Positions 1 to 64,000 of a stretch of 64,000 bases of DNA are shown here, piece after piece. The stretch is taken from contig NZ_JADYWL010000004.1 of assembly GCF_015864825.1 (NCBI RefSeq), positions 186,001-250,000 of the forward strand, read 5' to 3'. Both the position numbers and the translations under genes were made by a program. The notes under the pieces are model-generated. The model was not told where the DNA came from. It made no database searches and saw only the letters and a program-made list of their open reading frames with translations. The first letter of the stretch is position 1. Every line of letters begins with the position of its first letter. This DNA is from Psychrobacter sp. NZS113. GTDB taxonomy: Bacteria > Pseudomonadota > Gammaproteobacteria > Pseudomonadales > Moraxellaceae.

Positions 1-34
1 TAGTTTAGCACCTTTTACCTACCCGCAAAAAGCA

Positions 35-63
35 AAAAAGACAGCGAGTTAGGCTGTCTTTTT
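35..63 (-). terminator. Rho-independent terminator after pyrF
   Basis: An 11-bp perfect stem (AAAAAGACAGC with its complement, 7-nt loop) has a T-run on either strand, so it can work in both directions. It lies 23 bp past the pyrF stop and closes that transcription unit. Confidence 0.8.
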
Positions 64-85
64 GTCGTTCTGTCATTACAAATAA

Positions 86-784
86 CTAAATACCTTGCAG
101 TATCTTTTTCAATTTTGCAGCAGGGTTTTCTGCCTGTGTAATTGAACGCCCAATGACCAAGTAATCAGAACCATCACCAAGTGCTTGTATAGGCGTGCAA
201 ATACGTTTTTGATCATCAGCATTGTCCTCTAGCAGACGAATACCAGGAGTGACTAGTTTAAAATCTTGACCACACAATGCTTTAAGCGCTTTAGCTTCTT
301 GTGCTGAGCACACCACACCATCAAGTCCAGCTTGCTTGGTCAATTGTGCCAGTCTACTCACGTGCGCATCCAGGCCGTCAGTAATGCCCGTTTGCGTCAG
401 CGCTTCATTGTCCATAGAGGTCAATACAGTGACTGCTATCAGCAAGGTATCAAAACCATTATCTAGTAACCGCTGCTTGGCTAATGACATTGCTTCTAGA
501 CCTGCACTTGCATGGACGTTCACCATCCATACACCCAGCTCAGCCGCTGCCAAAACTGCTTGTGCAGTGGTATTGGGAATATCATGAAACTTCAAATCTA
601 AAAACACATCAAAATTACGCTGATGCAGTGCCTTCACTATGTCAGGGCCACAGCGAGTAAAAAGCTCTTTGCCTACTTTTAATCGACATAATGCTGGATC
701 TAATTGATCCGCTAGCGCTAAAGAGGCTTCCATGGTCATATTATCTAGAGCAACGACGACTGGAGACTTAATTATATTATTCAT
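86..784 (-). CDS. pyrF: Orotidine 5'-phosphate decarboxylase
   Basis: Converts orotidine monophosphate to UMP, the last step of de novo pyrimidine synthesis, in the cytoplasm. The 232-residue length is normal for the bacterial enzyme. The substrate-binding VVALDN motif is near the N-terminus and the catalytic signature [11 protein letters not shown], with its Asp-Lys-Asp cluster, is near residue 62; TPGIR and VIGRSIT phosphate-binding segments follow. It is the last gene of the minus-strand run cmk-rpsA-ihfB-lapA-pyrF, 73 bp after lapA. In E. coli lapB sits between lapA and pyrF; there is no room for it here. Identification is secure. Confidence 0.97.
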
Positions 785-857
785 GACTTAGCCATATTGA
801 TATCGGAGTTATTGAAGAAGTATATCTAACTTAACCGCAGATTCATTGCGAGATGGT

Positions 858-1265
858 TTAGTCTCGCTTATGTTTAGTGAGCGTAGCATTTTCATCTAAG
901 TCACTATCCACTCCATCCTTTACATTAATCGCCGTAGAGCCATAAACGGCCTCTTCTACCGTTGGCGAATTCGCTTGACGATCGATGACTATATTGGCTT
1001 GTGTGAGTTGCTCTTGTAGATTGGTTTTTGCTTTTTGCAAACGCGAAATTTCCCACTTGTTTTGTAAAACGCGGAAAATAAGCAGTGCTAGCAAAATACC
1101 AATAACGATACCCAGCATCAGACAAAGTATCAGTAGCAGCCCTAGATTCATCGTAGGCGCTTGCGAGAACAGTAAATTTACACCAACTTCAGTATTATTT
1201 GCCAACACCAAACCAAGCGCATAGGCAAAGCTCAGAAACAGTAATACAAACAGTAAAAAGCGCAT
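858..1265 (-). CDS. lapA: LapA family inner-membrane protein (DUF1049)
   Basis: A 135-residue protein with two hydrophobic segments (about residues 2-22 and 41-66), the typical LapA/YciS hairpin, followed by a short coiled coil (about 70-95) and an acidic, hydrophilic tail longer than in E. coli LapA (about 100 residues). The conserved NNTEVGVNLLF stretch between the membrane segments fits the family. In E. coli LapA partners with LapB in controlling LpxC turnover and LPS level; the adjacent lapB is missing here, so the partner must be elsewhere or absent. An AAGG sequence about 10 nt upstream supports the start. The name rests on family features and position after ihfB. Confidence 0.85.
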   Translation of the reverse strand: MRFLLFVLLFLSFAYALGLVLANNTEVGVNLLFSQAPTMNLGLLLILCLMLGIVIGILLALLIFRVLQNKWEISRLQKAKTNLQEQLTQANIVIDRQANSPTVEEAVYGSTAINVKDGVDSDLDENATLTKHKRD

Positions 1266-1382
1266 GAGACGGTTACCTTAGTTGGAAATGCCGTTAATGT
1301 ATTCAGAATAAATAAGTGATATGAGCGACTGATAAACCATTTTATGAAAAATGCTTATTTAATAAATGGGTTATGACAACAT

Positions 1383-1688
1383 TTAGCTAGTTGCAACCGT
1401 ATCATTGACCGCTTCACGTAGTGCTTTTCCTGGTTTAAAATGAGGAATAGCCTTAGCAGGTACTGGCACGCTTTCCCCTGTTTTAGGGTTGCGTCCTAGA
1501 CGTGCACGGCGATGGTGTAGACAGAAACTACCAAACCCACGAACCTCTACTCGGCCATCATTGGCTAAAGTATGGGTCATTAAAGTTAATATTTCGCGTA
1601 CTGCATCATCGACGACTGTATCAGTCATATTGTCACAGTTCGCACTCAAATTACTAATAAATTCGGACTTGTTAATCGCTTGCTGCAT
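1383..1688 (-). CDS. ihfB: Integration host factor subunit beta
   Basis: Small nucleoid protein of the HU/IHF family (101 residues) that pairs with IHF-alpha and bends DNA at specific sites. Family features: N-terminal helices beginning NKSEFISNL, then the beta-arm region with VEVRGFGSF and the DNA-intercalating arm GRNPKTGESVPVPAK containing the conserved Pro. Position directly downstream of rpsA matches enterobacteria and pseudomonads and supports beta rather than alpha (which is usually next to pheT). The rpsA terminator lies in the 351-bp gap upstream, so ihfB probably has its own promoter or depends on read-through. Confidence 0.95.
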   Translation of the reverse strand: MQQAINKSEFISNLSANCDNMTDTVVDDAVREILTLMTHTLANDGRVEVRGFGSFCLHHRRARLGRNPKTGESVPVPAKAIPHFKPGKALREAVNDTVATS

Positions 1689-1981
1689 TATTACGCTTGC
1701 CTTGTAAATTAATGGATAAGATGATTGTGAGTCAAAACGATATTTTAGGTTATTTAAATAACGGTATTTATTTCAATAACTGCTATTAAATCAGCATATC
1801 CTTAAAATAGTAAGGATAAAAACTCGGTCTTTAGAACAGCCTATCGCTTTAAATAAATAGTGACTCACATCTTGTTACTCAATGTTGCAAATGATAGCGG
1901 ATATTACCGTAAATGAAAATAAGAGTTTGCCTCTTTGGGCAAAAACATCACCTATGAATAGTAATATCAAAATTTATTCAT
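1689..1981. other. ihfB upstream region, no gene seen
   Basis: AT-rich intergenic DNA between the rpsA terminator and the ihfB start. No open frame with a ribosome-binding site was seen. It presumably holds the ihfB promoter, but I could not single out a convincing -35/-10 pair. Confidence 0.5.
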
Positions 1982-2010
1982 AAAAAAAAGCGACCGGAGT
2001 CGCTTCTTTT
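1982..2010 (-). terminator. Rho-independent terminator after rpsA
   Basis: On the minus strand AAGCGAC pairs with GTCGCTT across a small loop and is followed by a run of at least eight T. It lies 30 bp past the rpsA stop and separates rpsA from ihfB. Confidence 0.85.
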
Positions 2011-2039
2011 ATATTACTTTATATCAATAACTTAGCAGC

Positions 2040-3728
2040 TTACTGCATTTGTTCTTTGATCAAGTCACCAATAGTTTTTGGTTGAGCTTCAGAACCGGCA
2101 GCGGCAGTAGTACTTGTGCTGCTTAGTTCTTTAATCGCTTGACGCTCTTCAGCTTCGTCTTTCGCTTTGATAGACAAGTTGATGTTGCGTGTTTTGCGAT
2201 CAACACTGATGATTTTAGCTTCAACATCATCACCAACAGTTAGATGCTTAGTGGCATCTTCAACGCGGTCACGTTGAATCTCAGAGGCACGTAGATAAGC
2301 TTCTACTTCGTCAGCAAGTTCGATAGTAGCACCTTTAGCGTCTACTTCTTTCACTTTACCATTAACGATAGCACCACGGTCATTGTTGACTAGGTATTCG
2401 TTGAATGGATCAGAGCTTAACTGCTTAACGCCTAGGCTGATACGGTTAGCTTCTGCATCTACTGACAATACCATTGCTTCAACGGTGTCGCCTTTGTTGT
2501 AGTTACGGATAGCATCTTCGCCAGTTTCGTTCCAAGAGATATCAGATAGATGAACAAGACCATCAATACCACCGTCTAGACCGATAAAGATACCGAAGTC
2601 AGTGATTGATTTGATAGTACCAGTGATTTTATCACCGCGCTCATGTTTCTTATCAAACTCATCCCATGGGTTAGCAAGAGTTTGTTTGATACCTAGGCTG
2701 ATACGGCGACGTTCTTCGTCGATATCAAGAATCATTACTTCAACTTCATCACCCACTTGAACAACTTTAGATGGATGGATGTTTTTGTTGGTATGATCCA
2801 TTTCTGATACGTGTACTAGACCTTCAATACCTTCAGAAATCTCAGCAAAACAACCATAATCAGTTAGGTTAGTTACGCGTGCTTTAACAACACTACCTAC
2901 TGGATAAGTTCCGCCAACGTTATCCCAAGGATCAGTACCAAGTTGTTTTAGACCTAGGCTTACGCGATTGCGTTCACGATCAAACTTCAATACTTTAACT
3001 TTTAGGTCTTGACCAACTTCAACAACTTCTGATGGGTGCTTGATACGGCGCCATGCCATATCAGTGATGTGCAATAGACCATCAATACCGCCAAGATCAA
3101 CGAATGCGCCGTAATCAGTAAGGTTCTTAACGATACCTTCGATTTCGATGCCTTCTTCAAGCTTGTTTAATAGCTCTTCGCGCTCAGCTGAATTTTCAGC
3201 TTCCATAACTGCACGACGGCTAACTACAACGTTGTTGCGTTTTTGATCAAGTTTGATAACTTTGAATTCTAGCTCTTTGCCTTCAAGATGCGTCGTATCA
3301 CGGATAGGACGTACATCTACCAATGAACCTGGTAAGAATGCGCGTACTGAACCGATATCTACAGTGAAACCGCCTTTAACTTTGCTTGAGATGATACCTT
3401 TTACGATTTCATCGTTGTCAGCAATTTTCTCAAGGAAGTTCCAAGTTTCAACACGCTTAGCTTTTTCACGTGATAGCAAGGTTTGACCCATGCCGTTATC
3501 AACTGCTTCAACCACGACATCAACGCTATCGCCAACTTCAACTTCAAGTTCGCCTTCTTCGCTTAAAAACTCTTCACGAGCGACAATACCTTCAGACTTA
3601 AGACCAGTGTCAACAGTGATCCAGTCGCTATCGATGGCTACAACAGTACCAGTGATAACCGAGCCACGCTCGATATCCAGACCTGTTTCTTCGATGCTCG
3701 CTTCAAATAGTTCAGCAAATGATTCCAT
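2040..3728 (-). CDS. rpsA: 30S ribosomal protein S1
   Basis: Binds mRNA on the 30S subunit and unwinds structured or SD-poor leaders during initiation. The 562 residues contain six S1/OB-fold repeats; repeats 3-6 are obvious from recurring [41 protein letters not shown] and [21 protein letters not shown] segments and the repeated RISLG(I/V)KQ motif. Repeats 1-2 anchor to the ribosome. A Ser/Thr/Ala-rich tail ends the protein. The start has a good AAGGT ribosome-binding site. cmk lies 300 bp upstream, the classic neighbour, and the leader in between is strongly structured (separate entry), consistent with autogenous control. Confidence 0.98.
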
Positions 3729-3747
3729 TATGTCTACCTTTGTATAG

Positions 3748-3884
3748 CCGTATCCTGTCCAGCACAGTACGGATCAAATTTATGATTGCATAAAACGAGA
3801 ATACTGGTTTTTTATCCCATGCAATCATATATAAAAACGTTTGTTGTTAATAAGCGCATGTTCTACTGAAATTATTAACAACAA
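3748..3884 (-). promoter_or_regulatory. rpsA leader with three hairpins (candidate S1 autoregulatory site)
   Basis: Three inverted repeats stack in the leader. 3748-3772: CCGTA/TACGG plus CTGT/ACAG with a GGA-containing loop, about 20 nt from the start codon. 3781-3791 with 3819-3829: perfect 11-bp repeat TATGATTGCAT. 3841-3853 with 3872-3884: perfect 13-bp repeat TTGTTGTTAATAA. AU-rich linkers separate them. In E. coli and other gamma-proteobacteria the rpsA leader folds into three hairpins with AU-rich linkers, and S1 represses its own translation there. The architecture matches; the function is inferred. Confidence 0.6.
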
Positions 3885-4027
3885 CTGTCTTACCTAGAAT
3901 TTTGTTGTCTATTCTATCAAATAGTGTCTTTTTAGGATCTATTAAGCCCTATAAATTTCAACACTACAATTTTATACTAAAACCAAACCTCATAGCAAAG
4001 CTTTTAATGCTTAATATGTTGTTTTTA

Positions 4028-4795
4028 TTAACTATTAAAGAATATGCCTTTTGTTTGGCAGTGTTTCTTCACTTGTTCGTATACAGTATCAGCATCTAGT
4101 ATTGAGCTATCAAGCAGCAAAGCGTCCTCTGCAGGTCTCGACGGTGCAGTGCTACGATTTTCATCACGATCATCACGGGCTTTAATCGTTGTTAAGATTG
4201 CATCAAAGTCTGCTATTTGTCCAGCATTCAATAACTGTGTCACACGGCGCTCAGCACGCGCTTCAGCACTAGCTGTCAAAAACACCTTAACATCAGCATT
4301 TGGGAATACTATAGTCCCCATATCGCGACCATCAGCAACCAGACCTGAACGAGTGGCCATGTCCTGTTGTAATTTCAACAACGCTTCACGAACTTTTGGA
4401 AAGATTGCTATCTGTGATGCATAGCCTCCAACTGTTTCGTTACGCACCTGCTCACCGACCGCATCATCATTCACGAGAATATCGACACGTCCTGACGCAT
4501 TATTAGGCACAAATGCAATTTCTAGACTTTGTGTCAACTTCAATACCGCCATCTCATCAATGGCTTTGCTTGCATCAGCGGCAACCAAACCAGCTTCAAA
4601 TGCCTTAAGTCCTACAATACGATATAGAGCACCCGAATCAAGCAGCTGATAATTCAATGCTTGAGCTAAGCGCCATGTGACCGTGCCTTTGCCTGCACCA
4701 CTCGGCCCATCAATACAAATAACAGGATAACGCAGTGATTGCGTTTGGCTATTATCGTTATGAGGTGCTGTGTTATCAGCTGTAGAAACGGTCAT
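4028..4795 (-). CDS. cmk: Cytidylate kinase
   Basis: Phosphorylates CMP and dCMP with ATP to the diphosphates, in the cytoplasm. P-loop GPSGAGKGT is near the N-terminus and the LLDSGALYR substrate segment follows; the GRDMGTIVFP motif and the lid region RDDRDENRSTAP (NMP kinase Asp-Arg pattern) are all present. The usual length is about 225-230 residues; this version is 255 with a short polar N-terminal extension before the P-loop. The longest frame opens with GTG at 4804, but no ribosome-binding site precedes it; the ATG at 4795 with AAGTG six bases upstream looks better. It heads the cmk-rpsA pair. Confidence 0.95.
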   Translation of the reverse strand: MTVSTADNTAPHNDNSQTQSLRYPVICIDGPSGAGKGTVTWRLAQALNYQLLDSGALYRIVGLKAFEAGLVAADASKAIDEMAVLKLTQSLEIAFVPNNASGRVDILVNDDAVGEQVRNETVGGYASQIAIFPKVREALLKLQQDMATRSGLVADGRDMGTIVFPNADVKVFLTASAEARAERRVTQLLNAGQIADFDAILTTIKARDDRDENRSTAPSRPAEDALLLDSSILDADTVYEQVKKHCQTKGIFFNS

Positions 4796-4915
4796 AATAT
4801 TCACTTAATCGGAGACAATACTCATATGGCTGACAACTTTGCCATTAAATAGGGCGATATTATAGCAAAGAAATCTTCCTATCACTAGAAACAAGTCCGA
4901 TATCTTGTTAACAGT

Positions 4916-5482
4916 TTATTTTGATTTCATTTTAGCCAGTTTTCTTCGTTCACGAAAAAAGCTTTTGAGTATTTGGCTACTATGCTCGCTACACAGACCT
5001 TTGTGTACTTGAATACTATGATTATAAAAAGGCTGCATTGGCAAGTTCATCTGACTGCCAACCATGCCAGCTCGTGGCTCACTTGCCGCATAGACCAACC
5101 TATCCACCCGTGCATGAATCATCGCGCCCACACACATCGTACAAGGCTCTAAGGTGACATACAGTGTCGTCTGTAATGGCAGTCGGTAGTTATTTAGACG
5201 AGTGCAAGCATCTCTTAATGCGACAATTTCGGCATGTGCAGTTGCATCATGGCGACCAATGGGCTCATTAAACCCATGACCTATAACTTGCTGATTGTGT
5301 ACCAGTATTGCCCCTACTGGCACTTCTCCATGCTCAGCACCTTGTTTAGCAAGCTTGAGTGCTTCTTGCATCCACCTAACATCTTCAGTTGACCAAAATG
5401 TACTGACCTGAATGCCTTCGATATCTGGTTGATGATTAAAGAGTTGAGATGGTTTCAAGCTTATGTCCGGTATATTTATCAT
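4916..5482 (-). CDS. tadA: tRNA-specific adenosine deaminase
   Basis: Deaminates A34 to inosine in the anticodon wobble position of tRNA-Arg(ACG). Zinc-site motifs are explicit: TAHAEIVALRDA (His and catalytic Glu) and LEPCTMCVGAMIHAR (two Cys). The catalytic domain begins around residue 30; about 30 residues precede it relative to E. coli TadA, so the true start may be further in, but the ATG at 5482 abuts the ung stop (TAGATG), which suggests translational coupling with no ribosome-binding site of its own. The basic C-terminus (FFRERRKLAKMK) is typical of the family and contacts tRNA. Confidence 0.95.
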   Translation of the reverse strand: MINIPDISLKPSQLFNHQPDIEGIQVSTFWSTEDVRWMQEALKLAKQGAEHGEVPVGAILVHNQQVIGHGFNEPIGRHDATAHAEIVALRDACTRLNNYRLPLQTTLYVTLEPCTMCVGAMIHARVDRLVYAASEPRAGMVGSQMNLPMQPFYNHSIQVHKGLCSEHSSQILKSFFRERRKLAKMKSK

Positions 5483-6220
5483 CTACTGCGGTAACTGCCA
5501 ATCAATCGGTGTCTGACCATACTGCACCAGATAGTCATTGGTCTTAGAAAATGGCTTAGAGCCAAAGAAACCACCACGGTTAGCAGCAAGCGGTGAAGGA
5601 TGCACAGCCGTCAAAATAAGATGCTTATCTGTATTGATATATTTGCCTTTTTTCTGAGCTTTACTACCCCATAATATAAACACTGTATGCTCTGTTTGTT
5701 CATTAACCACATCTATTACCGCATCAGTGAACTGCTCCCATCCTTGGTTTTGATGACTGTTCGGCTCACCCTCTTTTACGGTCAATGAGCTGTTCAATAA
5801 TAATACTCCCTGCTGCGCCCAATACGTCAAGTCACCATGTGCTGATGGATGCAAACCAATATCCGTAGCCATCTCTTTCAATAGATTATTAAGCGATGGT
5901 GGTTTTGGAATGGCTTTTGGCACAGAAAACGATAATCCCATTGCTTGTCCTGGACGATGATAAGGATCCTGACCTAATATCACGACTTTGACTTGTGATA
6001 AAGGTGTTAGGTTAAAGGCATTGAACATCAGCGGTGCTGGTGGATAAACACTCTCATCTGATTGGTACGCTTCTTTTAAAAACGCACGCAGATTATCCAT
6101 GTTATCAGAGGTTAGCTCATCTGCTAATGCTGTTTTCCAATCAGTTGGCAGACGCACATTGTCTAAAATCGCTTGCTTTTGCTCGGGAGTTTTGGTCGTC
6201 TGCTCATCAAACAGTTCCAT
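5483..6220 (-). CDS. ung: Uracil-DNA glycosylase (family 1)
   Basis: Removes uracil from DNA to start base-excision repair. The water-activating motif GQDPYH, the proline-rich segment around PPSLNNLLKE, the VLLLNSSLTV uracil-binding strand and the HPSPLA DNA-intercalation loop are all present in the usual order. The 245 residues are slightly longer than E. coli Ung (229), the excess being N-terminal. AGGA six bases before ATG supports the start. It is directly followed by tadA with no gap, so the two genes form one unit. Confidence 0.97.
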   Translation of the reverse strand: MELFDEQTTKTPEQKQAILDNVRLPTDWKTALADELTSDNMDNLRAFLKEAYQSDESVYPPAPLMFNAFNLTPLSQVKVVILGQDPYHRPGQAMGLSFSVPKAIPKPPSLNNLLKEMATDIGLHPSAHGDLTYWAQQGVLLLNSSLTVKEGEPNSHQNQGWEQFTDAVIDVVNEQTEHTVFILWGSKAQKKGKYINTDKHLILTAVHPSPLAANRGGFFGSKPFSKTNDYLVQYGQTPIDWQLPQ

Positions 6221-6343
6221 AATATATCCTTTTTTATTTGTTATACATCATATAAATGCTGCCTCAGGGTGCATGAATAAGTCTCTCACATTGGAATGAA
6301 TGGACTCATGCATTGGCTTTATGATGAATTATAGCAATAAAAA

Positions 6344-6373
6344 AACGGCTACCGTAGCAACATGGTAACCGTT
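6344..6373 (-). terminator. Rho-independent terminator after clpA
   Basis: A 10-bp stem (AACGGTTACC / GGTAGCCGTT, one mismatch) with a 10-nt loop precedes a run of seven T on the minus strand, just past the clpA stop. Confidence 0.85.
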
Positions 6374-6397
6374 CTTGTTTTATTGATAATAAAAGAC

Positions 6398-8962
6398 TTA
6401 GCTGGCTAACGACTCAGAGTCCGGATATGGCTCATGCGTTTCAACGACGGTCAAAATAATACGACTGTCTGACGAACCTTTATCTGACGTTTTACCATTG
6501 GTTTTTTCAATCTTAACAGACTTGTCATCTTGCTCAGTACTTTCTTCAGGCTCTAGCGTTAGATGTACAACCCCACCATTGACCAAGTCACCAAACAAAA
6601 TCATGCTTGCCAATGGCTTTTTGATCTCGTCTTGAATCAGACGCTGCATAGGACGTGCACCCATTAGGCGATCGTAACCTTTATCAGCTAGATAGTTACG
6701 GACATCATCGTCAATCTCTAAAGTTACTTGCTTATCATCAAGCTGCACTTGCAACTCAACTAAGAACTTGTCGACTACTGATACCACGACCGACGTATCT
6801 AATGGGTTGAACTGGATAATTGCATCAAGACGGTTGCGGAACTCTGGCGTAAAGACACGTTTGAGTGACTCTGTGTTATCACGACTATGGTCTTGCTGAG
6901 TAAAGCCCATAGATGAGCGGCTGATACTGTCAGCACCCACGTTGGTGGTCATAATAACGATAACTTGCTTGAAGATAGCAACACGACCATTGTTGTCCGT
7001 CAAAGTACCGTGATCCATCACTTGTAGTAACAAGTTGAATACATCAGGATGGGCTTTTTCGATTTCATCAAGTAATAAGACACAATGCGGATGTTGATTG
7101 ATCTTTTCAGTCAACAGACCACCTTGATCATAACCGACATAGCCAGGAGGCGCGCCGATCAAGCGTGAGGCCGTATGTGCTTCCATATACTCTGACATAT
7201 CAAAGCGAACTAATTCCACACCAAGTAAATTGGCTAACTGACGTGATACCTCTGTTTTACCAACACCTGTAGGACCAGCAAACATAAACGAGCCGATAGG
7301 CTTGTCTGGTGCTTTTAGACCAGCACGAGACAGTTTAATTGCATCTGCTAATGTCTCAATCGCTTCATCTTGACCAAACACTAAATGCTTGAGATCGCGA
7401 TCTAGGTATTTGAGAATGCTCTTATCATCGCTAGACACTGACTTGGGTGGAATACGTGCAAGCTTGGCAACGATGGCTTCAATATCTGCCACATCAATTT
7501 TCATCGGTGGTCGCTTTTTCGTAGCTTTGAACTCACTAGATGATTGGGCACGATCATTGGCTTTGGCAGTATCGGCTTCATCTTGCATTTCATTACTGTC
7601 AATATCGCTGTGAGTCACACCATCAAGATCTTCCTCATCAGCGTCAATCTGAGCATCAAAGTCTTGCTCTAAATCAGCAATGAAGCTTTCTTCTGCATCA
7701 ATATCATCGGCATCCGGAATCACACCCAAACGCTTGTAAGCACCCGCTTCATCAATCACATCAATGGCTTTGTCTGGTAAGAAGCGCTCGTGAATGTGCT
7801 TAGCAGATAACTGAACAGCGGTAACCAATGCTTCATCAGTATATTCAACGTTATGGAACTCTTCATAGCGAGGCTTTAGACCACGTAAAATATCGATACT
7901 GTCATCAACACTTGGTTCTTTTACATCGATTTTTTGGAAACGACGTGATAACGCATGATCCTTCTCAAATACCTGACGATACTCGGTAAAGGTCGTAGAA
8001 CCTATACAACGTAGCTCGCCATTAGCAAGTGCCGGTTTGATTAAGTTTGACACATCCATATTGCTACTCATTGACGACCCTGCGCCAATAATCATATGGA
8101 TTTCGTCAATAAACAAAATCGCATTGGGTTTTTTCTTAAGTGCGTCAAGCAGCGACTTCATACGTTTTTCAAAATCACCGCGGTATTTCGTACCAGCGAT
8201 TAATGAGCCAATATCAAGACTGTAGATCACGCAACCATTTAATGGCTTTGGTGCTTTATCATTGATAATCAACCACGCCAAACCTTCAGCGATAGACGTT
8301 TTACCAACACCAGGCTCACCCACTAGCAACGGGTTATTTTTACGGCGACGACATAGTACTTGCGCAGCACGTTCAATTTCAGAGGCACGTCCAATCAATG
8401 GATCGGTTTTACCTTCAGCAGCGCGCTGATTTAAATTGGTGGCAAATTCAACCAGTGGATCTTTACTGGTTTTTTCTGAGGCATTACGACGCTCACCAGT
8501 CATCGAAGCACGCGGCTCAGATGGTTCTTCTTTGTCTTGACCATGTGATAAGTACTGAGTCAACTCAAGACGGCTGATACCTTGCTTTTTAAGCAGGTAA
8601 ACAGCATAAGTATCATGTTCTGAGAACATAGATACCAAGATATCGGAGCCCTCTACCAAACGCCCACCACCGATAGATTGCACATGAAAAATAGCACGTT
8701 GCAAAATACGATCAAAGCTTTGGGTAGGCTGCGGTGATTGCTCTGTATCTGCATCTATCGTTGGCGTATGCTTATTAATATAAGCTTCCAACTCAGTACG
8801 CAACGTTGATACATTTGCATTGCAAGCAGTCAATGTATTGGCGGCGTGCGTATTTTCTAGCAATGCCAGTAGTAAGTGTTCAACAGTTAGATACTCATGC
8901 GACTTTTGACGCGCAAGGGTCATTGCTAAACGCAAAGAAACTTCAAGATGACGACTTAACAT
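6398..8962 (-). CDS. clpA: ATP-dependent Clp protease ATP-binding subunit ClpA
   Basis: AAA+ unfoldase that feeds substrates into ClpP, with ClpS as adaptor for N-degron substrates. Order: N-domain (1-150) that docks ClpS; D1 ATPase with Walker A GEPGVGKT and Walker B LFIDEIH; D2 ATPase with GPTGVGKT and [10 protein letters not shown] and the pore loop [10 protein letters not shown]-terminal D2-small domain. Length is 854 residues against 758 in E. coli. The excess is mainly a strongly acidic insert at about residues 415-485 (Asp/Glu-rich, no hydrophobic core) at the D1-D2 junction just before [11 protein letters not shown], plus a polar stretch near residues 150-170 and a Ser/Lys/Glu-rich C-terminal tail. 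Good AGGAAG ribosome-binding site. clpS lies upstream but 514 bp away. Confidence 0.97.
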
Positions 8963-9476
8963 AACAACTTCCTACGGTTATACCTATCTTTATAATTGAT
9001 AGCTTTATGAATGAGTTAGTAAGTAAATCAGGGCGATAGATGGATTGTTCAAGGGTAATATCTGTATTATTAAAATATCTTGCTAAATGACACTGTCTAG
9101 GGATTGTATAAATAACAGTACTTTCTATCATCAACTAACTATTACCAACCAAGAGTGTTGATAACTCATACTTGCTGTTCTTTATATCAACACGATACTC
9201 AATCAGAGTCAATCTATTAAAAACGACTAAAGTGTATCAAAGCGTGCTGTACACCAACGGTGTTAGAAATAATAAATGATAAAAGCTTAGAGAGTGAAAC
9301 AGATAAAAGAGAGATTGAACGAGGCGACAAAGAATTTGAAAGGGTTTTTTATCAACAGTGAAGTGAAAAAAGTTCTATGCAAAATAACTATATAGCTCAC
9401 TGTGGCAAGTAAGCTATTTATCAAAGCTAAGAATAGATAAACGAAACATTGAAATCAGCATGATAAGGGGATTCAG
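8963..9476. other. clpS-clpA intergenic region, no gene seen
   Basis: 514 bp of AT-rich DNA with stops in all frames apart from short frames lacking ribosome-binding sites. No tRNA-like T-loop/acceptor pairing and no strong terminator was seen. In E. coli clpS and clpA are almost adjacent, so this gap is long; it may carry a separate clpA promoter, but no clear -35/-10 pair could be fixed by eye. Confidence 0.5.
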
Positions 9477-9884
9477 TTATTCGCCTTGGTGCGGCTCTAT
9501 TTGAGTCAATAATGGATAGCCTTCACGATGCGCCAAACTATTTACTTTTTTGGCCTTAGTCTCAGCAATGTCTTTTGGATAAATACCCGCAATACCTTTG
9601 CTCGCATTGTGAATCGTCAGCATAATCTCAACGGCAGAGTCCATACTGTGACGAAACTCTGATTGCAGAATATAGACGACGAATTCCATCGGTGTATAGT
9701 TATCATTATACATAACGACTGCATACATCGGCGGCTTAGCCACTTCCGGTTCTGCCACCAGTACGTCTGCTTGCGGTGACGTTTCGCCATCCGTATCCCC
9801 ATCTTGCGCACGGTCAGCAGGCATGTTTGGGAGATGCCAATCAGAGACGATTGGCGTAGTCTGTAGTATTGCTTGATTTATCAT
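9477..9884 (-). CDS. clpS: ATP-dependent Clp protease adaptor protein ClpS
   Basis: Delivers proteins with destabilising N-terminal residues to ClpAP. The core PPMYAVVMYNDNYTPMEFVV contains the conserved ClpS motif (Asn-Asp and Tyr-Thr-Pro-Met-Glu-Phe) that forms the N-degron pocket; the MLTIHNASKGIAGIYPKDIAE helix with its His and G-(I/V)-Y/C segment follows, and the C-terminus REGYPLLTQIEPH is typical. Length 135 against 106 in E. coli, the excess being a polar N-terminal tail of about 45 residues, the part that enters the ClpA pore. No clear ribosome-binding site precedes the ATG. Confidence 0.95.
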   Translation of the reverse strand: MINQAILQTTPIVSDWHLPNMPADRAQDGDTDGETSPQADVLVAEPEVAKPPMYAVVMYNDNYTPMEFVVYILQSEFRHSMDSAVEIMLTIHNASKGIAGIYPKDIAETKAKKVNSLAHREGYPLLTQIEPHQGE

Positions 9885-10060
9885 AATTAGAGTACAAATT
9901 AATAGGTATATTTATTACAGAATAAGGGATAGTGAAGAGAGGTAATCGCTAGTTTAATACAATTAGATTTAACACATTCAGATATAGTATCAGGCGCGCT
10001 TAGTCTACTGTTTGTAGTACTGTCACTCGCCTTTTTCATATCTCAGTTATCTAGAACCAA

Positions 10061-10894
10061 CTAAGGCTTAATAGGACTGTCATCAACTTCTGGCAAATCC
10101 AAAAGTGATAGCGGCATGTTATCAACTCGAGCACCGAGCTTCCAATCATAGATTTGCTCTACTTCCTGCCCGTCTGCTTTCAAGCTGAGTTTTACTTGTA
10201 ACGGCTTAAAGCTAGATGGCATGATAAAGCGACCACGAATACGAACAATGCCTTCAATCGTATCGACTGGATACTCTAAAGGCACTTCTACGAAGTCATC
10301 ATCATTGAGCAGTGTCAATGTTGGCGTCAGTCGTTTTGATGTGCCATCACTGGCAAGCATTCCAACATCAAACATATACTCAAAAGCATTTTCGGGTAAT
10401 GGTTTAATATGAGCGCCAAGCACCTGTAATGGCATGCCGCCTTTACTACTAACGATATCAGCATATAACTCGTTGAGCTGCGAAAGCTGTCTGTTTTCAA
10501 CCGTTAATTCTTGCTTGTTTTCACTCAGCTCTTTTACATTGGCTAAGCTTATCCCCAGCTCTTGCTTGGCAGTAGCCGCTTGATTGATCGCTATTTTATG
10601 ACTAAGACGCGTGTCTTCCAGCTCTTTGGTCGCCTCTTCACTATTGATTAGTGCTTGCTGGGTTTCCGTTTCCATAGAGTGGTAGCCGCGCTGATAGCCG
10701 AGCTTATGACCAAATATCAGTCCAACCACGGCAGTTACCAGTATGACAACCACAAATAGCGCCAGTACCAATGTAGACGCTCCTTGCTGCTCGCGGCCTA
10801 TAGAACTTACTGGGCTAAAACGATGGCGATTGGCGTCTATACACGATGAACGTGCTGACTGTGAGCAAAAGCGTAATACAAACTTAACACGCAT
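10061..10894 (-). CDS. Membrane-anchored coiled-coil protein of unknown function (DUF6776-like)
   Basis: A 277-residue protein with a basic, hydrophilic first 40 residues, one membrane segment (about 42-64, VLALFVVVILVTAVVGLIFG) followed by GYQRGYH, then a long Gln/Glu/Lys-rich coiled coil (about 78-145) and a C-terminal beta-rich domain (about 155-265). Topology suggests a single-pass inner-membrane protein with a periplasmic coiled coil and globular tip. The layout resembles the uncharacterised DUF6776 family; I infer this from architecture only. The first 35-40 residues may not be translated if a later start is used. It follows argC on the same strand by about 100 bp. No function can be assigned. 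Confidence 0.75.
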   Translation of the reverse strand: MRVKFVLRFCSQSARSSCIDANRHRFSPVSSIGREQQGASTLVLALFVVVILVTAVVGLIFGHKLGYQRGYHSMETETQQALINSEEATKELEDTRLSHKIAINQAATAKQELGISLANVKELSENKQELTVENRQLSQLNELYADIVSSKGGMPLQVLGAHIKPLPENAFEYMFDVGMLASDGTSKRLTPTLTLLNDDDFVEVPLEYPVDTIEGIVRIRGRFIMPSSFKPLQVKLSLKADGQEVEQIYDWKLGARVDNMPLSLLDLPEVDDSPIKP

Positions 10895-10997
10895 TTAGGC
10901 GGTATCTCTTAACAATAAGTACCTGTTATTATAGCGGAATTTATAATCAATACCTAGCACCGTAAATGTGAATGATTGGAATATAAAGCAGTCGATG

Positions 10998-12065
10998 TTA
11001 AGGAACAATCGGCGCAAAGTTCAGTCCCATTGACTCATCAAACCCAAACATAACGTTCATGTTTTGCACAGCCTGCCCTGCTGCGCCTTTGACCAAATTA
11101 TCTTGTACTACGATAACCGTCAGCTCAGCACGATCGTTGTCTTGATGCACGGCAATACGTAAACGATTACTGGCACGTACACTACGTGTATCAGGGTAAA
11201 CACCCTTTGGCATCACATCAACGAACGTCTCTGATGCATATGCGTTTTCAAACGCCTGTTGCCAGTCGATAGCAGCCCCAGCATCCGTCAGTTCCATATG
11301 AATTGAGCTTAGCATACCGCGTATCATCGGTACTAAATGCGGTAAAAAACGAATACGATGGGTAAACTGACTATCTAATAGTTGTGCAACACCCTGCTCA
11401 ATTTCAGGTAGATGACGATGCCCCTCGACGCTATAAGCTTTAAAGTTATCTGTTGATTCAGCGTAATTAAGCGCGAGCGAAGCTTGGCGACCCGCGCCAG
11501 ACACACCAGACTTTGCATCAATAACAATGCGAGACTCTATCAAACGTTCTGCTTGTTTATTTTGTGCTTCAATAATCGGCTTCAAACCCAAAATTGCAGT
11601 GGTTGGGTAACAGCCAGGGTTGCCCACCAACAATGCATTTGCAAGTTTATCGCGATTAACTTCAGGTAGTCCATAAACAGCGGTCTTTAATAGCTCAGGA
11701 CACGCATGTGACTGTTTGTACCATTTCTCAAAGTCAGTCAATGACTGCAAACGAAAGTCAGCAGCCAAATCAATGACCTTTACGCCTGCTTGAGTAAGCG
11801 CTTCAGCTTGTTGCATTGCTACGCCGTGTGGTGTCGCAAAAAACACCACATCACACTTTTGTAGCGTCGCAAGCGTATCGTCACCTAAGTCGCTAAAGAC
11901 AATATCTGATATACCGCGTAAGCTTGGGAATATCTCATCAGCTCGTGTACCAGCTTCACTACGCGAGGTTAGCAAATCAATAGATACTTCAGGATGGGCA
12001 GATAATAAGCGAATCAGCTCAATACCTGTATAACCTGTACCACCAACAATCGCTGCTGAAATCAT
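10998..12065 (-). CDS. argC: N-acetyl-gamma-glutamyl-phosphate reductase
   Basis: NADPH-dependent reduction of N-acetyl-glutamyl-5-phosphate to the semialdehyde, third step of arginine synthesis. N-terminal Rossmann motif VGGTGYTGIELIRLL, catalytic cysteine in LVGNPGCYPT (about residue 150), the KSGVSGAGR segment and the active-site histidine in SVEGHRHLPEIEQ are all intact. The 355 residues fit the long ArgC type. AGGAT six bases upstream supports the start. Stands alone between hemE and the DUF6776-like gene; no ARG box was recognised. Confidence 0.97.
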   Translation of the reverse strand: MISAAIVGGTGYTGIELIRLLSAHPEVSIDLLTSRSEAGTRADEIFPSLRGISDIVFSDLGDDTLATLQKCDVVFFATPHGVAMQQAEALTQAGVKVIDLAADFRLQSLTDFEKWYKQSHACPELLKTAVYGLPEVNRDKLANALLVGNPGCYPTTAILGLKPIIEAQNKQAERLIESRIVIDAKSGVSGAGRQASLALNYAESTDNFKAYSVEGHRHLPEIEQGVAQLLDSQFTHRIRFLPHLVPMIRGMLSSIHMELTDAGAAIDWQQAFENAYASETFVDVMPKGVYPDTRSVRASNRLRIAVHQDNDRAELTVIVVQDNLVKGAAGQAVQNMNVMFGFDESMGLNFAPIVP

Positions 12066-12150
12066 AAGATATCCTTTTTTCTTTTACTCAGTAAATAGCA
12101 GATAAATATCACGTCTATGTTAACGCTTATAAGCTTTGCATATTCAAACT

Positions 12151-13287
12151 TTAGATTTTGTAATCGTGCACTGCATCGATAAACACTTTTGCATTGTCAG
12201 GGTTGACCCACTGAGTGATGCCATGACCTAAGTTTGCGACATAACCTGTTTTTTCGCCGCTCGCATAAGCACTATCTAGCATTGCATTTACTTCAGTGCG
12301 AATCGTGGCAGGTGAACCATACAAGGTTGCTGGATCCAAGTTACCTTGGATAGCTTTGCTACTCTGTAGTTTTTTATGCTGCTTGGTCAATTGACGCTGA
12401 CTGTCAGTCAATACTTGACGCGCACGATCAATCGGCATCGTCCAGTCTAGGCCTAAAGCATCAGCTTCGCTATCAGCTTGGATGTCTAACCATAGCCCAC
12501 CACCTTTGGTAAACAACACCACTGGTATTTCCGGATGGCGTACCTTTAGTTCAGCGACAATACGCTTATTATAAGCATGAGAAAAGTCAATAAACTGACG
12601 ATGACCAAGCGCGCCGCCCCAACTGTCAAATATCTGTAAAATTTGGGCACCAGCAACTACTTGCGCATCTAGATAATCAATGACAGACGTTGCCAATTTA
12701 TCCAATAGTTGATGTAGAAAGTCAGGATTGCTGTATAAAAAACCTTTGGTATAGCGATAGTCTTTTGAGCTGCCGCCTTCAATCATATACGTGGCTAACG
12801 TCCACGGGCTACCAGAAAAACCAAATAACGGCACTTGACCATTCAGCGCTTTACGAATACTCGTCACCGCACGCATGACATAATCAAGAGAGTCGGTCGG
12901 ATCAAGCTTTGGTATTCTATCAAGATCCGCTTGTGTACGAATAGGATGCTTAAATTTAGGACCTTCGCCCGCCTCAAAGTATAAGCCCAGTCCCATTGCA
13001 TCAGGGATAGTCAAGATATCACTGAATAAGATGGCAGCATCTAAATCATAACGACGTAATGGCTGTAGAGTGACTTCCGTAGCACGGTCTGTATCTCTAC
13101 ACAGACTCATGAAATCGCCGGCTTCAGCACGGGTCGCTTTATATTCTGGTAAATAACGGCCTGCTTGACGCATCATCCAAACTGGGGTGGTATCTATCGT
13201 CTCAAATCGTAGTGCTCGCAGCAATCTGTCGTTTTTTAATGGCGCAAAGTCGTGCTGAGTTGAATTACTATTGTCTGAAGCACTCAT
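12151..13287 (-). CDS. hemE: Uroporphyrinogen decarboxylase
   Basis: Removes four carboxyl groups from uroporphyrinogen III to give coproporphyrinogen III in haem synthesis. Signature 1 [15 protein letters not shown] is near residue 35; signature 2 ([16 protein letters not shown]) and [14 protein letters not shown] follow; the conserved Asp of the first segment block is present. About 378 residues against 354 in E. coli because of a short Ser/Asn-rich N-terminus. The longest frame starts at a TTG (13293), but GGAG lies 8 nt before the ATG at 13287, which I chose. An AT-rich hairpin lies just upstream of the ribosome-binding site (13304-13341). Follows proB on the same strand. Confidence 0.96.
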
Positions 13288-13303
13288 GTACAAATCTCCA
13301 AAA

Positions 13304-13341
13304 CAACAAAGTATTCATACTTATCGATGAATACTTTGTTG
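13304..13341 (-). promoter_or_regulatory. Perfect 15-bp hairpin just upstream of the hemE ribosome-binding site
   Basis: CAACAAAGTATTCAT pairs perfectly with its complement across an 8-nt loop and is followed on the minus strand by TTTT and then the GGAG of hemE. It could terminate the obgE-proB transcript or act as an attenuator for hemE; the T-run is short and the stem AT-rich, so which is open. Confidence 0.5.
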
Positions 13342-13473
13342 GATAAAATACGTTAAATAAAAGAATGATAAATATTTATAGAATGGTCGTAGCAACATCT
13401 CAGTTTCAATATTATTAATACATATTTAGACTGAAAATGTGTACATACCAAGCGCTTCTATATTATTAATGTA

Positions 13474-14646
13474 CTATACGGTTAGTGCCAAGTTGTCACG
13501 ATGTACCATGACAACGCGCTCTTCACTGCTACCAAAAATCCTATCAAACTGCTCTGTACGCTCACGGGCTACTCGATGTGCATCCTGCGATGAGAAGTTG
13601 ACTTGCCCAACCGCGATACGCTCACCAGTATCTTGATGGATAATCTCAACCACATCACCTTCATCAAAACCACCACGGACTTCGACAACACCGACCGGTA
13701 GTAGACTTCTATTAAGCTCAGTCAATGCCTTAGCAGCACCTGCATCTACAACCAAGCTACCTGACATGCGTAAATGCGCAGCAAGCCATTGCTTACGGGC
13801 GATAATCTTGTCTTCATCGTTAGTCGTCAATAGCGTACCAACCGCTTCACCTGATACTACACGAGTAATGACATCTTCAATGGCACCGCTCACAATAACA
13901 GTTGGACAGCCACCCATTGCAGCAAGGCGACCAGCACGGATTTTGGTTAACATACCGCCGCGTCCTAGCTTACCGCCATCACCAGCTATATCAAATAAAT
14001 AATCAGCCATCGCACGCTCTTGACGAATCATTTTTGCATTAGGATTGTCACGTGGATTATCTGTGAACACACCATCTTGATCGGTGAGGATGATATACAA
14101 ATCAGCATTGACCATCGCAGCAGCCATTGCCCCTAATGTATCATTATCACCGAATTTGATTTCATCGATGGTAATGGTATCGTTTTCATTGATAACAGGT
14201 AGCACGCGCCATTCTAATAATTGAGTCAGAGCACCTGTCGTATTGAGATAACGGCTACGATTAGACAGATCATCATGAGTCAGTAGCAGTTGCGAGCTTT
14301 GGATACCATGTTGGATCAATGCTGACCACCATGTTTCAATCAAACCCATTTGACCAATAGAAGCACAGGCCTGCAGTGCTGCTAGTTTTTTAGGACGCTC
14401 CTCAAGGTTCATACGTACCACACCTTCAGCAACAGCACCTGACGATACTAACAGCACTTCGACGCCTTGCTTGTGCAGCTTAGCAATCTGCTTGGCCCAC
14501 TCGTATATGGCAGTTCGATCCAGTCCTCGACCGTTATTGGTTAACAACGATGAGCCAATCTTGACAATAACGCGCTGAATATCAAAGTTGCGATTTTGTT
14601 TAACAAATCTTGCTTCTTCGATCGTGTTTTCTATGCCATCTGCCAT
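13474..14646 (-). CDS. proB: Glutamate 5-kinase
   Basis: Phosphorylates glutamate with ATP, first step of proline synthesis, and the point of proline feedback inhibition. Amino-acid-kinase domain: IVKIGSSLLTNNGRGLD near residue 27, LLVSSGAVAEGV, VLPVINENDTI, LGAMAAAMVNADLYIILTDQDGVFTDNPR, then GTGG-like GKLGRGGMLTKIRA. A C-terminal PUA domain (about 300-380) is present, so this is the long form of the enzyme. AGGAG precedes the ATG. It lies 81 bp downstream of obgE on the same strand, a common gamma-proteobacterial pairing. Confidence 0.97.
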   Translation of the reverse strand: MADGIENTIEEARFVKQNRNFDIQRVIVKIGSSLLTNNGRGLDRTAIYEWAKQIAKLHKQGVEVLLVSSGAVAEGVVRMNLEERPKKLAALQACASIGQMGLIETWWSALIQHGIQSSQLLLTHDDLSNRSRYLNTTGALTQLLEWRVLPVINENDTITIDEIKFGDNDTLGAMAAAMVNADLYIILTDQDGVFTDNPRDNPNAKMIRQERAMADYLFDIAGDGGKLGRGGMLTKIRAGRLAAMGGCPTVIVSGAIEDVITRVVSGEAVGTLLTTNDEDKIIARKQWLAAHLRMSGSLVVDAGAAKALTELNRSLLPVGVVEVRGGFDEGDVVEIIHQDTGERIAVGQVNFSSQDAHRVARERTEQFDRIFGSSEERVVMVHRDNLALTV

Positions 14647-14727
14647 ATAAACTCCTTTTTATCTTATGAATTGATTAGGGGATTGATTTAAAAAATTCAG
14701 GTATATCAGTTCAAGCTTGTTCACTTA

Positions 14728-15954
<1,227 letters not shown>

Positions 15955-16086
15955 TCACAATCCAGTTTATGTACTGGTTACAACCAACGGTTATATTATG
16001 GGGTTTTACTGTGTTGTCACAAAAAATATCGTGACAAAATAATCGCTAAAAGCACGCTACTTGTATTTGATATTCAATATGAAAAT

Positions 16087-16119
16087 AACACCCGATAATC
16101 AATCGGACTATCGGGTGTT
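16087..16119 (-). terminator. Terminator downstream of gap
   Basis: An 11-bp perfect stem (AACACCCGATA with its complement, 11-nt loop) followed on the minus strand by TTATTTT. It lies 120 bp past the gap stop; nothing recognisable sits between them. The intergenic stretch up to obgE (15940) shows no gene. Confidence 0.75.
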
Positions 16120-16239
16120 TAAGTATGACAGCTAACGCAATATCAAGCTATCCAAACCAGACGCTATTATGGCAAATTTTGCAGTACGACTGCACCGATT
16201 TACACAATATCAGACAACTGGTTTGTTATGCTTAACGTT

Positions 16240-17673
16240 CTATGCAGGAATCTGAGCGTAGCTGATTCCGGCCATCTGTGTCGCCAGACGCAATACCTGA
16301 GTACTATAACCTACTTCGTTGTCATACCAAACATACACAATAGCTTGATTACCAGTCAGAATAGTCGCTTGCGCATCGATGATGCCAACATGAGTCGTGC
16401 CAACGAAATCAGTCGATACGGCTTCTGTAGAATCTGTATAAGCAATCTGCGACTGCCAAGTGCTGCCGTTGGCAATTTTACGCAAGAATTCATTCAACGC
16501 TTCAGCACTTTCTGGTGCCGTTTTAAGCGTCAAGTTCAAAATTGCTAGGCTGACATTTGGTGTTGGTACACGGATAGCGTTACCCGTTAGCTTACCACTT
16601 AGTTCTGGTAGTGCTTTACCAACTGCTTTTGCCGCGCCTGTGCTCGTGATAACCATGTTCATCACTGCACTACGACCACGGCGGTCTGCTTTATGGTAGT
16701 TATCAACCAAGTTTTGATCATTGGTAAATGAGTGAATAGTCTCTACGTGACCGTTTTCGATACCGTACTCATCATTCAATACATTCAACGTTGGTGTAAT
16801 AGCATTAGTAGTACAGCTAGCAGCACTAACGATAGTGTCATCACCAACCGTGTCATTGTTCACACCATAAACGACATTTTTGATGTCACCACCAGCAGGG
16901 GCAGTTAGTAGTACTTTTTTCACGCCAGTAGATTGTAGATGCTTGCCAAGGCCTGCTTCGTCTTTCCAGATACCCGTGTTATCGATAACGAGAGCATCGT
17001 TGATACCATAAGCGGTGTAATCTATTTCACTAGGATCTTTCGCATAGATAACTTGTACAAAACGACCATTAATAATCATGCCGTTGTTGTCATCATCGAT
17101 ACTGATGCCACCCAAGAATCTACCATGGATCGAATCACGCTCAAGCAATGAAATACGTTTGGCCAAGTCACCAGCAGCTGCTGGACGTACGACGATAGCT
17201 TTTAACTGCATACCTTTTGCACTTGATGCTTGCGCCAGTAATAAACGGGTCAAGATACGACCAATACGGCCGAAACCATATAATACTACATCTGTCGCGC
17301 CATTCACGGCACCTGCATTATTAACAGATTTTAGCGCAGCTTGTACGTCAGTGTCATTAGCAATCAATTGACCAACATCGATACGAGTGGCTTGGATATC
17401 TTTGCTCTCTGCGATGACTTTTACCATTGCTAAAGTATCAGCGATATCAATAGACTTAGCGCCATGGTCACGCAACGCAACTTTTTGATGCAAAGCGAGT
17501 ATTTGACCAACTGAGGTAGAGTCTAGCGTTTCGCCGAACAAGGTCACTTGTACGTCTTGCGCATTATAGAGCTTATTCAATAACCCCATTAGCTCAATCG
17601 CTTGTTGCTCTTGATTGTTATAGTTGCTTAAGTGGTCTTGATGTAATTGGCGTAAGGTATCAGCGTTGCTCAC
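16240..17673 (-). CDS. gap: Glyceraldehyde-3-phosphate dehydrogenase, long form
   Basis: NAD(P)-dependent interconversion of glyceraldehyde 3-phosphate and 1,3-bisphosphoglycerate. Rossmann start LYGFGRIGRILTRLL is at about residue 130, the catalytic cysteine in SAASCTTNAITP, the catalytic histidine in VETIHSFTNDQ, and the C-terminal YVWYDNEVGYS. It is about 477 residues instead of about 335: a helical domain of about 130 residues precedes the dehydrogenase. Such long GapDH forms occur in several gamma-proteobacteria including Moraxellaceae; the function of the extra domain is unclear to me. Frame continues upstream to 17778, but AAGGA sits 8 nt before GTG at 17673 and abuts the ATG at 17682, so I chose GTG. 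Confidence 0.93.
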   Translation of the reverse strand: MSNADTLRQLHQDHLSNYNNQEQQAIELMGLLNKLYNAQDVQVTLFGETLDSTSVGQILALHQKVALRDHGAKSIDIADTLAMVKVIAESKDIQATRIDVGQLIANDTDVQAALKSVNNAGAVNGATDVVLYGFGRIGRILTRLLLAQASSAKGMQLKAIVVRPAAAGDLAKRISLLERDSIHGRFLGGISIDDDNNGMIINGRFVQVIYAKDPSEIDYTAYGINDALVIDNTGIWKDEAGLGKHLQSTGVKKVLLTAPAGGDIKNVVYGVNNDTVGDDTIVSAASCTTNAITPTLNVLNDEYGIENGHVETIHSFTNDQNLVDNYHKADRRGRSAVMNMVITSTGAAKAVGKALPELSGKLTGNAIRVPTPNVSLAILNLTLKTAPESAEALNEFLRKIANGSTWQSQIAYTDSTEAVSTDFVGTTHVGIIDAQATILTGNQAIVYVWYDNEVGYSTQVLRLATQMAGISYAQIPA

Positions 17674-17931
17674 GAGAAACATCCTTATGGTCAGTAATGT
17701 ATGATCAATAAAATATGAAGAAGTATGAAATAGATAGGTTGTGTATGCTTTAAATGGTGACTCTAATATGATAATCAACCACTATCAATATGGGTTATTG
17801 ACACTAGAGTATTTGAATCGCATAGATTTTAGCCTAAAACGCCTCATTTTGCCAGTAGTAACCGATTAGCTAGTGTGCATAATAGGTTTCATTCTCATAT
17901 ACAGACTCATATATAGACAGGGATAAAAATA
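17674..17931. other. gap upstream region, no gene seen
   Basis: AT-rich DNA between gap and the lipocalin terminator. No gene with a plausible start was seen; it presumably contains the gap promoter, which I could not place with confidence. Confidence 0.45.
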
Positions 17932-17954
17932 AAGGCAGCCATGTATGCTGCCTT
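17932..17954 (-). terminator. Rho-independent terminator after the lipocalin gene
   Basis: AAGGCAGC pairs perfectly with GCTGCCTT across a 7-nt loop and is followed on the minus strand by TATTTTTAT. It lies about 130 bp past the lipocalin stop. Confidence 0.8.
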
Positions 17955-18082
17955 ATCAGGTTTTTTTAAAATTAGAATTGCTATAACTTTTTATTAATTG
18001 AAGTGCCTGATAATAAACAGCTCTCAAGCAAATATACAAACTCGTTCTACAATTAGATCTAACGTTTCATATTTAACATTAA

Positions 18083-19249
18083 CTATGGCGTTAAATTTAC
18101 CGTCTGATTGGTTTGCGGCGTTAGCTTAAATTCTTTTAGATCATAGCCTTGCTGTTGCGCAATCTGACGATATTTAGAGTAGGTCTCTTGACTGATATTG
18201 GGCGAACGAGCCAACAGCCATAGATAATCTTTGTCAGGTGTACCGACCAATGCCGTCTTATAATCAGCATCACGTGCTAGCACCCAATAGTCGGCACGGC
18301 CGACTGGTAACCAACGAATCCATGAGGGCAAGAAGGTGACTTTTAGCTTGCTACCAGTCTCATCCGCCGGCTTTGCTAGACCTTCAGCAACAATCTCCGA
18401 GCCATCTTCGGCCATACACTTGTTAGTAACGGTTATACCTTTTCCATCAGCTTTTTGAGCATAATTGGCCGTAACATCACCTGCGCATTTACGTTGAAAA
18501 TACATCGGTAGGCGCCCTATCTCATACCATTTACCCGCATACTGCTTTAAATCAACACTATCTACAGTGGTTGGTGTAGTTGCAGATTTGTGAATGATGG
18601 CACTTGGTTCTATAGACAATGTCTCTGTCGTGGTTTTATCCATCATCGCATTAGTAGCAGCCATAGCCGCTACATTGACTGGTGGCGTAGCAGCATAAGC
18701 TGAGAACGCAGCCAATGGGATAATAATCGCTAAGGCAATACCCGTATGCTTAATCAGTCCATTCATAAATACGCGCTCCGGTATTTCTTTATACGATGAA
18801 AGAGTGGTATCCGATGACAAATCAGTTTTTTGTTCAAAATTTTTGTGCTCGAATTTTTCTTTTGATATGTTCACCTGATCAGCCACAGACTCTGAAGTCA
18901 GTGGCTCAGACAAGGTTACTCCTTGAGACTGTTCAAGACTGCTGTTCAAACCATTATTTTTCGTAATGTCGTTATCAGACATAGCAGACTCTTTAGCCTT
19001 TGGCGGGCTTTTGACAGCGTTTTTGTACCCAAAATAGCTGTCTTGCGAAGACGTGTCTTTTACCGAATGGCTCGGATACTCATCATTCGATTCGTCATGG
19101 TTGTAGCTAGCATCATTGCTGGCATAGCCTGTCCTTCGCGTATTATCCTTATTCAGATAATAACTGCTTGGCTGGCTAGTCTGCTGAGATTGAGAACCAG
19201 CTTCCTGTGAATCAGACCATCCTGACTTAGGTAACTTGTTGGCTTTCAT
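18083..19249 (-). CDS. blc: Lipocalin (Blc family) with a long hydrophilic N-terminal extension or an internal start
   Basis: The C-terminal 170 residues are a bacterial lipocalin: KQYAGKWYEIGRLPMYFQRKC carries the GxW signature, and LVGTPDKDYLWLLARSP is the conserved second block; family members bind fatty acids or lysophospholipids at the envelope. Ahead of it, residue 162 begins a signal-peptide-like stretch (MNGLIKHTGIALAIIIPLAAF, ending SAYAA), with GGAG nine bases before that ATG (18766). Residues 1-161 of the longest frame are Ser/Asn/Asp/Gln-rich and disordered-looking. Either the product is a 388-residue single-pass membrane protein or a 227-residue secreted lipocalin starting at 18766; I cannot decide. 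No lipobox cysteine is present, unlike E. coli Blc. Confidence 0.85.
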   Translation of the reverse strand: MKANKLPKSGWSDSQEAGSQSQQTSQPSSYYLNKDNTRRTGYASNDASYNHDESNDEYPSHSVKDTSSQDSYFGYKNAVKSPPKAKESAMSDNDITKNNGLNSSLEQSQGVTLSEPLTSESVADQVNISKEKFEHKNFEQKTDLSSDTTLSSYKEIPERVFMNGLIKHTGIALAIIIPLAAFSAYAATPPVNVAAMAATNAMMDKTTTETLSIEPSAIIHKSATTPTTVDSVDLKQYAGKWYEIGRLPMYFQRKCAGDVTANYAQKADGKGITVTNKCMAEDGSEIVAEGLAKPADETGSKLKVTFLPSWIRWLPVGRADYWVLARDADYKTALVGTPDKDYLWLLARSPNISQETYSKYRQIAQQQGYDLKEFKLTPQTNQTVNLTP

Positions 19250-19538
19250 AGAATTACCGTTATTAATAATGACTGTGAAAATTTCTTTGTGTATTTATCC
19301 ACCTAACCTAACTCTCTGAACGTCACCAAATTCAAAAAACGCGTTTAATAAACAAATCAGCGCTATAGAATTTGATATTACTACAAAGGTTAAAATATAT
19401 TTTCATAGGCATTTTGCTAATGAACGATAGGCAGTTTGCTTATGAATGATAGAGTAAACACTCTTTAATTAGGTATTCTATATTAAGGACAACTTGACTA
19501 TTAAAATAGTGTCGCTATGTAGGGAAAAGCAACGGTTT

Positions 19539-19608
19539 GTAAGTAACTATGTTTTTATTAGGTATTTATACGGTGGAACAAATACCTAATAAAAACATAG
19601 TTACTTAC
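19539..19608. repeat. Perfect 29-bp inverted repeat
   Basis: Positions 19539-19567 and 19580-19608 are exact reverse complements (arm begins GTAAGTAACTATG), separated by 12 nt. The arms are AT-rich and there is no long T-run after them. It lies between the lipocalin start and the Nudix-ThiE stop. No gene was seen in the rest of this 438-bp gap. It may be a strong terminator for the Nudix gene, or a relic of a small mobile element. Confidence 0.85.
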
Positions 19609-19687
19609 TGGATAAGTATCAGGAGAATTAGTAATAATCCTGATAATTTTCGACAAATAACAGGCTCAAAATAAGTCGAATCTCTTA

Positions 19688-20824
19688 TCAATTTTCCTTG
19701 TTAAAAAACTGACGAATACCAGCAACACTAATACCACCATGTACTAATGCACGGTCAATCATCATGGGTGACAGACCTCCCAAACCAATGACTGGCATAT
19801 CGGCCAGCTGTGCTAAGGCAGACCACGCCTCCCAACCAAGTGGCACAGTATCAGGATGTGTCTGAGTGGCTAATACTGGTGAGATAAAAATACCAATCAC
19901 TGGCGACAGCTGGTGCTGTATTCGAACACTGGCGAGTTTGTTGGCGGCTTTAATACTGGCAATATCGTGACAACTGATTATCAATGGAAAGCTATCCGAT
20001 AAACAAGCCTCAGAGACAGAAAGATCTTGAGCATCTTCAAACCATTGCATCAGTGATGCATGGGTCAAATGATTTGCAACGACTTGATGAGAGATGCTTT
20101 CAGCTTTAGTCGGCATTGGCTCATCAACGTCTACAAATTGGCTGTCAGTACCATAAGGTACAATTACTTGAATGTCTGGACGACCATGCATCAATTGAGC
20201 TGCTAAGTTACCTGAGCGCTCTGGGCAAGCCTCTTTTATTCGAATATAAACCAAAGACTCTGGTGCTAAATGTGCTTGATGATATTGCAACCATGCTGCC
20301 GCTGAATCTGCGCATTCACTAAAATGTGCTAACGGATAGGTAATAGTGATTTGCGTTGGTAATCTCAGCCACTCTAGAATCGTTTTATTCGCAGCAGGCA
20401 AAGGATACTCACCTGCCAATAACTTGGACTTATCTACCCATGTCAGCGCCTGCCCTTCTAGTCCATATTCGCAATGCTTATGCTGCTCGTATTGCTGCAC
20501 TGCCAGCTCAATCTTGTAAACCTGTAGTACAACCTGCTTGTCACCATAGTCATGATGCAAACGACCAAGCTTGACGATAATGTCATTCTCTATAGCAATC
20601 CCTGTTTCTTCAGCGACTTCTCGAACCAGTGCCTGTTCAGCACTCTCATTGGCATCAATCTTACCACCGACGAACTCATAGCAATTGCCTTGATGTTGGG
20701 TAGCATTTCTAAACCCAAGCAAATATTGCTCTTTATGGTGAATAACAGCGACGGCAACGTTTACGATGACTGCTTTTTTATCTATGTTTTGGTTTATTTC
20801 TTGGTTATCTGATTTGCTTGGCAT
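19688..20824 (-). CDS. Nudix hydrolase fused to a thiamine-phosphate-synthase-like domain
   Basis: N-terminal half (about 20-150) is a MutT-type Nudix domain with the full box GGKIDANESAEQALVREVAEETG (G-x5-E-x7-REVxEExG pattern) and NATQHQGNCYEFVGG ahead of it, as in 8-oxo-dGTP pyrophosphatases. The C-terminal half (about 165-375) resembles the TIM-barrel of ThiE/TenI, with ISCHDIASIKAANK and the phosphate-binding PVIGLGGLSP near the end. Such MutT-ThiE fusions are known in gamma-proteobacteria; the barrel's activity is uncertain. The first ATG at 20839 is less likely than 20824, which has AAGGA about 8 nt upstream. Stands alone between lipocalin and hemP. Confidence 0.88.
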   Translation of the reverse strand: MPSKSDNQEINQNIDKKAVIVNVAVAVIHHKEQYLLGFRNATQHQGNCYEFVGGKIDANESAEQALVREVAEETGIAIENDIIVKLGRLHHDYGDKQVVLQVYKIELAVQQYEQHKHCEYGLEGQALTWVDKSKLLAGEYPLPAANKTILEWLRLPTQITITYPLAHFSECADSAAAWLQYHQAHLAPESLVYIRIKEACPERSGNLAAQLMHGRPDIQVIVPYGTDSQFVDVDEPMPTKAESISHQVVANHLTHASLMQWFEDAQDLSVSEACLSDSFPLIISCHDIASIKAANKLASVRIQHQLSPVIGIFISPVLATQTHPDTVPLGWEAWSALAQLADMPVIGLGGLSPMMIDRALVHGGISVAGIRQFFNKEN

Positions 20825-21006
20825 AGTTTTGTCCTTCATTGTTCATTTTTATCCAGTCATTCAAAAATATTAGAAAACAGCAATTATCTAACTTAAAATA
20901 CTGATTCTGAAAACAATTTTTATAAACTAACTTGTTTGATGTAGGCTTTATGACAACTGCTTTAGATAAGTTTACATAATAACTGCATTTTATTTTATCA
21001 ATTGTC

Positions 21007-21043
21007 TTGCAAAATCATTCAATCTAAATGATAATTATTATCG
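21007..21043 (+). promoter_or_regulatory. hemP promoter with overlapping Fur box
   Basis: -35 TTGCAA (21007-21012), 17-bp spacer and -10 GATAAT (21030-21035). A Fur box TGATAATTATTATCG (21029-21043), 14 of 15 matching the 7-1-7 consensus, covers the -10 element, so iron-loaded Fur would block polymerase. hemP starts 60 bp further on. Confidence 0.8.
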
Positions 21044-21103
21044 TTAAAGATGATTGCTTACTGTTATCGCTACTCAGCTATTTTTTATCAAAAGGATTTT
21101 ATT

Positions 21104-21268
21104 ATGAGCATGGTCATCTCTCGTTATCTAAACTGCCGCGAAAACCGTCTACCTACCCTACAATCACAGCACTTATTTGCTCTAACCAAGGAAGTACGTA
21201 TCGAGCACGAAGGTGAAGAGTATCGTCTACGCCTAACGCGTAATAATCGACTAATCCTAACCAAATAG
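21104..21268 (+). CDS. hemP: Hemin uptake protein HemP
   Basis: A 54-residue protein with the HemP signature in its second half: HEGEEYRLRLTRNNRLILTK (the YxLR-x-T-x-x-x-KLILTK pattern). The family is linked to haem and siderophore uptake control in proteobacteria. A longer frame opens at 21050, but AAGGA is placed six to seven bases before the ATG at 21104. The Fur box in its promoter and a terminator right after it make it a single-gene, iron-repressed unit; no haem receptor or transporter gene is adjacent. Confidence 0.88.
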   Translation: MSMVISRYLNCRENRLPTLQSQHLFALTKEVRIEHEGEEYRLRLTRNNRLILTK

Positions 21269-21296
21269 AACGAACATCGCTCGGTGTCCACTTATA

Positions 21297-21326
21297 AAAA
21301 AACGCCTTCATTAAAAGGCGTTTTTT
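21297..21326 (+). terminator. Rho-independent terminator after hemP
   Basis: An AAAAAACGCCTT / AAGGCGTTTTTT stem with a small loop, ending in six T, lies about 28 bp past the hemP stop; its A-tract also allows use from the minus strand. Confidence 0.85.
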
Positions 21327-21388
21327 ATTGACTGAACATTACTATAGTCATCGTTAATGGATATAGATTTTAGATATTGATAATAATT

Positions 21389-21496
21389 TATAGTCAAAGA
21401 AATCTAAAATTGCTACAAGGCAGTCGACTGCAGATTGTACAGGTAGTACATCTAAGGAGACTAACACCGTAGCAGCTTAGTAATTCTCTGACTACA
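21389..21496. repeat. 108-bp dispersed repeat, copy 1
   Basis: Bounded by TATAGTCAAAGAA and TTCTCTGACTACA, an imperfect 13-bp terminal inverted repeat. Interior holds the palindrome CAGTCGACTG and the motif AACACCGTAGCAG. It differs from copy 2 (40137-40244) at about 7 of 108 positions and has exactly its length. It ends 9 bp before the tamB stop. Confidence 0.9.
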
Positions 21497-21505
21497 GCGT
21501 TACGC

Positions 21506-24500
21506 TTAGAACTGCCAGCTATAAACCACATCCACTGCATTCTCTGCAGCAGCGCTTGCTTCAACATAGATACGACGCGTCAACTGGTAACGAATAGACA
21601 AGCTATTCTGAGCATTGAACACACCCACTCCGTAGCGAATATACAAGTCAGGGGTCACATAACCAGTGACATTGACATTAGTATCTTCACTACTACCTGA
21701 GGCATCCACTGTCAGAGATTGTAGCCCAAAAGCCTGACCTATCTGATTGGTTAAGCTGCGCGTACCACTCAGTCCAAAACTCAGTCCAGCTGCTGCTAAG
21801 TTGTTGGTAACCTGCGACTTAAATCCTTGCTCACTGATCTGGGTCGCACCAGTATTAGTAAGGCGGCCTGTGACCAATGCATTCATCGCTTGCTGCTGTG
21901 TTAGACCAGCATTGTTGAAGACAGTAATGTTTGGTGATTCGGTATTACCTGTGACCCGTAGACCAACTGTTTTACTTTCAATAGTTTTAACCGCCTCGAT
22001 ACTCAAGGTCGGGTTCATAACATCACCATCAAAGCGTACTTGACCATAATTGAGCTCTAAGCTTTGACCAAAGGCATTGATATCGGTACGACGTGACACC
22101 TGTACCACACCTTTAGCACGCATAATGCCCGTACCATTTTGGGTGATATTAATCGCACCTGCTAAAGGAATAACAGCACCAAAGCCACGGAAATTGATAT
22201 CCTCACCCAAATCAATACCAATATTTGCATTAATAGACCAAGGCTTAGAGACAGCCAAGACCTCATCGATATTACCAATCAAACGACGATCGAGCACGAC
22301 TGCGTCTTCGGTTTGAGTCACAATATCTTCACTGGCTTCTGGTGGACGAATGGTCGCTGACGGTACACTAATCGCCCCTTTAATATCGACATAGCGGTCG
22401 CCTGGTCGCACAATAATGTCAATATCTGGATCTATTTCAGCCACTAGCAACGGCGGCTGAGTAAGCACCAAGCCTTCGCCTATAACACTCAGCTTAGCTT
22501 GTAGCTTTTGCTTCCAATCAATCGTTCCTGTCAAAGACCCTTTACCAGTACCGCTGTTAAACGTGCCATCCATCGTTGCTTGAGTGCCACGAATTTTGGC
22601 TGCAGCATTCACATTGGTCAAGTTAATTGGTAAGTCCAACATGGCGATACGGCCATTCGAAAGTTTTACATCACCATAGAACTGCGGCTTGTCTAACGTA
22701 CCACCGACTCCACCTGCCATTGTGACATTCCCTCGCAGGACTCGCATACCAGGGAAGAAAGGCTTAAATATCGCTAGATTAAGCTCATTGAGCACCAGTG
22801 CACCTGAGATTGGTTTAGGCGACTTATAAGGATCAACAACGACCTCAGCATAGCCACGAGCACCGCTTCCTGTATTGATGTCTGTACGCAGCTTGAGACC
22901 TTCTGCGACTGATACAGCAATGAGAGAGACTCGTTTATAAGGCAAAGTAACAGCAGCACTATCACCTTCTTGAGCTAAGCCGATTTTGCCATTGTCCGAA
23001 TACAAGGTTGTATTGATAGTCGGTGGACGACCACGTTGCCAACCGACAATAGCCTTACCATTAATCTTGCCATACCAATCAATATCTTCGGGCAAAAAGA
23101 CTGAGAACAATGAAGTATCCAGGTTTTGTAAGGCCACATCGACCTCACCTTGATCTGGTGATGCGATTAATTTTTTGCGTAAACACAGCTTGCCAGTTTG
23201 ATCAGCAGCTTGCCAACAGTGCGCGGCTAGCTGTACTTTGAAGTCCGTGTTTTTTCCATTCTGTTCATTAGGTAAATTCACAATCAATTGTGCTGGTTGT
23301 AACTGGTTCAAGGTCGCGTATTTAGACTTAATACGACCCTCACCGATTACTCCAGACCAGCTCACGTTATTGCGATTGAAACCACCTTTGACTCGCGCAC
23401 CGATAGTCAGCTGTTCATTCGCCACGTCGAGATCGACCACGTGTGCCTGCTCTGTACCATTGAATGAAGCCTTAACACTCTTAAAGCTCTGTCCAGCAGC
23501 ATCTAGTCCTTCAGCAGTAATGATAAGCTGACTTGGACTGTTTGCCAGATTAACCAGTTTGCCGCGAACTCGGCCCTGACGCAATATAAAGCCTGGTAGC
23601 GCAAGACGCTCACCCACCAAATCAATATAAATCGTTGGCAAGGCTTGCCCTACGGGCTGTGATAAAGTGGCGCCCCCTGTTACTTTACCTGCAAACTGAT
23701 TTGAGAGCTGATCTAAGCTGGTAATATTAATTTTAGTTTGTAACTGCTTAGCATTACCGTTGGCGGTTACGTAATTATCACCCCAGCGCAGTACGAGGTT
23801 GTTGGCATTTAAGCTATCAATTAAGGCATTTACTTTCTTATATTGCGCTTGAGCATCTTGCTTTTGCAGGCTTTCAAAGTAGCTTGCCAAGTCTTTTGGT
23901 AAGCGCATCTTTGCCGTTAAACTGCCTTTAGCACTTAGCGTTTGACCTTTTAACGTTCCTCTCAAATCAACTTGTTTAATATTAATAATTTGCTGTGAGT
24001 CACTCCAGCGCCCATCAGTATCTATCGTACCCGTGATAAGGCTTGGTGTATCTTTTAGGAAATACCCTAGGTTAAACCGATCCATTACTGCGTTGATATC
24101 CCAAGCAACGCCTTGACGCACATCTACGGTGCCGTTGGCATCTATACTGCCGGCAGCCCCAACATGGCGGAAGCGTTTGATACGAATCAATTGATCATCG
24201 CCGCTAGTTTCAATGGTCAACTTACCAGCTGGCAGTTGTTCAGCATCCAGCACACCATCGAAATTTACGGCAAAACGTTTTAGTTTGCCTGCTGCATTTG
24301 CACTATTATTAGATGCCGCTTGCCACTCTCCACTGGTTTTTAGATCCCCAGTAATAATTGCTGGATTATTAGGCAGAAAATAACCCAAATTGAAATCGTC
24401 AAAGCGGCCATCTACCGTCCAACCAATATTTTTGCGTAAATCAATGACACCCTTCGCTGCCACTGCACCAGCCTCGCCATTGTAGTTTAGCTTACGAATA

Positions 24501-26500
24501 CTAATCAGACTTGGCGTACCAGCGGCATCAATAGATAGGCGACCTTTTGGCACATCTGCCGTGTCAACTTGCCCATCGAAACGCGCATCAAATACAGAAA
24601 GCTCTCCGCCCACGATATCGATACTAGCATCACCACCACCTGTTATGCCGATGGTACGACTGTCTTGTGTGGCATCAAGCTGCGTCTGCAAATCAGTGTT
24701 ATTCAACGTAATAATATGACGCTGTCCACTAACACCGTTTTTGGTGATGTTTAACAAACGACCACGGGCATTAATACTGCCTATCAAACGCTCAAGCGGT
24801 AAGTCACTGCGGTATTTTTTCGGGAGCAAACCCTTGGTACTCGCATCCACTTGCCATGTAAGTGGCGTATTCTTACTCGCTAGTCGAATCTGTCCAGTTC
24901 CCGATAGGTCGCCCACGATTCCTTCATAGTTAAGGCGATTGATATCTATGACGTCACCAGCTTTGCGTAGACGCACATCATAGTTGCCTTTAGGTGCAGC
25001 ATTGAGCTCATTGATAACCGCATTGGCATCGACGGATAGCTGTGAACCACGAATGATGACATCCGCCTGCCCACTAGGGCTATTAATATTGCCTATATCA
25101 GGCACATCACGGCGAACTAAGTTTTGCCATTTGGCATCAATGTACCAAGGAGCCGCCTGTTTAGATTTCGCTGAAACTTTACCACTGGCAATGTTGGCAT
25201 TGACATGCTCGCCATCACGTTGACGTAAGTCTACATCTATCTCTGTATTACCTGCGCTATTCTGCTGCTGATAATGTAGCGACAGTCTGCCATCAAGCGT
25301 TTGCGGTGCATATGCTTTAAAGTCAGCATACTCATCAGGAATCGCTTGGCGAATATTAAAGTTACTGCCTGTCGCTCTAATTTTTGCATCAAAGCTGTTT
25401 TTCCAATCCAAAATACCCTGCAACCCTAAACGTCCAGCAGGTACATCAGCATCTAAACGATCAATACGCAGCTGACTATCAGCAATAATCGCACGGCCTT
25501 GATAATGACCTGAAGGGATATCTTTGGCCGTCAGTTCAGTATTGATGCGTAGACGTATCTCAGAGACGACACCCTCAGCGGTGGCCGTACCGCTTTTTAG
25601 ACGAATATCTTGATCTTCAGCATAAGGAATTAGGATATCATCCCATTGCAATTTTGCCCGAAACGGTGAATCACTGTCCAATCCCTGCACGATAAAATCG
25701 CCACTCACATCACTATCATTATAGCGGCTGCGCACTTTGCCAACCGTACGTTTGAGGGTGCCTGTAGCGGTAATATTCAGCGGATCGATATAGGCTTGTT
25801 CTAGTGCACTTACTTCTGCAATAGCACTTAAATCTAGTGGATAATCGCCTTGGAAATCAATCTCACCTTGCAAGGCACTGATCTTGACTATATCAGCATA
25901 CTGTAAATCACCACGAGCAATGGATACCGTGCTGCCGACCCAAGTCAAATCACGGGCAACGACATTGCGGACGACAATAGGCTCTTTAGTCACTTGCTTA
26001 TAAGTAATGTTTTTGATTTTAGCTTGGTCAAACCGTAGATTAACGGGTAATTGCAGAGTTTTATAATCGAAAGGCTCACCCGTTGGTGGCTCATTATTGA
26101 TAATTTCAATATTCTGTATGTCGGCCTCACGCAAATGCACTTCTTTGGCAAACACAGCGCGCCAGCCTATCTTTACATAGGCTTTATCAACCAATATCTC
26201 AAGATCTTCTGTCGCTTTGATATCGATATCACTAACCCAAATACCGTCACGCAAGTTACCTTGACCATATTTGAACTCTATGCCCGTCTCAGCGCTAACT
26301 TTTTCTAATATGAACTTAGTGCCCGTCTCTGTACCTGCTGCGTAAAAAAACACTGCAAACATAATTGCTAGTACAATTACAACCAGAACCAGCAGTTTGA
26401 GTAGGAATGACAGGGGATAAAAACGTTTAACTGCACGAGCGTCACGCTGTGCAGGATCTTCATCTGGTGAATTACTAGGCGGGGTGTTTTTTGTCAGCAT
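21506..26500 (-). CDS. tamB: Translocation and assembly module subunit TamB
   Basis: Very large (about 1664 residues) AsmA-like protein spanning the periplasm, working with the outer-membrane TamA and implicated in phospholipid transport and outer-membrane protein insertion. One N-terminal membrane anchor (about residues 30-52, FLLKLLVLVVIVLAIMFAVF) is followed by long repetitive beta-strand blocks (beta-taco); the repeated phrases DFNLGYFL and RFNLGYFL with ITG(D/T) show internal duplication near residues 700-830. The C-terminal DUF490/TamB domain is clear: FDGDVMNPTLSIEAVK, VSGTRSLTNQIGQAFGL-like segment, and the ending DVVYSWQF with terminal Phe. The longest frame starts at TTG 26509; the ATG at 26500 is preferred. 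Lies 72 bp after tamA. Confidence 0.94.
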   Translation of the reverse strand: MLTKNTPPSNSPDEDPAQRDARAVKRFYPLSFLLKLLVLVVIVLAIMFAVFFYAAGTETGTKFILEKVSAETGIEFKYGQGNLRDGIWVSDIDIKATEDLEILVDKAYVKIGWRAVFAKEVHLREADIQNIEIINNEPPTGEPFDYKTLQLPVNLRFDQAKIKNITYKQVTKEPIVVRNVVARDLTWVGSTVSIARGDLQYADIVKISALQGEIDFQGDYPLDLSAIAEVSALEQAYIDPLNITATGTLKRTVGKVRSRYNDSDVSGDFIVQGLDSDSPFRAKLQWDDILIPYAEDQDIRLKSGTATAEGVVSEIRLRINTELTAKDIPSGHYQGRAIIADSQLRIDRLDADVPAGRLGLQGILDWKNSFDAKIRATGSNFNIRQAIPDEYADFKAYAPQTLDGRLSLHYQQQNSAGNTEIDVDLRQRDGEHVNANIASGKVSAKSKQAAPWYIDAKWQNLVRRDVPDIGNINSPSGQADVIIRGSQLSVDANAVINELNAAPKGNYDVRLRKAGDVIDINRLNYEGIVGDLSGTGQIRLASKNTPLTWQVDASTKGLLPKKYRSDLPLERLIGSINARGRLLNITKNGVSGQRHIITLNNTDLQTQLDATQDSRTIGITGGGDASIDIVGGELSVFDARFDGQVDTADVPKGRLSIDAAGTPSLISIRKLNYNGEAGAVAAKGVIDLRKNIGWTVDGRFDDFNLGYFLPNNPAIITGDLKTSGEWQAASNNSANAAGKLKRFAVNFDGVLDAEQLPAGKLTIETSGDDQLIRIKRFRHVGAAGSIDANGTVDVRQGVAWDINAVMDRFNLGYFLKDTPSLITGTIDTDGRWSDSQQIINIKQVDLRGTLKGQTLSAKGSLTAKMRLPKDLASYFESLQKQDAQAQYKKVNALIDSLNANNLVLRWGDNYVTANGNAKQLQTKINITSLDQLSNQFAGKVTGGATLSQPVGQALPTIYIDLVGERLALPGFILRQGRVRGKLVNLANSPSQLIITAEGLDAAGQSFKSVKASFNGTEQAHVVDLDVANEQLTIGARVKGGFNRNNVSWSGVIGEGRIKSKYATLNQLQPAQLIVNLPNEQNGKNTDFKVQLAAHCWQAADQTGKLCLRKKLIASPDQGEVDVALQNLDTSLFSVFLPEDIDWYGKINGKAIVGWQRGRPPTINTTLYSDNGKIGLAQEGDSAAVTLPYKRVSLIAVSVAEGLKLRTDINTGSGARGYAEVVVDPYKSPKPISGALVLNELNLAIFKPFFPGMRVLRGNVTMAGGVGGTLDKPQFYGDVKLSNGRIAMLDLPINLTNVNAAAKIRGTQATMDGTFNSGTGKGSLTGTIDWKQKLQAKLSVIGEGLVLTQPPLLVAEIDPDIDIIVRPGDRYVDIKGAISVPSATIRPPEASEDIVTQTEDAVVLDRRLIGNIDEVLAVSKPWSINANIGIDLGEDINFRGFGAVIPLAGAINITQNGTGIMRAKGVVQVSRRTDINAFGQSLELNYGQVRFDGDVMNPTLSIEAVKTIESKTVGLRVTGNTESPNITVFNNAGLTQQQAMNALVTGRLTNTGATQISEQGFKSQVTNNLAAAGLSFGLSGTRSLTNQIGQAFGLQSLTVDASGSSEDTNVNVTGYVTPDLYIRYGVGVFNAQNSLSIRYQLTRRIYVEASAAAENAVDVVYSWQF

Positions 26501-26572
26501 GACACTCAACTACGTTAGAAAATGATGGCCAGCGATTGGCACGATAAACAACAAATAGAACCAATTTCATGA

Positions 26573-29500
26573 CTACAAAGGTGAGCCAATAAAGAAATGT
26601 AATCGAATAGGAATACTCTCCTCTGTTACACCAGCTGCCACATCGACTCGCACCACACCTACTGGCGATGCCCAGCGGATACCGACACCGACACCGACTT
26701 TTGTCTCAGTCTCAAAGTTTTCGTCATAAGCATTACCCACATCAGTGAAGAATGCACCGCGAAGACCTGGTTTAAACTCATAGTTATATTCAGCACTACC
26801 AACTGCGAGAACTTGCCCACCCGTCAGATAGCCATTTTCTAATGGCGATAAGCTTTCGTAATCGTAACCACGAATACTTTGATCACCACCTGCAAAGAAA
26901 CGTAATTTATAAGGCACATCGTAAAAGTCATCTGCCCAAATATAACCCGTATTTAGACTACCCAATACTTGATGTTTCTTATCCTCACCAAAGCTATAAA
27001 TACCGCTAAGACCAGCACGAACGATGGCCATATTGGTATCACTAGCTAGCGTATCGCTGCCTGCTTCAAGGGAATAGGTCTGACGTATGCCCTGAGTTGG
27101 ATTGGTATTATTATCCACATCGGCTTTACTGACACTATAACCAAATAACAATGCTTGCTGAGTTGGATTGGAGGACGTAAAGCGTATGGGTAAATCTTCC
27201 AACTCTGTTTCATCAACACCTGTCTCAAGCTGATCCAAACGGTAGCGCATAGAGTAACTACGACTCCACCCACTGTCACGACGGATATTACGTGCCAATC
27301 CTGCTTTTAGGGTTTTGGTCGATAGGTCAAAATTGCCTTCACCTTGATCGATGACTTCTTCTTCATAAGTTAAGGTCGCATCAAGCTTGTCATTGAGTGG
27401 ATGCTTCCAAGGCCGACTTGCATAAATACCCACATTTTGAGTGATGCCTGACACTTCAGTTTCTGCACCAGCTTGATAGCCCTGACGATTTAGCAGATTG
27501 TAATCTATTTTTGCGGTTGCTCGAACACCAGTATCTGTTCCATAACCAAGACCAAATTGAGCATCACGTGGCTTATTAGAAGCCACGAAAACATATAAAG
27601 GTACTTTTTTACTCTCAGCCACTTCTTGCGGTGTTTTTCGTCCTGCCAAGGTTGGTGGCACAAAGTTTTCATCAGCGAGGAGACCTTCTTTATCAGGGAA
27701 TATTTTTTGAGCGACATTACTGATGGAATCACTAATTCTACCCAAAAGATTCTCTGCTTCTTGCTCTTTTTCATCCAGCACTCGGTCATTTGGCAAGCTA
27801 CTCAAGCGTTCTGCTTTTTGTTCGATGGCTTGTAGTTTATCGAGCGTGGCTTCATCAGCTTCAAACTCAATAGCCGCAATATCCTCTTCATTAACCGTGT
27901 TTTCGCCAACTACACTACTGTCATCAGAGTCACTGACAAGGGCCTCGTTAGCAGTCATTATAGATTCATTGCCATTATTCATGAGATCTGTGATGCTACC
28001 ACTACTGATGTCTTCACTTGACGTACTGTTACTATTCACTGGAGTATTATCAAAAGCCAAGGTACTGTATTCACTGCTTTCGTTTGGTGGTAATATCGAT
28101 TCTACGTTGACCGTATTAAAGTAACGTGTCGATGATAAATCGTTGCTAAATTTAGTCACGGCAGGTGCATAGAATGGCTCGCCTGGTTTAAAGTCAAACA
28201 GCTGCTGTAATAATGACAGCTCAACTGGCAGTTTATCGGGATCTCGAGTCAATGTGTTGGTTTCTCTGTCATAGGTAAAGAAAACCACTTCATCAAACTT
28301 GTAACGCTCGCCCGTGTCATAGACCAAAGACACATCCGCTGTGTTATCGGGCAAGATGACGTCGACAGATTTGTTTAGCCAGTATTGGTCAAAGTAACCA
28401 TAAGTATTACTGAGCGACTCTAGCGCAGCTTTACTTTCTTTGTAGACACGATGGTTAAAGACATCACCTTCTTTTGGTGGCAGCTCTTCCCCTAATTTGA
28501 CAAACTCTTCTTGGTCGCTACCTTCACCTCGAATTTCTATGATACGGCTATCTACTAGCACTGGTTCGCCCAGTTCTTCAATAACGACATCCAACGTGTC
28601 CCTGCTGGGCTGACGCAGACTCAATTCAACCTCATAGTAACCCACTGCTTTTGCCGCATCCAAAGCGGTTTCACGTAAGCCTGGCAAAGCGGAAGTAAAG
28701 TCGGCAACTGAAGGAGCGGTGGTTTGGTCAAGGGCAGCTTTGATATTTTTCATCGGCTGAATACTATCATCTGCTTTGATTTCTTTAGGCTCACCATTGG
28801 TCGTATCATCAGACGGTGCTTGCTGTAAATAAATCGTTGTTTCTATACTAGGTAAGGTTATCGCGCCATCATTAAAGAAACGATTGTAAAGGCGCTTAAC
28901 GATGTTGCCTTTGTTGCGTTCCCGCGGCCCAGTTCTATTGTTTTGTTCAACATTTTCGATTTCTACCTGAGTATCAGTTTGATAATCTGGCAGGTAATCA
29001 CTTGGATCAATAATATTTGATGTCGTACCCTCTACATCCGTTACATCACTGGTGCTCGCTATCAACTCATTACTATCACCGCTGTCACCATCTACACTTT
29101 CGGCACTGACTGTTGCAGGCTGTACCACTTCAGTTGTTTCTGTTGATTCAGCGGCTGTCTCATTCCTACCCAATGTGTCAAGATTACTAGGTAATGGCAG
29201 GCTGTCGGCATCAAGTTCCACATCTAAACCAATTGGAGGTGCCGTATCATTCAACGTCGCGATTGGCGCCGTAAAGTCCCTATCAACGTCACTATTGCTG
29301 ATGCCATTAGTATTATTAAGATTGTTACCGCTACCTATCGTATTAATATCTTGGGTATTTTGCGTATTCAACTCAGCGAGTTCACGATCAATCTGCGCAG
29401 GCGTCATCATCTGATAACCCTGCTGCTGTATCGCTGTGGCTTGTTGCAACAACTCATCATCCGAACTATCAAAAAGATTGAGCTGAACATCGTCATCTGA

Positions 29501-29854
29501 ATCTAGATCTAAATCTAAAAGTGTGGTTGATTGACTGGCTGCTACTTGGTTGGTCACGGATTGAGCAGGAGTACTTGCATTGATGGCAGTATCAGCTAAA
29601 GCTGCAGGTGCGATACCAAAACCAACAAAGCTGGTCGCTAAAGCAGAAAAAAGCGCAGAGCGTGTAAAGTGAATGCGCGGCGCATCGCACGTAGCCATAC
29701 GAGGGCTGTTTTGAGTTTTGCAAAGTTGAATATCGCAAGGTTGAGTATGATGAGATCGCATGCGTTGAGCACTGATATCATCTTGCACATTTATATGAGT
29801 ATCACACGGACTAACCGATATAAGACGCGCTAGAGTTGAAGGCTGGTGGTTCAT
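26573..29854 (-). CDS. tamA: Translocation and assembly module subunit TamA, with long N-terminal leader and POTRA insert
   Basis: Omp85-family outer-membrane barrel partner of TamB. C-terminal half matches TamA: FGLGYGTDTGVRATAKIDY, LRFFAGGDQSIRGYDYES (the conserved L6 loop VRGY-type motif) and the final strand LHFFIGSPL. At 1093 residues it is nearly twice E. coli TamA (577). Extra parts: a hydrophilic 52-residue stretch before an apparent signal peptide (53-86, ending APAALA), a Ser/Thr/Asp/Asn-rich linker of about 250 residues before POTRA1, and an acidic insert of about 150 residues (about 592-745) in the third POTRA region. AGGA seven bases before ATG 29854 supports the long start, whereas the internal Met53 has no ribosome-binding site. 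Confidence 0.93.
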   Translation of the reverse strand: MNHQPSTLARLISVSPCDTHINVQDDISAQRMRSHHTQPCDIQLCKTQNSPRMATCDAPRIHFTRSALFSALATSFVGFGIAPAALADTAINASTPAQSVTNQVAASQSTTLLDLDLDSDDDVQLNLFDSSDDELLQQATAIQQQGYQMMTPAQIDRELAELNTQNTQDINTIGSGNNLNNTNGISNSDVDRDFTAPIATLNDTAPPIGLDVELDADSLPLPSNLDTLGRNETAAESTETTEVVQPATVSAESVDGDSGDSNELIASTSDVTDVEGTTSNIIDPSDYLPDYQTDTQVEIENVEQNNRTGPRERNKGNIVKRLYNRFFNDGAITLPSIETTIYLQQAPSDDTTNGEPKEIKADDSIQPMKNIKAALDQTTAPSVADFTSALPGLRETALDAAKAVGYYEVELSLRQPSRDTLDVVIEELGEPVLVDSRIIEIRGEGSDQEEFVKLGEELPPKEGDVFNHRVYKESKAALESLSNTYGYFDQYWLNKSVDVILPDNTADVSLVYDTGERYKFDEVVFFTYDRETNTLTRDPDKLPVELSLLQQLFDFKPGEPFYAPAVTKFSNDLSSTRYFNTVNVESILPPNESSEYSTLAFDNTPVNSNSTSSEDISSGSITDLMNNGNESIMTANEALVSDSDDSSVVGENTVNEEDIAAIEFEADEATLDKLQAIEQKAERLSSLPNDRVLDEKEQEAENLLGRISDSISNVAQKIFPDKEGLLADENFVPPTLAGRKTPQEVAESKKVPLYVFVASNKPRDAQFGLGYGTDTGVRATAKIDYNLLNRQGYQAGAETEVSGITQNVGIYASRPWKHPLNDKLDATLTYEEEVIDQGEGNFDLSTKTLKAGLARNIRRDSGWSRSYSMRYRLDQLETGVDETELEDLPIRFTSSNPTQQALLFGYSVSKADVDNNTNPTQGIRQTYSLEAGSDTLASDTNMAIVRAGLSGIYSFGEDKKHQVLGSLNTGYIWADDFYDVPYKLRFFAGGDQSIRGYDYESLSPLENGYLTGGQVLAVGSAEYNYEFKPGLRGAFFTDVGNAYDENFETETKVGVGVGIRWASPVGVVRVDVAAGVTEESIPIRLHFFIGSPL

Positions 29855-30310
29855 TTTTATTTCCTATCACCTCACGCGGCACAATGTCATTAACGATAGC
29901 AGTCGCTAAGTTTTACCGGTGAATAAACTTATTAATCGGGGCTCAGATTCTGATTGACTACCTTTGCTCTTGATAATGACAGTCTGCGGCCAATAGTGCA
30001 AACTTTAGACCTGAGTGCCATTATCGTATCAATAGGTAGGTAGACTGTATTGATAGCGGGGCTTGCCATCACTTATATATAACAGTAAAACCCTGTAAAA
30101 TTCACAAATCATAACGTAGATAATTATGAAATCATAGCGTCGGGCGCATGTATTTATACCAAAGCCTTGCTATTATACGTCCTAATATTGATAAAACCTA
30201 TGCTATATTTCGATAAGTTTTTGATACTATTAATAATTACCTTTATCTTAAAAGCCGCACTCCGTATGTCCTTTTAATCTATCAGCCGCGATCTATCTGT
30301 AGGAACTTTC
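29855..30310. other. tamA/lplT divergent intergenic region
   Basis: 456 bp between two divergently transcribed genes, so it should hold promoters for both. I see short imperfect inverted repeats but no gene, terminator or known operator. Confidence 0.5.
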
Positions 30311-31642
30311 ATGGCAAATCAGTTTCAGTTATTTAAGCACCGCCGGTTTAGTGCCATGTTTTTTACCCAGTTTTTGGGCGCGTTTAATGACAATGTTTTT
30401 AAGCAAGCGCTCATACTGGTTCTGACTTACACCGCTGCAAGTCAATTGGGAATGGAAGTCAGTATCTTAAATAACTTAGCCGCGATGTTATTTATCTTGC
30501 CCTATTTTTTGTTTTCAGCGTTGGCAGGGCAAATTGCGGATAAATACGAAAAGTCAAAGCTAACACAATTGATCAAACTGCTTGAGCTGGTGATCATGGC
30601 GATCGCTGCAGTTGGTTTCGTGTTTGAGTGGTATGCCCTCTTATTTGTAGCATTGTTTTTAATGGGTACCCATTCAACTTTTTTTGGACCGATTAAATAC
30701 GCCTACTTGCCACAAGCGATGAAAGAAGACGAGTTGGTTGGTGCCAATGGTTTGTTTCAAATGGGCACCTCATTAGCTATTTTGCTAGGGATGATTATTG
30801 CGGGCGTCCTCACGCAACTGTCGCAGTCGCTGTATTGGATTAGTGTGACCGTTCTGATCGTAGCCGTGTTGGGCTATTTGGCAGCACGTTACATTCCAAC
30901 CATGCCAGCGATGCAGCCCAGTCTAAAAATCAACTGGAATATTTTCACCACCAGTTTGGCCACGGTTCGCTACTTATATTCATTACCTTTTCTATTCTGT
31001 GTCATCCTTGGCAACAGTTGGTTTTGGTTTTATGGTGCGACGTTCTTGACCCAAATGCCAGAACTTAGCAAAGTCATTTTGCATGGTGATGAGTCAGTGG
31101 TAATTTTCCTATTGACGCTATTTTCAGTTGGCGTATCGATTGGTTCATTACTGTGTAAATCTTTGACCAAAAACCAAGTCAGTTTGCGCTTATTACCTTT
31201 TGGCATTGCTGGATTAAGTATTTTTGCAATCGATTTATATTTCTCACTATCAGGTCTTAATATCAACGTGAGCAATGACACCTTCCTCAGTGTCAGTGAT
31301 TTAGTGGGTATGAGTGGTAGCTGGCGAGTATTTGCAGACTTGTTCTTTTTGGGTTTTAGTGGCGGTCTATATATTGTGCCTTTATATGCATCTATGCAGG
31401 CGTATGCACCCAAAAGCCATCGTGCGCGTATCATTGGTGCTAATAATATCTTTAATGCGATATTTATGGTTACCTCAGCGATTTTCGCAATTATTATCTT
31501 AAATACGTTGGCGTTGAGCATGCCTCAGCTGTTTTTGGCAACAGGACTACTCAATATTGCATTTGGCGCGTTTTTATACGTCAAGCTCAATAAACATATC
31601 AAAAGCGCTGTGATTCAAACGCATGATGAAGTCGTTCCATAA
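30311..31642 (+). CDS. MFS transporter, LplT-like lysophospholipid carrier
   Basis: A 443-residue, 12-helix major facilitator. The opening RRFSAMFFTQFLGAFNDNVF and the loop-2 segment GQIADKYEKSKL, then GTHSTFFGPIKYAYLPQ and LVGANGLFQMGTSLAILLG, match LplT and the MFS domain of Aas-type fusion proteins, which flip lysophosphatidylethanolamine inward for reacylation. No acyltransferase or acyl-ACP synthetase is fused or adjacent, so the reacylating enzyme must be elsewhere. AGGA six bases upstream supports the start. Substrate is inferred from family resemblance only. Confidence 0.8.
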   Translation: MANQFQLFKHRRFSAMFFTQFLGAFNDNVFKQALILVLTYTAASQLGMEVSILNNLAAMLFILPYFLFSALAGQIADKYEKSKLTQLIKLLELVIMAIAAVGFVFEWYALLFVALFLMGTHSTFFGPIKYAYLPQAMKEDELVGANGLFQMGTSLAILLGMIIAGVLTQLSQSLYWISVTVLIVAVLGYLAARYIPTMPAMQPSLKINWNIFTTSLATVRYLYSLPFLFCVILGNSWFWFYGATFLTQMPELSKVILHGDESVVIFLLTLFSVGVSIGSLLCKSLTKNQVSLRLLPFGIAGLSIFAIDLYFSLSGLNINVSNDTFLSVSDLVGMSGSWRVFADLFFLGFSGGLYIVPLYASMQAYAPKSHRARIIGANNIFNAIFMVTSAIFAIIILNTLALSMPQLFLATGLLNIAFGAFLYVKLNKHIKSAVIQTHDEVVP

Positions 31643-31881
31643 ATATGCTAAAGCTGAATTGAGTATTACTATAGTAATCAGTATGTTTTTGAGCCGATAA
31701 TATTCGTGCTGATAATTTAGATTGTTTGCTATAGTAATGCTTGTGAAGCTGAGACTATAATTGTCTCAGAAAAACAGACAACCTTATTTTTTGATAGTAA
31801 TTCTTAACAATAGCACTTTAACAATAGCACCTTTTAATAACAGTACCTTTTGATAGTACATACAGCCATTAGGAGTGAATT

Positions 31882-32526
31882 ATGGCCCTACGTCCCTTAT
31901 CCAAAATTGACCAGTTCTTACTCGGCGTCGATAAGGCATTACGAGCTGTCGTACCGCACTCAAATCCTAGTACCCGTCCATTACCCGTCAGCAGTGATGA
32001 GATTCCCGAGCTGACCATTACTGAAGCTCGGCATGTCGCAGGACTGATGCGTATCAATCATACTGGTGAAGTATGTGCGCAAGGTCTGTATCACGGTCAA
32101 GCCTTTGCTGCGAAAGATCATGGCGTCAAGCAATCCATGCAACACTCTGCCGAAGAGGAAGTTGACCATCTGGTTTGGTGTGAGACTCGTCTAAGTGAGC
32201 TTGGTAGCCACGCCAGTCTCTTTACGCCACTATGGTACGGCATGTCTTTTAGTCTTGGGGCAGTAGCTGGTGCTATCTCTAATGAATTCAGCTTGGGGTT
32301 CGTCGCAGAGACAGAAGCACAAGTCAGTGAGCACTTGCAAGATCATATCCAGCAACTGCCTGAGCATGACAAGCGCTCAAAAGAGATACTGGCACAAATG
32401 GATATCGAAGAGTTGCACCATCGTGAGCTCGCACTTGCCAGCGGCGGTGCTGCATTGTCACCGCCTGTACGCAAGACGATGCGCTGGATGGCCAACCGTA
32501 TGAAAGCCACTGCTTATCATTTGTAG
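31882..32526 (+). CDS. coq7: 2-polyprenyl-3-methyl-6-methoxy-1,4-benzoquinone monooxygenase (Coq7)
   Basis: Di-iron hydroxylase for a late ubiquinone-ring hydroxylation; bacteria use either Coq7 or the flavoprotein UbiF. Iron-ligand motifs are present in order: NHTGEVCAQ (Glu), EEEVDHLVW (Glu-x2-His), ETEAQVSEHLQDH (Glu) and DIEELHHREL (Glu-x2-His). The 214-residue length matches the Pseudomonas/Acinetobacter enzyme. AGGAG upstream of ATG supports the start. Stands alone between the MFS gene and the TPR-like gene. Confidence 0.95.
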   Translation: MALRPLSKIDQFLLGVDKALRAVVPHSNPSTRPLPVSSDEIPELTITEARHVAGLMRINHTGEVCAQGLYHGQAFAAKDHGVKQSMQHSAEEEVDHLVWCETRLSELGSHASLFTPLWYGMSFSLGAVAGAISNEFSLGFVAETEAQVSEHLQDHIQQLPEHDKRSKEILAQMDIEELHHRELALASGGAALSPPVRKTMRWMANRMKATAYHL

Positions 32527-32750
32527 TGCTAAGCAGGAAGTTTGCCAGCTCTAGATTAATAGAGACTATAAGCTTGATTATCGCGTCTACTATCGAGTTT
32601 TTGACGTTTGCTATTAACAATCCTACTACTGATAGCGTAAAGCTTAATTTGCTACGGTATAAAAAATTTGTACGATTTTGCAGTAAAGACACAACTTATA
32701 TGACCATTTAATTGCTAAATAACGACTAAATAAACAAGGTAACAATCTTT

Positions 32751-33848
32751 ATGAATACCATTAAAAAATCAATACTCTCTAGCAGTGTGTCTACCAAGTC
32801 TTCTAAACTGGTCACGATGACCGCCCTAGCAGCCGCATGTACAATGTTACTATCAGCGCCTGTCAATGCGGCCGAAACCAATGCAGCAGCCACATCAGTT
32901 CCTAGTGCTGTAGACTCTAGCAAACGCGTGATTCGTCTTGCTCAACCTAAAGCTGCTAGTACAGATCAATCAAACACTCAACCAACTTCACAAGCTAATG
33001 CGCCTGCCGCCACTACTCAACCAAGCGCTCCTACACAAAGCCTTTTCCCGATGAGTTCTGGGCAGCCACAAAATGTCACACCTGCCCCAACTAAGCCTGT
33101 ATATACAGGTAGCACTCATGTCTATGAGCCTGGGCCAATGACGACATCTGGTATCGATCTGCGTAGTGGTCAACTTGCAAATATTCCAACGCCGAAAGTA
33201 CAGTTGTCAGACGTGAGCTTTTTAAAGACCGTATTGATTCCACAACAAACAACCGCTAACTCTGACAAATTAGACGTGAGCTTGCTTGATGACTTTATCC
33301 AAGAGGCGTCACCTAATGCCCGCCATTATCCGCCAAACTTCCCTAACCGTACGCAACGATATAATGTTCGCGAAAAAATCAAAGTGTTAGCTGAGTGGAT
33401 TGAACCTTATGCCCTGTCACCAAATGCCTCTTATGATGTACTGCTTCGTGCAGCCAAGCTTAATGGTATGGGACGTAATTTAGATTTGGGTTCAGACTAT
33501 ACGATACGCGGTGGTAAATATGTTGACCGCGCTATCAAGCTTCAGCCTGATAGTGGTGAAGCCAACTTCTTGTACGGCATGATGCTATCAGAAGGTGGCG
33601 GTTTTAAAGAAGGTCAAAAATACTTAGATAAAGCCGTCTCTCTAGGCTATACCGAAGCAGAGCAAAGCTTGGCACAGTCAGACGTGTTAAGTGACCGTCG
33701 TGATAGCGCATTAGAGCGTCTACGTCGCCTTGAAAGTCAAAATCCTAATAATGCTATGATTGGTCAGCAGATCAAACTCATTGAAGAAGGTAAATTCTAT
33801 ATTTGGGACATACCAGCGCCTGACATCAACGTTAAACCAGGTGCTTAA
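32751..33848 (+). CDS. Periplasmic TPR/Sel1-like repeat protein of unknown function
   Basis: 365 residues. A signal peptide is likely (about 1-41, hydrophobic core TMTALAAACTMLLSA, cleavage after VNAA). An Ala/Pro/Gln/Thr-rich linker (about 45-125) follows. The folded part (about 180-345) has helical repeats; YVDRAIKLQPDSGEANFLYGMMLSEGG and YLDKAVSLGYTEAEQSLA read like two TPR/Sel1 units, and a further unit is around residues 315-345. It ends FYIWDIPAPDINVKPGA, which I do not recognise. Followed by a strong terminator, so probably its own unit. Likely a protein-protein interaction module in the envelope; no further function can be supported. Confidence 0.75.
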   Translation: MNTIKKSILSSSVSTKSSKLVTMTALAAACTMLLSAPVNAAETNAAATSVPSAVDSSKRVIRLAQPKAASTDQSNTQPTSQANAPAATTQPSAPTQSLFPMSSGQPQNVTPAPTKPVYTGSTHVYEPGPMTTSGIDLRSGQLANIPTPKVQLSDVSFLKTVLIPQQTTANSDKLDVSLLDDFIQEASPNARHYPPNFPNRTQRYNVREKIKVLAEWIEPYALSPNASYDVLLRAAKLNGMGRNLDLGSDYTIRGGKYVDRAIKLQPDSGEANFLYGMMLSEGGGFKEGQKYLDKAVSLGYTEAEQSLAQSDVLSDRRDSALERLRRLESQNPNNAMIGQQIKLIEEGKFYIWDIPAPDINVKPGA

Positions 33849-33904
33849 AATGGTTTTATGTATTGATCAAAATGATTGATACATAATCTACGACCAAAGT
33901 AGTC

Positions 33905-33947
33905 AGCGTCTTCATTTTATATCGATATAAAATGGAGACGCTTTTTT
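33905..33947 (+). terminator. Long terminator after the TPR-like gene
   Basis: A roughly 19-bp stem (AGCGTCTTCATTTTATAT against its complement, one mismatch, centred on TCGA) followed by six T, about 57 bp past the stop. Confidence 0.85.
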
Positions 33948-33955
33948 GTGTCTAG

Positions 33956-34158
33956 TAGGGCATGTCCTCAATTCAAGCGATAATCATCTAACTGGGCTAA
34001 AAATGGCTAAACTTTGCCAAACAGCGTCAAACAGCGTCAAACAGCGTCAAACAGCGTCAAATAGTTGGTCAATATCTCGATATTATCTGCACTATTTTTC
34101 TCGTTTGACGACAATTTATCTCATTTTATCTCCATTTTTGAAATGAGGACACACCCTA
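33956..34158. mobile_element. MITE-like, transposase-free element with decamer repeats
   Basis: The ends TAGGGCATGTCCTCAATTCA and, reversed, TAGGGTGTGTCCTCATTTCA are imperfect terminal inverted repeats (about 16 of 20 match). Inside are four exact tandem copies of AAACAGCGTC (34019-34058), with GTTTGACG, complementary to them, near 34103. No open frame resembles a transposase. Its left 50 bp recur at 47344. Flanks do not show an obvious long target duplication. Confidence 0.75.
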
Positions 34159-34411
34159 ATAAACCAGTTATTTTAATTGGGTTCTCATCTTGCTTAAATA
34201 AGTAATATATTCGATTATTGAAATATAAATATAGTTGAGCAATGTCAACAGTAGCATCAATAATAGACAGCCTTATTCCTTAGATATTACTTAATGATAA
34301 AGCCCTAATGATACAGTCTCAAATAAAAAAGCTTAATCACAAAAGTTACGCTACACTCTCTCTTGTACACCGCTTACTGACTCATACCTTGATGACTAAC
34401 TGGACTGAACT

Positions 34412-36892
34412 ATGACTTTCGTTAACCCTATCAAAAATATGGTAACGCACGCTAATAAAAAAAATATACCGATCACTTCAGTCGTTTTGATAGCAGCGAT
34501 GGCGTTGTTGCCTGCATGTAGTACGGTCACGGTGAATAAACAAGCGTCAGCAAAGACCATTACGGCACAGCGTGGTAATATTGTCACTGACGATAAGCTT
34601 AGTAGTGATACCGCATCAGCACTCCTATCAGCAGGGCTCAATGAGCAAGCTTGTATGCAACAATTTGATTTATGTTTGACCCAGCTCACAGACAGTCTCT
34701 TAAATGAACACTACCGTCCTGCATTGGCTGTTTTTTCCGAACTACATTATGCAAAGGCTCGACAGCTTGCCAAATCGCAAGACTGCCGCAATGCCCTTGC
34801 TCGTCCGCCTCTCGACCCTTATTATGCCAATGCACCGTTAAGTGATACCGAGGCCAATACTCAACAAGAAAACACCAGTCGCTGCCTAACTGGCTATCAA
34901 GAAAGCTTGTTTAATGCAATAAAATACAGTTATACCTATTTATTTTATGACAGTTTAGCGCATGATTTTGAGGGTAGCACTCAGGACAATAGCCATTCTA
35001 GTACACCAAACCGCATTCCAAACGATACCGATATTCAGACCCAAGATATCTATAATGCGGCGAGCAACGATGTCATCACTCAGCTCTACAAAGCAGTGGA
35101 TGGTTCAGATAAATTGATGGGCGACCCGCAGATAGAACATTTACCAATAGCCTCCACTGAGCGTGACAACAGTGCCCAAGCTGCTATTGCCAATCGTCCA
35201 CCTCTAAAAGGCAAGACCACCGACCAAATCAAAGTCATGAGAATACAAGTCGATGGCTATGACCTCGGTGTTTATCTACCCAATGAAAACAGCTATCTAC
35301 AAAATGCGCATAAGCAAACGTCCGCACTGGCAGACTTGGTCTCTACTTATGATCTACGCCTCTCTGGGCTCAATTCAATTAGCAAACGTCCAGGCTTAGG
35401 TATTAGCTTTGTTGCCTCACTGGATGATCGCTACACCACCACGATTCGCCAACTATTGGTATCCTCATTATCAGGTCAATCGAGTGATGAAAAAGATAAC
35501 AACATCGATGACAGTAAACCAAGTTCGCGAATCTATCCCACAGGCCACTTACTATTAACAGGTCTGATTAAACCCAGTGGTGATAGCGTGCTAAAAGTAC
35601 TAGACAGTCGCAAGCTCGATATCCATCTGTATGACCCGTATCAAAGCGAAAGCGTCAATATCCTTAATAACGACTATACACTGGCTGCTAACTTCTCTGC
35701 CGGTTATGGCTTGTGGCTATCAGAAAACCAACTGGATGGCGTCGGCTATTTGAACTTAATCACTCGTCAGCCAGAAGAAAGACTGCCCAAACTATTTATG
35801 CTTGAGCCTTACGATCCCAATAAGCGCGTGCTGATTATGCTGCATGGCTTAGCCTCTAGCCCTGCAACGTGGGTGAATTTGACCAACGATATTCTCAATG
35901 ATGATAAGTTACGTGACAACTATCAAGTTTGGCAAATATTCTACCCAACCAACTTACCTATTTTAGAAAACCGTTACCAAATCCAACGTCTGATTGACAG
36001 CACTTACCAACAGACCGACCCAACAGGACAAAATCTCGCCAGCAAAAACAGTGTGATTATCAGTCATAGCATGGGTGCTGTGATCGCTCGCATGATGCTA
36101 TCTGACGAGAATTTGGTCGATGACCTAGACAACCTCGATGATCAAGATATACTCTCAAATAGCGAGAAACGTAAAATTCGTGATGCACTCAAAGCTTCGT
36201 TTGGTGAAGCACAATTGCAAGAACGTTTTAAGCTACAGGCATTACCACAAGTAGATACCGCTGTCTTTTTGTCTGCGCCGTTTCGTGGCACTGATTATGC
36301 AGACCGCTGGTTCACTCGTGCCCTACGCCGTGTTGTCTACTTGCCTGTCGGTTTAGTGAAAACCGTCACTGAAAATTTAGCAACGATTGCAACGAAAGGC
36401 GATTTGGCAGACAACCCATTAGGGGCTCTATATCTACAAAATGGCGCCAGTCAACTCAGTAATAAATCCTCCTTTATACAGTTAACCAAAGACATCAACA
36501 TGAGTGAGCGCATTACTTATCACTCAATTATTGCCAATAACGATGCTGACATCACCAAAGGACTGGCACAAATGCAGCCAGGCGGTGCAAGAATTGACTT
36601 GTCACAAGTAATGGAAGAAAACGCGCGAGATAATACTGTTAGTACAAGTAAAATCTCTAATTCTGATACTACTCAACTGACAGATGAATCACTTGTAGCA
36701 GCTGTTACCATTGATGAAGATATCAGTCAGGCATTAACTGAGCGTTTATCTGATGGTATCGTACCTTACACCAGTGCACATCTAGACGGTGCTGCCTCTG
36801 AGACGGTCATTAATGGTGGTCATAGCATTCAAGAAAACCCTCAAACTATCTTAACTTTAAGGCGTATACTGCATCAGCAGCTCAATCAGTAA
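34412..36892 (+). CDS. Putative lipoprotein with lipase/esterase-like alpha/beta-hydrolase domain
   Basis: 826 residues. The N-terminus is a lipoprotein signal: hydrophobic VVLIAAMAL then lipobox LLPAC (Cys about 36). The middle is unfamiliar. From about residue 465 there is an alpha/beta-hydrolase: oxyanion strand VLIMLHGLASSPATW, nucleophile elbow VIISHSMGAV (Ser in S-H-S-M-G), acid candidate in LSDGIVPYTSAH and catalytic histidine in INGGHSIQENPQ. This resembles large PGAP1/triacylglycerol-lipase-like lipoproteins of Acinetobacter relatives; the substrate is unknown. An internal polar insert follows the SHSMG elbow (about 570-600). No clear ribosome-binding site precedes the ATG. Not in an evident operon. 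Confidence 0.82.
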   Translation: MTFVNPIKNMVTHANKKNIPITSVVLIAAMALLPACSTVTVNKQASAKTITAQRGNIVTDDKLSSDTASALLSAGLNEQACMQQFDLCLTQLTDSLLNEHYRPALAVFSELHYAKARQLAKSQDCRNALARPPLDPYYANAPLSDTEANTQQENTSRCLTGYQESLFNAIKYSYTYLFYDSLAHDFEGSTQDNSHSSTPNRIPNDTDIQTQDIYNAASNDVITQLYKAVDGSDKLMGDPQIEHLPIASTERDNSAQAAIANRPPLKGKTTDQIKVMRIQVDGYDLGVYLPNENSYLQNAHKQTSALADLVSTYDLRLSGLNSISKRPGLGISFVASLDDRYTTTIRQLLVSSLSGQSSDEKDNNIDDSKPSSRIYPTGHLLLTGLIKPSGDSVLKVLDSRKLDIHLYDPYQSESVNILNNDYTLAANFSAGYGLWLSENQLDGVGYLNLITRQPEERLPKLFMLEPYDPNKRVLIMLHGLASSPATWVNLTNDILNDDKLRDNYQVWQIFYPTNLPILENRYQIQRLIDSTYQQTDPTGQNLASKNSVIISHSMGAVIARMMLSDENLVDDLDNLDDQDILSNSEKRKIRDALKASFGEAQLQERFKLQALPQVDTAVFLSAPFRGTDYADRWFTRALRRVVYLPVGLVKTVTENLATIATKGDLADNPLGALYLQNGASQLSNKSSFIQLTKDINMSERITYHSIIANNDADITKGLAQMQPGGARIDLSQVMEENARDNTVSTSKISNSDTTQLTDESLVAAVTIDEDISQALTERLSDGIVPYTSAHLDGAASETVINGGHSIQENPQTILTLRRILHQQLNQ

Positions 36893-37318
36893 CTTTATTA
36901 GGATTGACGATATTGAACACTGTTGAGTACGATAAAATACCTTCTTTATACTTTATTACAATATATAATATTATATAAAGAATATAGCATTAACTTATTC
37001 TTACTAATTTATATGTACTAGTAAGTATGCGTTACATGGCCTTACTTGTAGCTATAAAGCTGTAGGCGCATAATGAGGCATCAGTAACAGTAGCAGTAAT
37101 TAAATGAACGACTATTTCTTAATTTGTATGGATATAAATTATTTATTCAGTTAAATCGCTTTAGTCATAGCACAAATAAAACGATTTAACTTGCTAATAT
37201 TCACAGCTAAAGAAAATCTGATTATTGACCGCGATACTCGTATAAAAGGTTGCGGGCAGTTACTTGAGCGTATCATGGAAGCTTGCGCTACTTGGCTAAC
37301 AAATAAAGGTAAGCGCTT
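36893..37318. other. cioA upstream region
   Basis: 426 bp. It contains a 9-bp inverted repeat GTTAAATCG (37150-37158 with 37182-37190), a possible operator. From about 37155 to 37337 one plus-strand frame is open but lacks ATG/GTG in a sensible place and resembles no family I know. No FNR/ANR-type TTGAT-N4-ATCAA site was found. Confidence 0.45.
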
Positions 37319-38815
37319 ATGTTCGCTGCATTTATGATCGATCAAATGGACGCACTACTACTTGCGCGTATTCAATTCGCGTTTGTTATCTCATTCCATA
37401 TTGTATTTCCAGCCTTCTCTATTGGGCTTGCTAGCTGGTTAACCGTACTTGAATTCCGTTGGTTAAGAACGGGCGATCCTATCTATGCTGAAGTTTATAA
37501 GCATTGGATTAAGATATTCGCTGTCGTCTTCGGTATGGGTGTCGTATCAGGTGTGGTGATGTCCTACCAGTTCGGCACTAACTGGGCTGTATTCTCTGAC
37601 AAAGCTGGTAACGTCTTGGGCCCACTACTCGCCTATGAAGTACTGACTGCTTTCTTCTTAGAAGCTTCTTTCTTGGGTATCATGCTATTTGGTTGGGGAC
37701 GTGTGAGCAAACGTATGCATTTTGCTGCCACTGCAATTGTCGCCATCGGTACGCTAATTTCAGGTTTTTGGATTTTAGCCGCCAACAGTTTTATGCAAAC
37801 GCCGCAGGGCTTTATGGTGGGTGCAGATGGTTTGTTATACCCAACCAATTGGCTTGAGATTATCTTCAACCCTTCTTTCCCATACCGCTATGCTCATATG
37901 ATGACAGCAGCATTCTTGACAACTGCATTCGTCATTGGTGGTATTGGTGCTTATTATTTACAATCCAAAAAACATACCGAGCACCGCAAACACGGTCGTG
38001 TCATGCTAGGTATGGCGATGATTATGGCCATATTTGTCGCGCCAGCTCAGGTGTTGATTGGTGATGAACATGGTCTAAACACCTTAGAACATCAACCAGC
38101 CAAAGTCGCTGCGATGGAAGGTATTTGGGAAGATGAGCGCGGCGCCGCCTTACGCTTATTTGCGATTCCCGACCAAGAAAACCAAACCAATAAATATGAA
38201 GTTAAGATTCCATATGTCTCTGGTTTGATTCTGACACACTCATTAGATGGTGAAATCAAAGGTCTCAAAAACTGGGCACCTGAAGACCAACCACACGTTA
38301 TGATTGTGTTTTGGGCATTCCGTATGATGGTCGCTATTGGTATGTTGATGGTGTTGGTCGGTTTGTTTAGTATATACAAATACTTCAAAAAACAGCAATT
38401 CAATCCCGAAAGTGTCTGGTTCCACCGTGCGTGGATGATGATGACACCGCTTGGTTTTATTGCATTATTGTCTGGTTGGTTTGTAACTGAAACTGGCCGT
38501 CAGCCATGGACCGTGTATGGCGTTATACGTACCGCTGAGAGTATGTCACCAGTCGCTGCACAGCAAGTCGCGACCACACTGATTGGTTTTATTGTGTTGT
38601 ATATCTTTGTCTTTGGCGCAGGCAGTTTCTATATCTTACGCCTAATTGCTCAAGGGCCAAAACCTTATGCCGACCCTTCTGAAGATAACTTCTATGAGCA
38701 TTCTGTCACGGAAGGTCAAGGTCGTACGTTGGCTGGCGATATCAACGCTGGCGATAGAATGAGAACAGACCTTGATGAACCTGCAGATGACATCGATGAA
38801 GGAGGGTTACGCTAA
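37319..38815 (+). CDS. cioA: Cytochrome bd-type quinol oxidase subunit I, cyanide-insensitive (Cio) type
   Basis: Membrane quinol:oxygen oxidoreductase subunit carrying the haems. Features: haem-ligand histidine in FAFVISFHIVFPAFS, GVVMSYQFGTNW, the second ligand in RYAHMMTAAFL, methionine region WAFRMMVAIGM, and GWFVTETGRQPW. The Q-loop between GLNTLEHQPAKVAAMEG and the WAFRMM helix is the short type; with 498 residues this matches CioA rather than E. coli CydA (522). Such oxidases resist cyanide and are usually used under low oxygen or stress. AGG upstream supports the start. Its stop overlaps the cioB start by one base. Confidence 0.93.
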   Translation: MFAAFMIDQMDALLLARIQFAFVISFHIVFPAFSIGLASWLTVLEFRWLRTGDPIYAEVYKHWIKIFAVVFGMGVVSGVVMSYQFGTNWAVFSDKAGNVLGPLLAYEVLTAFFLEASFLGIMLFGWGRVSKRMHFAATAIVAIGTLISGFWILAANSFMQTPQGFMVGADGLLYPTNWLEIIFNPSFPYRYAHMMTAAFLTTAFVIGGIGAYYLQSKKHTEHRKHGRVMLGMAMIMAIFVAPAQVLIGDEHGLNTLEHQPAKVAAMEGIWEDERGAALRLFAIPDQENQTNKYEVKIPYVSGLILTHSLDGEIKGLKNWAPEDQPHVMIVFWAFRMMVAIGMLMVLVGLFSIYKYFKKQQFNPESVWFHRAWMMMTPLGFIALLSGWFVTETGRQPWTVYGVIRTAESMSPVAAQQVATTLIGFIVLYIFVFGAGSFYILRLIAQGPKPYADPSEDNFYEHSVTEGQGRTLAGDINAGDRMRTDLDEPADDIDEGGLR

Positions 38816-39831
38816 TGTTTAACTACGGTGATGTATTAGACTTACCTTTAATTTGGGGCGGACTCATCGCTCTCGCAGTATTCGTTTATGTTTTACTGGA
38901 CGGTTTCGATTTAGGCTGTGGTATTTTATTTCCATTTGCAGGCTCCGATAAAAATCGTAGTCGCATCATGAACTCTATCGCGCCATTTTGGGACGGTAAT
39001 GAGACATGGTTGGTACTGGGTGGTGGTGGCTTGTTCGCCGCTTTCCCAGTCGCTTATGGCATCATTATGACAGGTCTTTATTTGCCTGTGACGGCGATGT
39101 TATTCGGCCTTATCCTGCGCGGCGTAGCATTTGAGTTTCGATTCAAATCCTCGACACGTCGTCATGTCTGGGATACTTGCTTTTTTGTCGGTTCAGTACT
39201 TGCTACTTTTTCTCAAGGGATTATGCTTGGGGCGTTGGTACAAGGGCTCGAAGCCAGCAATCGATTATACTCTGGCGGACCGTTTGACTGGTTAACGCCT
39301 TTCTCAATCGTCTGCGGCTTTGCGATGATTATTGGTTATGCCTTATTAGGCTCTACATGGCTAATCATTAAAACAGAGCACAAACTACAAGTTTGGGCAC
39401 GCAAAGTCTCTGGTTGGATGTTATCGGCCTTGGTCGTCGCCATGATTGTCGTGACAGCTTTTATGTATTTTTCAGATATCAATGCACTCGACGGATGGTT
39501 TCATTTTCCAGGTATCTTATATCTGGCTCCTATGCCTATTATCGTTGTGCTGTTATTCTTTATCATGCGTAAAGATTTAAATACCGAGCGTGAATATCGT
39601 CCATTCTTATTGACTGTGGCATTGTTTTTGATGGGTTATATCGGTGTGTGTTCTGCCATGTTCCCTTATATCGTACCGTATCAAATGACGATTTATGAGG
39701 CAGCCGCAGCAGATACGTCATTATCCTTTATGTTAATTGGTGCCGTTATTATGCTGCCAATTATTCTGAGTTATACCGCTTTTGCGTATTACACCTTTAA
39801 GGGTAAAACGGATCATGAGCATATGTACTGA
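38815..39831 (+). CDS. cioB: Cytochrome bd-type quinol oxidase subunit II, cyanide-insensitive type
   Basis: 338 residues, eight or so membrane helices. The N-terminal signature YVLLDGFDLGCGILFPF and FWDGNETWLVLGGGGLFAAFP define subunit II; RGVAFEFRFK follows. The length matches CioB (about 335) and is shorter than CydB (379). ATG overlaps the cioA stop (TAATG), with GGAGGG upstream within cioA, so the two are translationally coupled. A 38-residue third gene follows at 39951. Confidence 0.94.
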   Translation: MFNYGDVLDLPLIWGGLIALAVFVYVLLDGFDLGCGILFPFAGSDKNRSRIMNSIAPFWDGNETWLVLGGGGLFAAFPVAYGIIMTGLYLPVTAMLFGLILRGVAFEFRFKSSTRRHVWDTCFFVGSVLATFSQGIMLGALVQGLEASNRLYSGGPFDWLTPFSIVCGFAMIIGYALLGSTWLIIKTEHKLQVWARKVSGWMLSALVVAMIVVTAFMYFSDINALDGWFHFPGILYLAPMPIIVVLLFFIMRKDLNTEREYRPFLLTVALFLMGYIGVCSAMFPYIVPYQMTIYEAAAADTSLSFMLIGAVIMLPIILSYTAFAYYTFKGKTDHEHMY

Positions 39832-39950
39832 TAAGTAAGAACATTAAGCACAGACATATGAATTGATAAAACAGTCACTGGCTACTGCCGTTATTAGCAA
39901 TAGCTATACTGATTTTCAAAAGCGTATTAACACGCAAGTAGGAGACGAGT

Positions 39951-40067
39951 ATGAAAAAACTCAGTAAGAAAAAGTCACAATGGCTATGGTTTGTCGGGCT
40001 GTATGTGGCAGGGTTCTTGGTGGTATTTACCATTGCACAATTAATCAAACTCGCAATGGGTGTTTAA
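39951..40067 (+). CDS. DUF2474 small membrane protein, accessory subunit of the Cio oxidase
   Basis: A 38-residue single-helix protein: basic start MKKLSKKKSQWLW, then a hydrophobic helix FVGLYVAGFLVVFTIAQLI, ending KLAMGV. AGGAG stands six bases before the ATG. Position right after cioAB, size and the WLWFVGLY motif fit the DUF2474 family that accompanies cyanide-insensitive bd oxidases, the counterpart of CydX. It is closed by a terminator 22 bp downstream, so it is the third gene of the operon. Role in oxidase assembly or stability is inferred from the CydX analogy. Confidence 0.85.
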   Translation: MKKLSKKKSQWLWFVGLYVAGFLVVFTIAQLIKLAMGV

Positions 40068-40088
40068 TACTCATAACGGCACACACAT

Positions 40089-40125
40089 AAAAAAGCAGCG
40101 TTGATTGAATCAACACTGCTTTTTT
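40089..40125 (+). terminator. Terminator after the cio operon
   Basis: AAAAAGCAGCGTTGATT pairs with AATCAACACTGCTTTTT (one mismatch) around a 2-3 nt loop, ending in six T; the A-tract on the other side makes it usable by murU on the minus strand as well. Confidence 0.85.
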
Positions 40126-40136
40126 ATGCATACTCA

Positions 40137-40244
40137 TATAGTCAAAGAAATCTAAAATTGCTACAAGGCAGTTGACTGTAGATTGTACAAATAGTACATC
40201 TAAGGAGACTAACACCGTAGCAGTTTAGTAGTTCTCTGACTATA
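40137..40244. repeat. 108-bp dispersed repeat, copy 2
   Basis: Same length and orientation as copy 1 with about 7 substitutions; ends TATAGTCAAAGAA and TTCTCTGACTATA match as inverted repeats at 12 of 13 positions. It sits between the cio terminator and the murU stop. Confidence 0.9.
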
Positions 40245-40260
40245 TAAGAATTTATCGAGC

Positions 40261-40995
40261 TTATACACCCAAGTGGTTTTTGGCACCTTTACTTTCGATA
40301 AACTCATTTACCTGTTCCAAGCGCTCAGGCGTGCCCACATCTATCCAATTGTCAGTAATGACTTCAGCGGTAATCTGAAACTTGAGCATCGCTTGTTTGA
40401 GCAATGGTGCCAACGCTGCTGGCTGACCTGATACCAAACCATCAACCAATCTAGGCGACATCACACTGATGCCAGCAAAGGTATATTTATCAGCATCACC
40501 TACAGGTTGCTCACTAGCAAGCCCATTATTAATCGCAAAATCTCCGCTATCATTGTGCGCCGGATTATCAATCAAGAGTAAATGCGCACGCTGATCAGCA
40601 CCCAGTGTGTAGTCTTGCAACTGTGTGAAATCATAGGTCGTCCAGACATCAGAATTCACCAAAATAAATGGCTCATCGCGCAGTTTACCAATTTGTAGTG
40701 CTTGAAAAATGCCACCCGCTGTTTCTAGAGGTTCATCGCCTTCTACTGACCAATGCAGTTTTACGCCATATTGAGCGCCATCGCCCAACGTATCGATGAG
40801 CTTATCAGCCAACCACGACGCATTGATCGTAATGTCAGTGATACCTGCTGCCTGTAGCGCTTTGATGTGCCAAACGATAAGCGGCTGACCCGCAACTTCC
40901 ACCAAAGGCTTGGGCGTCTCAAGCGTCAACGGGCGTAGACGCGTACCCTTGCCCGCTGCCAAAATCATGGCTTGTGTAATCGTAGAGGTAGACAT
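40261..40995 (-). CDS. murU: N-acetylmuramate alpha-1-phosphate uridylyltransferase
   Basis: Nucleotidyltransferase converting MurNAc-1-phosphate plus UTP to UDP-MurNAc in the cell-wall recycling shortcut that bypasses MurA/MurB. The opening AMILAAGKGTRLRPLTLETPKPLVEVAG is the sugar-nucleotidyltransferase signature; LVNSDVWT, FAGISVMSP and the final NWIDVGTPERL complete the pattern. The 244-residue length fits MurU (E. coli lacks this enzyme). The longest frame opens with GTG 41001 directly touching AGGAG; the ATG at 40995, five bases beyond AGGAG, is chosen. It follows amgK by about 58 bp, as in Pseudomonas. Confidence 0.92.
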   Translation of the reverse strand: MSTSTITQAMILAAGKGTRLRPLTLETPKPLVEVAGQPLIVWHIKALQAAGITDITINASWLADKLIDTLGDGAQYGVKLHWSVEGDEPLETAGGIFQALQIGKLRDEPFILVNSDVWTTYDFTQLQDYTLGADQRAHLLLIDNPAHNDSGDFAINNGLASEQPVGDADKYTFAGISVMSPRLVDGLVSGQPAALAPLLKQAMLKFQITAEVITDNWIDVGTPERLEQVNEFIESKGAKNHLGV

Positions 40996-41053
40996 GTACA
41001 CTCCTATAATGTGTGATTTTTAAGCTCTTAAAATACTAATACGATAAATATGG

Positions 41054-42175
41054 TTAGATATACTGTTGCACAAACTTGTGCTGATATGCAGGCAGCACGG
41101 TATCCACAAACCATTTATTAAATGGTAGTAGCGCTTGTTGTAAGCTATCACTGCCCTGCTTGCCAAGCCACTCTAGCTCAAAGACTAGATCACTCATCAC
41201 TTTAGGAATGTCTGCTAAATAGCGGTCTTTACCATCACGCTCAGACAAACGGATAAAAATCCCCAGTACTTTTAGATGACGCTGTACGCCCATTACATTG
41301 ACGTCATTTTCAAACTGTTGCGCACTAGCAGCTGTGGTTAATTCTGCTTGTTGCTGTAATTGCCAAAAGTCTTTCATCCATTCAGATATTTGACTCTCTG
41401 GCCATTCGACATAAGCATCACGCACCAATGACACCAAATCATAGGTGTAAGCACCAACCACTGCATCTTGAAAATCAATCACACCCAAGCGTGAATGGTC
41501 TGCTTGGTCTTGCATAAGATTGCGACTGTGATAATCACGATGGACGATGACTTGTGGCTGCTGCAAAATCTCTTTGGTCAATGCCGCTTTTAAATTGTCC
41601 CACAACGTTTTATCGAGCGCTATGCCGATATATGGTATAAACCAATCCGTAAACAGTTCCATCTCACGATCCAATAACGCCGTATCATAATCTGGTAATT
41701 GGTGCTGAGATTTTGCTGTCTCAACAGGTACGGTTTGTAGTGCGACCAACGTCTGCATTGCTAGCTGATAGTAGTCGTTAATTTGAGTAGCTGGCGCATC
41801 AACAAGCAAATGAGCGAACTCTACCGCACCAAAATCTTGTAGTACTAAAAAGCCTTTGGTCACATCTTGCGCGACAATCGCTGGTACATTGATGGCAGGT
41901 GACATCAATTTTGTGACGTTGATGAACTGACGCATGGCATCTTGTTCGTCAGCAGAATCCATGACAATGTAATTCAACGTTCCATTGCCATCATCTTTTG
42001 GCAGTTGAATACGGTGGTATTGTCGGGCGCTGGCATCACCAGGCAGACTATCTAAGTTAAATTCTTGGCCTGTAAATACCTGCTGCAACCAGCTCTCTAG
42101 CTGCTGTAGGCGACTATTGGTTTTGGTATCAGTCATGGTTGGCTCTAAAGTCAGTTTGTCAGTCATAATGGGCAT
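41054..42175 (-). CDS. amgK: N-acetylmuramate/N-acetylglucosamine anomeric kinase
   Basis: Phosphorylates MurNAc and GlcNAc at the anomeric carbon, feeding MurU in peptidoglycan recycling. It has the aminoglycoside-phosphotransferase fold: SLPGDASARQYHRI near the N-terminus, the catalytic loop VIHRDYHSRNLM with Asp, and the metal-binding VIDFQDAVVG. The 373 residues include about 15 extra at the N-terminus; an in-frame ATG 9 bp and another 39 bp downstream of the first are alternative starts. Divergent to lptD, an arrangement shared with pseudomonads and Acinetobacter. With MurU this implies intrinsic tolerance to fosfomycin through the MurA bypass (known for the pathway, not shown here). Confidence 0.92.
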   Translation of the reverse strand: MPIMTDKLTLEPTMTDTKTNSRLQQLESWLQQVFTGQEFNLDSLPGDASARQYHRIQLPKDDGNGTLNYIVMDSADEQDAMRQFINVTKLMSPAINVPAIVAQDVTKGFLVLQDFGAVEFAHLLVDAPATQINDYYQLAMQTLVALQTVPVETAKSQHQLPDYDTALLDREMELFTDWFIPYIGIALDKTLWDNLKAALTKEILQQPQVIVHRDYHSRNLMQDQADHSRLGVIDFQDAVVGAYTYDLVSLVRDAYVEWPESQISEWMKDFWQLQQQAELTTAASAQQFENDVNVMGVQRHLKVLGIFIRLSERDGKDRYLADIPKVMSDLVFELEWLGKQGSDSLQQALLPFNKWFVDTVLPAYQHKFVQQYI

Positions 42176-42549
42176 CGTAGGTTAAATATAAGTCGTAAAC
42201 AATTAAAGTAGTGATAAGTCAGGCAAAACCTTGTTAAAATAGTGAAATCTTGAGCTACAATAACTGCTATAACAAGTATATTAAGTTATCATTAAATATT
42301 TAGCGCTAAGCATAATCTCGGCAATCATTCGAAAATCAGCATGGCTATATTATAAATTTTGGTAAATAGTGTAGCTGATTTGGTTTTTTTTGACTATGAT
42401 TAGTCGTCATTATATGTAAAACACTCAAACTCTTGAGATCGCTATCATCAATTAGTGATTTTTTAGTCGTTTATTAACTGCTATACCTTGTTCAATAATG
42501 CGGCTACTAAGCTCAGTATCGCAATCCAATAGGCTCTGCAATCATAGGT
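42176..42549. other. amgK/lptD divergent intergenic region
   Basis: 374 bp that must hold promoters for both directions. AT-rich, no gene; no sigma-E type GGAACTT/TCTGA pair was found for lptD. Confidence 0.45.
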
Positions 42550-45500
42550 GTGCCCTTGTTATATTCTCCGCTTTACCAAAGCATTCGCGTGATCTTATTT
42601 GGCGCTTTAGGCTTATCCAGCCTAGCTGTTAATGCTGCAATCAGCGATGCTGACACACAAAAAACTGCGCCGATCCTCACCGATAGTAGTACACGTTACA
42701 TATCTAAAGCAGCGCCTAATGCTAATAGTAATGTCAATCAAACACATGACTATAGTGATATCAACTATCAAGCGAGTCAGAGTCCAAAGGCTACTACTGC
42801 AACCAAACAGTCGCAACAGGCAGCCGTTGCCACTAAATCTACTATTGATGACTCGACTTTAACCAACAGTATTGATGGTGATGATACGGATTTAGATGGT
42901 AGCACTTTAGATAACAGCTCTTTTGACGATAGCAAATTCAGTGATGACTCTATCGGTAATAATAGCTCTCTAGAAATCACTGCCATTAAAGATAGCGGCA
43001 ATAAAGACAGCGATACTCAAGACAGTAACAATCCAGCTTTTGTACCAGCATTGGATGCTCAGAAAAACATTTCTGCCACACAAACTAATAATACAAGCAC
43101 GCCTAAAACTGCAAAAAATACCAACAAGCTTGATTTGAGCGATGAAAGTATTCAAGACAGCTTAATGCGCTTGGCAGAGTTTTATGAACTAACACCCGAT
43201 ACTGAAGTTCCAGCAGCAGATAGCACGGTCGACACAACCAGCCCTCAAACCATTCCAAAAGTAGGTAAAGACTTACAGCTGCCAATACGTACTGTAGATA
43301 GCTCAGAACGCTGTGAAGGCCAATGGGTTTACCCAAAGAGCAACCCTAATTATCAGCGTGCTGTAAACGAGGCTGGAGCAACTAATAGCCTCGAAAATAA
43401 CCGAGCACCTTTATTTACAGAGTCGGACTATGGTTATTACGATAGCGTTGACTACGCCGAGCTCTCGGGTAATGTCATTATTAATCAAGGCACTCAGCAA
43501 ATAGCAGCAGAAAAAGTCTCGTTAGATTTGAGTAGTGGTGTGGCGGCAGCTCAAGGCAATGTCATGTTTACTGACCAAGCGACTGGGCAAAGCGTAACAC
43601 GTGATGGCGCGCCAGATAATACATCCAATAGCCTTGTAGACAAGACAGCACAAAGTGGCCTAATCGGTGTGGCAGACAGCTTGGCTTACAATACCAATAC
43701 CGGACAATCAACCGCTAACGATGTGGCTTTTGCGAGTGTCGGCCTACAAGCTCATGGCTATGCCAAGCGTTTGAACAGACCTAATGACAGTCAGTACGAA
43801 TTAGACGAAGTGATGTTTAGTACCTGCCCACCCATGGATCGCAAGTGGCAATTTGATGCCAAAAGTATTGACTTAGATACAGAGACAGGTCGCGGTAAAG
43901 CCTATGATACAACCTTCCGTATCGCCGATGTTCCCGTCTTTTATTTGCCTTATTTTAACTTCCCTATAGACAGTCGTCGTAGTAGTGGCGTCTTATTACC
44001 GAACGTTGGTTTTGATAGTGAAAGTGGTCTAGAAATTGAGGTTCCTTATTACTTGAATTTGGCACCCAATTACGACGCCACACTCGATACGCATATTTAT
44101 ACTGATCGTAACCCAATGATATCAGGTGAGTTTCGCTATTTAACCGAAGACTATGGCAAAGGAACCTTAAACGGCTCATACCTGCCCAGTGATAACGAGT
44201 ATGACGATGAAGACCGTAGTAGTCTTTTTTATGAGCATACGTGGGAATCCAAAAGTATTCCGCGTTTGAGTGGGGATCTCAAATACAGCTACGTATCAGA
44301 TTCTGATTACTTAGATGATTTTGACACAATGGGTTTATCTGATAGCACCGTAAACTTGCCGAGACGCGCGCGACTTAACTACTATAATGATTATGTGACT
44401 GGTGAGCTGAAGGTTGAATCTTTTCAAACACTAGATGCAGTTGATAGCGATGGTGAGGAACTAGAAGATAAAGATCGACCTTATTCTCGCCTACCACAGT
44501 TGACATTGAACTACCGCATACCTACGAACAGTAACTTTGAAGTCACAGGTGTTAGTGATTCGGCGTACTTTAAAAAATCTATCGATGATGGCTCTGAAAA
44601 CGAAAAAAGCGGCACACGTCTTTATAATAAAATTAGTGCCGCCTACCCAATTGAATCTTCATGGGGTTATATTAAGCCAAAACTCAGTCTGCAACATCTC
44701 TATACTGTGTATGATGAGGATAGCTTAGAAGACAATTCATTAAGTGAAGAAGATGGTAGTCAATCAGTGTTTGTACCACAAGCCAGTATTGATGCCGGAT
44801 TAACTTTCTACCAAGCTGGCTCACCATTTGGCGCTTTTGACGATACGATGGGTGGCTATCAGTTGCTAAGTCCGCGATTGAAATATACATATGCGCCATA
44901 CGAGGACCAAAATGATATTCCCAACTTTAATACTCGCATTGCCTCAGTTAATTATGAACAACTTTTTTCGGACAGTTGGTTTTTAGGGCATGACCGCTTG
45001 CAAGATTTGCATGCGATTACCCCTGGCGTTAACTATCGTTACATCGATGCAACGGGTGTGACACGTTTCGATGGTAGTATTGCAGAGCAGTTTTATATCG
45101 ACGATGGTCGTGTAACACTGGTTGATGATGAACCAGTTTTTACTACCTCATCATCAGGTATAGCGTGGGACTCTAGCATTCAACCATATAATAACGTTTG
45201 GGTCGATGTTAACGGTGCATTGAAGCACAGTTACGATCTAAGCTATATCACTACTCAGCTACGCTATCAGCCAAATGAGAACAGTCTATTCAATGTTGGC
45301 TTGATTAAACGTCAAACTGATACGAATACCAACCAAGAAGAACTAGATGCAGTCACTGCATCTGCCGTGTTCCCTATCAATAATAAATGGCGTGTGATGA
45401 CACAGCTCCAATACGATTATAGTGATAGTAAAATGCTTGATGCGCTCGTTGGTGTGGATTATGAAGACTGCTGCTTTGGCTTTGCCGTTTATGGTCGTCG

Positions 45501-45657
45501 TTACTATAATGACTTAGATATTACAGAAGAGCCAACACAAGCTATTATGGCCGAGATTAGACTCAGTGGTCTGGGCAGTGGTAAAAGTAGTTTGACAAGT
45601 TTACTCTCTGAAAAAGTACTCGGTTTTGAGCCTGTACAAACAGCGTGGAAAAATTAG
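42550..45657 (+). CDS. lptD: LPS-assembly protein LptD
   Basis: Outer-membrane barrel that inserts LPS with LptE. Signal peptide about 1-31 (VILFGALGLSSLAVNAA). Residues 32 to about 240 are a Ser/Asn/Asp/Thr-rich low-complexity stretch absent from E. coli LptD (784 residues; 1035 here). An LptA/OstA-like jellyroll follows (about 290-430: YAELSGNVIINQGTQQI), then the barrel from RRSSGVLLPNVGF. Four cysteines match the disulfide pattern of E. coli: Cys255 (SERCEG), Cys426 (STCPP) and the CC pair 974-975 (YEDCCFG). Starts at GTG 42550; a TTG at 42556 fits AGGTG spacing equally well. surA follows. Confidence 0.95.
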   Translation: MPLLYSPLYQSIRVILFGALGLSSLAVNAAISDADTQKTAPILTDSSTRYISKAAPNANSNVNQTHDYSDINYQASQSPKATTATKQSQQAAVATKSTIDDSTLTNSIDGDDTDLDGSTLDNSSFDDSKFSDDSIGNNSSLEITAIKDSGNKDSDTQDSNNPAFVPALDAQKNISATQTNNTSTPKTAKNTNKLDLSDESIQDSLMRLAEFYELTPDTEVPAADSTVDTTSPQTIPKVGKDLQLPIRTVDSSERCEGQWVYPKSNPNYQRAVNEAGATNSLENNRAPLFTESDYGYYDSVDYAELSGNVIINQGTQQIAAEKVSLDLSSGVAAAQGNVMFTDQATGQSVTRDGAPDNTSNSLVDKTAQSGLIGVADSLAYNTNTGQSTANDVAFASVGLQAHGYAKRLNRPNDSQYELDEVMFSTCPPMDRKWQFDAKSIDLDTETGRGKAYDTTFRIADVPVFYLPYFNFPIDSRRSSGVLLPNVGFDSESGLEIEVPYYLNLAPNYDATLDTHIYTDRNPMISGEFRYLTEDYGKGTLNGSYLPSDNEYDDEDRSSLFYEHTWESKSIPRLSGDLKYSYVSDSDYLDDFDTMGLSDSTVNLPRRARLNYYNDYVTGELKVESFQTLDAVDSDGEELEDKDRPYSRLPQLTLNYRIPTNSNFEVTGVSDSAYFKKSIDDGSENEKSGTRLYNKISAAYPIESSWGYIKPKLSLQHLYTVYDEDSLEDNSLSEEDGSQSVFVPQASIDAGLTFYQAGSPFGAFDDTMGGYQLLSPRLKYTYAPYEDQNDIPNFNTRIASVNYEQLFSDSWFLGHDRLQDLHAITPGVNYRYIDATGVTRFDGSIAEQFYIDDGRVTLVDDEPVFTTSSSGIAWDSSIQPYNNVWVDVNGALKHSYDLSYITTQLRYQPNENSLFNVGLIKRQTDTNTNQEELDAVTASAVFPINNKWRVMTQLQYDYSDSKMLDALVGVDYEDCCFGFAVYGRRYYNDLDITEEPTQAIMAEIRLSGLGSGKSSLTSLLSEKVLGFEPVQTAWKN

Positions 45658-45844
45658 TGGTTTAACCAATACATGAAATATACGCGACTAAGAAGCCAAC
45701 TAAGCTTATACTCGCGTCATTATCTAATTACGTGATATTATTTATAACATTATGGGCAACACCATCCAGTATGTAATTATTAAAAACATAAAAGATAGTG
45801 CTGTCCAACTACCATCCGATGCGATGACATTGATGAGGAGCATC

Positions 45845-47245
45845 ATGAGATTTTTTTCTGTACGTCAAACCAGCCGTGCTGTACTGTTTTCTATGGGTAT
45901 GAGTGCAGGCCTTGTGCTTAGTCTCAATGCCCAAGCTGCCACCGTAAAACCTGCAGCGGCTAAAGCGACAACCAATGCTGAACAAAGCAACGTGAATCGC
46001 TTGACCCCAGCCAATAGCACAGACGGTATCATTGCATTGGTCAATGAAGATGCTATCTTAAAAAGTGAATTGGTTGCTGCTATTGCGCAAGCTCAAGCAC
46101 GTGCTCAAGCTGCTGGTGAGCCAATTGACAACTCAGCACAGCTACAGTCTGAAGTGTTAAATGCACTTATTTTACGTGAGCTACAGCTGTCTATGATCAA
46201 GCGCTCAGGTCTAAAGCCTGATGATGCGGCTATCAATCAGCGCCTTGGTCAAATCGCACAAGCAGAAGGACTCGGTAGCATTGCAGCATTACAGCAACGC
46301 TTAGATGCAGCCAGACCTGGTAGCTACGCCGCTCTACGTGCTCAAATGATCGAAGATGCCTCTATTCAAACATTGCAGCAACGCCAAATCAGTAGTCGTG
46401 TCCGCATCAGCGAGCAAGATATTGATGCATTTTTGGCATCGCCTGAAGCCAAGCGTTTAAACCAAAGTGAATATCAAACAATCCATGTACGCGTGCCTTA
46501 CATAGATGACTATAGCCGTCTATCCGAGGCTCAGCGTGCAGAAGCATTAAAGGTAGCGGAAGCGTTACGCACTCGCCTGCTCGTATCAAATGTTAATGTT
46601 ACAGAAGCTGTTGCTGCTAGCCAAGGTAGCTATCCTATCCCGCTACAAGGTGGCGATATGGGCTTTCACAAAGCCGCCTCATTACCTACAGAGTTATCAA
46701 GCCAAATTACCAAGCTTGATGTCGGTGCTGTCAGTGAGCCATTAATTACTCCTGAAGGTATCGATATCATTAAGCTTGCTGATAAAAAAGCCAGTGATAC
46801 CATGCTGATACCGCAGTGGCAAACTCGTCACATATTAGTTAAAGTTGATGAGCTCCAGACGGATGCGCTTGCTGAACAAAAAATCAATGACTTATATGAA
46901 CAGTTACGTAGTGGTGCTGACTTTGCTGGTTTAGCATCGACCTACTCAGATGATCCAGGCTCAGCTGGTCGTGGTGGCGATCTTGACTGGGTCAGTGAAG
47001 AAGACATGGTCGGTCCGTTTGAAGCTGTCATGAAAAATACAGCAGTCGGTGATTACTCTGCTCCCTTCAAGACCCAGTTTGGCTGGCATATCTTAAAAAT
47101 TGACGGTAAGCGTGATCAAGATGTTAGTGAGCAATATCGTCGCAGTATGGCACGTCAAGCATTGTACCAACGCCTAGCACCACAGGCTCAAGAAGACTGG
47201 CTACAAGAGTTACGTTCTAGCGCTTATATCCAAGTACTTGGATAA
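45845..47245 (+). CDS. surA: Periplasmic chaperone / peptidyl-prolyl isomerase SurA
   Basis: Escorts outer-membrane proteins to BamA. Signal peptide about 1-30 (RAVLFSMGMSAGLVLSL, cleavage after NAQAA). SurA N-domain starts DGIIALVNEDAILKSEL. Two parvulin domains: the first degenerate (about 200-300, HVRVPYID), the second canonical (WQTRHILVKVD, FAGLASTYSDDPGSAGRGGDL, FGWHILKI). The open frame reaches back to 45752, but GAGGAG precedes the ATG at 45845 and puts the signal peptide at the N-terminus; the product is 466 residues. Placement right after lptD is conserved across gamma-proteobacteria and joins LptD to its chaperone. pdxA and ksgA, the usual next genes, are not present. Confidence 0.95.
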   Translation: MRFFSVRQTSRAVLFSMGMSAGLVLSLNAQAATVKPAAAKATTNAEQSNVNRLTPANSTDGIIALVNEDAILKSELVAAIAQAQARAQAAGEPIDNSAQLQSEVLNALILRELQLSMIKRSGLKPDDAAINQRLGQIAQAEGLGSIAALQQRLDAARPGSYAALRAQMIEDASIQTLQQRQISSRVRISEQDIDAFLASPEAKRLNQSEYQTIHVRVPYIDDYSRLSEAQRAEALKVAEALRTRLLVSNVNVTEAVAASQGSYPIPLQGGDMGFHKAASLPTELSSQITKLDVGAVSEPLITPEGIDIIKLADKKASDTMLIPQWQTRHILVKVDELQTDALAEQKINDLYEQLRSGADFAGLASTYSDDPGSAGRGGDLDWVSEEDMVGPFEAVMKNTAVGDYSAPFKTQFGWHILKIDGKRDQDVSEQYRRSMARQALYQRLAPQAQEDWLQELRSSAYIQVLG

Positions 47246-47283
47246 GCCACTGAATAGACTAATCACATAAATAGTCTTTGTGA

Positions 47284-47317
47284 AAAAGGGTACATGCCAA
47301 TGCATGTACCCTTTTTA
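47284..47317 (+). terminator. Rho-independent terminator after surA
   Basis: Perfect 15-bp stem (AAAAAGGGTACATGC with complement, 4-nt loop) ending in five T, 39 bp past the surA stop; its symmetry allows bidirectional use. Confidence 0.9.
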
Positions 47318-47343
47318 TTTGTGCTTTAAAAACTATAAAAATC

Positions 47344-47393
47344 TAGGGCATGTCTTCAATTCACTCGATAGTTATCTAAATGGGTTAAAAATG
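47344..47393. mobile_element. Solo left end of the 33956 element
   Basis: About 50 bp starting TAGGGCATGTCTTCAATTCA match the left end of the element at 33956 with about seven differences, running to ATGGC. No matching right end was found within the next 500 bp, so it is a decayed or truncated copy. Confidence 0.65.
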
Positions 47394-47547
47394 GCATATG
47401 CTCTACCCCTGCTAATACTTTGCTAATATCAGATTTACTACCTCGAGATGTAGTGTAGACATCTTAATCTATTATTTTAATCATTAGATACATGCGCCAA
47501 CTCTCTGAAAGCTAATTTTATACGGCTTAACTCTGTACAAATAAAGA

Positions 47548-47583
47548 AAAGCCCCGAACCTAGGGCGATTGGTTCGGGGCTTT
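47548..47583 (-). terminator. Strong GC-rich terminator with no assigned gene
   Basis: AAAGCCCCGAACC pairs perfectly (13 bp) across a 10-nt loop. On the minus strand it is followed by TTTTCTTTATTTG, a proper U-tract; the plus-strand tail is weaker. The nearest minus-strand gene, the EEP nuclease, ends 277 bp away. Confidence 0.85.
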
Positions 47584-47859
47584 AACGCTTCATGTTGTTG
47601 TTATTATCTCTTCCGTGTTGACTCATCCTAAGTCATGAACAGTAACCTATAAGACAGCGGGCTGACCTGAACTTTTATTGATACTGTCTCAACACTGCAT
47701 CCTTGCATATCCTTGTGTTGATGGTCGTATTGTAGGGCAATCAGTTTAATACAACTAGAGGCTAAAGACCTTATTTGACGTAAGCATATGCTTACGTTTT
47801 CAGAGGAAGCTTAATAGCGCAATAAGCTATCAAACTAGTATCTGTTGACCCAAAACGCT
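47584..47859 (-). other. Possible small-RNA locus upstream of the 47548 terminator
   Basis: No open frame is seen here. The stretch ends in the strong terminator at 47548-47583, and on the minus strand an unpaired-looking AATAACAACAACATG segment precedes that hairpin, a layout common in Hfq-type small RNAs. A perfect 20-bp palindrome ACGTAAGCATATGCTTACGT lies at 47778-47797, possibly an operator. It could equally be a long 3' untranslated tail of the nuclease mRNA. I recognise no known RNA family. Confidence 0.3.
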
Positions 47860-48987
47860 TCATTCTTCTGCGTGTTCTTTTGATACCTTTTTACCTTCTT
47901 TTTTACCTTCTTTTTTACCTTCTTTTATTTTGTGATCTGTCTCTCTAATATCTTCTGCATCCTTAGTAGGCGCATTTTGCGCTTGTTGATTGGTTTTTTC
48001 CGGCTCATATTGTAGCGTTGTCATAACAGGAAAGTGGTCAGAGCCAACAGAAGGCATACGCTTAATATCTACGACAGTAAAGCAGGCGCTATGAAAGATA
48101 TGATCCAACGCCCAGCGCAGAAATGGATAATTGACGTGGAAAGTATTGATAAAATGTCTGCCGATACGTGGGTCTAGTAGTCCAGATATACGCTGAAAAC
48201 GTCGAGTCGTCTTTGACCATGCCACATCATTGAGATCACCTGCCAATATCGCTGTTTGGTTGTTCTCTTTTATGTGTTTTCCGACCATCAGTAACTCGGC
48301 GTCACGAGTGGTAGATTTATCTGCTTCGGTTGGACTAGGCGGCATAGGATGCAAGCAGTACAACCAAATGACGCGACCACTTTGTAGTCGCAGTTGTGCA
48401 TGAATAGAAGGGATGTCATCTATCATCAAGTATTTGACTTCAGGATCAATCAGCTCAAGCTTAGAATAGAGATGCATACCGTATAAGTTATCTAATGGAA
48501 CTTTTACGGTATAAGGATAATCTGATTCGATTTGGTGTAAGGCCCTTTCCCATTTTTTATCGCTTTCCAACGTAATCAAGATATCAGGCTGTTTTTGCTC
48601 GACTAAACCGACCAATTTCTGGGTGTCATCATTGGGTGTCAGTACATTTGAAACCATTATTTTCAGATGGTTCTCCTGCCCTTCTGGCTTGTCTTTTGCT
48701 TTCTCGACTTCTTTTTTCCACAGTCTGGTATAAGGCAGTATCATTCTCAGCTGAAACGCTAAAGTGATACTTAAGACTGAGAATAGCACCCACTGACTTA
48801 ACTGCCATTCTGACCAAAACAGCAGCATGCCAATCCAAGCAATGGTACCTAACACCATGATTTGAATGCGTGGAAACTCAACACCGCGCACCCACCAATT
48901 ATCAAGTGGTATCCAACCCCAAATCGTCACAAAGGCAATGAATCCTGCTAGCCCCTGTAGGCTGTAATATAGTAGTGAGAGATCCAT
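47860..48987 (-). CDS. Membrane-anchored endonuclease/exonuclease/phosphatase family protein
   Basis: 375 residues. Three hydrophobic helices at the N-terminus (about 5-25, 38-58, 62-82) precede an EEP catalytic domain: KIMVSNVLTPN (Asn), ITLESDKKW (metal-binding Glu), GMHLYSKLEL, GDLNDVAWS (Asp-x-Asn) and SVGSDHFPVM (catalytic Asp-His). Membrane EEP proteins of this layout are common but their substrates are not settled; DNA, RNA and phospholipid are all possible. The hydrophilic C-terminus ends in KEGKKEGKKEGKK, coded by about three tandem 12-bp units (47888-47925), so length variation there would stay in frame. Confidence 0.82.
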   Translation of the reverse strand: MDLSLLYYSLQGLAGFIAFVTIWGWIPLDNWWVRGVEFPRIQIMVLGTIAWIGMLLFWSEWQLSQWVLFSVLSITLAFQLRMILPYTRLWKKEVEKAKDKPEGQENHLKIMVSNVLTPNDDTQKLVGLVEQKQPDILITLESDKKWERALHQIESDYPYTVKVPLDNLYGMHLYSKLELIDPEVKYLMIDDIPSIHAQLRLQSGRVIWLYCLHPMPPSPTEADKSTTRDAELLMVGKHIKENNQTAILAGDLNDVAWSKTTRRFQRISGLLDPRIGRHFINTFHVNYPFLRWALDHIFHSACFTVVDIKRMPSVGSDHFPVMTTLQYEPEKTNQQAQNAPTKDAEDIRETDHKIKEGKKEGKKEGKKVSKEHAEE

Positions 48988-49409
48988 AATGTGTATTAAC
49001 CGTCTATTAAGATGATGACTGAAGAAATGGCCCTGCTCATGACTTATTCGATGACGAAATCTTGCACGGCTTGGTCTGAATTGACGTTAGCTTCTTACCT
49101 TAGCATTTCGTAATATTATAGACTACTAATGAGTAGTTATTATGCGACAACTATCATAAAACATATACAATATTTACCCGCTCATAATAACAACTATCAT
49201 GTGAGTTTTTTGATAGTCGTGATTTCTAGGTATTATTAGGGTCTGTCTAAGGCTTAGTAAGTATTTCCATTATTCTAATAACTTAAAGTTATAACGAACA
49301 TAGTTAATAGTATATAGAAAACTACTAAAACGCCTTGCTTTTTAGCGCTATTCACGGCATTGTTATCGGTTGGTGATGCAAAAAATAATTGTAAATAGGA
49401 TTGGATTTC
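48988..49409. other. Nuclease/asd divergent intergenic region
   Basis: 422 bp, AT-rich, with a 9-bp inverted repeat GTTATTATG (49136-49144 with 49193-49201) and a second TGATAGT-type repeat close by. No gene. It should contain both promoters; no lysine riboswitch-like structure could be recognised by eye for asd. Confidence 0.45.
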
Positions 49410-50543
49410 ATGAGTAATTTAACAGTAGGTTTGGTAGGCTGGCGCGGTATGGTTGGGTCAGTATTGATACAACGTATGCAAGAAGAAAATGACTTCAATG
49501 GCATCACACCTGTGTTCTTTTCAACCAGCAATGCAGGCGGAGATGCGCCGAGCTTTGAGGGTATTGAAACCAGCCAATTAAAAGATGCTCATGATATTGA
49601 CGCACTTGCTGCTTGTGATGTCGTTATTACTTGCCAAGGTGGTGATTACACGTCAAAGGTACATCAACCATTACGTGATGGCGGTTGGGAGGGTTATTGG
49701 ATCGATGCGGCAAGCACTTTACGTATGAAAGATGACAGCATCATCATTCTTGATCCGGTCAACCGCAATGTCATTGATAGCGCTCTAGCCAATGGCAAAA
49801 AAGACTTCATCGGTGGTAACTGTACCGTGTCATTGATGCTGATGGCTATCGGTGAGTTGTTTAATAGAGGCTGGGTCGAATGGGTCAGCGCCATGACTTA
49901 TCAGGCCGCTAGTGGCTCTGGTGCTAATAACATGCGCGAGCTCATCAGTGGTATGGGCGTATTACATGATGCGGTCAAAGACGAGTTAGCTGATCCTGCT
50001 AGCGCGATTCTTGAGATCGATAAAAAAATCGCTCAGACTCAGCGCTCGAATGACTTCCCTACTCAGTACTTTGGTGTGCCTTTGGCTGGTAGCTTAATCC
50101 CATATATTGATGTTCAACTAGAGAACAAACAGTCAAAAGAAGAATGGAAAGGTGGTGTTGAAACCAACAAAATCCTTGGTAATTCTGAAGCTGATAAGAT
50201 TGCTATCGACGGTATGTGTGTACGCGTCGGTGCGATGCGCTGTCATGCACAAGGCTTAACTATCAAACTCAAAAAAGACATTCCACTAGAAGAGATCGAA
50301 GCAGCTCTGAAAAATAGCGGTAACGAATGGTTGGACTTGGTTGAAGACGACAAAGAAGCCACCATGAACCGCTTAACGCCAGTAGCTGTCACTGGTACTT
50401 TGACTGTTGCGTTAGGTCGTTTGCGCAAGCTCAATATGGGTCCTGAGTATCTAGGTGCATTTACTGTCGGTGACCAACTGCTATGGGGCGCAGCTGAACC
50501 ATTACGCCGTATGCTCAATATCATCCGCGAGCAAAAAAACTAG
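49410..50543 (+). CDS. asd: Aspartate-semialdehyde dehydrogenase
   Basis: NADPH-dependent reduction of aspartyl phosphate, the branch point to lysine/diaminopimelate, threonine and methionine. [18 protein letters not shown] is the nucleotide-binding start; the catalytic cysteine is in [13 protein letters not shown] (about 135), [11 protein letters not shown] follows, and the histidine in [10 protein letters not shown] is present. It is the Gram-negative type (377 residues, E. coli 367). The longest frame opens with TTG 49401; ATG 49410 with AGGA at acceptable spacing is preferred. Single gene with its own terminator. Confidence 0.96.
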
Positions 50544-50566
50544 ACAAGCTAACTCAAACATTGCGT

Positions 50567-50598
50567 AAAAAAAAGACAGCGATTGCTGTCTTTTTTTA
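50567..50598 (+). terminator. Rho-independent terminator after asd
   Basis: AAAAAAAGACAGC pairs with GCTGTCTTTTTTT across a 4-nt loop; T-run of seven. The A-tract lets it also serve the convergent SOUL gene. Confidence 0.9.
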
Positions 50599-50699
50599 TG
50601 GGCCTAATTTTTATGAACTTTGCCCATTGCACCGAATTTAAGAATAGTCAAAGCAGATAAATAACGTATTTATAAAAACCAACGCTTATTTTGCGACTA

Positions 50700-51350
50700 C
50701 TATTTTGACTCGTAGGCAATCATGACCTCATTGCGGCGCAAAAATGGGAGCGTCCAAGGTGGGTTATAACGTGCCAATTCAGGCTCACCTGTAGGCGTCA
50801 GATTCTGGTCTTGCATCCATGTTTGCAACGCTGCGGTTTTTTCCGCTACTTTGTCTTCTCCTGCGAGCCAAGAGAATTTAATGACACCATAAGTCTGTGC
50901 AGGCACTTCAATAATCTCAACATTTGGATTATTAGGCTTTGGCAGTGTTTGCATAGTGTATTGACTAGGCATAGTGAACTGCACGCGCCATTTACCATTC
51001 TCTTGCTGCATGCTTACTGGTGCTGTCATTGCAATTTTTTGTGATTCATTACCGGCTTCAGACTGCATCGTGACAGGCGCTGTCATGCTAATTTTACTAC
51101 TGCCGCCTGTTGGCGCTGTATTGTTGCCAAAGATATAATCGGCTAATGTCTTAAACCCTGCGCGACTGGCGGCGTCTTGGTCACCACTCACCCACGTTTG
51201 CGCCACGAGCTGCTCATCATAACGACGCAGCTCAAAATCGCCTGATTGCGACAGTACCGTGTAATCAGGCTCTTCTGTCTCAGCGGCCATCGCTCCTTTT
51301 GATATCAATAATAATCCGCCCATTAATAATAAATAACCTGTCTTTTTCAT
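50700..51350 (-). CDS. SOUL-family haem-binding protein, exported
   Basis: 216 residues. A signal peptide is clear (MKKTGYLLLMGGLLLISKGAMA, cleavage near residue 22). The mature part is a SOUL/HBP domain: YTVLSQSGDFELRRYDEQLVAQT at the start, then ISMTAPVTMQ and IAMTAPVSMQ, the duplicated M-T-x-P-V motif typical of the family, then VQFTMPSQYTMQTLPKPN, and ending WTLPFLRRNEVMIAYE. SOUL proteins bind haem or tetrapyrroles; the biological role in bacteria is unclear. Convergent with asd, single gene. Its upstream region has an 18-bp tandem repeat. Confidence 0.9.
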   Translation of the reverse strand: MKKTGYLLLMGGLLLISKGAMAAETEEPDYTVLSQSGDFELRRYDEQLVAQTWVSGDQDAASRAGFKTLADYIFGNNTAPTGGSSKISMTAPVTMQSEAGNESQKIAMTAPVSMQQENGKWRVQFTMPSQYTMQTLPKPNNPNVEIIEVPAQTYGVIKFSWLAGEDKVAEKTAALQTWMQDQNLTPTGEPELARYNPPWTLPFLRRNEVMIAYESK

Positions 51351-51364
51351 ACTATTTTCCTATT

Positions 51365-51417
51365 TTCTTAAAATAACTCTGTTTCTTAAAATAACTCTGT
51401 TTCTTCAAATAAGTCCG
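51365..51417. repeat. 18-bp tandem repeat (about three units)
   Basis: Unit TTCTTAAAATAACTCTGT at 51365-51382 and 51383-51400 is exact, and a third degenerate unit follows to about 51417. It lies 15 bp upstream of the SOUL gene start (minus strand), so copy-number change could alter its promoter spacing. Confidence 0.75.
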
Positions 51418-51570
51418 ATGACTTTGGCTGCCTCGCCTGTATGATTTATACTTTATCAATGACGCCACTTGCTGTCTGTGTCTTTTGGGGTGCTATCTGT
51501 GTTTTTTGGTTATGACAAAGCGATATTGAACAAAGTGTGTATCGAGCGTATATCGATGACACCCAATATC

Positions 51571-51678
51571 TATAGTTAAAGAACGCTAAAACGGGTATAA
51601 GGCCGTCGACTGAAAATTGTACAAGTAGTACATTTAGGTAGAGTAACACCGTAGCAGTTCAGTGATTCTCTGACTATA
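51571..51678. repeat. 108-bp dispersed repeat, copy 3 (diverged)
   Basis: Same 108-bp length and orientation as the copies at 21389 and 40137, more diverged in its left half, but with the terminal repeats TATAGTTAAAGAA and TTCTCTGACTATA and the core AACACCGTAGCAG. It ends 22 bp before the tgt extended -10 element. Confidence 0.85.
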
Positions 51679-51697
51679 TGTCCAAAAAAACCGCTAA

Positions 51698-52897
<1,200 letters not shown>

Positions 52898-52924
52898 CAT
52901 TCATTAGCATTTTAATTTGAATAA

Positions 52925-52957
52925 AAAAAGGGCTTAAGAATTATCTTAAGCCCTTTT
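52925..52957 (+). terminator. Bidirectional terminator between tgt and the NSS transporter
   Basis: AAAAAGGGCTTAAG pairs with CTTAAGCCCTTTTT across a 6-nt loop with A- and T-tracts on both sides, 27 bp past tgt and about 50 bp past the convergent transporter gene. Confidence 0.9.
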
Positions 52958-53005
52958 TCTATCTATTACTTTTAATACAGAACAATCAAATGCTGTGCCT
53001 AATCC

Positions 53006-54358
53006 TTACGAGATTAGTGCATTAACAAATACGACCACGACTGCAATTGGGGCAACAAATTTAGCAACGATTTGCCAAATCTGAAACGCGCCATTAGACA
53101 ATCCAAGCTCTTGTTGAATACTACGCTGATCCATTCTCCAAGCAAGGAATATAATCGCTGCAAGACCTGTTAAAGGTAGAATGAATTTACTAGTCAGTTT
53201 ATCCAAAGCATCAAAGATGTTGTTATCCAAGATAGTAACGTCAGACCATAGATTGAACGATAGTAATGCTGCAATACCTAACAACCAAATTATAGTGCTC
53301 GAAACGATCGTCGCTACGGTACGGCTCATAGAGGTACGCTCTTCTAAAAACTCAACCGTTGGCTCAAGTAATGAGATTGCTGATGTAACAGCAGCAAAGG
53401 TAATAAGTAAGAAGAACAATGTACCAATAATCGTACCGGCACCCATGCTACCAAAAGCAATTGGCAAACTGACAAAAATCAAACCAGGACCTGAAGCAGG
53501 ATCTAGGCCATTACTAAAGATAATTGGGAAAATAGCTAGACCAGCAGCCAAAGCAATCACAGTATCTAGAATAACAACCATACGCGCCGTCTTAAGCAAG
53601 TTCACTTCACGACCCAAATACGAGCCATAAGCGACCATAATACCCATACCAATTGATAGTGTGAAAAAAGCATGACCCAATGCGGCAATCATAACATCTT
53701 CGGTAAGCTTGCTTAAATCAGGAGTAAACAGATAAGCCACTGCCTCACCAAAGCCACCATTCATGACGTTGTAGCCAACGATAACGAATAAAATCACACC
53801 TAATAACGGCATTAAAATCTTAGCGGTTCTTTCAATCCCGCTCGTTACACCAATACCAACGATAACAGCGGTAAAGATCATAAATACCGTGTGCCATATC
53901 GTTAATGTACCAGCAGACGCTAACATAGCATCAAATGTGGCACCGACAGCATCGCTATCTTGTCCAACAAACTGACCTGTCGCTATTTTAGTCACATAGT
54001 TGAGTGCCCAACCACCGATGACACTATAGAACGATAGAATTAAGAAGCCACCCAAAATACCTGAAGCCCCAATAATTCCCCAACTGCGTGACTTGCCTTC
54101 ACTGGCAGCAACATCAACAAAGGTATTAACTGGGTTCTTTTGTCCGCGGCGACCAATCAGCCATTCAGCAACCAAGATTGGGAAACCGACCAGCGCGATA
54201 CAGAATAAATAAGCAATAACGAAAGCTGAACCACCACTTTCACCTACCATATATGGAAATTTCCATATATTTCCCAAACCAACTGCTGAACCTACTGCTG
54301 CCAACACGAAGCCAAAACTTGAGCTCCACTGTGCATGTTCTTGTTTATTGATAGACAT
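53006..54358 (-). CDS. Sodium-dependent transporter, NSS (SNF) family
   Basis: LeuT-fold sodium symporter, likely for an amino acid or related solute, in the inner membrane. The first helix segment SSFGFVLAAVGSAVGLGNIWKFPYMVGESGG is the NSS signature with the Na+-site residues; EWLIGRRGQKNP follows, and SIGMGIMVAYGSY (TM6) and FAAVTSAISLLEP (TM8) are typical. About 450 residues with eleven to twelve membrane segments, the short bacterial type. ATG 54367 lies right against GAGG, so the ATG at 54358, nine bases on, is preferred. Substrate cannot be told from sequence. Confidence 0.92.
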   Translation of the reverse strand: MSINKQEHAQWSSSFGFVLAAVGSAVGLGNIWKFPYMVGESGGSAFVIAYLFCIALVGFPILVAEWLIGRRGQKNPVNTFVDVAASEGKSRSWGIIGASGILGGFLILSFYSVIGGWALNYVTKIATGQFVGQDSDAVGATFDAMLASAGTLTIWHTVFMIFTAVIVGIGVTSGIERTAKILMPLLGVILFVIVGYNVMNGGFGEAVAYLFTPDLSKLTEDVMIAALGHAFFTLSIGMGIMVAYGSYLGREVNLLKTARMVVILDTVIALAAGLAIFPIIFSNGLDPASGPGLIFVSLPIAFGSMGAGTIIGTLFFLLITFAAVTSAISLLEPTVEFLEERTSMSRTVATIVSSTIIWLLGIAALLSFNLWSDVTILDNNIFDALDKLTSKFILPLTGLAAIIFLAWRMDQRSIQQELGLSNGAFQIWQIVAKFVAPIAVVVVFVNALIS

Positions 54359-54553
54359 TTTTTCCATCCTCGTGCTTCAATTAATGTCACTGATAATCTT
54401 CCTTGATTATCATAAAAGCCATTCACAATAGTAGGCTATTTAATAAGCGCATCAATGCGAAACGCCCAGTAACATTAAGAAAGAATTGATTACAATACCG
54501 TAAACGCTCAGTTTCTGCTAAGCGACCAAAAAAGTCAAGTACTCACAAACATA

Positions 54554-54583
54554 AAAAGCCATAACTAATAGTTATGACTTTCA
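54554..54583 (-). terminator. Terminator after lpxA
   Basis: On the minus strand an 11-bp stem (AAGTCATAACT with AGTTATGGCTT, one wobble) is followed by TTTTTATG, about 80 bp past the lpxA stop. It ends the uppS-to-lpxA gene run; the surrounding 300-bp gap shows no gene. Confidence 0.65.
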
Positions 54584-54665
54584 GGGTTTTCTCTAAAGTT
54601 AACAAGCGTTTTTTCGATTAGAAGACTTGTAATATTAATAACTTTTAGCGCATTTTATCCTACTT

Positions 54666-55445
54666 TTAACGTACCACGCCGCGACGGCTTTTCTGTAATG
54701 AGTCAATGAGCAGTTGAATTTTTGGCTCTTGTGGCAACAGCTCATTATTCAAAACTTCTAGCGCTTTTACGGTCGTCAAACCCGATCTGAAAATTGTACG
54801 ATAGGCTTCGCGTAAAAAATTGATGGTCTCTTTTGACCAACCTTTACGGCGCATACCTTCGATGTTCAAACCATGCGCTTTTGCCGGATTACCAGATACC
54901 ATCGTAAAGGCAGCCACGTCTTTTAGAATTAAACTCGCCCCACCAATCAAACTATAGTCGTCAACCGTACAGAACTGATGAATGCCTGAGTTACCACCGA
55001 TGATCGTATGATCGCCAATCGTGACATGCCCTGCCACACCGACATTATTAGCCAGCACATTGTGATCGCCAATCACACAGTCATGAGCCACATGCGTATT
55101 GACCATCAGCAGATTATGGCTGCCAATTTTGGTCAGCTCACCATCTTGTGCTGTACCACGATGTAAGCTACAAGCCTCACGAATGGTATTATGATCGCCA
55201 ATCTCGAGCCATGTACGTTCACCAGCATATTTCAAATCTTGTGGATCTTCACCAATGCTCGCAAACTGATAAATCTGATTGTGCTGACCAATACGAGTCA
55301 ACTTAGTGACAACTACATGTCGATGCAAAACGGTATGTGCACCGATGGTTACCTCGTCACCGACGATACAATATGGACCAATAGTGGCAGTCTCATCAAT
55401 CTGAGCGGACGGTGAGATGAGTGCTGTTGAATGGATCTGACTCAT
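54666..55445 (-). CDS. lpxA: Acyl-ACP--UDP-N-acetylglucosamine O-acyltransferase
   Basis: First step of lipid A synthesis. Left-handed beta-helix built from hexapeptide repeats (IGPYCIVGDEVTIGAHTVLH and many more) through about residue 190, with the catalytic histidine in NTHVAHDCVIGDH (E. coli His125), HQFCTVDDYSLIGG, and a helical C-terminal domain ending SLQKSRRGVVR. The 259 residues match the family (262 in E. coli). AAAGG precedes the start. It is the last gene of the run after fabZ; lpxB, its normal next gene, is absent and a terminator follows. Confidence 0.97.
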   Translation of the reverse strand: MSQIHSTALISPSAQIDETATIGPYCIVGDEVTIGAHTVLHRHVVVTKLTRIGQHNQIYQFASIGEDPQDLKYAGERTWLEIGDHNTIREACSLHRGTAQDGELTKIGSHNLLMVNTHVAHDCVIGDHNVLANNVGVAGHVTIGDHTIIGGNSGIHQFCTVDDYSLIGGASLILKDVAAFTMVSGNPAKAHGLNIEGMRRKGWSKETINFLREAYRTIFRSGLTTVKALEVLNNELLPQEPKIQLLIDSLQKSRRGVVR

Positions 55446-55630
55446 AATGTGGGCCTTTGTATCATCTGATGCGAGTAAATGGTAAAAATACAGCCACTCT
55501 AGCGTTGTTTAAAAAACTAAAAATGGCTCTGCTATTATATAAAATATTCAACGGTCTTTCTGATCGTCCATTTTAACATAGCTATTTAGATGCTATGGCT
55601 CACTATGGACATTATCGTTTTCAGTCAATG

Positions 55631-56140
55631 CTATTGCTCTTGACGAGCAATCATTATTTGAGCGCTAGCAGCCAGCTCATCGTCGACATGCACAGTACAG
55701 TCGAACTTATAAATGCCACGCTTTTGCATCACGGTTTTAGCACGAATAGTCAGCTGATCACCAGGGATAACACGGCGCTTAAAACGAACCTTGTCTACGC
55801 CTGCAAACAGATATAGATAACCATCTTCTGCCGTGAGCCCCGCACTAATGAATCCAAGAACGCCTGAGACTTGAGCCATGCACTCTACCATTAATACCCC
55901 TGGCATAATCGGCTCATCAGGAAAATGCCCATTAAAGAATTCTTCATTAATCGTCACGTTCTTCACACCAGTAATGCATTCTCCAGGGGTACAATCAATA
56001 ATTTTGTCCACTAGAAGAAAAGGATAACGGTGTGGCAAATAATGCTTAAGCGTGTGATAAGTTAATGGTAACTTAAGACCTTGCTCATCTAAACTTTTAA
56101 TATTGTCATCATTTAAAATATTTATATCTTGGCTGCTCAT
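55631..56140 (-). CDS. fabZ: 3-hydroxyacyl-[acyl-carrier-protein] dehydratase FabZ
   Basis: Dehydrates beta-hydroxyacyl-ACP in fatty-acid elongation. Hot-dog fold with YLPHRYPFLLVDKI (catalytic His) and FFNGHFPDEPIMPGVLMVECMAQ (catalytic Glu). 169 residues, with a 20-residue polar N-terminal extension compared with E. coli (151). AAGGAAG upstream fixes the start. Between lpxD and lpxA, as in most proteobacteria; it competes with LpxA for hydroxymyristoyl-ACP and so balances phospholipid and lipid A. Confidence 0.97.
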   Translation of the reverse strand: MSSQDINILNDDNIKSLDEQGLKLPLTYHTLKHYLPHRYPFLLVDKIIDCTPGECITGVKNVTINEEFFNGHFPDEPIMPGVLMVECMAQVSGVLGFISAGLTAEDGYLYLFAGVDKVRFKRRVIPGDQLTIRAKTVMQKRGIYKFDCTVHVDDELAASAQIMIARQEQ

Positions 56141-56192
56141 AATGGCGCTTCCTTGCTATGTTTTGAATCTTTATGATTTGTTTGTAATTGCG

Positions 56193-57209
56193 CTAATCAT
56201 GACCAAGCTGACGAAAACGTACCGCAGCACGTCGCCAGTTAGCCGTCGGCATTGCAGCCGTTCCAGAGGAATATGAACCAGCAGTTTTAATCGATTTGGT
56301 TACCATCGTCATGCCAGACAAAGTCACATCATCTGTGATCTCAATATGACCAGTAATACCAACAGCACCACCAATGATGCAACGCTTACCAATACTAGTA
56401 CTGCCAGCGATGGCTGTTTGTGAAGCGATAGCGGTACCATCACCAATTCTTACGTTATGGGCGACTTGTACTAGGTTATCAATAATAACATGATTGCCGA
56501 TAACCGTATCATCGATGGCACCACGATCAATACAAGTTTGACTACCGACTCGCACATGGTCACCGATTATCACACGTCCTAGCTGAGCGATACGCTCCCA
56601 GCCTGTATTGCTAGGATTGCTGGTTGGTGCAAACCCAAAACCTTCTGAGCCAACACTCGCGCCTGCATGCAATCTAACATGATTACCAATAATGCAATCA
56701 TGCCCAATGACCACGTGTGGTTTGATAACGCAATCAGTGCCTACCGTAGTATTTGCCTCAACGACCACATGAGCAGCCAGTGAACTGCGCTCACCAATAT
56801 GCACATAGTCACCAATTACACAAAAAGGACCGATACTAACCTGGTCACCAATCACAGCGCTATCAGCAATTACAGCGCTTGGATGAATACCATTAGGCAA
56901 TGACTCTTGAGCAAACAGCTGACTGGTACTCGCGTAGGCCAAATAAGGACTTGCAACCACTAATGCTATGGCTGTCGATGGCACTTGATCACGAAGCTCA
57001 GCCGTAACCAGCACTACTCCTGCCTGCGTGCTCGCAAGACTAGAGACATAGCGAGCATTAGCCAAAAAACTCAACTGCTGCTGATCGGCAGTAGTCAGAC
57101 TACCAACGCTATTAAACTCTCGGCGTAGTTGTTGAGCGTTTATATCAGACTTGTTGGTAACAGGCTGACGCTGCTCAATACGAGTGACAATTTGCTCTAT
57201 CGTTATCAT
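56193..57209 (-). CDS. lpxD: UDP-3-O-(3-hydroxymyristoyl)glucosamine N-acyltransferase
   Basis: Third acyl-transfer step of lipid A synthesis. An N-terminal uridine-binding domain (to about 100) leads into hexapeptide-repeat beta-helix (IGDQVSIGPFCVIGDYVHIG and on) with the catalytic histidine region VIKPHVVIGHDCIIGNHV and RLHAGASVGSEGFGFAP, then a C-terminal helix. 338 residues from ATG 57209, which gives the family-like start MITIEQIV. The open frame extends to ATG 57260, adding 17 hydrophobic residues; that ATG has AGG eight bases upstream but lies inside a hairpin loop. I prefer the shorter form but cannot settle it. Follows bamA with skp missing. Confidence 0.92.
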   Translation of the reverse strand: MITIEQIVTRIEQRQPVTNKSDINAQQLRREFNSVGSLTTADQQQLSFLANARYVSSLASTQAGVVLVTAELRDQVPSTAIALVVASPYLAYASTSQLFAQESLPNGIHPSAVIADSAVIGDQVSIGPFCVIGDYVHIGERSSLAAHVVVEANTTVGTDCVIKPHVVIGHDCIIGNHVRLHAGASVGSEGFGFAPTSNPSNTGWERIAQLGRVIIGDHVRVGSQTCIDRGAIDDTVIGNHVIIDNLVQVAHNVRIGDGTAIASQTAIAGSTSIGKRCIIGGAVGITGHIEITDDVTLSGMTMVTKSIKTAGSYSSGTAAMPTANWRRAAVRFRQLGHD

Positions 57210-57240
57210 AGGTAATATTAACGTTATTATGAATAAGTCA

Positions 57241-57269
57241 GTCGCCAAGCTGAAAAACATCTTGGCGAC
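57241..57269. promoter_or_regulatory. 9-bp hairpin in the bamA-lpxD junction
   Basis: GTCGCCAAG (57241-57249) and CTTGGCGAC (57261-57269) pair perfectly; the 11-nt loop contains the upstream in-frame ATG of lpxD. A smaller hairpin CTGATACGTCAG follows at about 57283-57294. Either could influence lpxD translation or mRNA processing. It has no T-run, so is not a terminator. Confidence 0.55.
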
Positions 57270-57348
57270 CTATTTATATCTGACTGATACGTCAGTATTC
57301 CACTAATTTTTTGTCATTAATGAAACGAGAACAGCTGGTCGTACTTGG

Positions 57349-59742
57349 TTAGAACGTACTACCAATCTGGAACTGAACTGCTTCAGTCTCGTCGCCATCT
57401 TTGTCACCGATAGGCACAGCATAACTCAATGAAATCGGTCCAATTGGCGTGTACCAAGTTATCCCAGCACCCGCGCTATAGCGTAAGTCATTGTCTTGCG
57501 TGATCAGTGATACACCCGTATCGCCATAGGTTTCATCTTCTTTGCCAGTGGTATCAAAGACTTGACCGCCCTCAGCAAACAACACTGGACGTACTTGATC
57601 TGCCCAATCCCCTTTAAACGGCATTGGCAGAATCAGCTCAGCACCAAATGTAGCCAATGCATTACCACCGACCTCTTCATCTGTACCGTCTGTACCATTA
57701 ATCACATCGTAATATGTTTCCGATGTTGGTCCAAGCGTTGAAGACTCATAGCCACGTACCGAACCATAACCACCAGCATAGAAGTTTTCATAGAAAGGCA
57801 AGTCATTACCATAACCAAGCTTGGTATAGCCACGTGCGATAAAGTCTTTGTAAACAGGATAATAAACATTACCGCTATAGGTTAACTTTTGATAACTAGC
57901 ATCACCAACACCAATCGTTGCATCAATTGCATGGCTCATACCTTTCGTTGGAAAAACAGGACGATCTAGCGTGCTGTAATCCCAACCTAATAGTAAGTTA
58001 TAAGTCGTATAGTCGTTTTTAAAACTGGCATCGCTTAAATCATCATCATCATAGTATGTTACCGTTCCACCATCATCTAACAGCTCTTGAGCGTTAGATA
58101 TCCCAAGATAACTACCACCACGTACGGTCGTATTGTCGATATTCAAACCTGCACTAATACGCTTAGTTTCATCAATTGGATAGCTGTACGTTAGCGTAGA
58201 ACCAAGAGAGTCGGTCACATAGTTACTGACGTTATCATCGTCGTATTTGGTCTTGCGATAATAAGCACTAAGACCTTGCGACACGCCATTTTCTGTAAAG
58301 TATGGGTCGGTATATCCTAGGCTATAAGAGTCATAAGTCTCTGAGCGTGATAATGCCGCTTTAAGACGGTTACCAGTACCCATAAAGTTGTTTTGGGTCA
58401 AGTCTAACTGAAATGTTACACCGCCACTTTGTGAGTAACCCGCCGCAATGGTTGAGCTACCAGAAGGCTGCTCTTCAACTACATAGTTCACATCAACTTG
58501 GTCTGGCTGGTTAGGCACAGGTTTGACATCGACCGTCACGTTTTTAAAGAAACCAGTACGCATTAAGCGCGTACGTGACAGCTGAATCTTGTCATTAGAA
58601 GACAGCGTGCCTTCTAACTGACGCATTTCTCGGCGTAGTACTTCATCTTGGGTTTTAATATTACCCGTAAAGTTGATACGACGCACATAGATAGGACGTG
58701 CAGGGTCGATAAAATAATCAATATCGACTACTTTAGTCTCATCATTGATACGTGGAACTGGTCTGACCTGTGCTAGATAATAACCTTTATTGCCATAACT
58801 GCTCTTGAGTGCTGCGGTAGTAGCATCTAGCTTAGCCTGTGAGTATGTTTCATCAGGCGCAAAAGTAACCATTTCTTTGAGTTCAGCATTATCAAAAGTC
58901 GGCTTGCCTAAGAAGTTGACTTCGCCAAACTGGTACTGTTCGCCTTCGTTAAGGCTTACCTCAATAAAGATACTGTTTTTATCTTCACTGATATTCAGTA
59001 CAGCATTGTCTACTGCAAAACGCACATAACCATCATTTTGATAAAGCGCTTTCAAACTCTCTAGGCTTGCCGCTAGTTTCTCTTGAGCATAACGGTCAGA
59101 TTTAGACAACAAACGCGTCCAAGAAGATTCTTTTAGTGCGAACACATTTTTGATGTCTTCATCACTAAAGTGCTTGTTACCAATGATATTGATATCAACC
59201 ACTTTAGCAGCATCGCCTTCGACGAAACGTACATCTAGCTTGACACGATTACCATCTAGGACAGTTTGGTCTACTTCAATATTACTATTGTAATAACCCT
59301 GACTGATATATTGCTGCTGTAGCTCATTGGCTACGCCTTGTAGTGTGGCTTGTTTTAAAACCTCACCTGCAGTTAATCCAGCATTCTTTAACCCTTGCTC
59401 TAGCCCTTCTTTTGGAATGAGCTTATTGCCTTCAAAATTTACTTCAGCAATGATCGGACGCTCAATCACATCATATCGTAGCTGACCGCCTTCGACACGA
59501 CTTTGAATGTCAGCAAAATTTTCAGTAGCATATAACGACTTAATACTAGCCGCTAAACTGCTATCAGTCACTGTATCCCCTACCGTAATAGGCAGAACCG
59601 GATAGAGGCTATCGGGGGTTAGGCGTTGTAGACCATTGAAACCGATATCAGTGACTACAAAATCTGCAGCATGTACCGGCATACTCATCATTGTTACAAC
59701 TAACGGCAACCCTGCCGCGCTCATAAATAAAGGCGTACGCAT
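57349..59742 (-). CDS. bamA: Outer membrane protein assembly factor BamA
   Basis: Essential Omp85 insertase. Signal peptide about 1-25 (ending MPVHAA), five POTRA domains (about 26-425; FVVTDIGFNGLQRLTPDSLY opens POTRA1), then a 16-strand barrel with the conserved loop motif FYAGGYGSVRGYESS (VRGF/Y type) and a terminal beta-signal ending FQIGSTF. About 797 residues, as expected. The longest frame starts at GTG 59748; the ATG at 59742 with GGA eight bases upstream is chosen. Downstream of rseP, as in E. coli; the chaperone gene skp that normally follows is absent. Confidence 0.96.
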   Translation of the reverse strand: MRTPLFMSAAGLPLVVTMMSMPVHAADFVVTDIGFNGLQRLTPDSLYPVLPITVGDTVTDSSLAASIKSLYATENFADIQSRVEGGQLRYDVIERPIIAEVNFEGNKLIPKEGLEQGLKNAGLTAGEVLKQATLQGVANELQQQYISQGYYNSNIEVDQTVLDGNRVKLDVRFVEGDAAKVVDINIIGNKHFSDEDIKNVFALKESSWTRLLSKSDRYAQEKLAASLESLKALYQNDGYVRFAVDNAVLNISEDKNSIFIEVSLNEGEQYQFGEVNFLGKPTFDNAELKEMVTFAPDETYSQAKLDATTAALKSSYGNKGYYLAQVRPVPRINDETKVVDIDYFIDPARPIYVRRINFTGNIKTQDEVLRREMRQLEGTLSSNDKIQLSRTRLMRTGFFKNVTVDVKPVPNQPDQVDVNYVVEEQPSGSSTIAAGYSQSGGVTFQLDLTQNNFMGTGNRLKAALSRSETYDSYSLGYTDPYFTENGVSQGLSAYYRKTKYDDDNVSNYVTDSLGSTLTYSYPIDETKRISAGLNIDNTTVRGGSYLGISNAQELLDDGGTVTYYDDDDLSDASFKNDYTTYNLLLGWDYSTLDRPVFPTKGMSHAIDATIGVGDASYQKLTYSGNVYYPVYKDFIARGYTKLGYGNDLPFYENFYAGGYGSVRGYESSTLGPTSETYYDVINGTDGTDEEVGGNALATFGAELILPMPFKGDWADQVRPVLFAEGGQVFDTTGKEDETYGDTGVSLITQDNDLRYSAGAGITWYTPIGPISLSYAVPIGDKDGDETEAVQFQIGSTF

Positions 59743-59923
59743 AAACACTATCCGTCAATAAAAAACTTGCTTAAGTTAAGTTAAAAAGTTCATATTGTCT
59801 AACCCATTGCATATGGAATTTTCAACTCATACGTGGGAGACTCAGAACACTTTATATAAAATGCATCACAAAATAAACTAAAAATTACGTTTAGTACAGA
59901 GACTATGACACAAAGCTCTCACA

Positions 59924-59954
59924 CCTATCGTAACGATAATCAGACTACGATAGG
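59924..59954 (-). other. Hairpin between rseP and bamA
   Basis: CCTATCGTA and TACGATAGG pair perfectly (9 bp) across a 13-nt loop, about 50 bp past the rseP stop. There is no T-run after it on either strand, so it is at best a processing or pausing element in the 264-bp gap; bamA may also have its own promoter in this gap. Confidence 0.5.
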
Positions 59955-60006
59955 CTTAAAGCCATTAGTACATAATGCCTTATCATTTATATTAGCTATC
60001 ATTTAA

Positions 60007-61383
60007 TCAAAATAGCCGACTTATATCATTACCAATTGCTAACACCATGAAACCTGCCAGCAAGAGTAAACCGATATTCAGACCAACCATTTGCACACCT
60101 TCAGAGAGTGGCTTACCGCGAATCAGCTCAATGAAGTGATAAACGATATGACCACCATCCAATACAGGAATGGGCAAAAGATTCAATACAGCAAGACTCA
60201 AACTAATCAAAGCCGCAGTAGACAATACCATCTGCCAACTGATATCAAAGCTCTGTTTGGCAACTTTGGCAATCGTGATAGGACCTGATAAATTATCCAA
60301 CCCAATCATGCCCGACAGCATCTTCCCCATTGAGCTAACCGTCATTACTGCTAACTGCTCGGTCTTCTCAAATGATTTTACTAACGACTCGCCAGGACCG
60401 TAAACGACTGTGGTTTTATATGCATCAGGAACCACAATCTCAGACTGTACCACCATAGCACCAATTTGGCCATAATCGTTACCTAAGTTATCTTTTTTAC
60501 CTTGCGGCATAATCTGCAATTGCAAAGATTTTTCGTCACGTAGGACGGTAAAATTAAGCAGCGTTTCAGGACTATCGCGGATGATACGGGTAGCACTGAT
60601 CCAGTCTTTGATTTCTGTATCATTGATAGCCGTAATGCGATCACCTACTTTTAGCCCCTGCCGACTGGCAGCACCATCAGCGCTTAAATCACCCACTATC
60701 GGAGCAATATCTGGTTGCCATGGCAGCATGCCAAAGCTGGTCAATGCGTCTTTACCTTGTGCGGCGCCTTGCATAAATTGCTGCACGGGTGCTTGATACG
60801 TTTTGGCAGAGTTATCAGTCTGGATGTCTGATTGCACCGTGATACTCACATCATCTGTCTCGCCCATACGTCCAGCCAGACGATAATTGATGCCTTCCCA
60901 CGTTTGCACGTCATGACCATCAATCGCCACAATTTTACCACCAACGGGTAGCTGTGCCATAGCAGCAGGCGTATCAGGCAATACGCTGCCAATTTTAGTC
61001 GCTAGCTGCTCTGATGGGGTCATAAACAGTACCCAAAACAGGGCGATAGCAATAACAAAATTCATGATAGGGCCAGCAGCGGCAATCGCGATCTTCTTTA
61101 GCGGATGCTGATGATTAAACGCCAAATGTTGCTCATCTTTGGCCACCTCACCTTCACGCTCGTCGAGCATTTTGACATAACCACCCAGTGGTAATGCCGA
61201 AATACGATAATCGATACCGCTTTTTTTGCTGGTCCAACCAAAGAGCTTGGGCCCAAAACCAATAGAGTAAGTCAACACCTTAACGCCGCACATACGTGCC
61301 ACGATATAGTGACCCCACTCATGCAAAGCAATGAGCGGACCTAAGACAAATATTGCTGCAAGGAGCGTTAATAAAAACGTCAT
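60007..61383 (-). CDS. rseP: Regulator of sigma-E protease RseP (site-2 zinc metalloprotease)
   Basis: Intramembrane protease cutting anti-sigma factors and remnant signal peptides. Zinc motif HEWGHY in the first membrane helix (about residue 22) and NLLPIPVLDGGH in the third (about residue 390) are intact. Two periplasmic PDZ regions lie between (about 130-200 and 220-290; the second has LKVGDRITAINDTEI). 458 residues against 450 in E. coli. Lies between dxr and bamA, the conserved order; the envelope-stress link to bamA is likely but not visible here. Confidence 0.96.
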   Translation of the reverse strand: MTFLLTLLAAIFVLGPLIALHEWGHYIVARMCGVKVLTYSIGFGPKLFGWTSKKSGIDYRISALPLGGYVKMLDEREGEVAKDEQHLAFNHQHPLKKIAIAAAGPIMNFVIAIALFWVLFMTPSEQLATKIGSVLPDTPAAMAQLPVGGKIVAIDGHDVQTWEGINYRLAGRMGETDDVSITVQSDIQTDNSAKTYQAPVQQFMQGAAQGKDALTSFGMLPWQPDIAPIVGDLSADGAASRQGLKVGDRITAINDTEIKDWISATRIIRDSPETLLNFTVLRDEKSLQLQIMPQGKKDNLGNDYGQIGAMVVQSEIVVPDAYKTTVVYGPGESLVKSFEKTEQLAVMTVSSMGKMLSGMIGLDNLSGPITIAKVAKQSFDISWQMVLSTAALISLSLAVLNLLPIPVLDGGHIVYHFIELIRGKPLSEGVQMVGLNIGLLLLAGFMVLAIGNDISRLF

Positions 61384-61493
61384 GATCTTTTCTCAGTATG
61401 ATTTCTTAGCATCTTTTATCAACATCTTTGCTAGGGTCTGCTATAAATCGTCTTTTGACTAAAAGCTTTTTTCTGCGATTATACTAATTACGA

Positions 61494-62699
61494 TTAATTC
61501 AACTTTGCCACGAGTTTGTCAGTAAGATGGCGTGCTATCTTATCAATCGTTAATATATCTTCTATGTCAGCAGTTTCAGTCAATGGTGGCACCTGAATGT
61601 CATTTAAGGCTTGCTCATTGATATCCGCAATATCAGTCAGACGAATTTGTCCATCCAAGAATGCAGCCACTGCGATTTCGTTCGCAGCATTGAGTACAAT
61701 GGTCGCTTGCGTACCTGATTGCATGGCTTGACGTGCTAGACGTAAACACGCAAATTTTTGCAAGTCTGGCTTGATAAATTCTAATCCGCTGAGCGCATAT
61801 AAATCCAATGGCTGCGAGCCACTCTCAATTCGGTTTGGATAGCTGAGTGCGTGCGCGATAGGCGTTTTCATATCTGGGCTGCCCAGCTGCGCTAAGAAGC
61901 TGCCATCGCTATATTCTACCATTGAGTGAATGATACTTTGTGGATGAATGACCACATTTATCTTATCCTCAGTCAAATCAAATAAATGACAAGCTTCTAT
62001 CAACTCCAATCCTTTATTCATCATCGTTGCAGAGTCGACGGATATTTTTTGACCCATTGACCAGTTTGGATGTTTGACTGCCTGAGCGACGCTTGCCTGT
62101 TGCATCTGCTCAAATGACTGCTGCAAAAATGGCCCACCAGAGGCGGTCAACCATAACTTACGTACACCATGCTCTAACTGATGGATTTGGGTATTGTCTT
62201 GCTGAATGGCGAGTGGCAAGCACTGAAAGATAGCATTGTGTTCTGAATCAAGTGGCAGCAAAGTGGCATTGTGCATTTTGACAGCGTTAATCATCACCTG
62301 CCCTGCCATCACTAGCGCTTCTTTGTTGGCAAGTAAAATACGCTTACCCGCACGAGCTGCTGCCAAAGTAGAAGGTAGGCCAGCGGCACCCACAATCGCG
62401 GCGACCACGGTATCAGTTTGCGAGTCAACGGCAATATCTATCAGCCCTTGCTCGCCGCCCACGACATCGATGTCCAAACCTGCCGTACTAAGACGCTGAG
62501 CAAAATCATCAACAGCGGCTGTCGGTACACTGACACGTTTCGGTAAAAACTGTTTGCAAAGTTCGAACAACTTGTCTAAACGGTGATAGCCGGACAAAGC
62601 ATAGACCGTGTACTGTGGTTGTGCTGCTAAGATTGCTAACGTACTATCGCCAATCGAACCTGTTGCGCCTAGTACAGCGATGCGTTGCGTCATAACCAT
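61494..62699 (-). CDS. dxr: 1-deoxy-D-xylulose 5-phosphate reductoisomerase
   Basis: Makes 2-C-methyl-erythritol 4-phosphate, second step of the MEP isoprenoid pathway. NADPH-binding AVLGATGSIGDSTL, then LLANKEALVMAG, the active-site segments LPLDSEHNAIFQ and TASGGPF, and SVDSATMMNKGLELIEA (metal- and substrate-binding) are all present. 401 residues (398 in E. coli). Two in-frame ATGs six bases apart; AGG fits the first (62699). In the conserved uppS-cdsA-dxr-rseP order. Confidence 0.97.
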   Translation of the reverse strand: MVMTQRIAVLGATGSIGDSTLAILAAQPQYTVYALSGYHRLDKLFELCKQFLPKRVSVPTAAVDDFAQRLSTAGLDIDVVGGEQGLIDIAVDSQTDTVVAAIVGAAGLPSTLAAARAGKRILLANKEALVMAGQVMINAVKMHNATLLPLDSEHNAIFQCLPLAIQQDNTQIHQLEHGVRKLWLTASGGPFLQQSFEQMQQASVAQAVKHPNWSMGQKISVDSATMMNKGLELIEACHLFDLTEDKINVVIHPQSIIHSMVEYSDGSFLAQLGSPDMKTPIAHALSYPNRIESGSQPLDLYALSGLEFIKPDLQKFACLRLARQAMQSGTQATIVLNAANEIAVAAFLDGQIRLTDIADINEQALNDIQVPPLTETADIEDILTIDKIARHLTDKLVAKLN

Positions 62700-62746
62700 T
62701 GATGCCTATGAAGGATACTGTGAGAAATAAAAATAAATAAGCGCTC

Positions 62747-62778
62747 TGATTTTTGAACGCTTTGATTTTTGAACGCTT
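62747..62778. repeat. 16-bp direct tandem repeat
   Basis: TGATTTTTGAACGCTT occurs twice back to back in the dxr-cdsA gap, probably a small slippage duplication. Confidence 0.7.
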
Positions 62779-62791
62779 TGACGTTGATGCC

Positions 62792-63601
62792 TTATACGAC
62801 GATCAAGCCAAACTGTTGTATCGCCCAAAAACCAAGTGCAAATATTGGTGTGGCAGACAATAGCGAATCGATACGATCCAGTATGCCGCCATGACCTGGA
62901 AGAATCGTTCCTGAGTCTTTTACATCAGCACGGCGTTTGAGCATCGACTCAAACAAATCACCAAGTACTGATGCTAAAATCGTTATCGCTGATAATGCCA
63001 CAAATGCGACTAACGGCACACCAGTCAATTGTAGTTTAAAGACACTAATACCAATAACCACTAGCAGGCCTGTGATCAAACCGCCAGCCAGCCCTTCCAT
63101 GCTCTTATTAGGAGAGACATTCGGTGCCATCTTGCGACGACCGAGCTTGCGACCTACAAAGTAAGCACCACTATCTGCACACCAGACCAATAAGAATACA
63201 TAGAGCAGCCACCATGCCGATAGTTGCCACAGATAAAACATAGCCGTAATCGATGCAGTCAATATAACAGCACCCATCAACGCCAGTTTTTTTCCGTACC
63301 AATTGGTATGAGTTGGAAATACTCTGACCCAAGATAGCGCCATCAACCATATAGCGAGTGACGCCACCCACCAAAACAGCCAAGTCACTTTAAGCATGAG
63401 TGAGACTAACGTCAGCACCAAGACTAATAGCACAAATACAACTGGTTGACGCCATTTGGGCATCAGCTTCGTCCATTCATGAGCCGCAATAATAACGCCA
63501 ATAGCTAACAGCGGTGCAAATAAAACAGGGGTTTGGCTCGCAAACATTGCAATACCAACGATAATAACGAGAACAATTGCCGTCTTAATCCGTTGCCACA
63601 T
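62792..63601 (-). CDS. cdsA: Phosphatidate cytidylyltransferase
   Basis: Makes CDP-diacylglycerol for all phospholipids, in the inner membrane. The CDS signature is exact: MLKRRADVKDSG followed by ILPGHGGILDRID near the C-terminus; WCADSGAYFVGRKLGRRK precedes it. About eight hydrophobic segments, 269 residues (E. coli 285). AAGG upstream supports the start. A 190-bp gap separates it from uppS (usually adjacent or overlapping); nothing recognisable is in that gap. Confidence 0.96.
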   Translation of the reverse strand: MWQRIKTAIVLVIIVGIAMFASQTPVLFAPLLAIGVIIAAHEWTKLMPKWRQPVVFVLLVLVLTLVSLMLKVTWLFWWVASLAIWLMALSWVRVFPTHTNWYGKKLALMGAVILTASITAMFYLWQLSAWWLLYVFLLVWCADSGAYFVGRKLGRRKMAPNVSPNKSMEGLAGGLITGLLVVIGISVFKLQLTGVPLVAFVALSAITILASVLGDLFESMLKRRADVKDSGTILPGHGGILDRIDSLLSATPIFALGFWAIQQFGLIVV

Positions 63602-63792
63602 ACTTATTGAGCCTTATAATAATGAATAGCGCATGATCAAAAAGTGCATTATAACAGCTAATCTACAATAGCCCACTAATAGCAATTAACACTCCTTGAA
63701 GCGGTTTATTATTTCATAAACAACCAATATTAACTACTCATACAATAACGGCTTTGCAAAATACTAAGTAAATGCTTAAAACGGTGACTGTT

Positions 63793-64000
63793 TTAGCGAC
63801 TGTCTTGCTCTATTACTATCTGCTCACTGGTTTTACCAAAACGGCGTTGACGTTGAGCAAACTCTGTTACCATCGTCGCCAACTCATCTGCTGCAAAATT
63901 CGGCCATAATGTTTGGGTGAAGAATAACTCGGCGTAGGCTGATTGCCACAATACGAAATTGGATATTCGGTACTCACCGCCCGTACGTACTAACATGTCT
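63793..64000 (-). CDS. uppS: Isoprenyl (undecaprenyl diphosphate) synthase, C-terminal part
   Basis: Only the last 69 residues are in the window; the gene continues past 64000. The conserved RTGGEYRISNFVLWQSAYAE block (the RTSGE-RISNF-LWQ motif of cis-prenyltransferases) and LFFTQTLWPNF are unmistakable. UppS elongates farnesyl diphosphate to the C55 carrier for peptidoglycan and O-antigen. Expected first gene of this uppS-cdsA-dxr-rseP-bamA run. Confidence 0.93.
   Translation of the reverse strand, partial: DMLVRTGGEYRISNFVLWQSAYAELFFTQTLWPNFAADELATMVTEFAQRQRRFGKTSEQIVIEQDSR

Follow-up and report, generated by a model that had tools for sequence, protein, structure and literature searches.

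A candidate Gac-activated, CsrA-sequestering small RNA of the RsmY/RsmZ functional class in Psychrobacter

In Pseudomonas, RNAs that carry several unpaired GGA motifs sequester proteins of the RsmA family, a single motif being insufficient (PMC2375449). The GacA sites of P. aeruginosa have the form TGTAAG-N6-CTTACA and are located at -75 for rsmY and at -196 for rsmZ (PMC4950607), and those of P. fluorescens SS101 read TGTAAGCATTCTCTTACA (rsmY) and TGTAAGCATTCGCTTACT (rsmZ) (PMC4353343). For Acinetobacter, a related genus, CsrA-regulating RNAs have been predicted (PMC5568370 and PMC7366521), and Rfam-type matches to RsmY and RsmZ are reported for A. johnsonii (PMC4993456). A literature search by title gave no such RNA in Psychrobacter; a 2006 prediction paper may mention one.

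The locus described here lies on the minus strand of a 64-kb stretch of a Psychrobacter genome (hereafter the window). Judging from its sequence, it is very probably an independent small-RNA gene of the same functional class as RsmY, RsmZ and CsrB, activated by the Gac system and sequestering CsrA. It resembles the RsmY, RsmZ and RsmX genes of Pseudomonas in its palindromic GacA-type box, in its unpaired ANGGA motifs, in standing alone with its own terminator and in the single CsrA-type partner gene of the genome, and differs from them in its sequence and gene neighbourhood, in the lack of an Rfam match and in a conserved GCCC terminator loop. It contains four GGA motifs, whereas seven are given for the RsmY of P. 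aeruginosa (PMC4950607). Like the enterobacterial CsrB and CsrC, it would be controlled by a system of the BarA/UvrY type and carry GGA hairpins of the kind that CsrA binds; it is shorter and has fewer sites. With the Rsm RNAs that others have predicted in Acinetobacter, it would share a role in regulating CsrA in a related genus.

The Rfam covariance-model search that an earlier note on this DNA had proposed was run and assigned the window RNA to none of the known families, either at gathering scores or up to E 10, the models of the CsrB clan included. The best sub-threshold matches (RefA9 on the opposite strand, trpB and ClpQY) fall on the terminator hairpin, with scores far below their cut-offs. 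Rfam models are sequence lineages and not the definition of a functional class. The window RNA, which would work like RsmY and RsmZ, is provisionally placed as a new, predicted member of that functional class.

The locus and its putative GacA-controlled promoter

The locus had been singled out in the earlier note for an orphan terminator and a palindrome, and its description of both is borne out. The terminator has a perfect 13-bp stem at 47548-47583 (AAAGCCCCGAACC / GGTTCGGGGCTTT) with a 10-nt loop, and its T-rich tail falls on the minus strand, the working direction claimed for it. The stem is 277 bp from the nuclease open reading frame (47860-48987, minus strand), which ends at 47860. The region is free of open frames, the longest one starting with ATG, GTG or TTG between 47543 and 47797 having 26 aa; AATAACAACAACATG is indeed located ahead of the hairpin (47605-47591, minus strand), and the 20-bp palindrome at 47778-47797 is perfect. 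Because the terminator scan permits loops of 3-8 nt, it reports no more than 5 pairs of the 13-bp stem. On the other side, surA (45752-47245, plus strand) converges with the nuclease gene and has a terminator-like hairpin of its own at 47283-47316, so that the small-RNA terminator is not obviously needed for surA. Taken as RNA, the minus strand of 47540-47859 has a better predicted fold than shuffled versions of it (z -3.76; none of 100 equalled it).

Since the block from the palindrome to the terminator is conserved in the genus, this layout is more than chance, and the palindrome and the orphan terminator appear to mark the opposite ends of a single small-RNA gene (Table 1). The earlier note had overlooked the GacA-type identity of the palindrome, the -10 element 45 bp further on and the GGA motifs.

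Table 1. Features of the small-RNA locus, in window coordinates; the ends of the RNA are inferred.
Feature	Position	Strand	Basis
GacA-type upstream activating box, 20-bp palindrome ACGTAAGCATATGCTTACGT, core GTAAGCATATGCTTAC at 47780-47795	47778-47797	-	Published UAS and conservation
-10 element TACAAT, with the box core 45 bp upstream	47729-47734	-	TANAAT in 35/35 rows; gap of 45 in 37/37 loci
Predicted small RNA, ~180 nt	47543-47723	-	Conservation; covariance model, 233 bits
5' hairpin UCAACAC...GUGUUGA with GGA 1 (47712-47710) and GGA 2 (47702-47700, AAGGAU hexaloop)	47689-47721	-	
Central hairpin, loop with GCCC, without GGA	47638-47688	-	Covariation in helices 3 and 4
Third hairpin, GGA 3 in loop (47628-47626)	47619-47635	-	
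GGA 4, predicted single-stranded	47612-47614	-	Invariant
(AAY)n run AATAACAACAACA, with which Hfq may make contact	47593-47605	-	10 nt or longer in 33/35 rows
Intrinsic terminator, conserved GCCC loop and U-rich tail	47540-47583	-	GCCC in loop, 37/37 loci

Read on the minus strand, the palindrome differs by one base at each outer end from the upstream activating sequence published for GacA, TGTAAG-N6-CTTACA, having C/G there in place of T/A, and it agrees with both P. fluorescens SS101 sites (PMC4353343). Its GTAAG-N6-CTTAC core is intact in 30 of 35 rows, the other five having one arm mismatch. The -10 element follows with a spacing that is the same at all 37 loci, the one in Moraxella boevrei included. 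If transcription starts near 47722, the centre of the box would be near -66. A clear -35 element was not found for the TACAAT promoter, which is absent from the list of the promoter scan. The genome contains GTAAG-N6-CTTAC three times, each time as the same 16-mer GTAAGCATATGCTTAC, and the reversed control pattern once. These observations point to a GacA/UvrY-type palindromic box upstream of an RNA that appears to be non-coding and to have its own promoter and intrinsic terminator.

Perfect palindromes of at least 20 bp number three within the window, that of the box being one. Two AT-rich perfect 22-bp palindromes are found at 33913-33934 and 54249-54270, and an inverted repeat at 19539-19608, starting GTAAGTAAC, has perfect 29-bp arms around a loop of 12 nt. 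Closer to the locus, a ~52-bp intergenic element at 47340-47395 (plus strand) has about 25 further copies in the genome, with 80-95% identity, and the nuclease gene terminates in a KEGKKEGKKEGKK repeat with a 12-bp unit (47860-47930, minus strand); the visible ends of the relatives look shorter.

Predicted RNA structure, GGA motifs and candidate protein partners

Three of the four GGA motifs of the predicted RNA are ANGGA, and all four are unpaired in the predicted fold. In an alignment of 31 rows, outside of which five divergent rows were kept (L044-L047 and L242), all 12 GGA columns are invariant, compared with 66 of the 198 columns overall, a result with a probability of about 1e-6 if the columns are independent. 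Among the trinucleotides listed with at least four copies in the RNA, GGA is the only one of which every copy is invariant. In the predicted folds of 36 RNAs, with the last 40 nt omitted, the mean lowest unpaired probability is 0.69 for GGA and 0.31 for all triplets, and GGA is the most unpaired of the 16 trinucleotides with two G/C. The count of four is itself not above chance (mean of 2.97 in dinucleotide shuffles, p 0.32) and was dropped as evidence for the window RNA; in the same shuffles, the three ANGGA are borderline (p 0.058), and ANGGAT has a p of 0.017. The argument rests on the conservation of these motifs and their position in loops, not on their number.

The drawn structure pairs in 95.9% of the cells, and in 34-42% when slid by 1-3 columns. 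Changes on both sides are seen for 16 pairs (shuffle mean 6.2, 0 of 500 reaching 16), with shuffles that ignore kinship and a structure drawn from the same alignment. The GGA hairpins account for 3 of these 16 pairs, and the central hairpin together with the terminator for 13; in the 5' hairpin, the outer stem has hardly any variation. In the divergent rows the third hairpin is GGCTAAGGATTAGCC, the letters of the stem therefore changing while the loop stays, and an additional GGA stretch is present.

The genome encodes CsrA in one gene, above the Pfam and NCBIfam cut-offs. The protein is close to solved CsrA proteins and has L4 and R44, which we take to be RNA-binding residues; the gene before csrA looks, by eye, like an aspartokinase. 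The candidate GacA has 211 aa and finds its best NCBIfam match in UvrY/SirA/GacA (240 bits, cut-off 280), and GacS/BarA is best matched (375 bits, cut-off 890) by a kinase of 1184 aa that combines HisKA, HATPase, receiver and Hpt domains, both having the right domain make-up at scores below the cut-offs. The box, its fixed spacing to the -10 element, the terminator, the conserved covarying structure, the invariant GGA and the genes for CsrA and for the best-matching GacA and GacS-like proteins can all be read from the sequence.

In the mechanism that we propose, GacA, activated by the GacS-like kinase, would bind to the palindrome and drive the promoter. The ~180-nt RNA would offer four GGA sites, each of them looped out or single-stranded, and CsrA dimers binding to these sites would be drawn off their mRNAs, with release of the CsrA targets. 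Transcription, dependence on Gac, CsrA binding and the regulatory output are what we infer here.

The earlier note had proposed a trans-acting, Hfq-type small RNA. The conservation, the promoter elements, the terminator and the covariation speak strongly for a small RNA; as to the class, sequestration of CsrA is likelier. The GCCC of the terminator loop is kept although the stem around it varies (GAACC, AAACC or AAGTC, with CAACGC in M. boevrei); 34 of the 37 loci pass a strict loop test, the final UA being paired in L034, L036 and L044. A second GCCC is located upstream of the terminator in 30 of the 36 genus RNAs. The loops differ among the eight terminators examined of the L040-type sister RNA (see below) but show little variation in the L041 type, so that the terminator-loop control is mixed. 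An ordinary terminator needs no conserved GCCC loop. Taken together with the (AAY)n run, this loop is a hint that the RNA may have another function, one that might involve Hfq; because the run is conserved and hfq is present in the genome, an additional Hfq contact is possible. It is conceivable, though rather doubtful, that the RNA is dual, a Gac-driven CsrA sponge which also acts through Hfq, the GCCC loop serving either as a seed for pairing or as a site for a protein. If so, one transcript would couple the CsrA and Hfq networks in Psychrobacter and in at least one Moraxella.

The AAY run ahead of a U-tailed terminator, the presence of hfq and the GCCC loop would equally suit an RNA that pairs with its targets in an Hfq-dependent way and in which the GGA motifs are incidental. 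We regard such an RNA as improbable, since two marks of CsrA sponges, a GacA-type box whose spacing is fixed and GGA motifs that are both invariant and looped, argue for CsrA sequestration rather than primarily Hfq-dependent pairing. No target or seed was found, and the sole pairing tried, between the GCCCUA loop and UAGGGC of L040, was rejected: UAGGGC is kept in 3 of the 22 usable L040-type rows (of 24 loci, L255 and L262 being excluded), and UUGGGC is absent from L040 in the three species whose loop reads GCCCAA.

Conservation and other readings of the locus

Conservation among Psychrobacter, a check suggested together with the small-RNA proposal, is complete among the genomes examined. A search with 47500-47860 gave a match in 35 of 36 same-genus genomes (the own genome included) and in none of 21 genomes of other families. 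Five of the 35 matches are short or weak; four of these (L044-L047) were confirmed as homologues by reading and by the covariance-model score, and the fifth (L043) was read and aligned. The remaining genome was recovered by the covariance model, which brings the block to 36 of 36. The conserved length is about 255 bp and not the hairpin alone, and the alignment shows indels of 1-2 nt.

Beyond this set, the covariance model, applied with strict filters to an order-wide draw of 390 genomes, matches 12, all of the same genus; the first six of the non-matches listed are same-family genomes. Among the 118 loci listed from a pattern scan, the model matches 36, namely 35 from Psychrobacter and one from Moraxella boevrei (L202, 53.8 bits), and the other 82 give no match at E 0.1. 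The genomes of the pattern scan overlap with the same-genus set, P. frigidicola ACAM 304, for instance, probably being G012. The M. boevrei homologue (L202, 4966-5120) has the same box, the 45-bp gap and the GCCC terminator loop next to a different upstream gene.

These data bear on another suggestion of the earlier note, a long 3' tail of the nuclease mRNA from which an RNA could be released. The nuclease gene is on the same strand, 277 bp upstream, with no other terminator listed in between on that strand, and it adjoins the RNA in 35 of the 36 genus loci. Such an origin is nevertheless very unlikely, because in distant relatives conservation starts at the GacA-type box with its own -10 element directly upstream of the RNA, the stretch from the nuclease gene to the box being without conservation in the distant rows; the M. 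boevrei homologue, moreover, does without the nuclease gene as its upstream neighbour. Read-through from the nuclease gene into the small RNA may occur.

The likeness to Hfq/Crc-binding decoys, also pointed out earlier, turns out to be weak. CrcZ has several CA motifs. The window RNA shares with such decoys an A-rich AAY-type run in a stand-alone RNA, but it has one run and not several (the longest run per row was reported), a sigma-70-type -10 element and a GacA-type box, with no sigma-54 site noticed by eye, and a decoy of the CrcZ type is hardly to be expected here. A short protein-coding gene or a mere terminator between the convergent surA and nuclease genes is just as hard to credit, in spite of ATG codons within the block, given the absence of any frame over 26 aa, the small indels, the length of the conserved block and the hairpin that surA has of its own.

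Sister RNAs and the predicted Gac-Csr circuit

The preferred reading, a CsrA sponge under Gac control, would extend to the other two boxes of the genome (L040 and L041), which are separated by 46 bp from a TTATAG or TTATAA. They head longer RNAs (L040, 1501-1850; L041, 1501-1775) with terminators and with 8 and 6 GGA, respectively, numbers that are not clearly raised (p 0.07 and 0.35); ANGGAT is raised in both (p 0.002 and 0 of 1000). Neither matches Rfam at gathering scores. L040 has a weak sub-threshold match to CsrC (19.9 bits, cut-off 61, E 0.0073), whereas the window RNA has none. Long matches, of more than 270 query bases, are found in 30 of the 36 genus genomes for L040, with 4 more partial or cross matches, and in 26 of the 36 for L041, with 7 more. 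One of 20 L041-type loci (L266) gave no box.

In G005, G021, G023 and G035, a span of 2 kb at the L040-type place holds two or three of these boxes. In four relatives (L256, L257, L258 and L263), box-headed units bearing GGA stand in tandem, two or three at a time, and share a GACG-N-CTTAC-like block right after the box.

None of the three box-headed RNAs is matched by an Rfam model at gathering scores. With three identical boxes, heading the window RNA and two longer GGA-bearing sister RNAs, the genome would possess a Gac-Csr circuit, which is predicted here for Psychrobacter.
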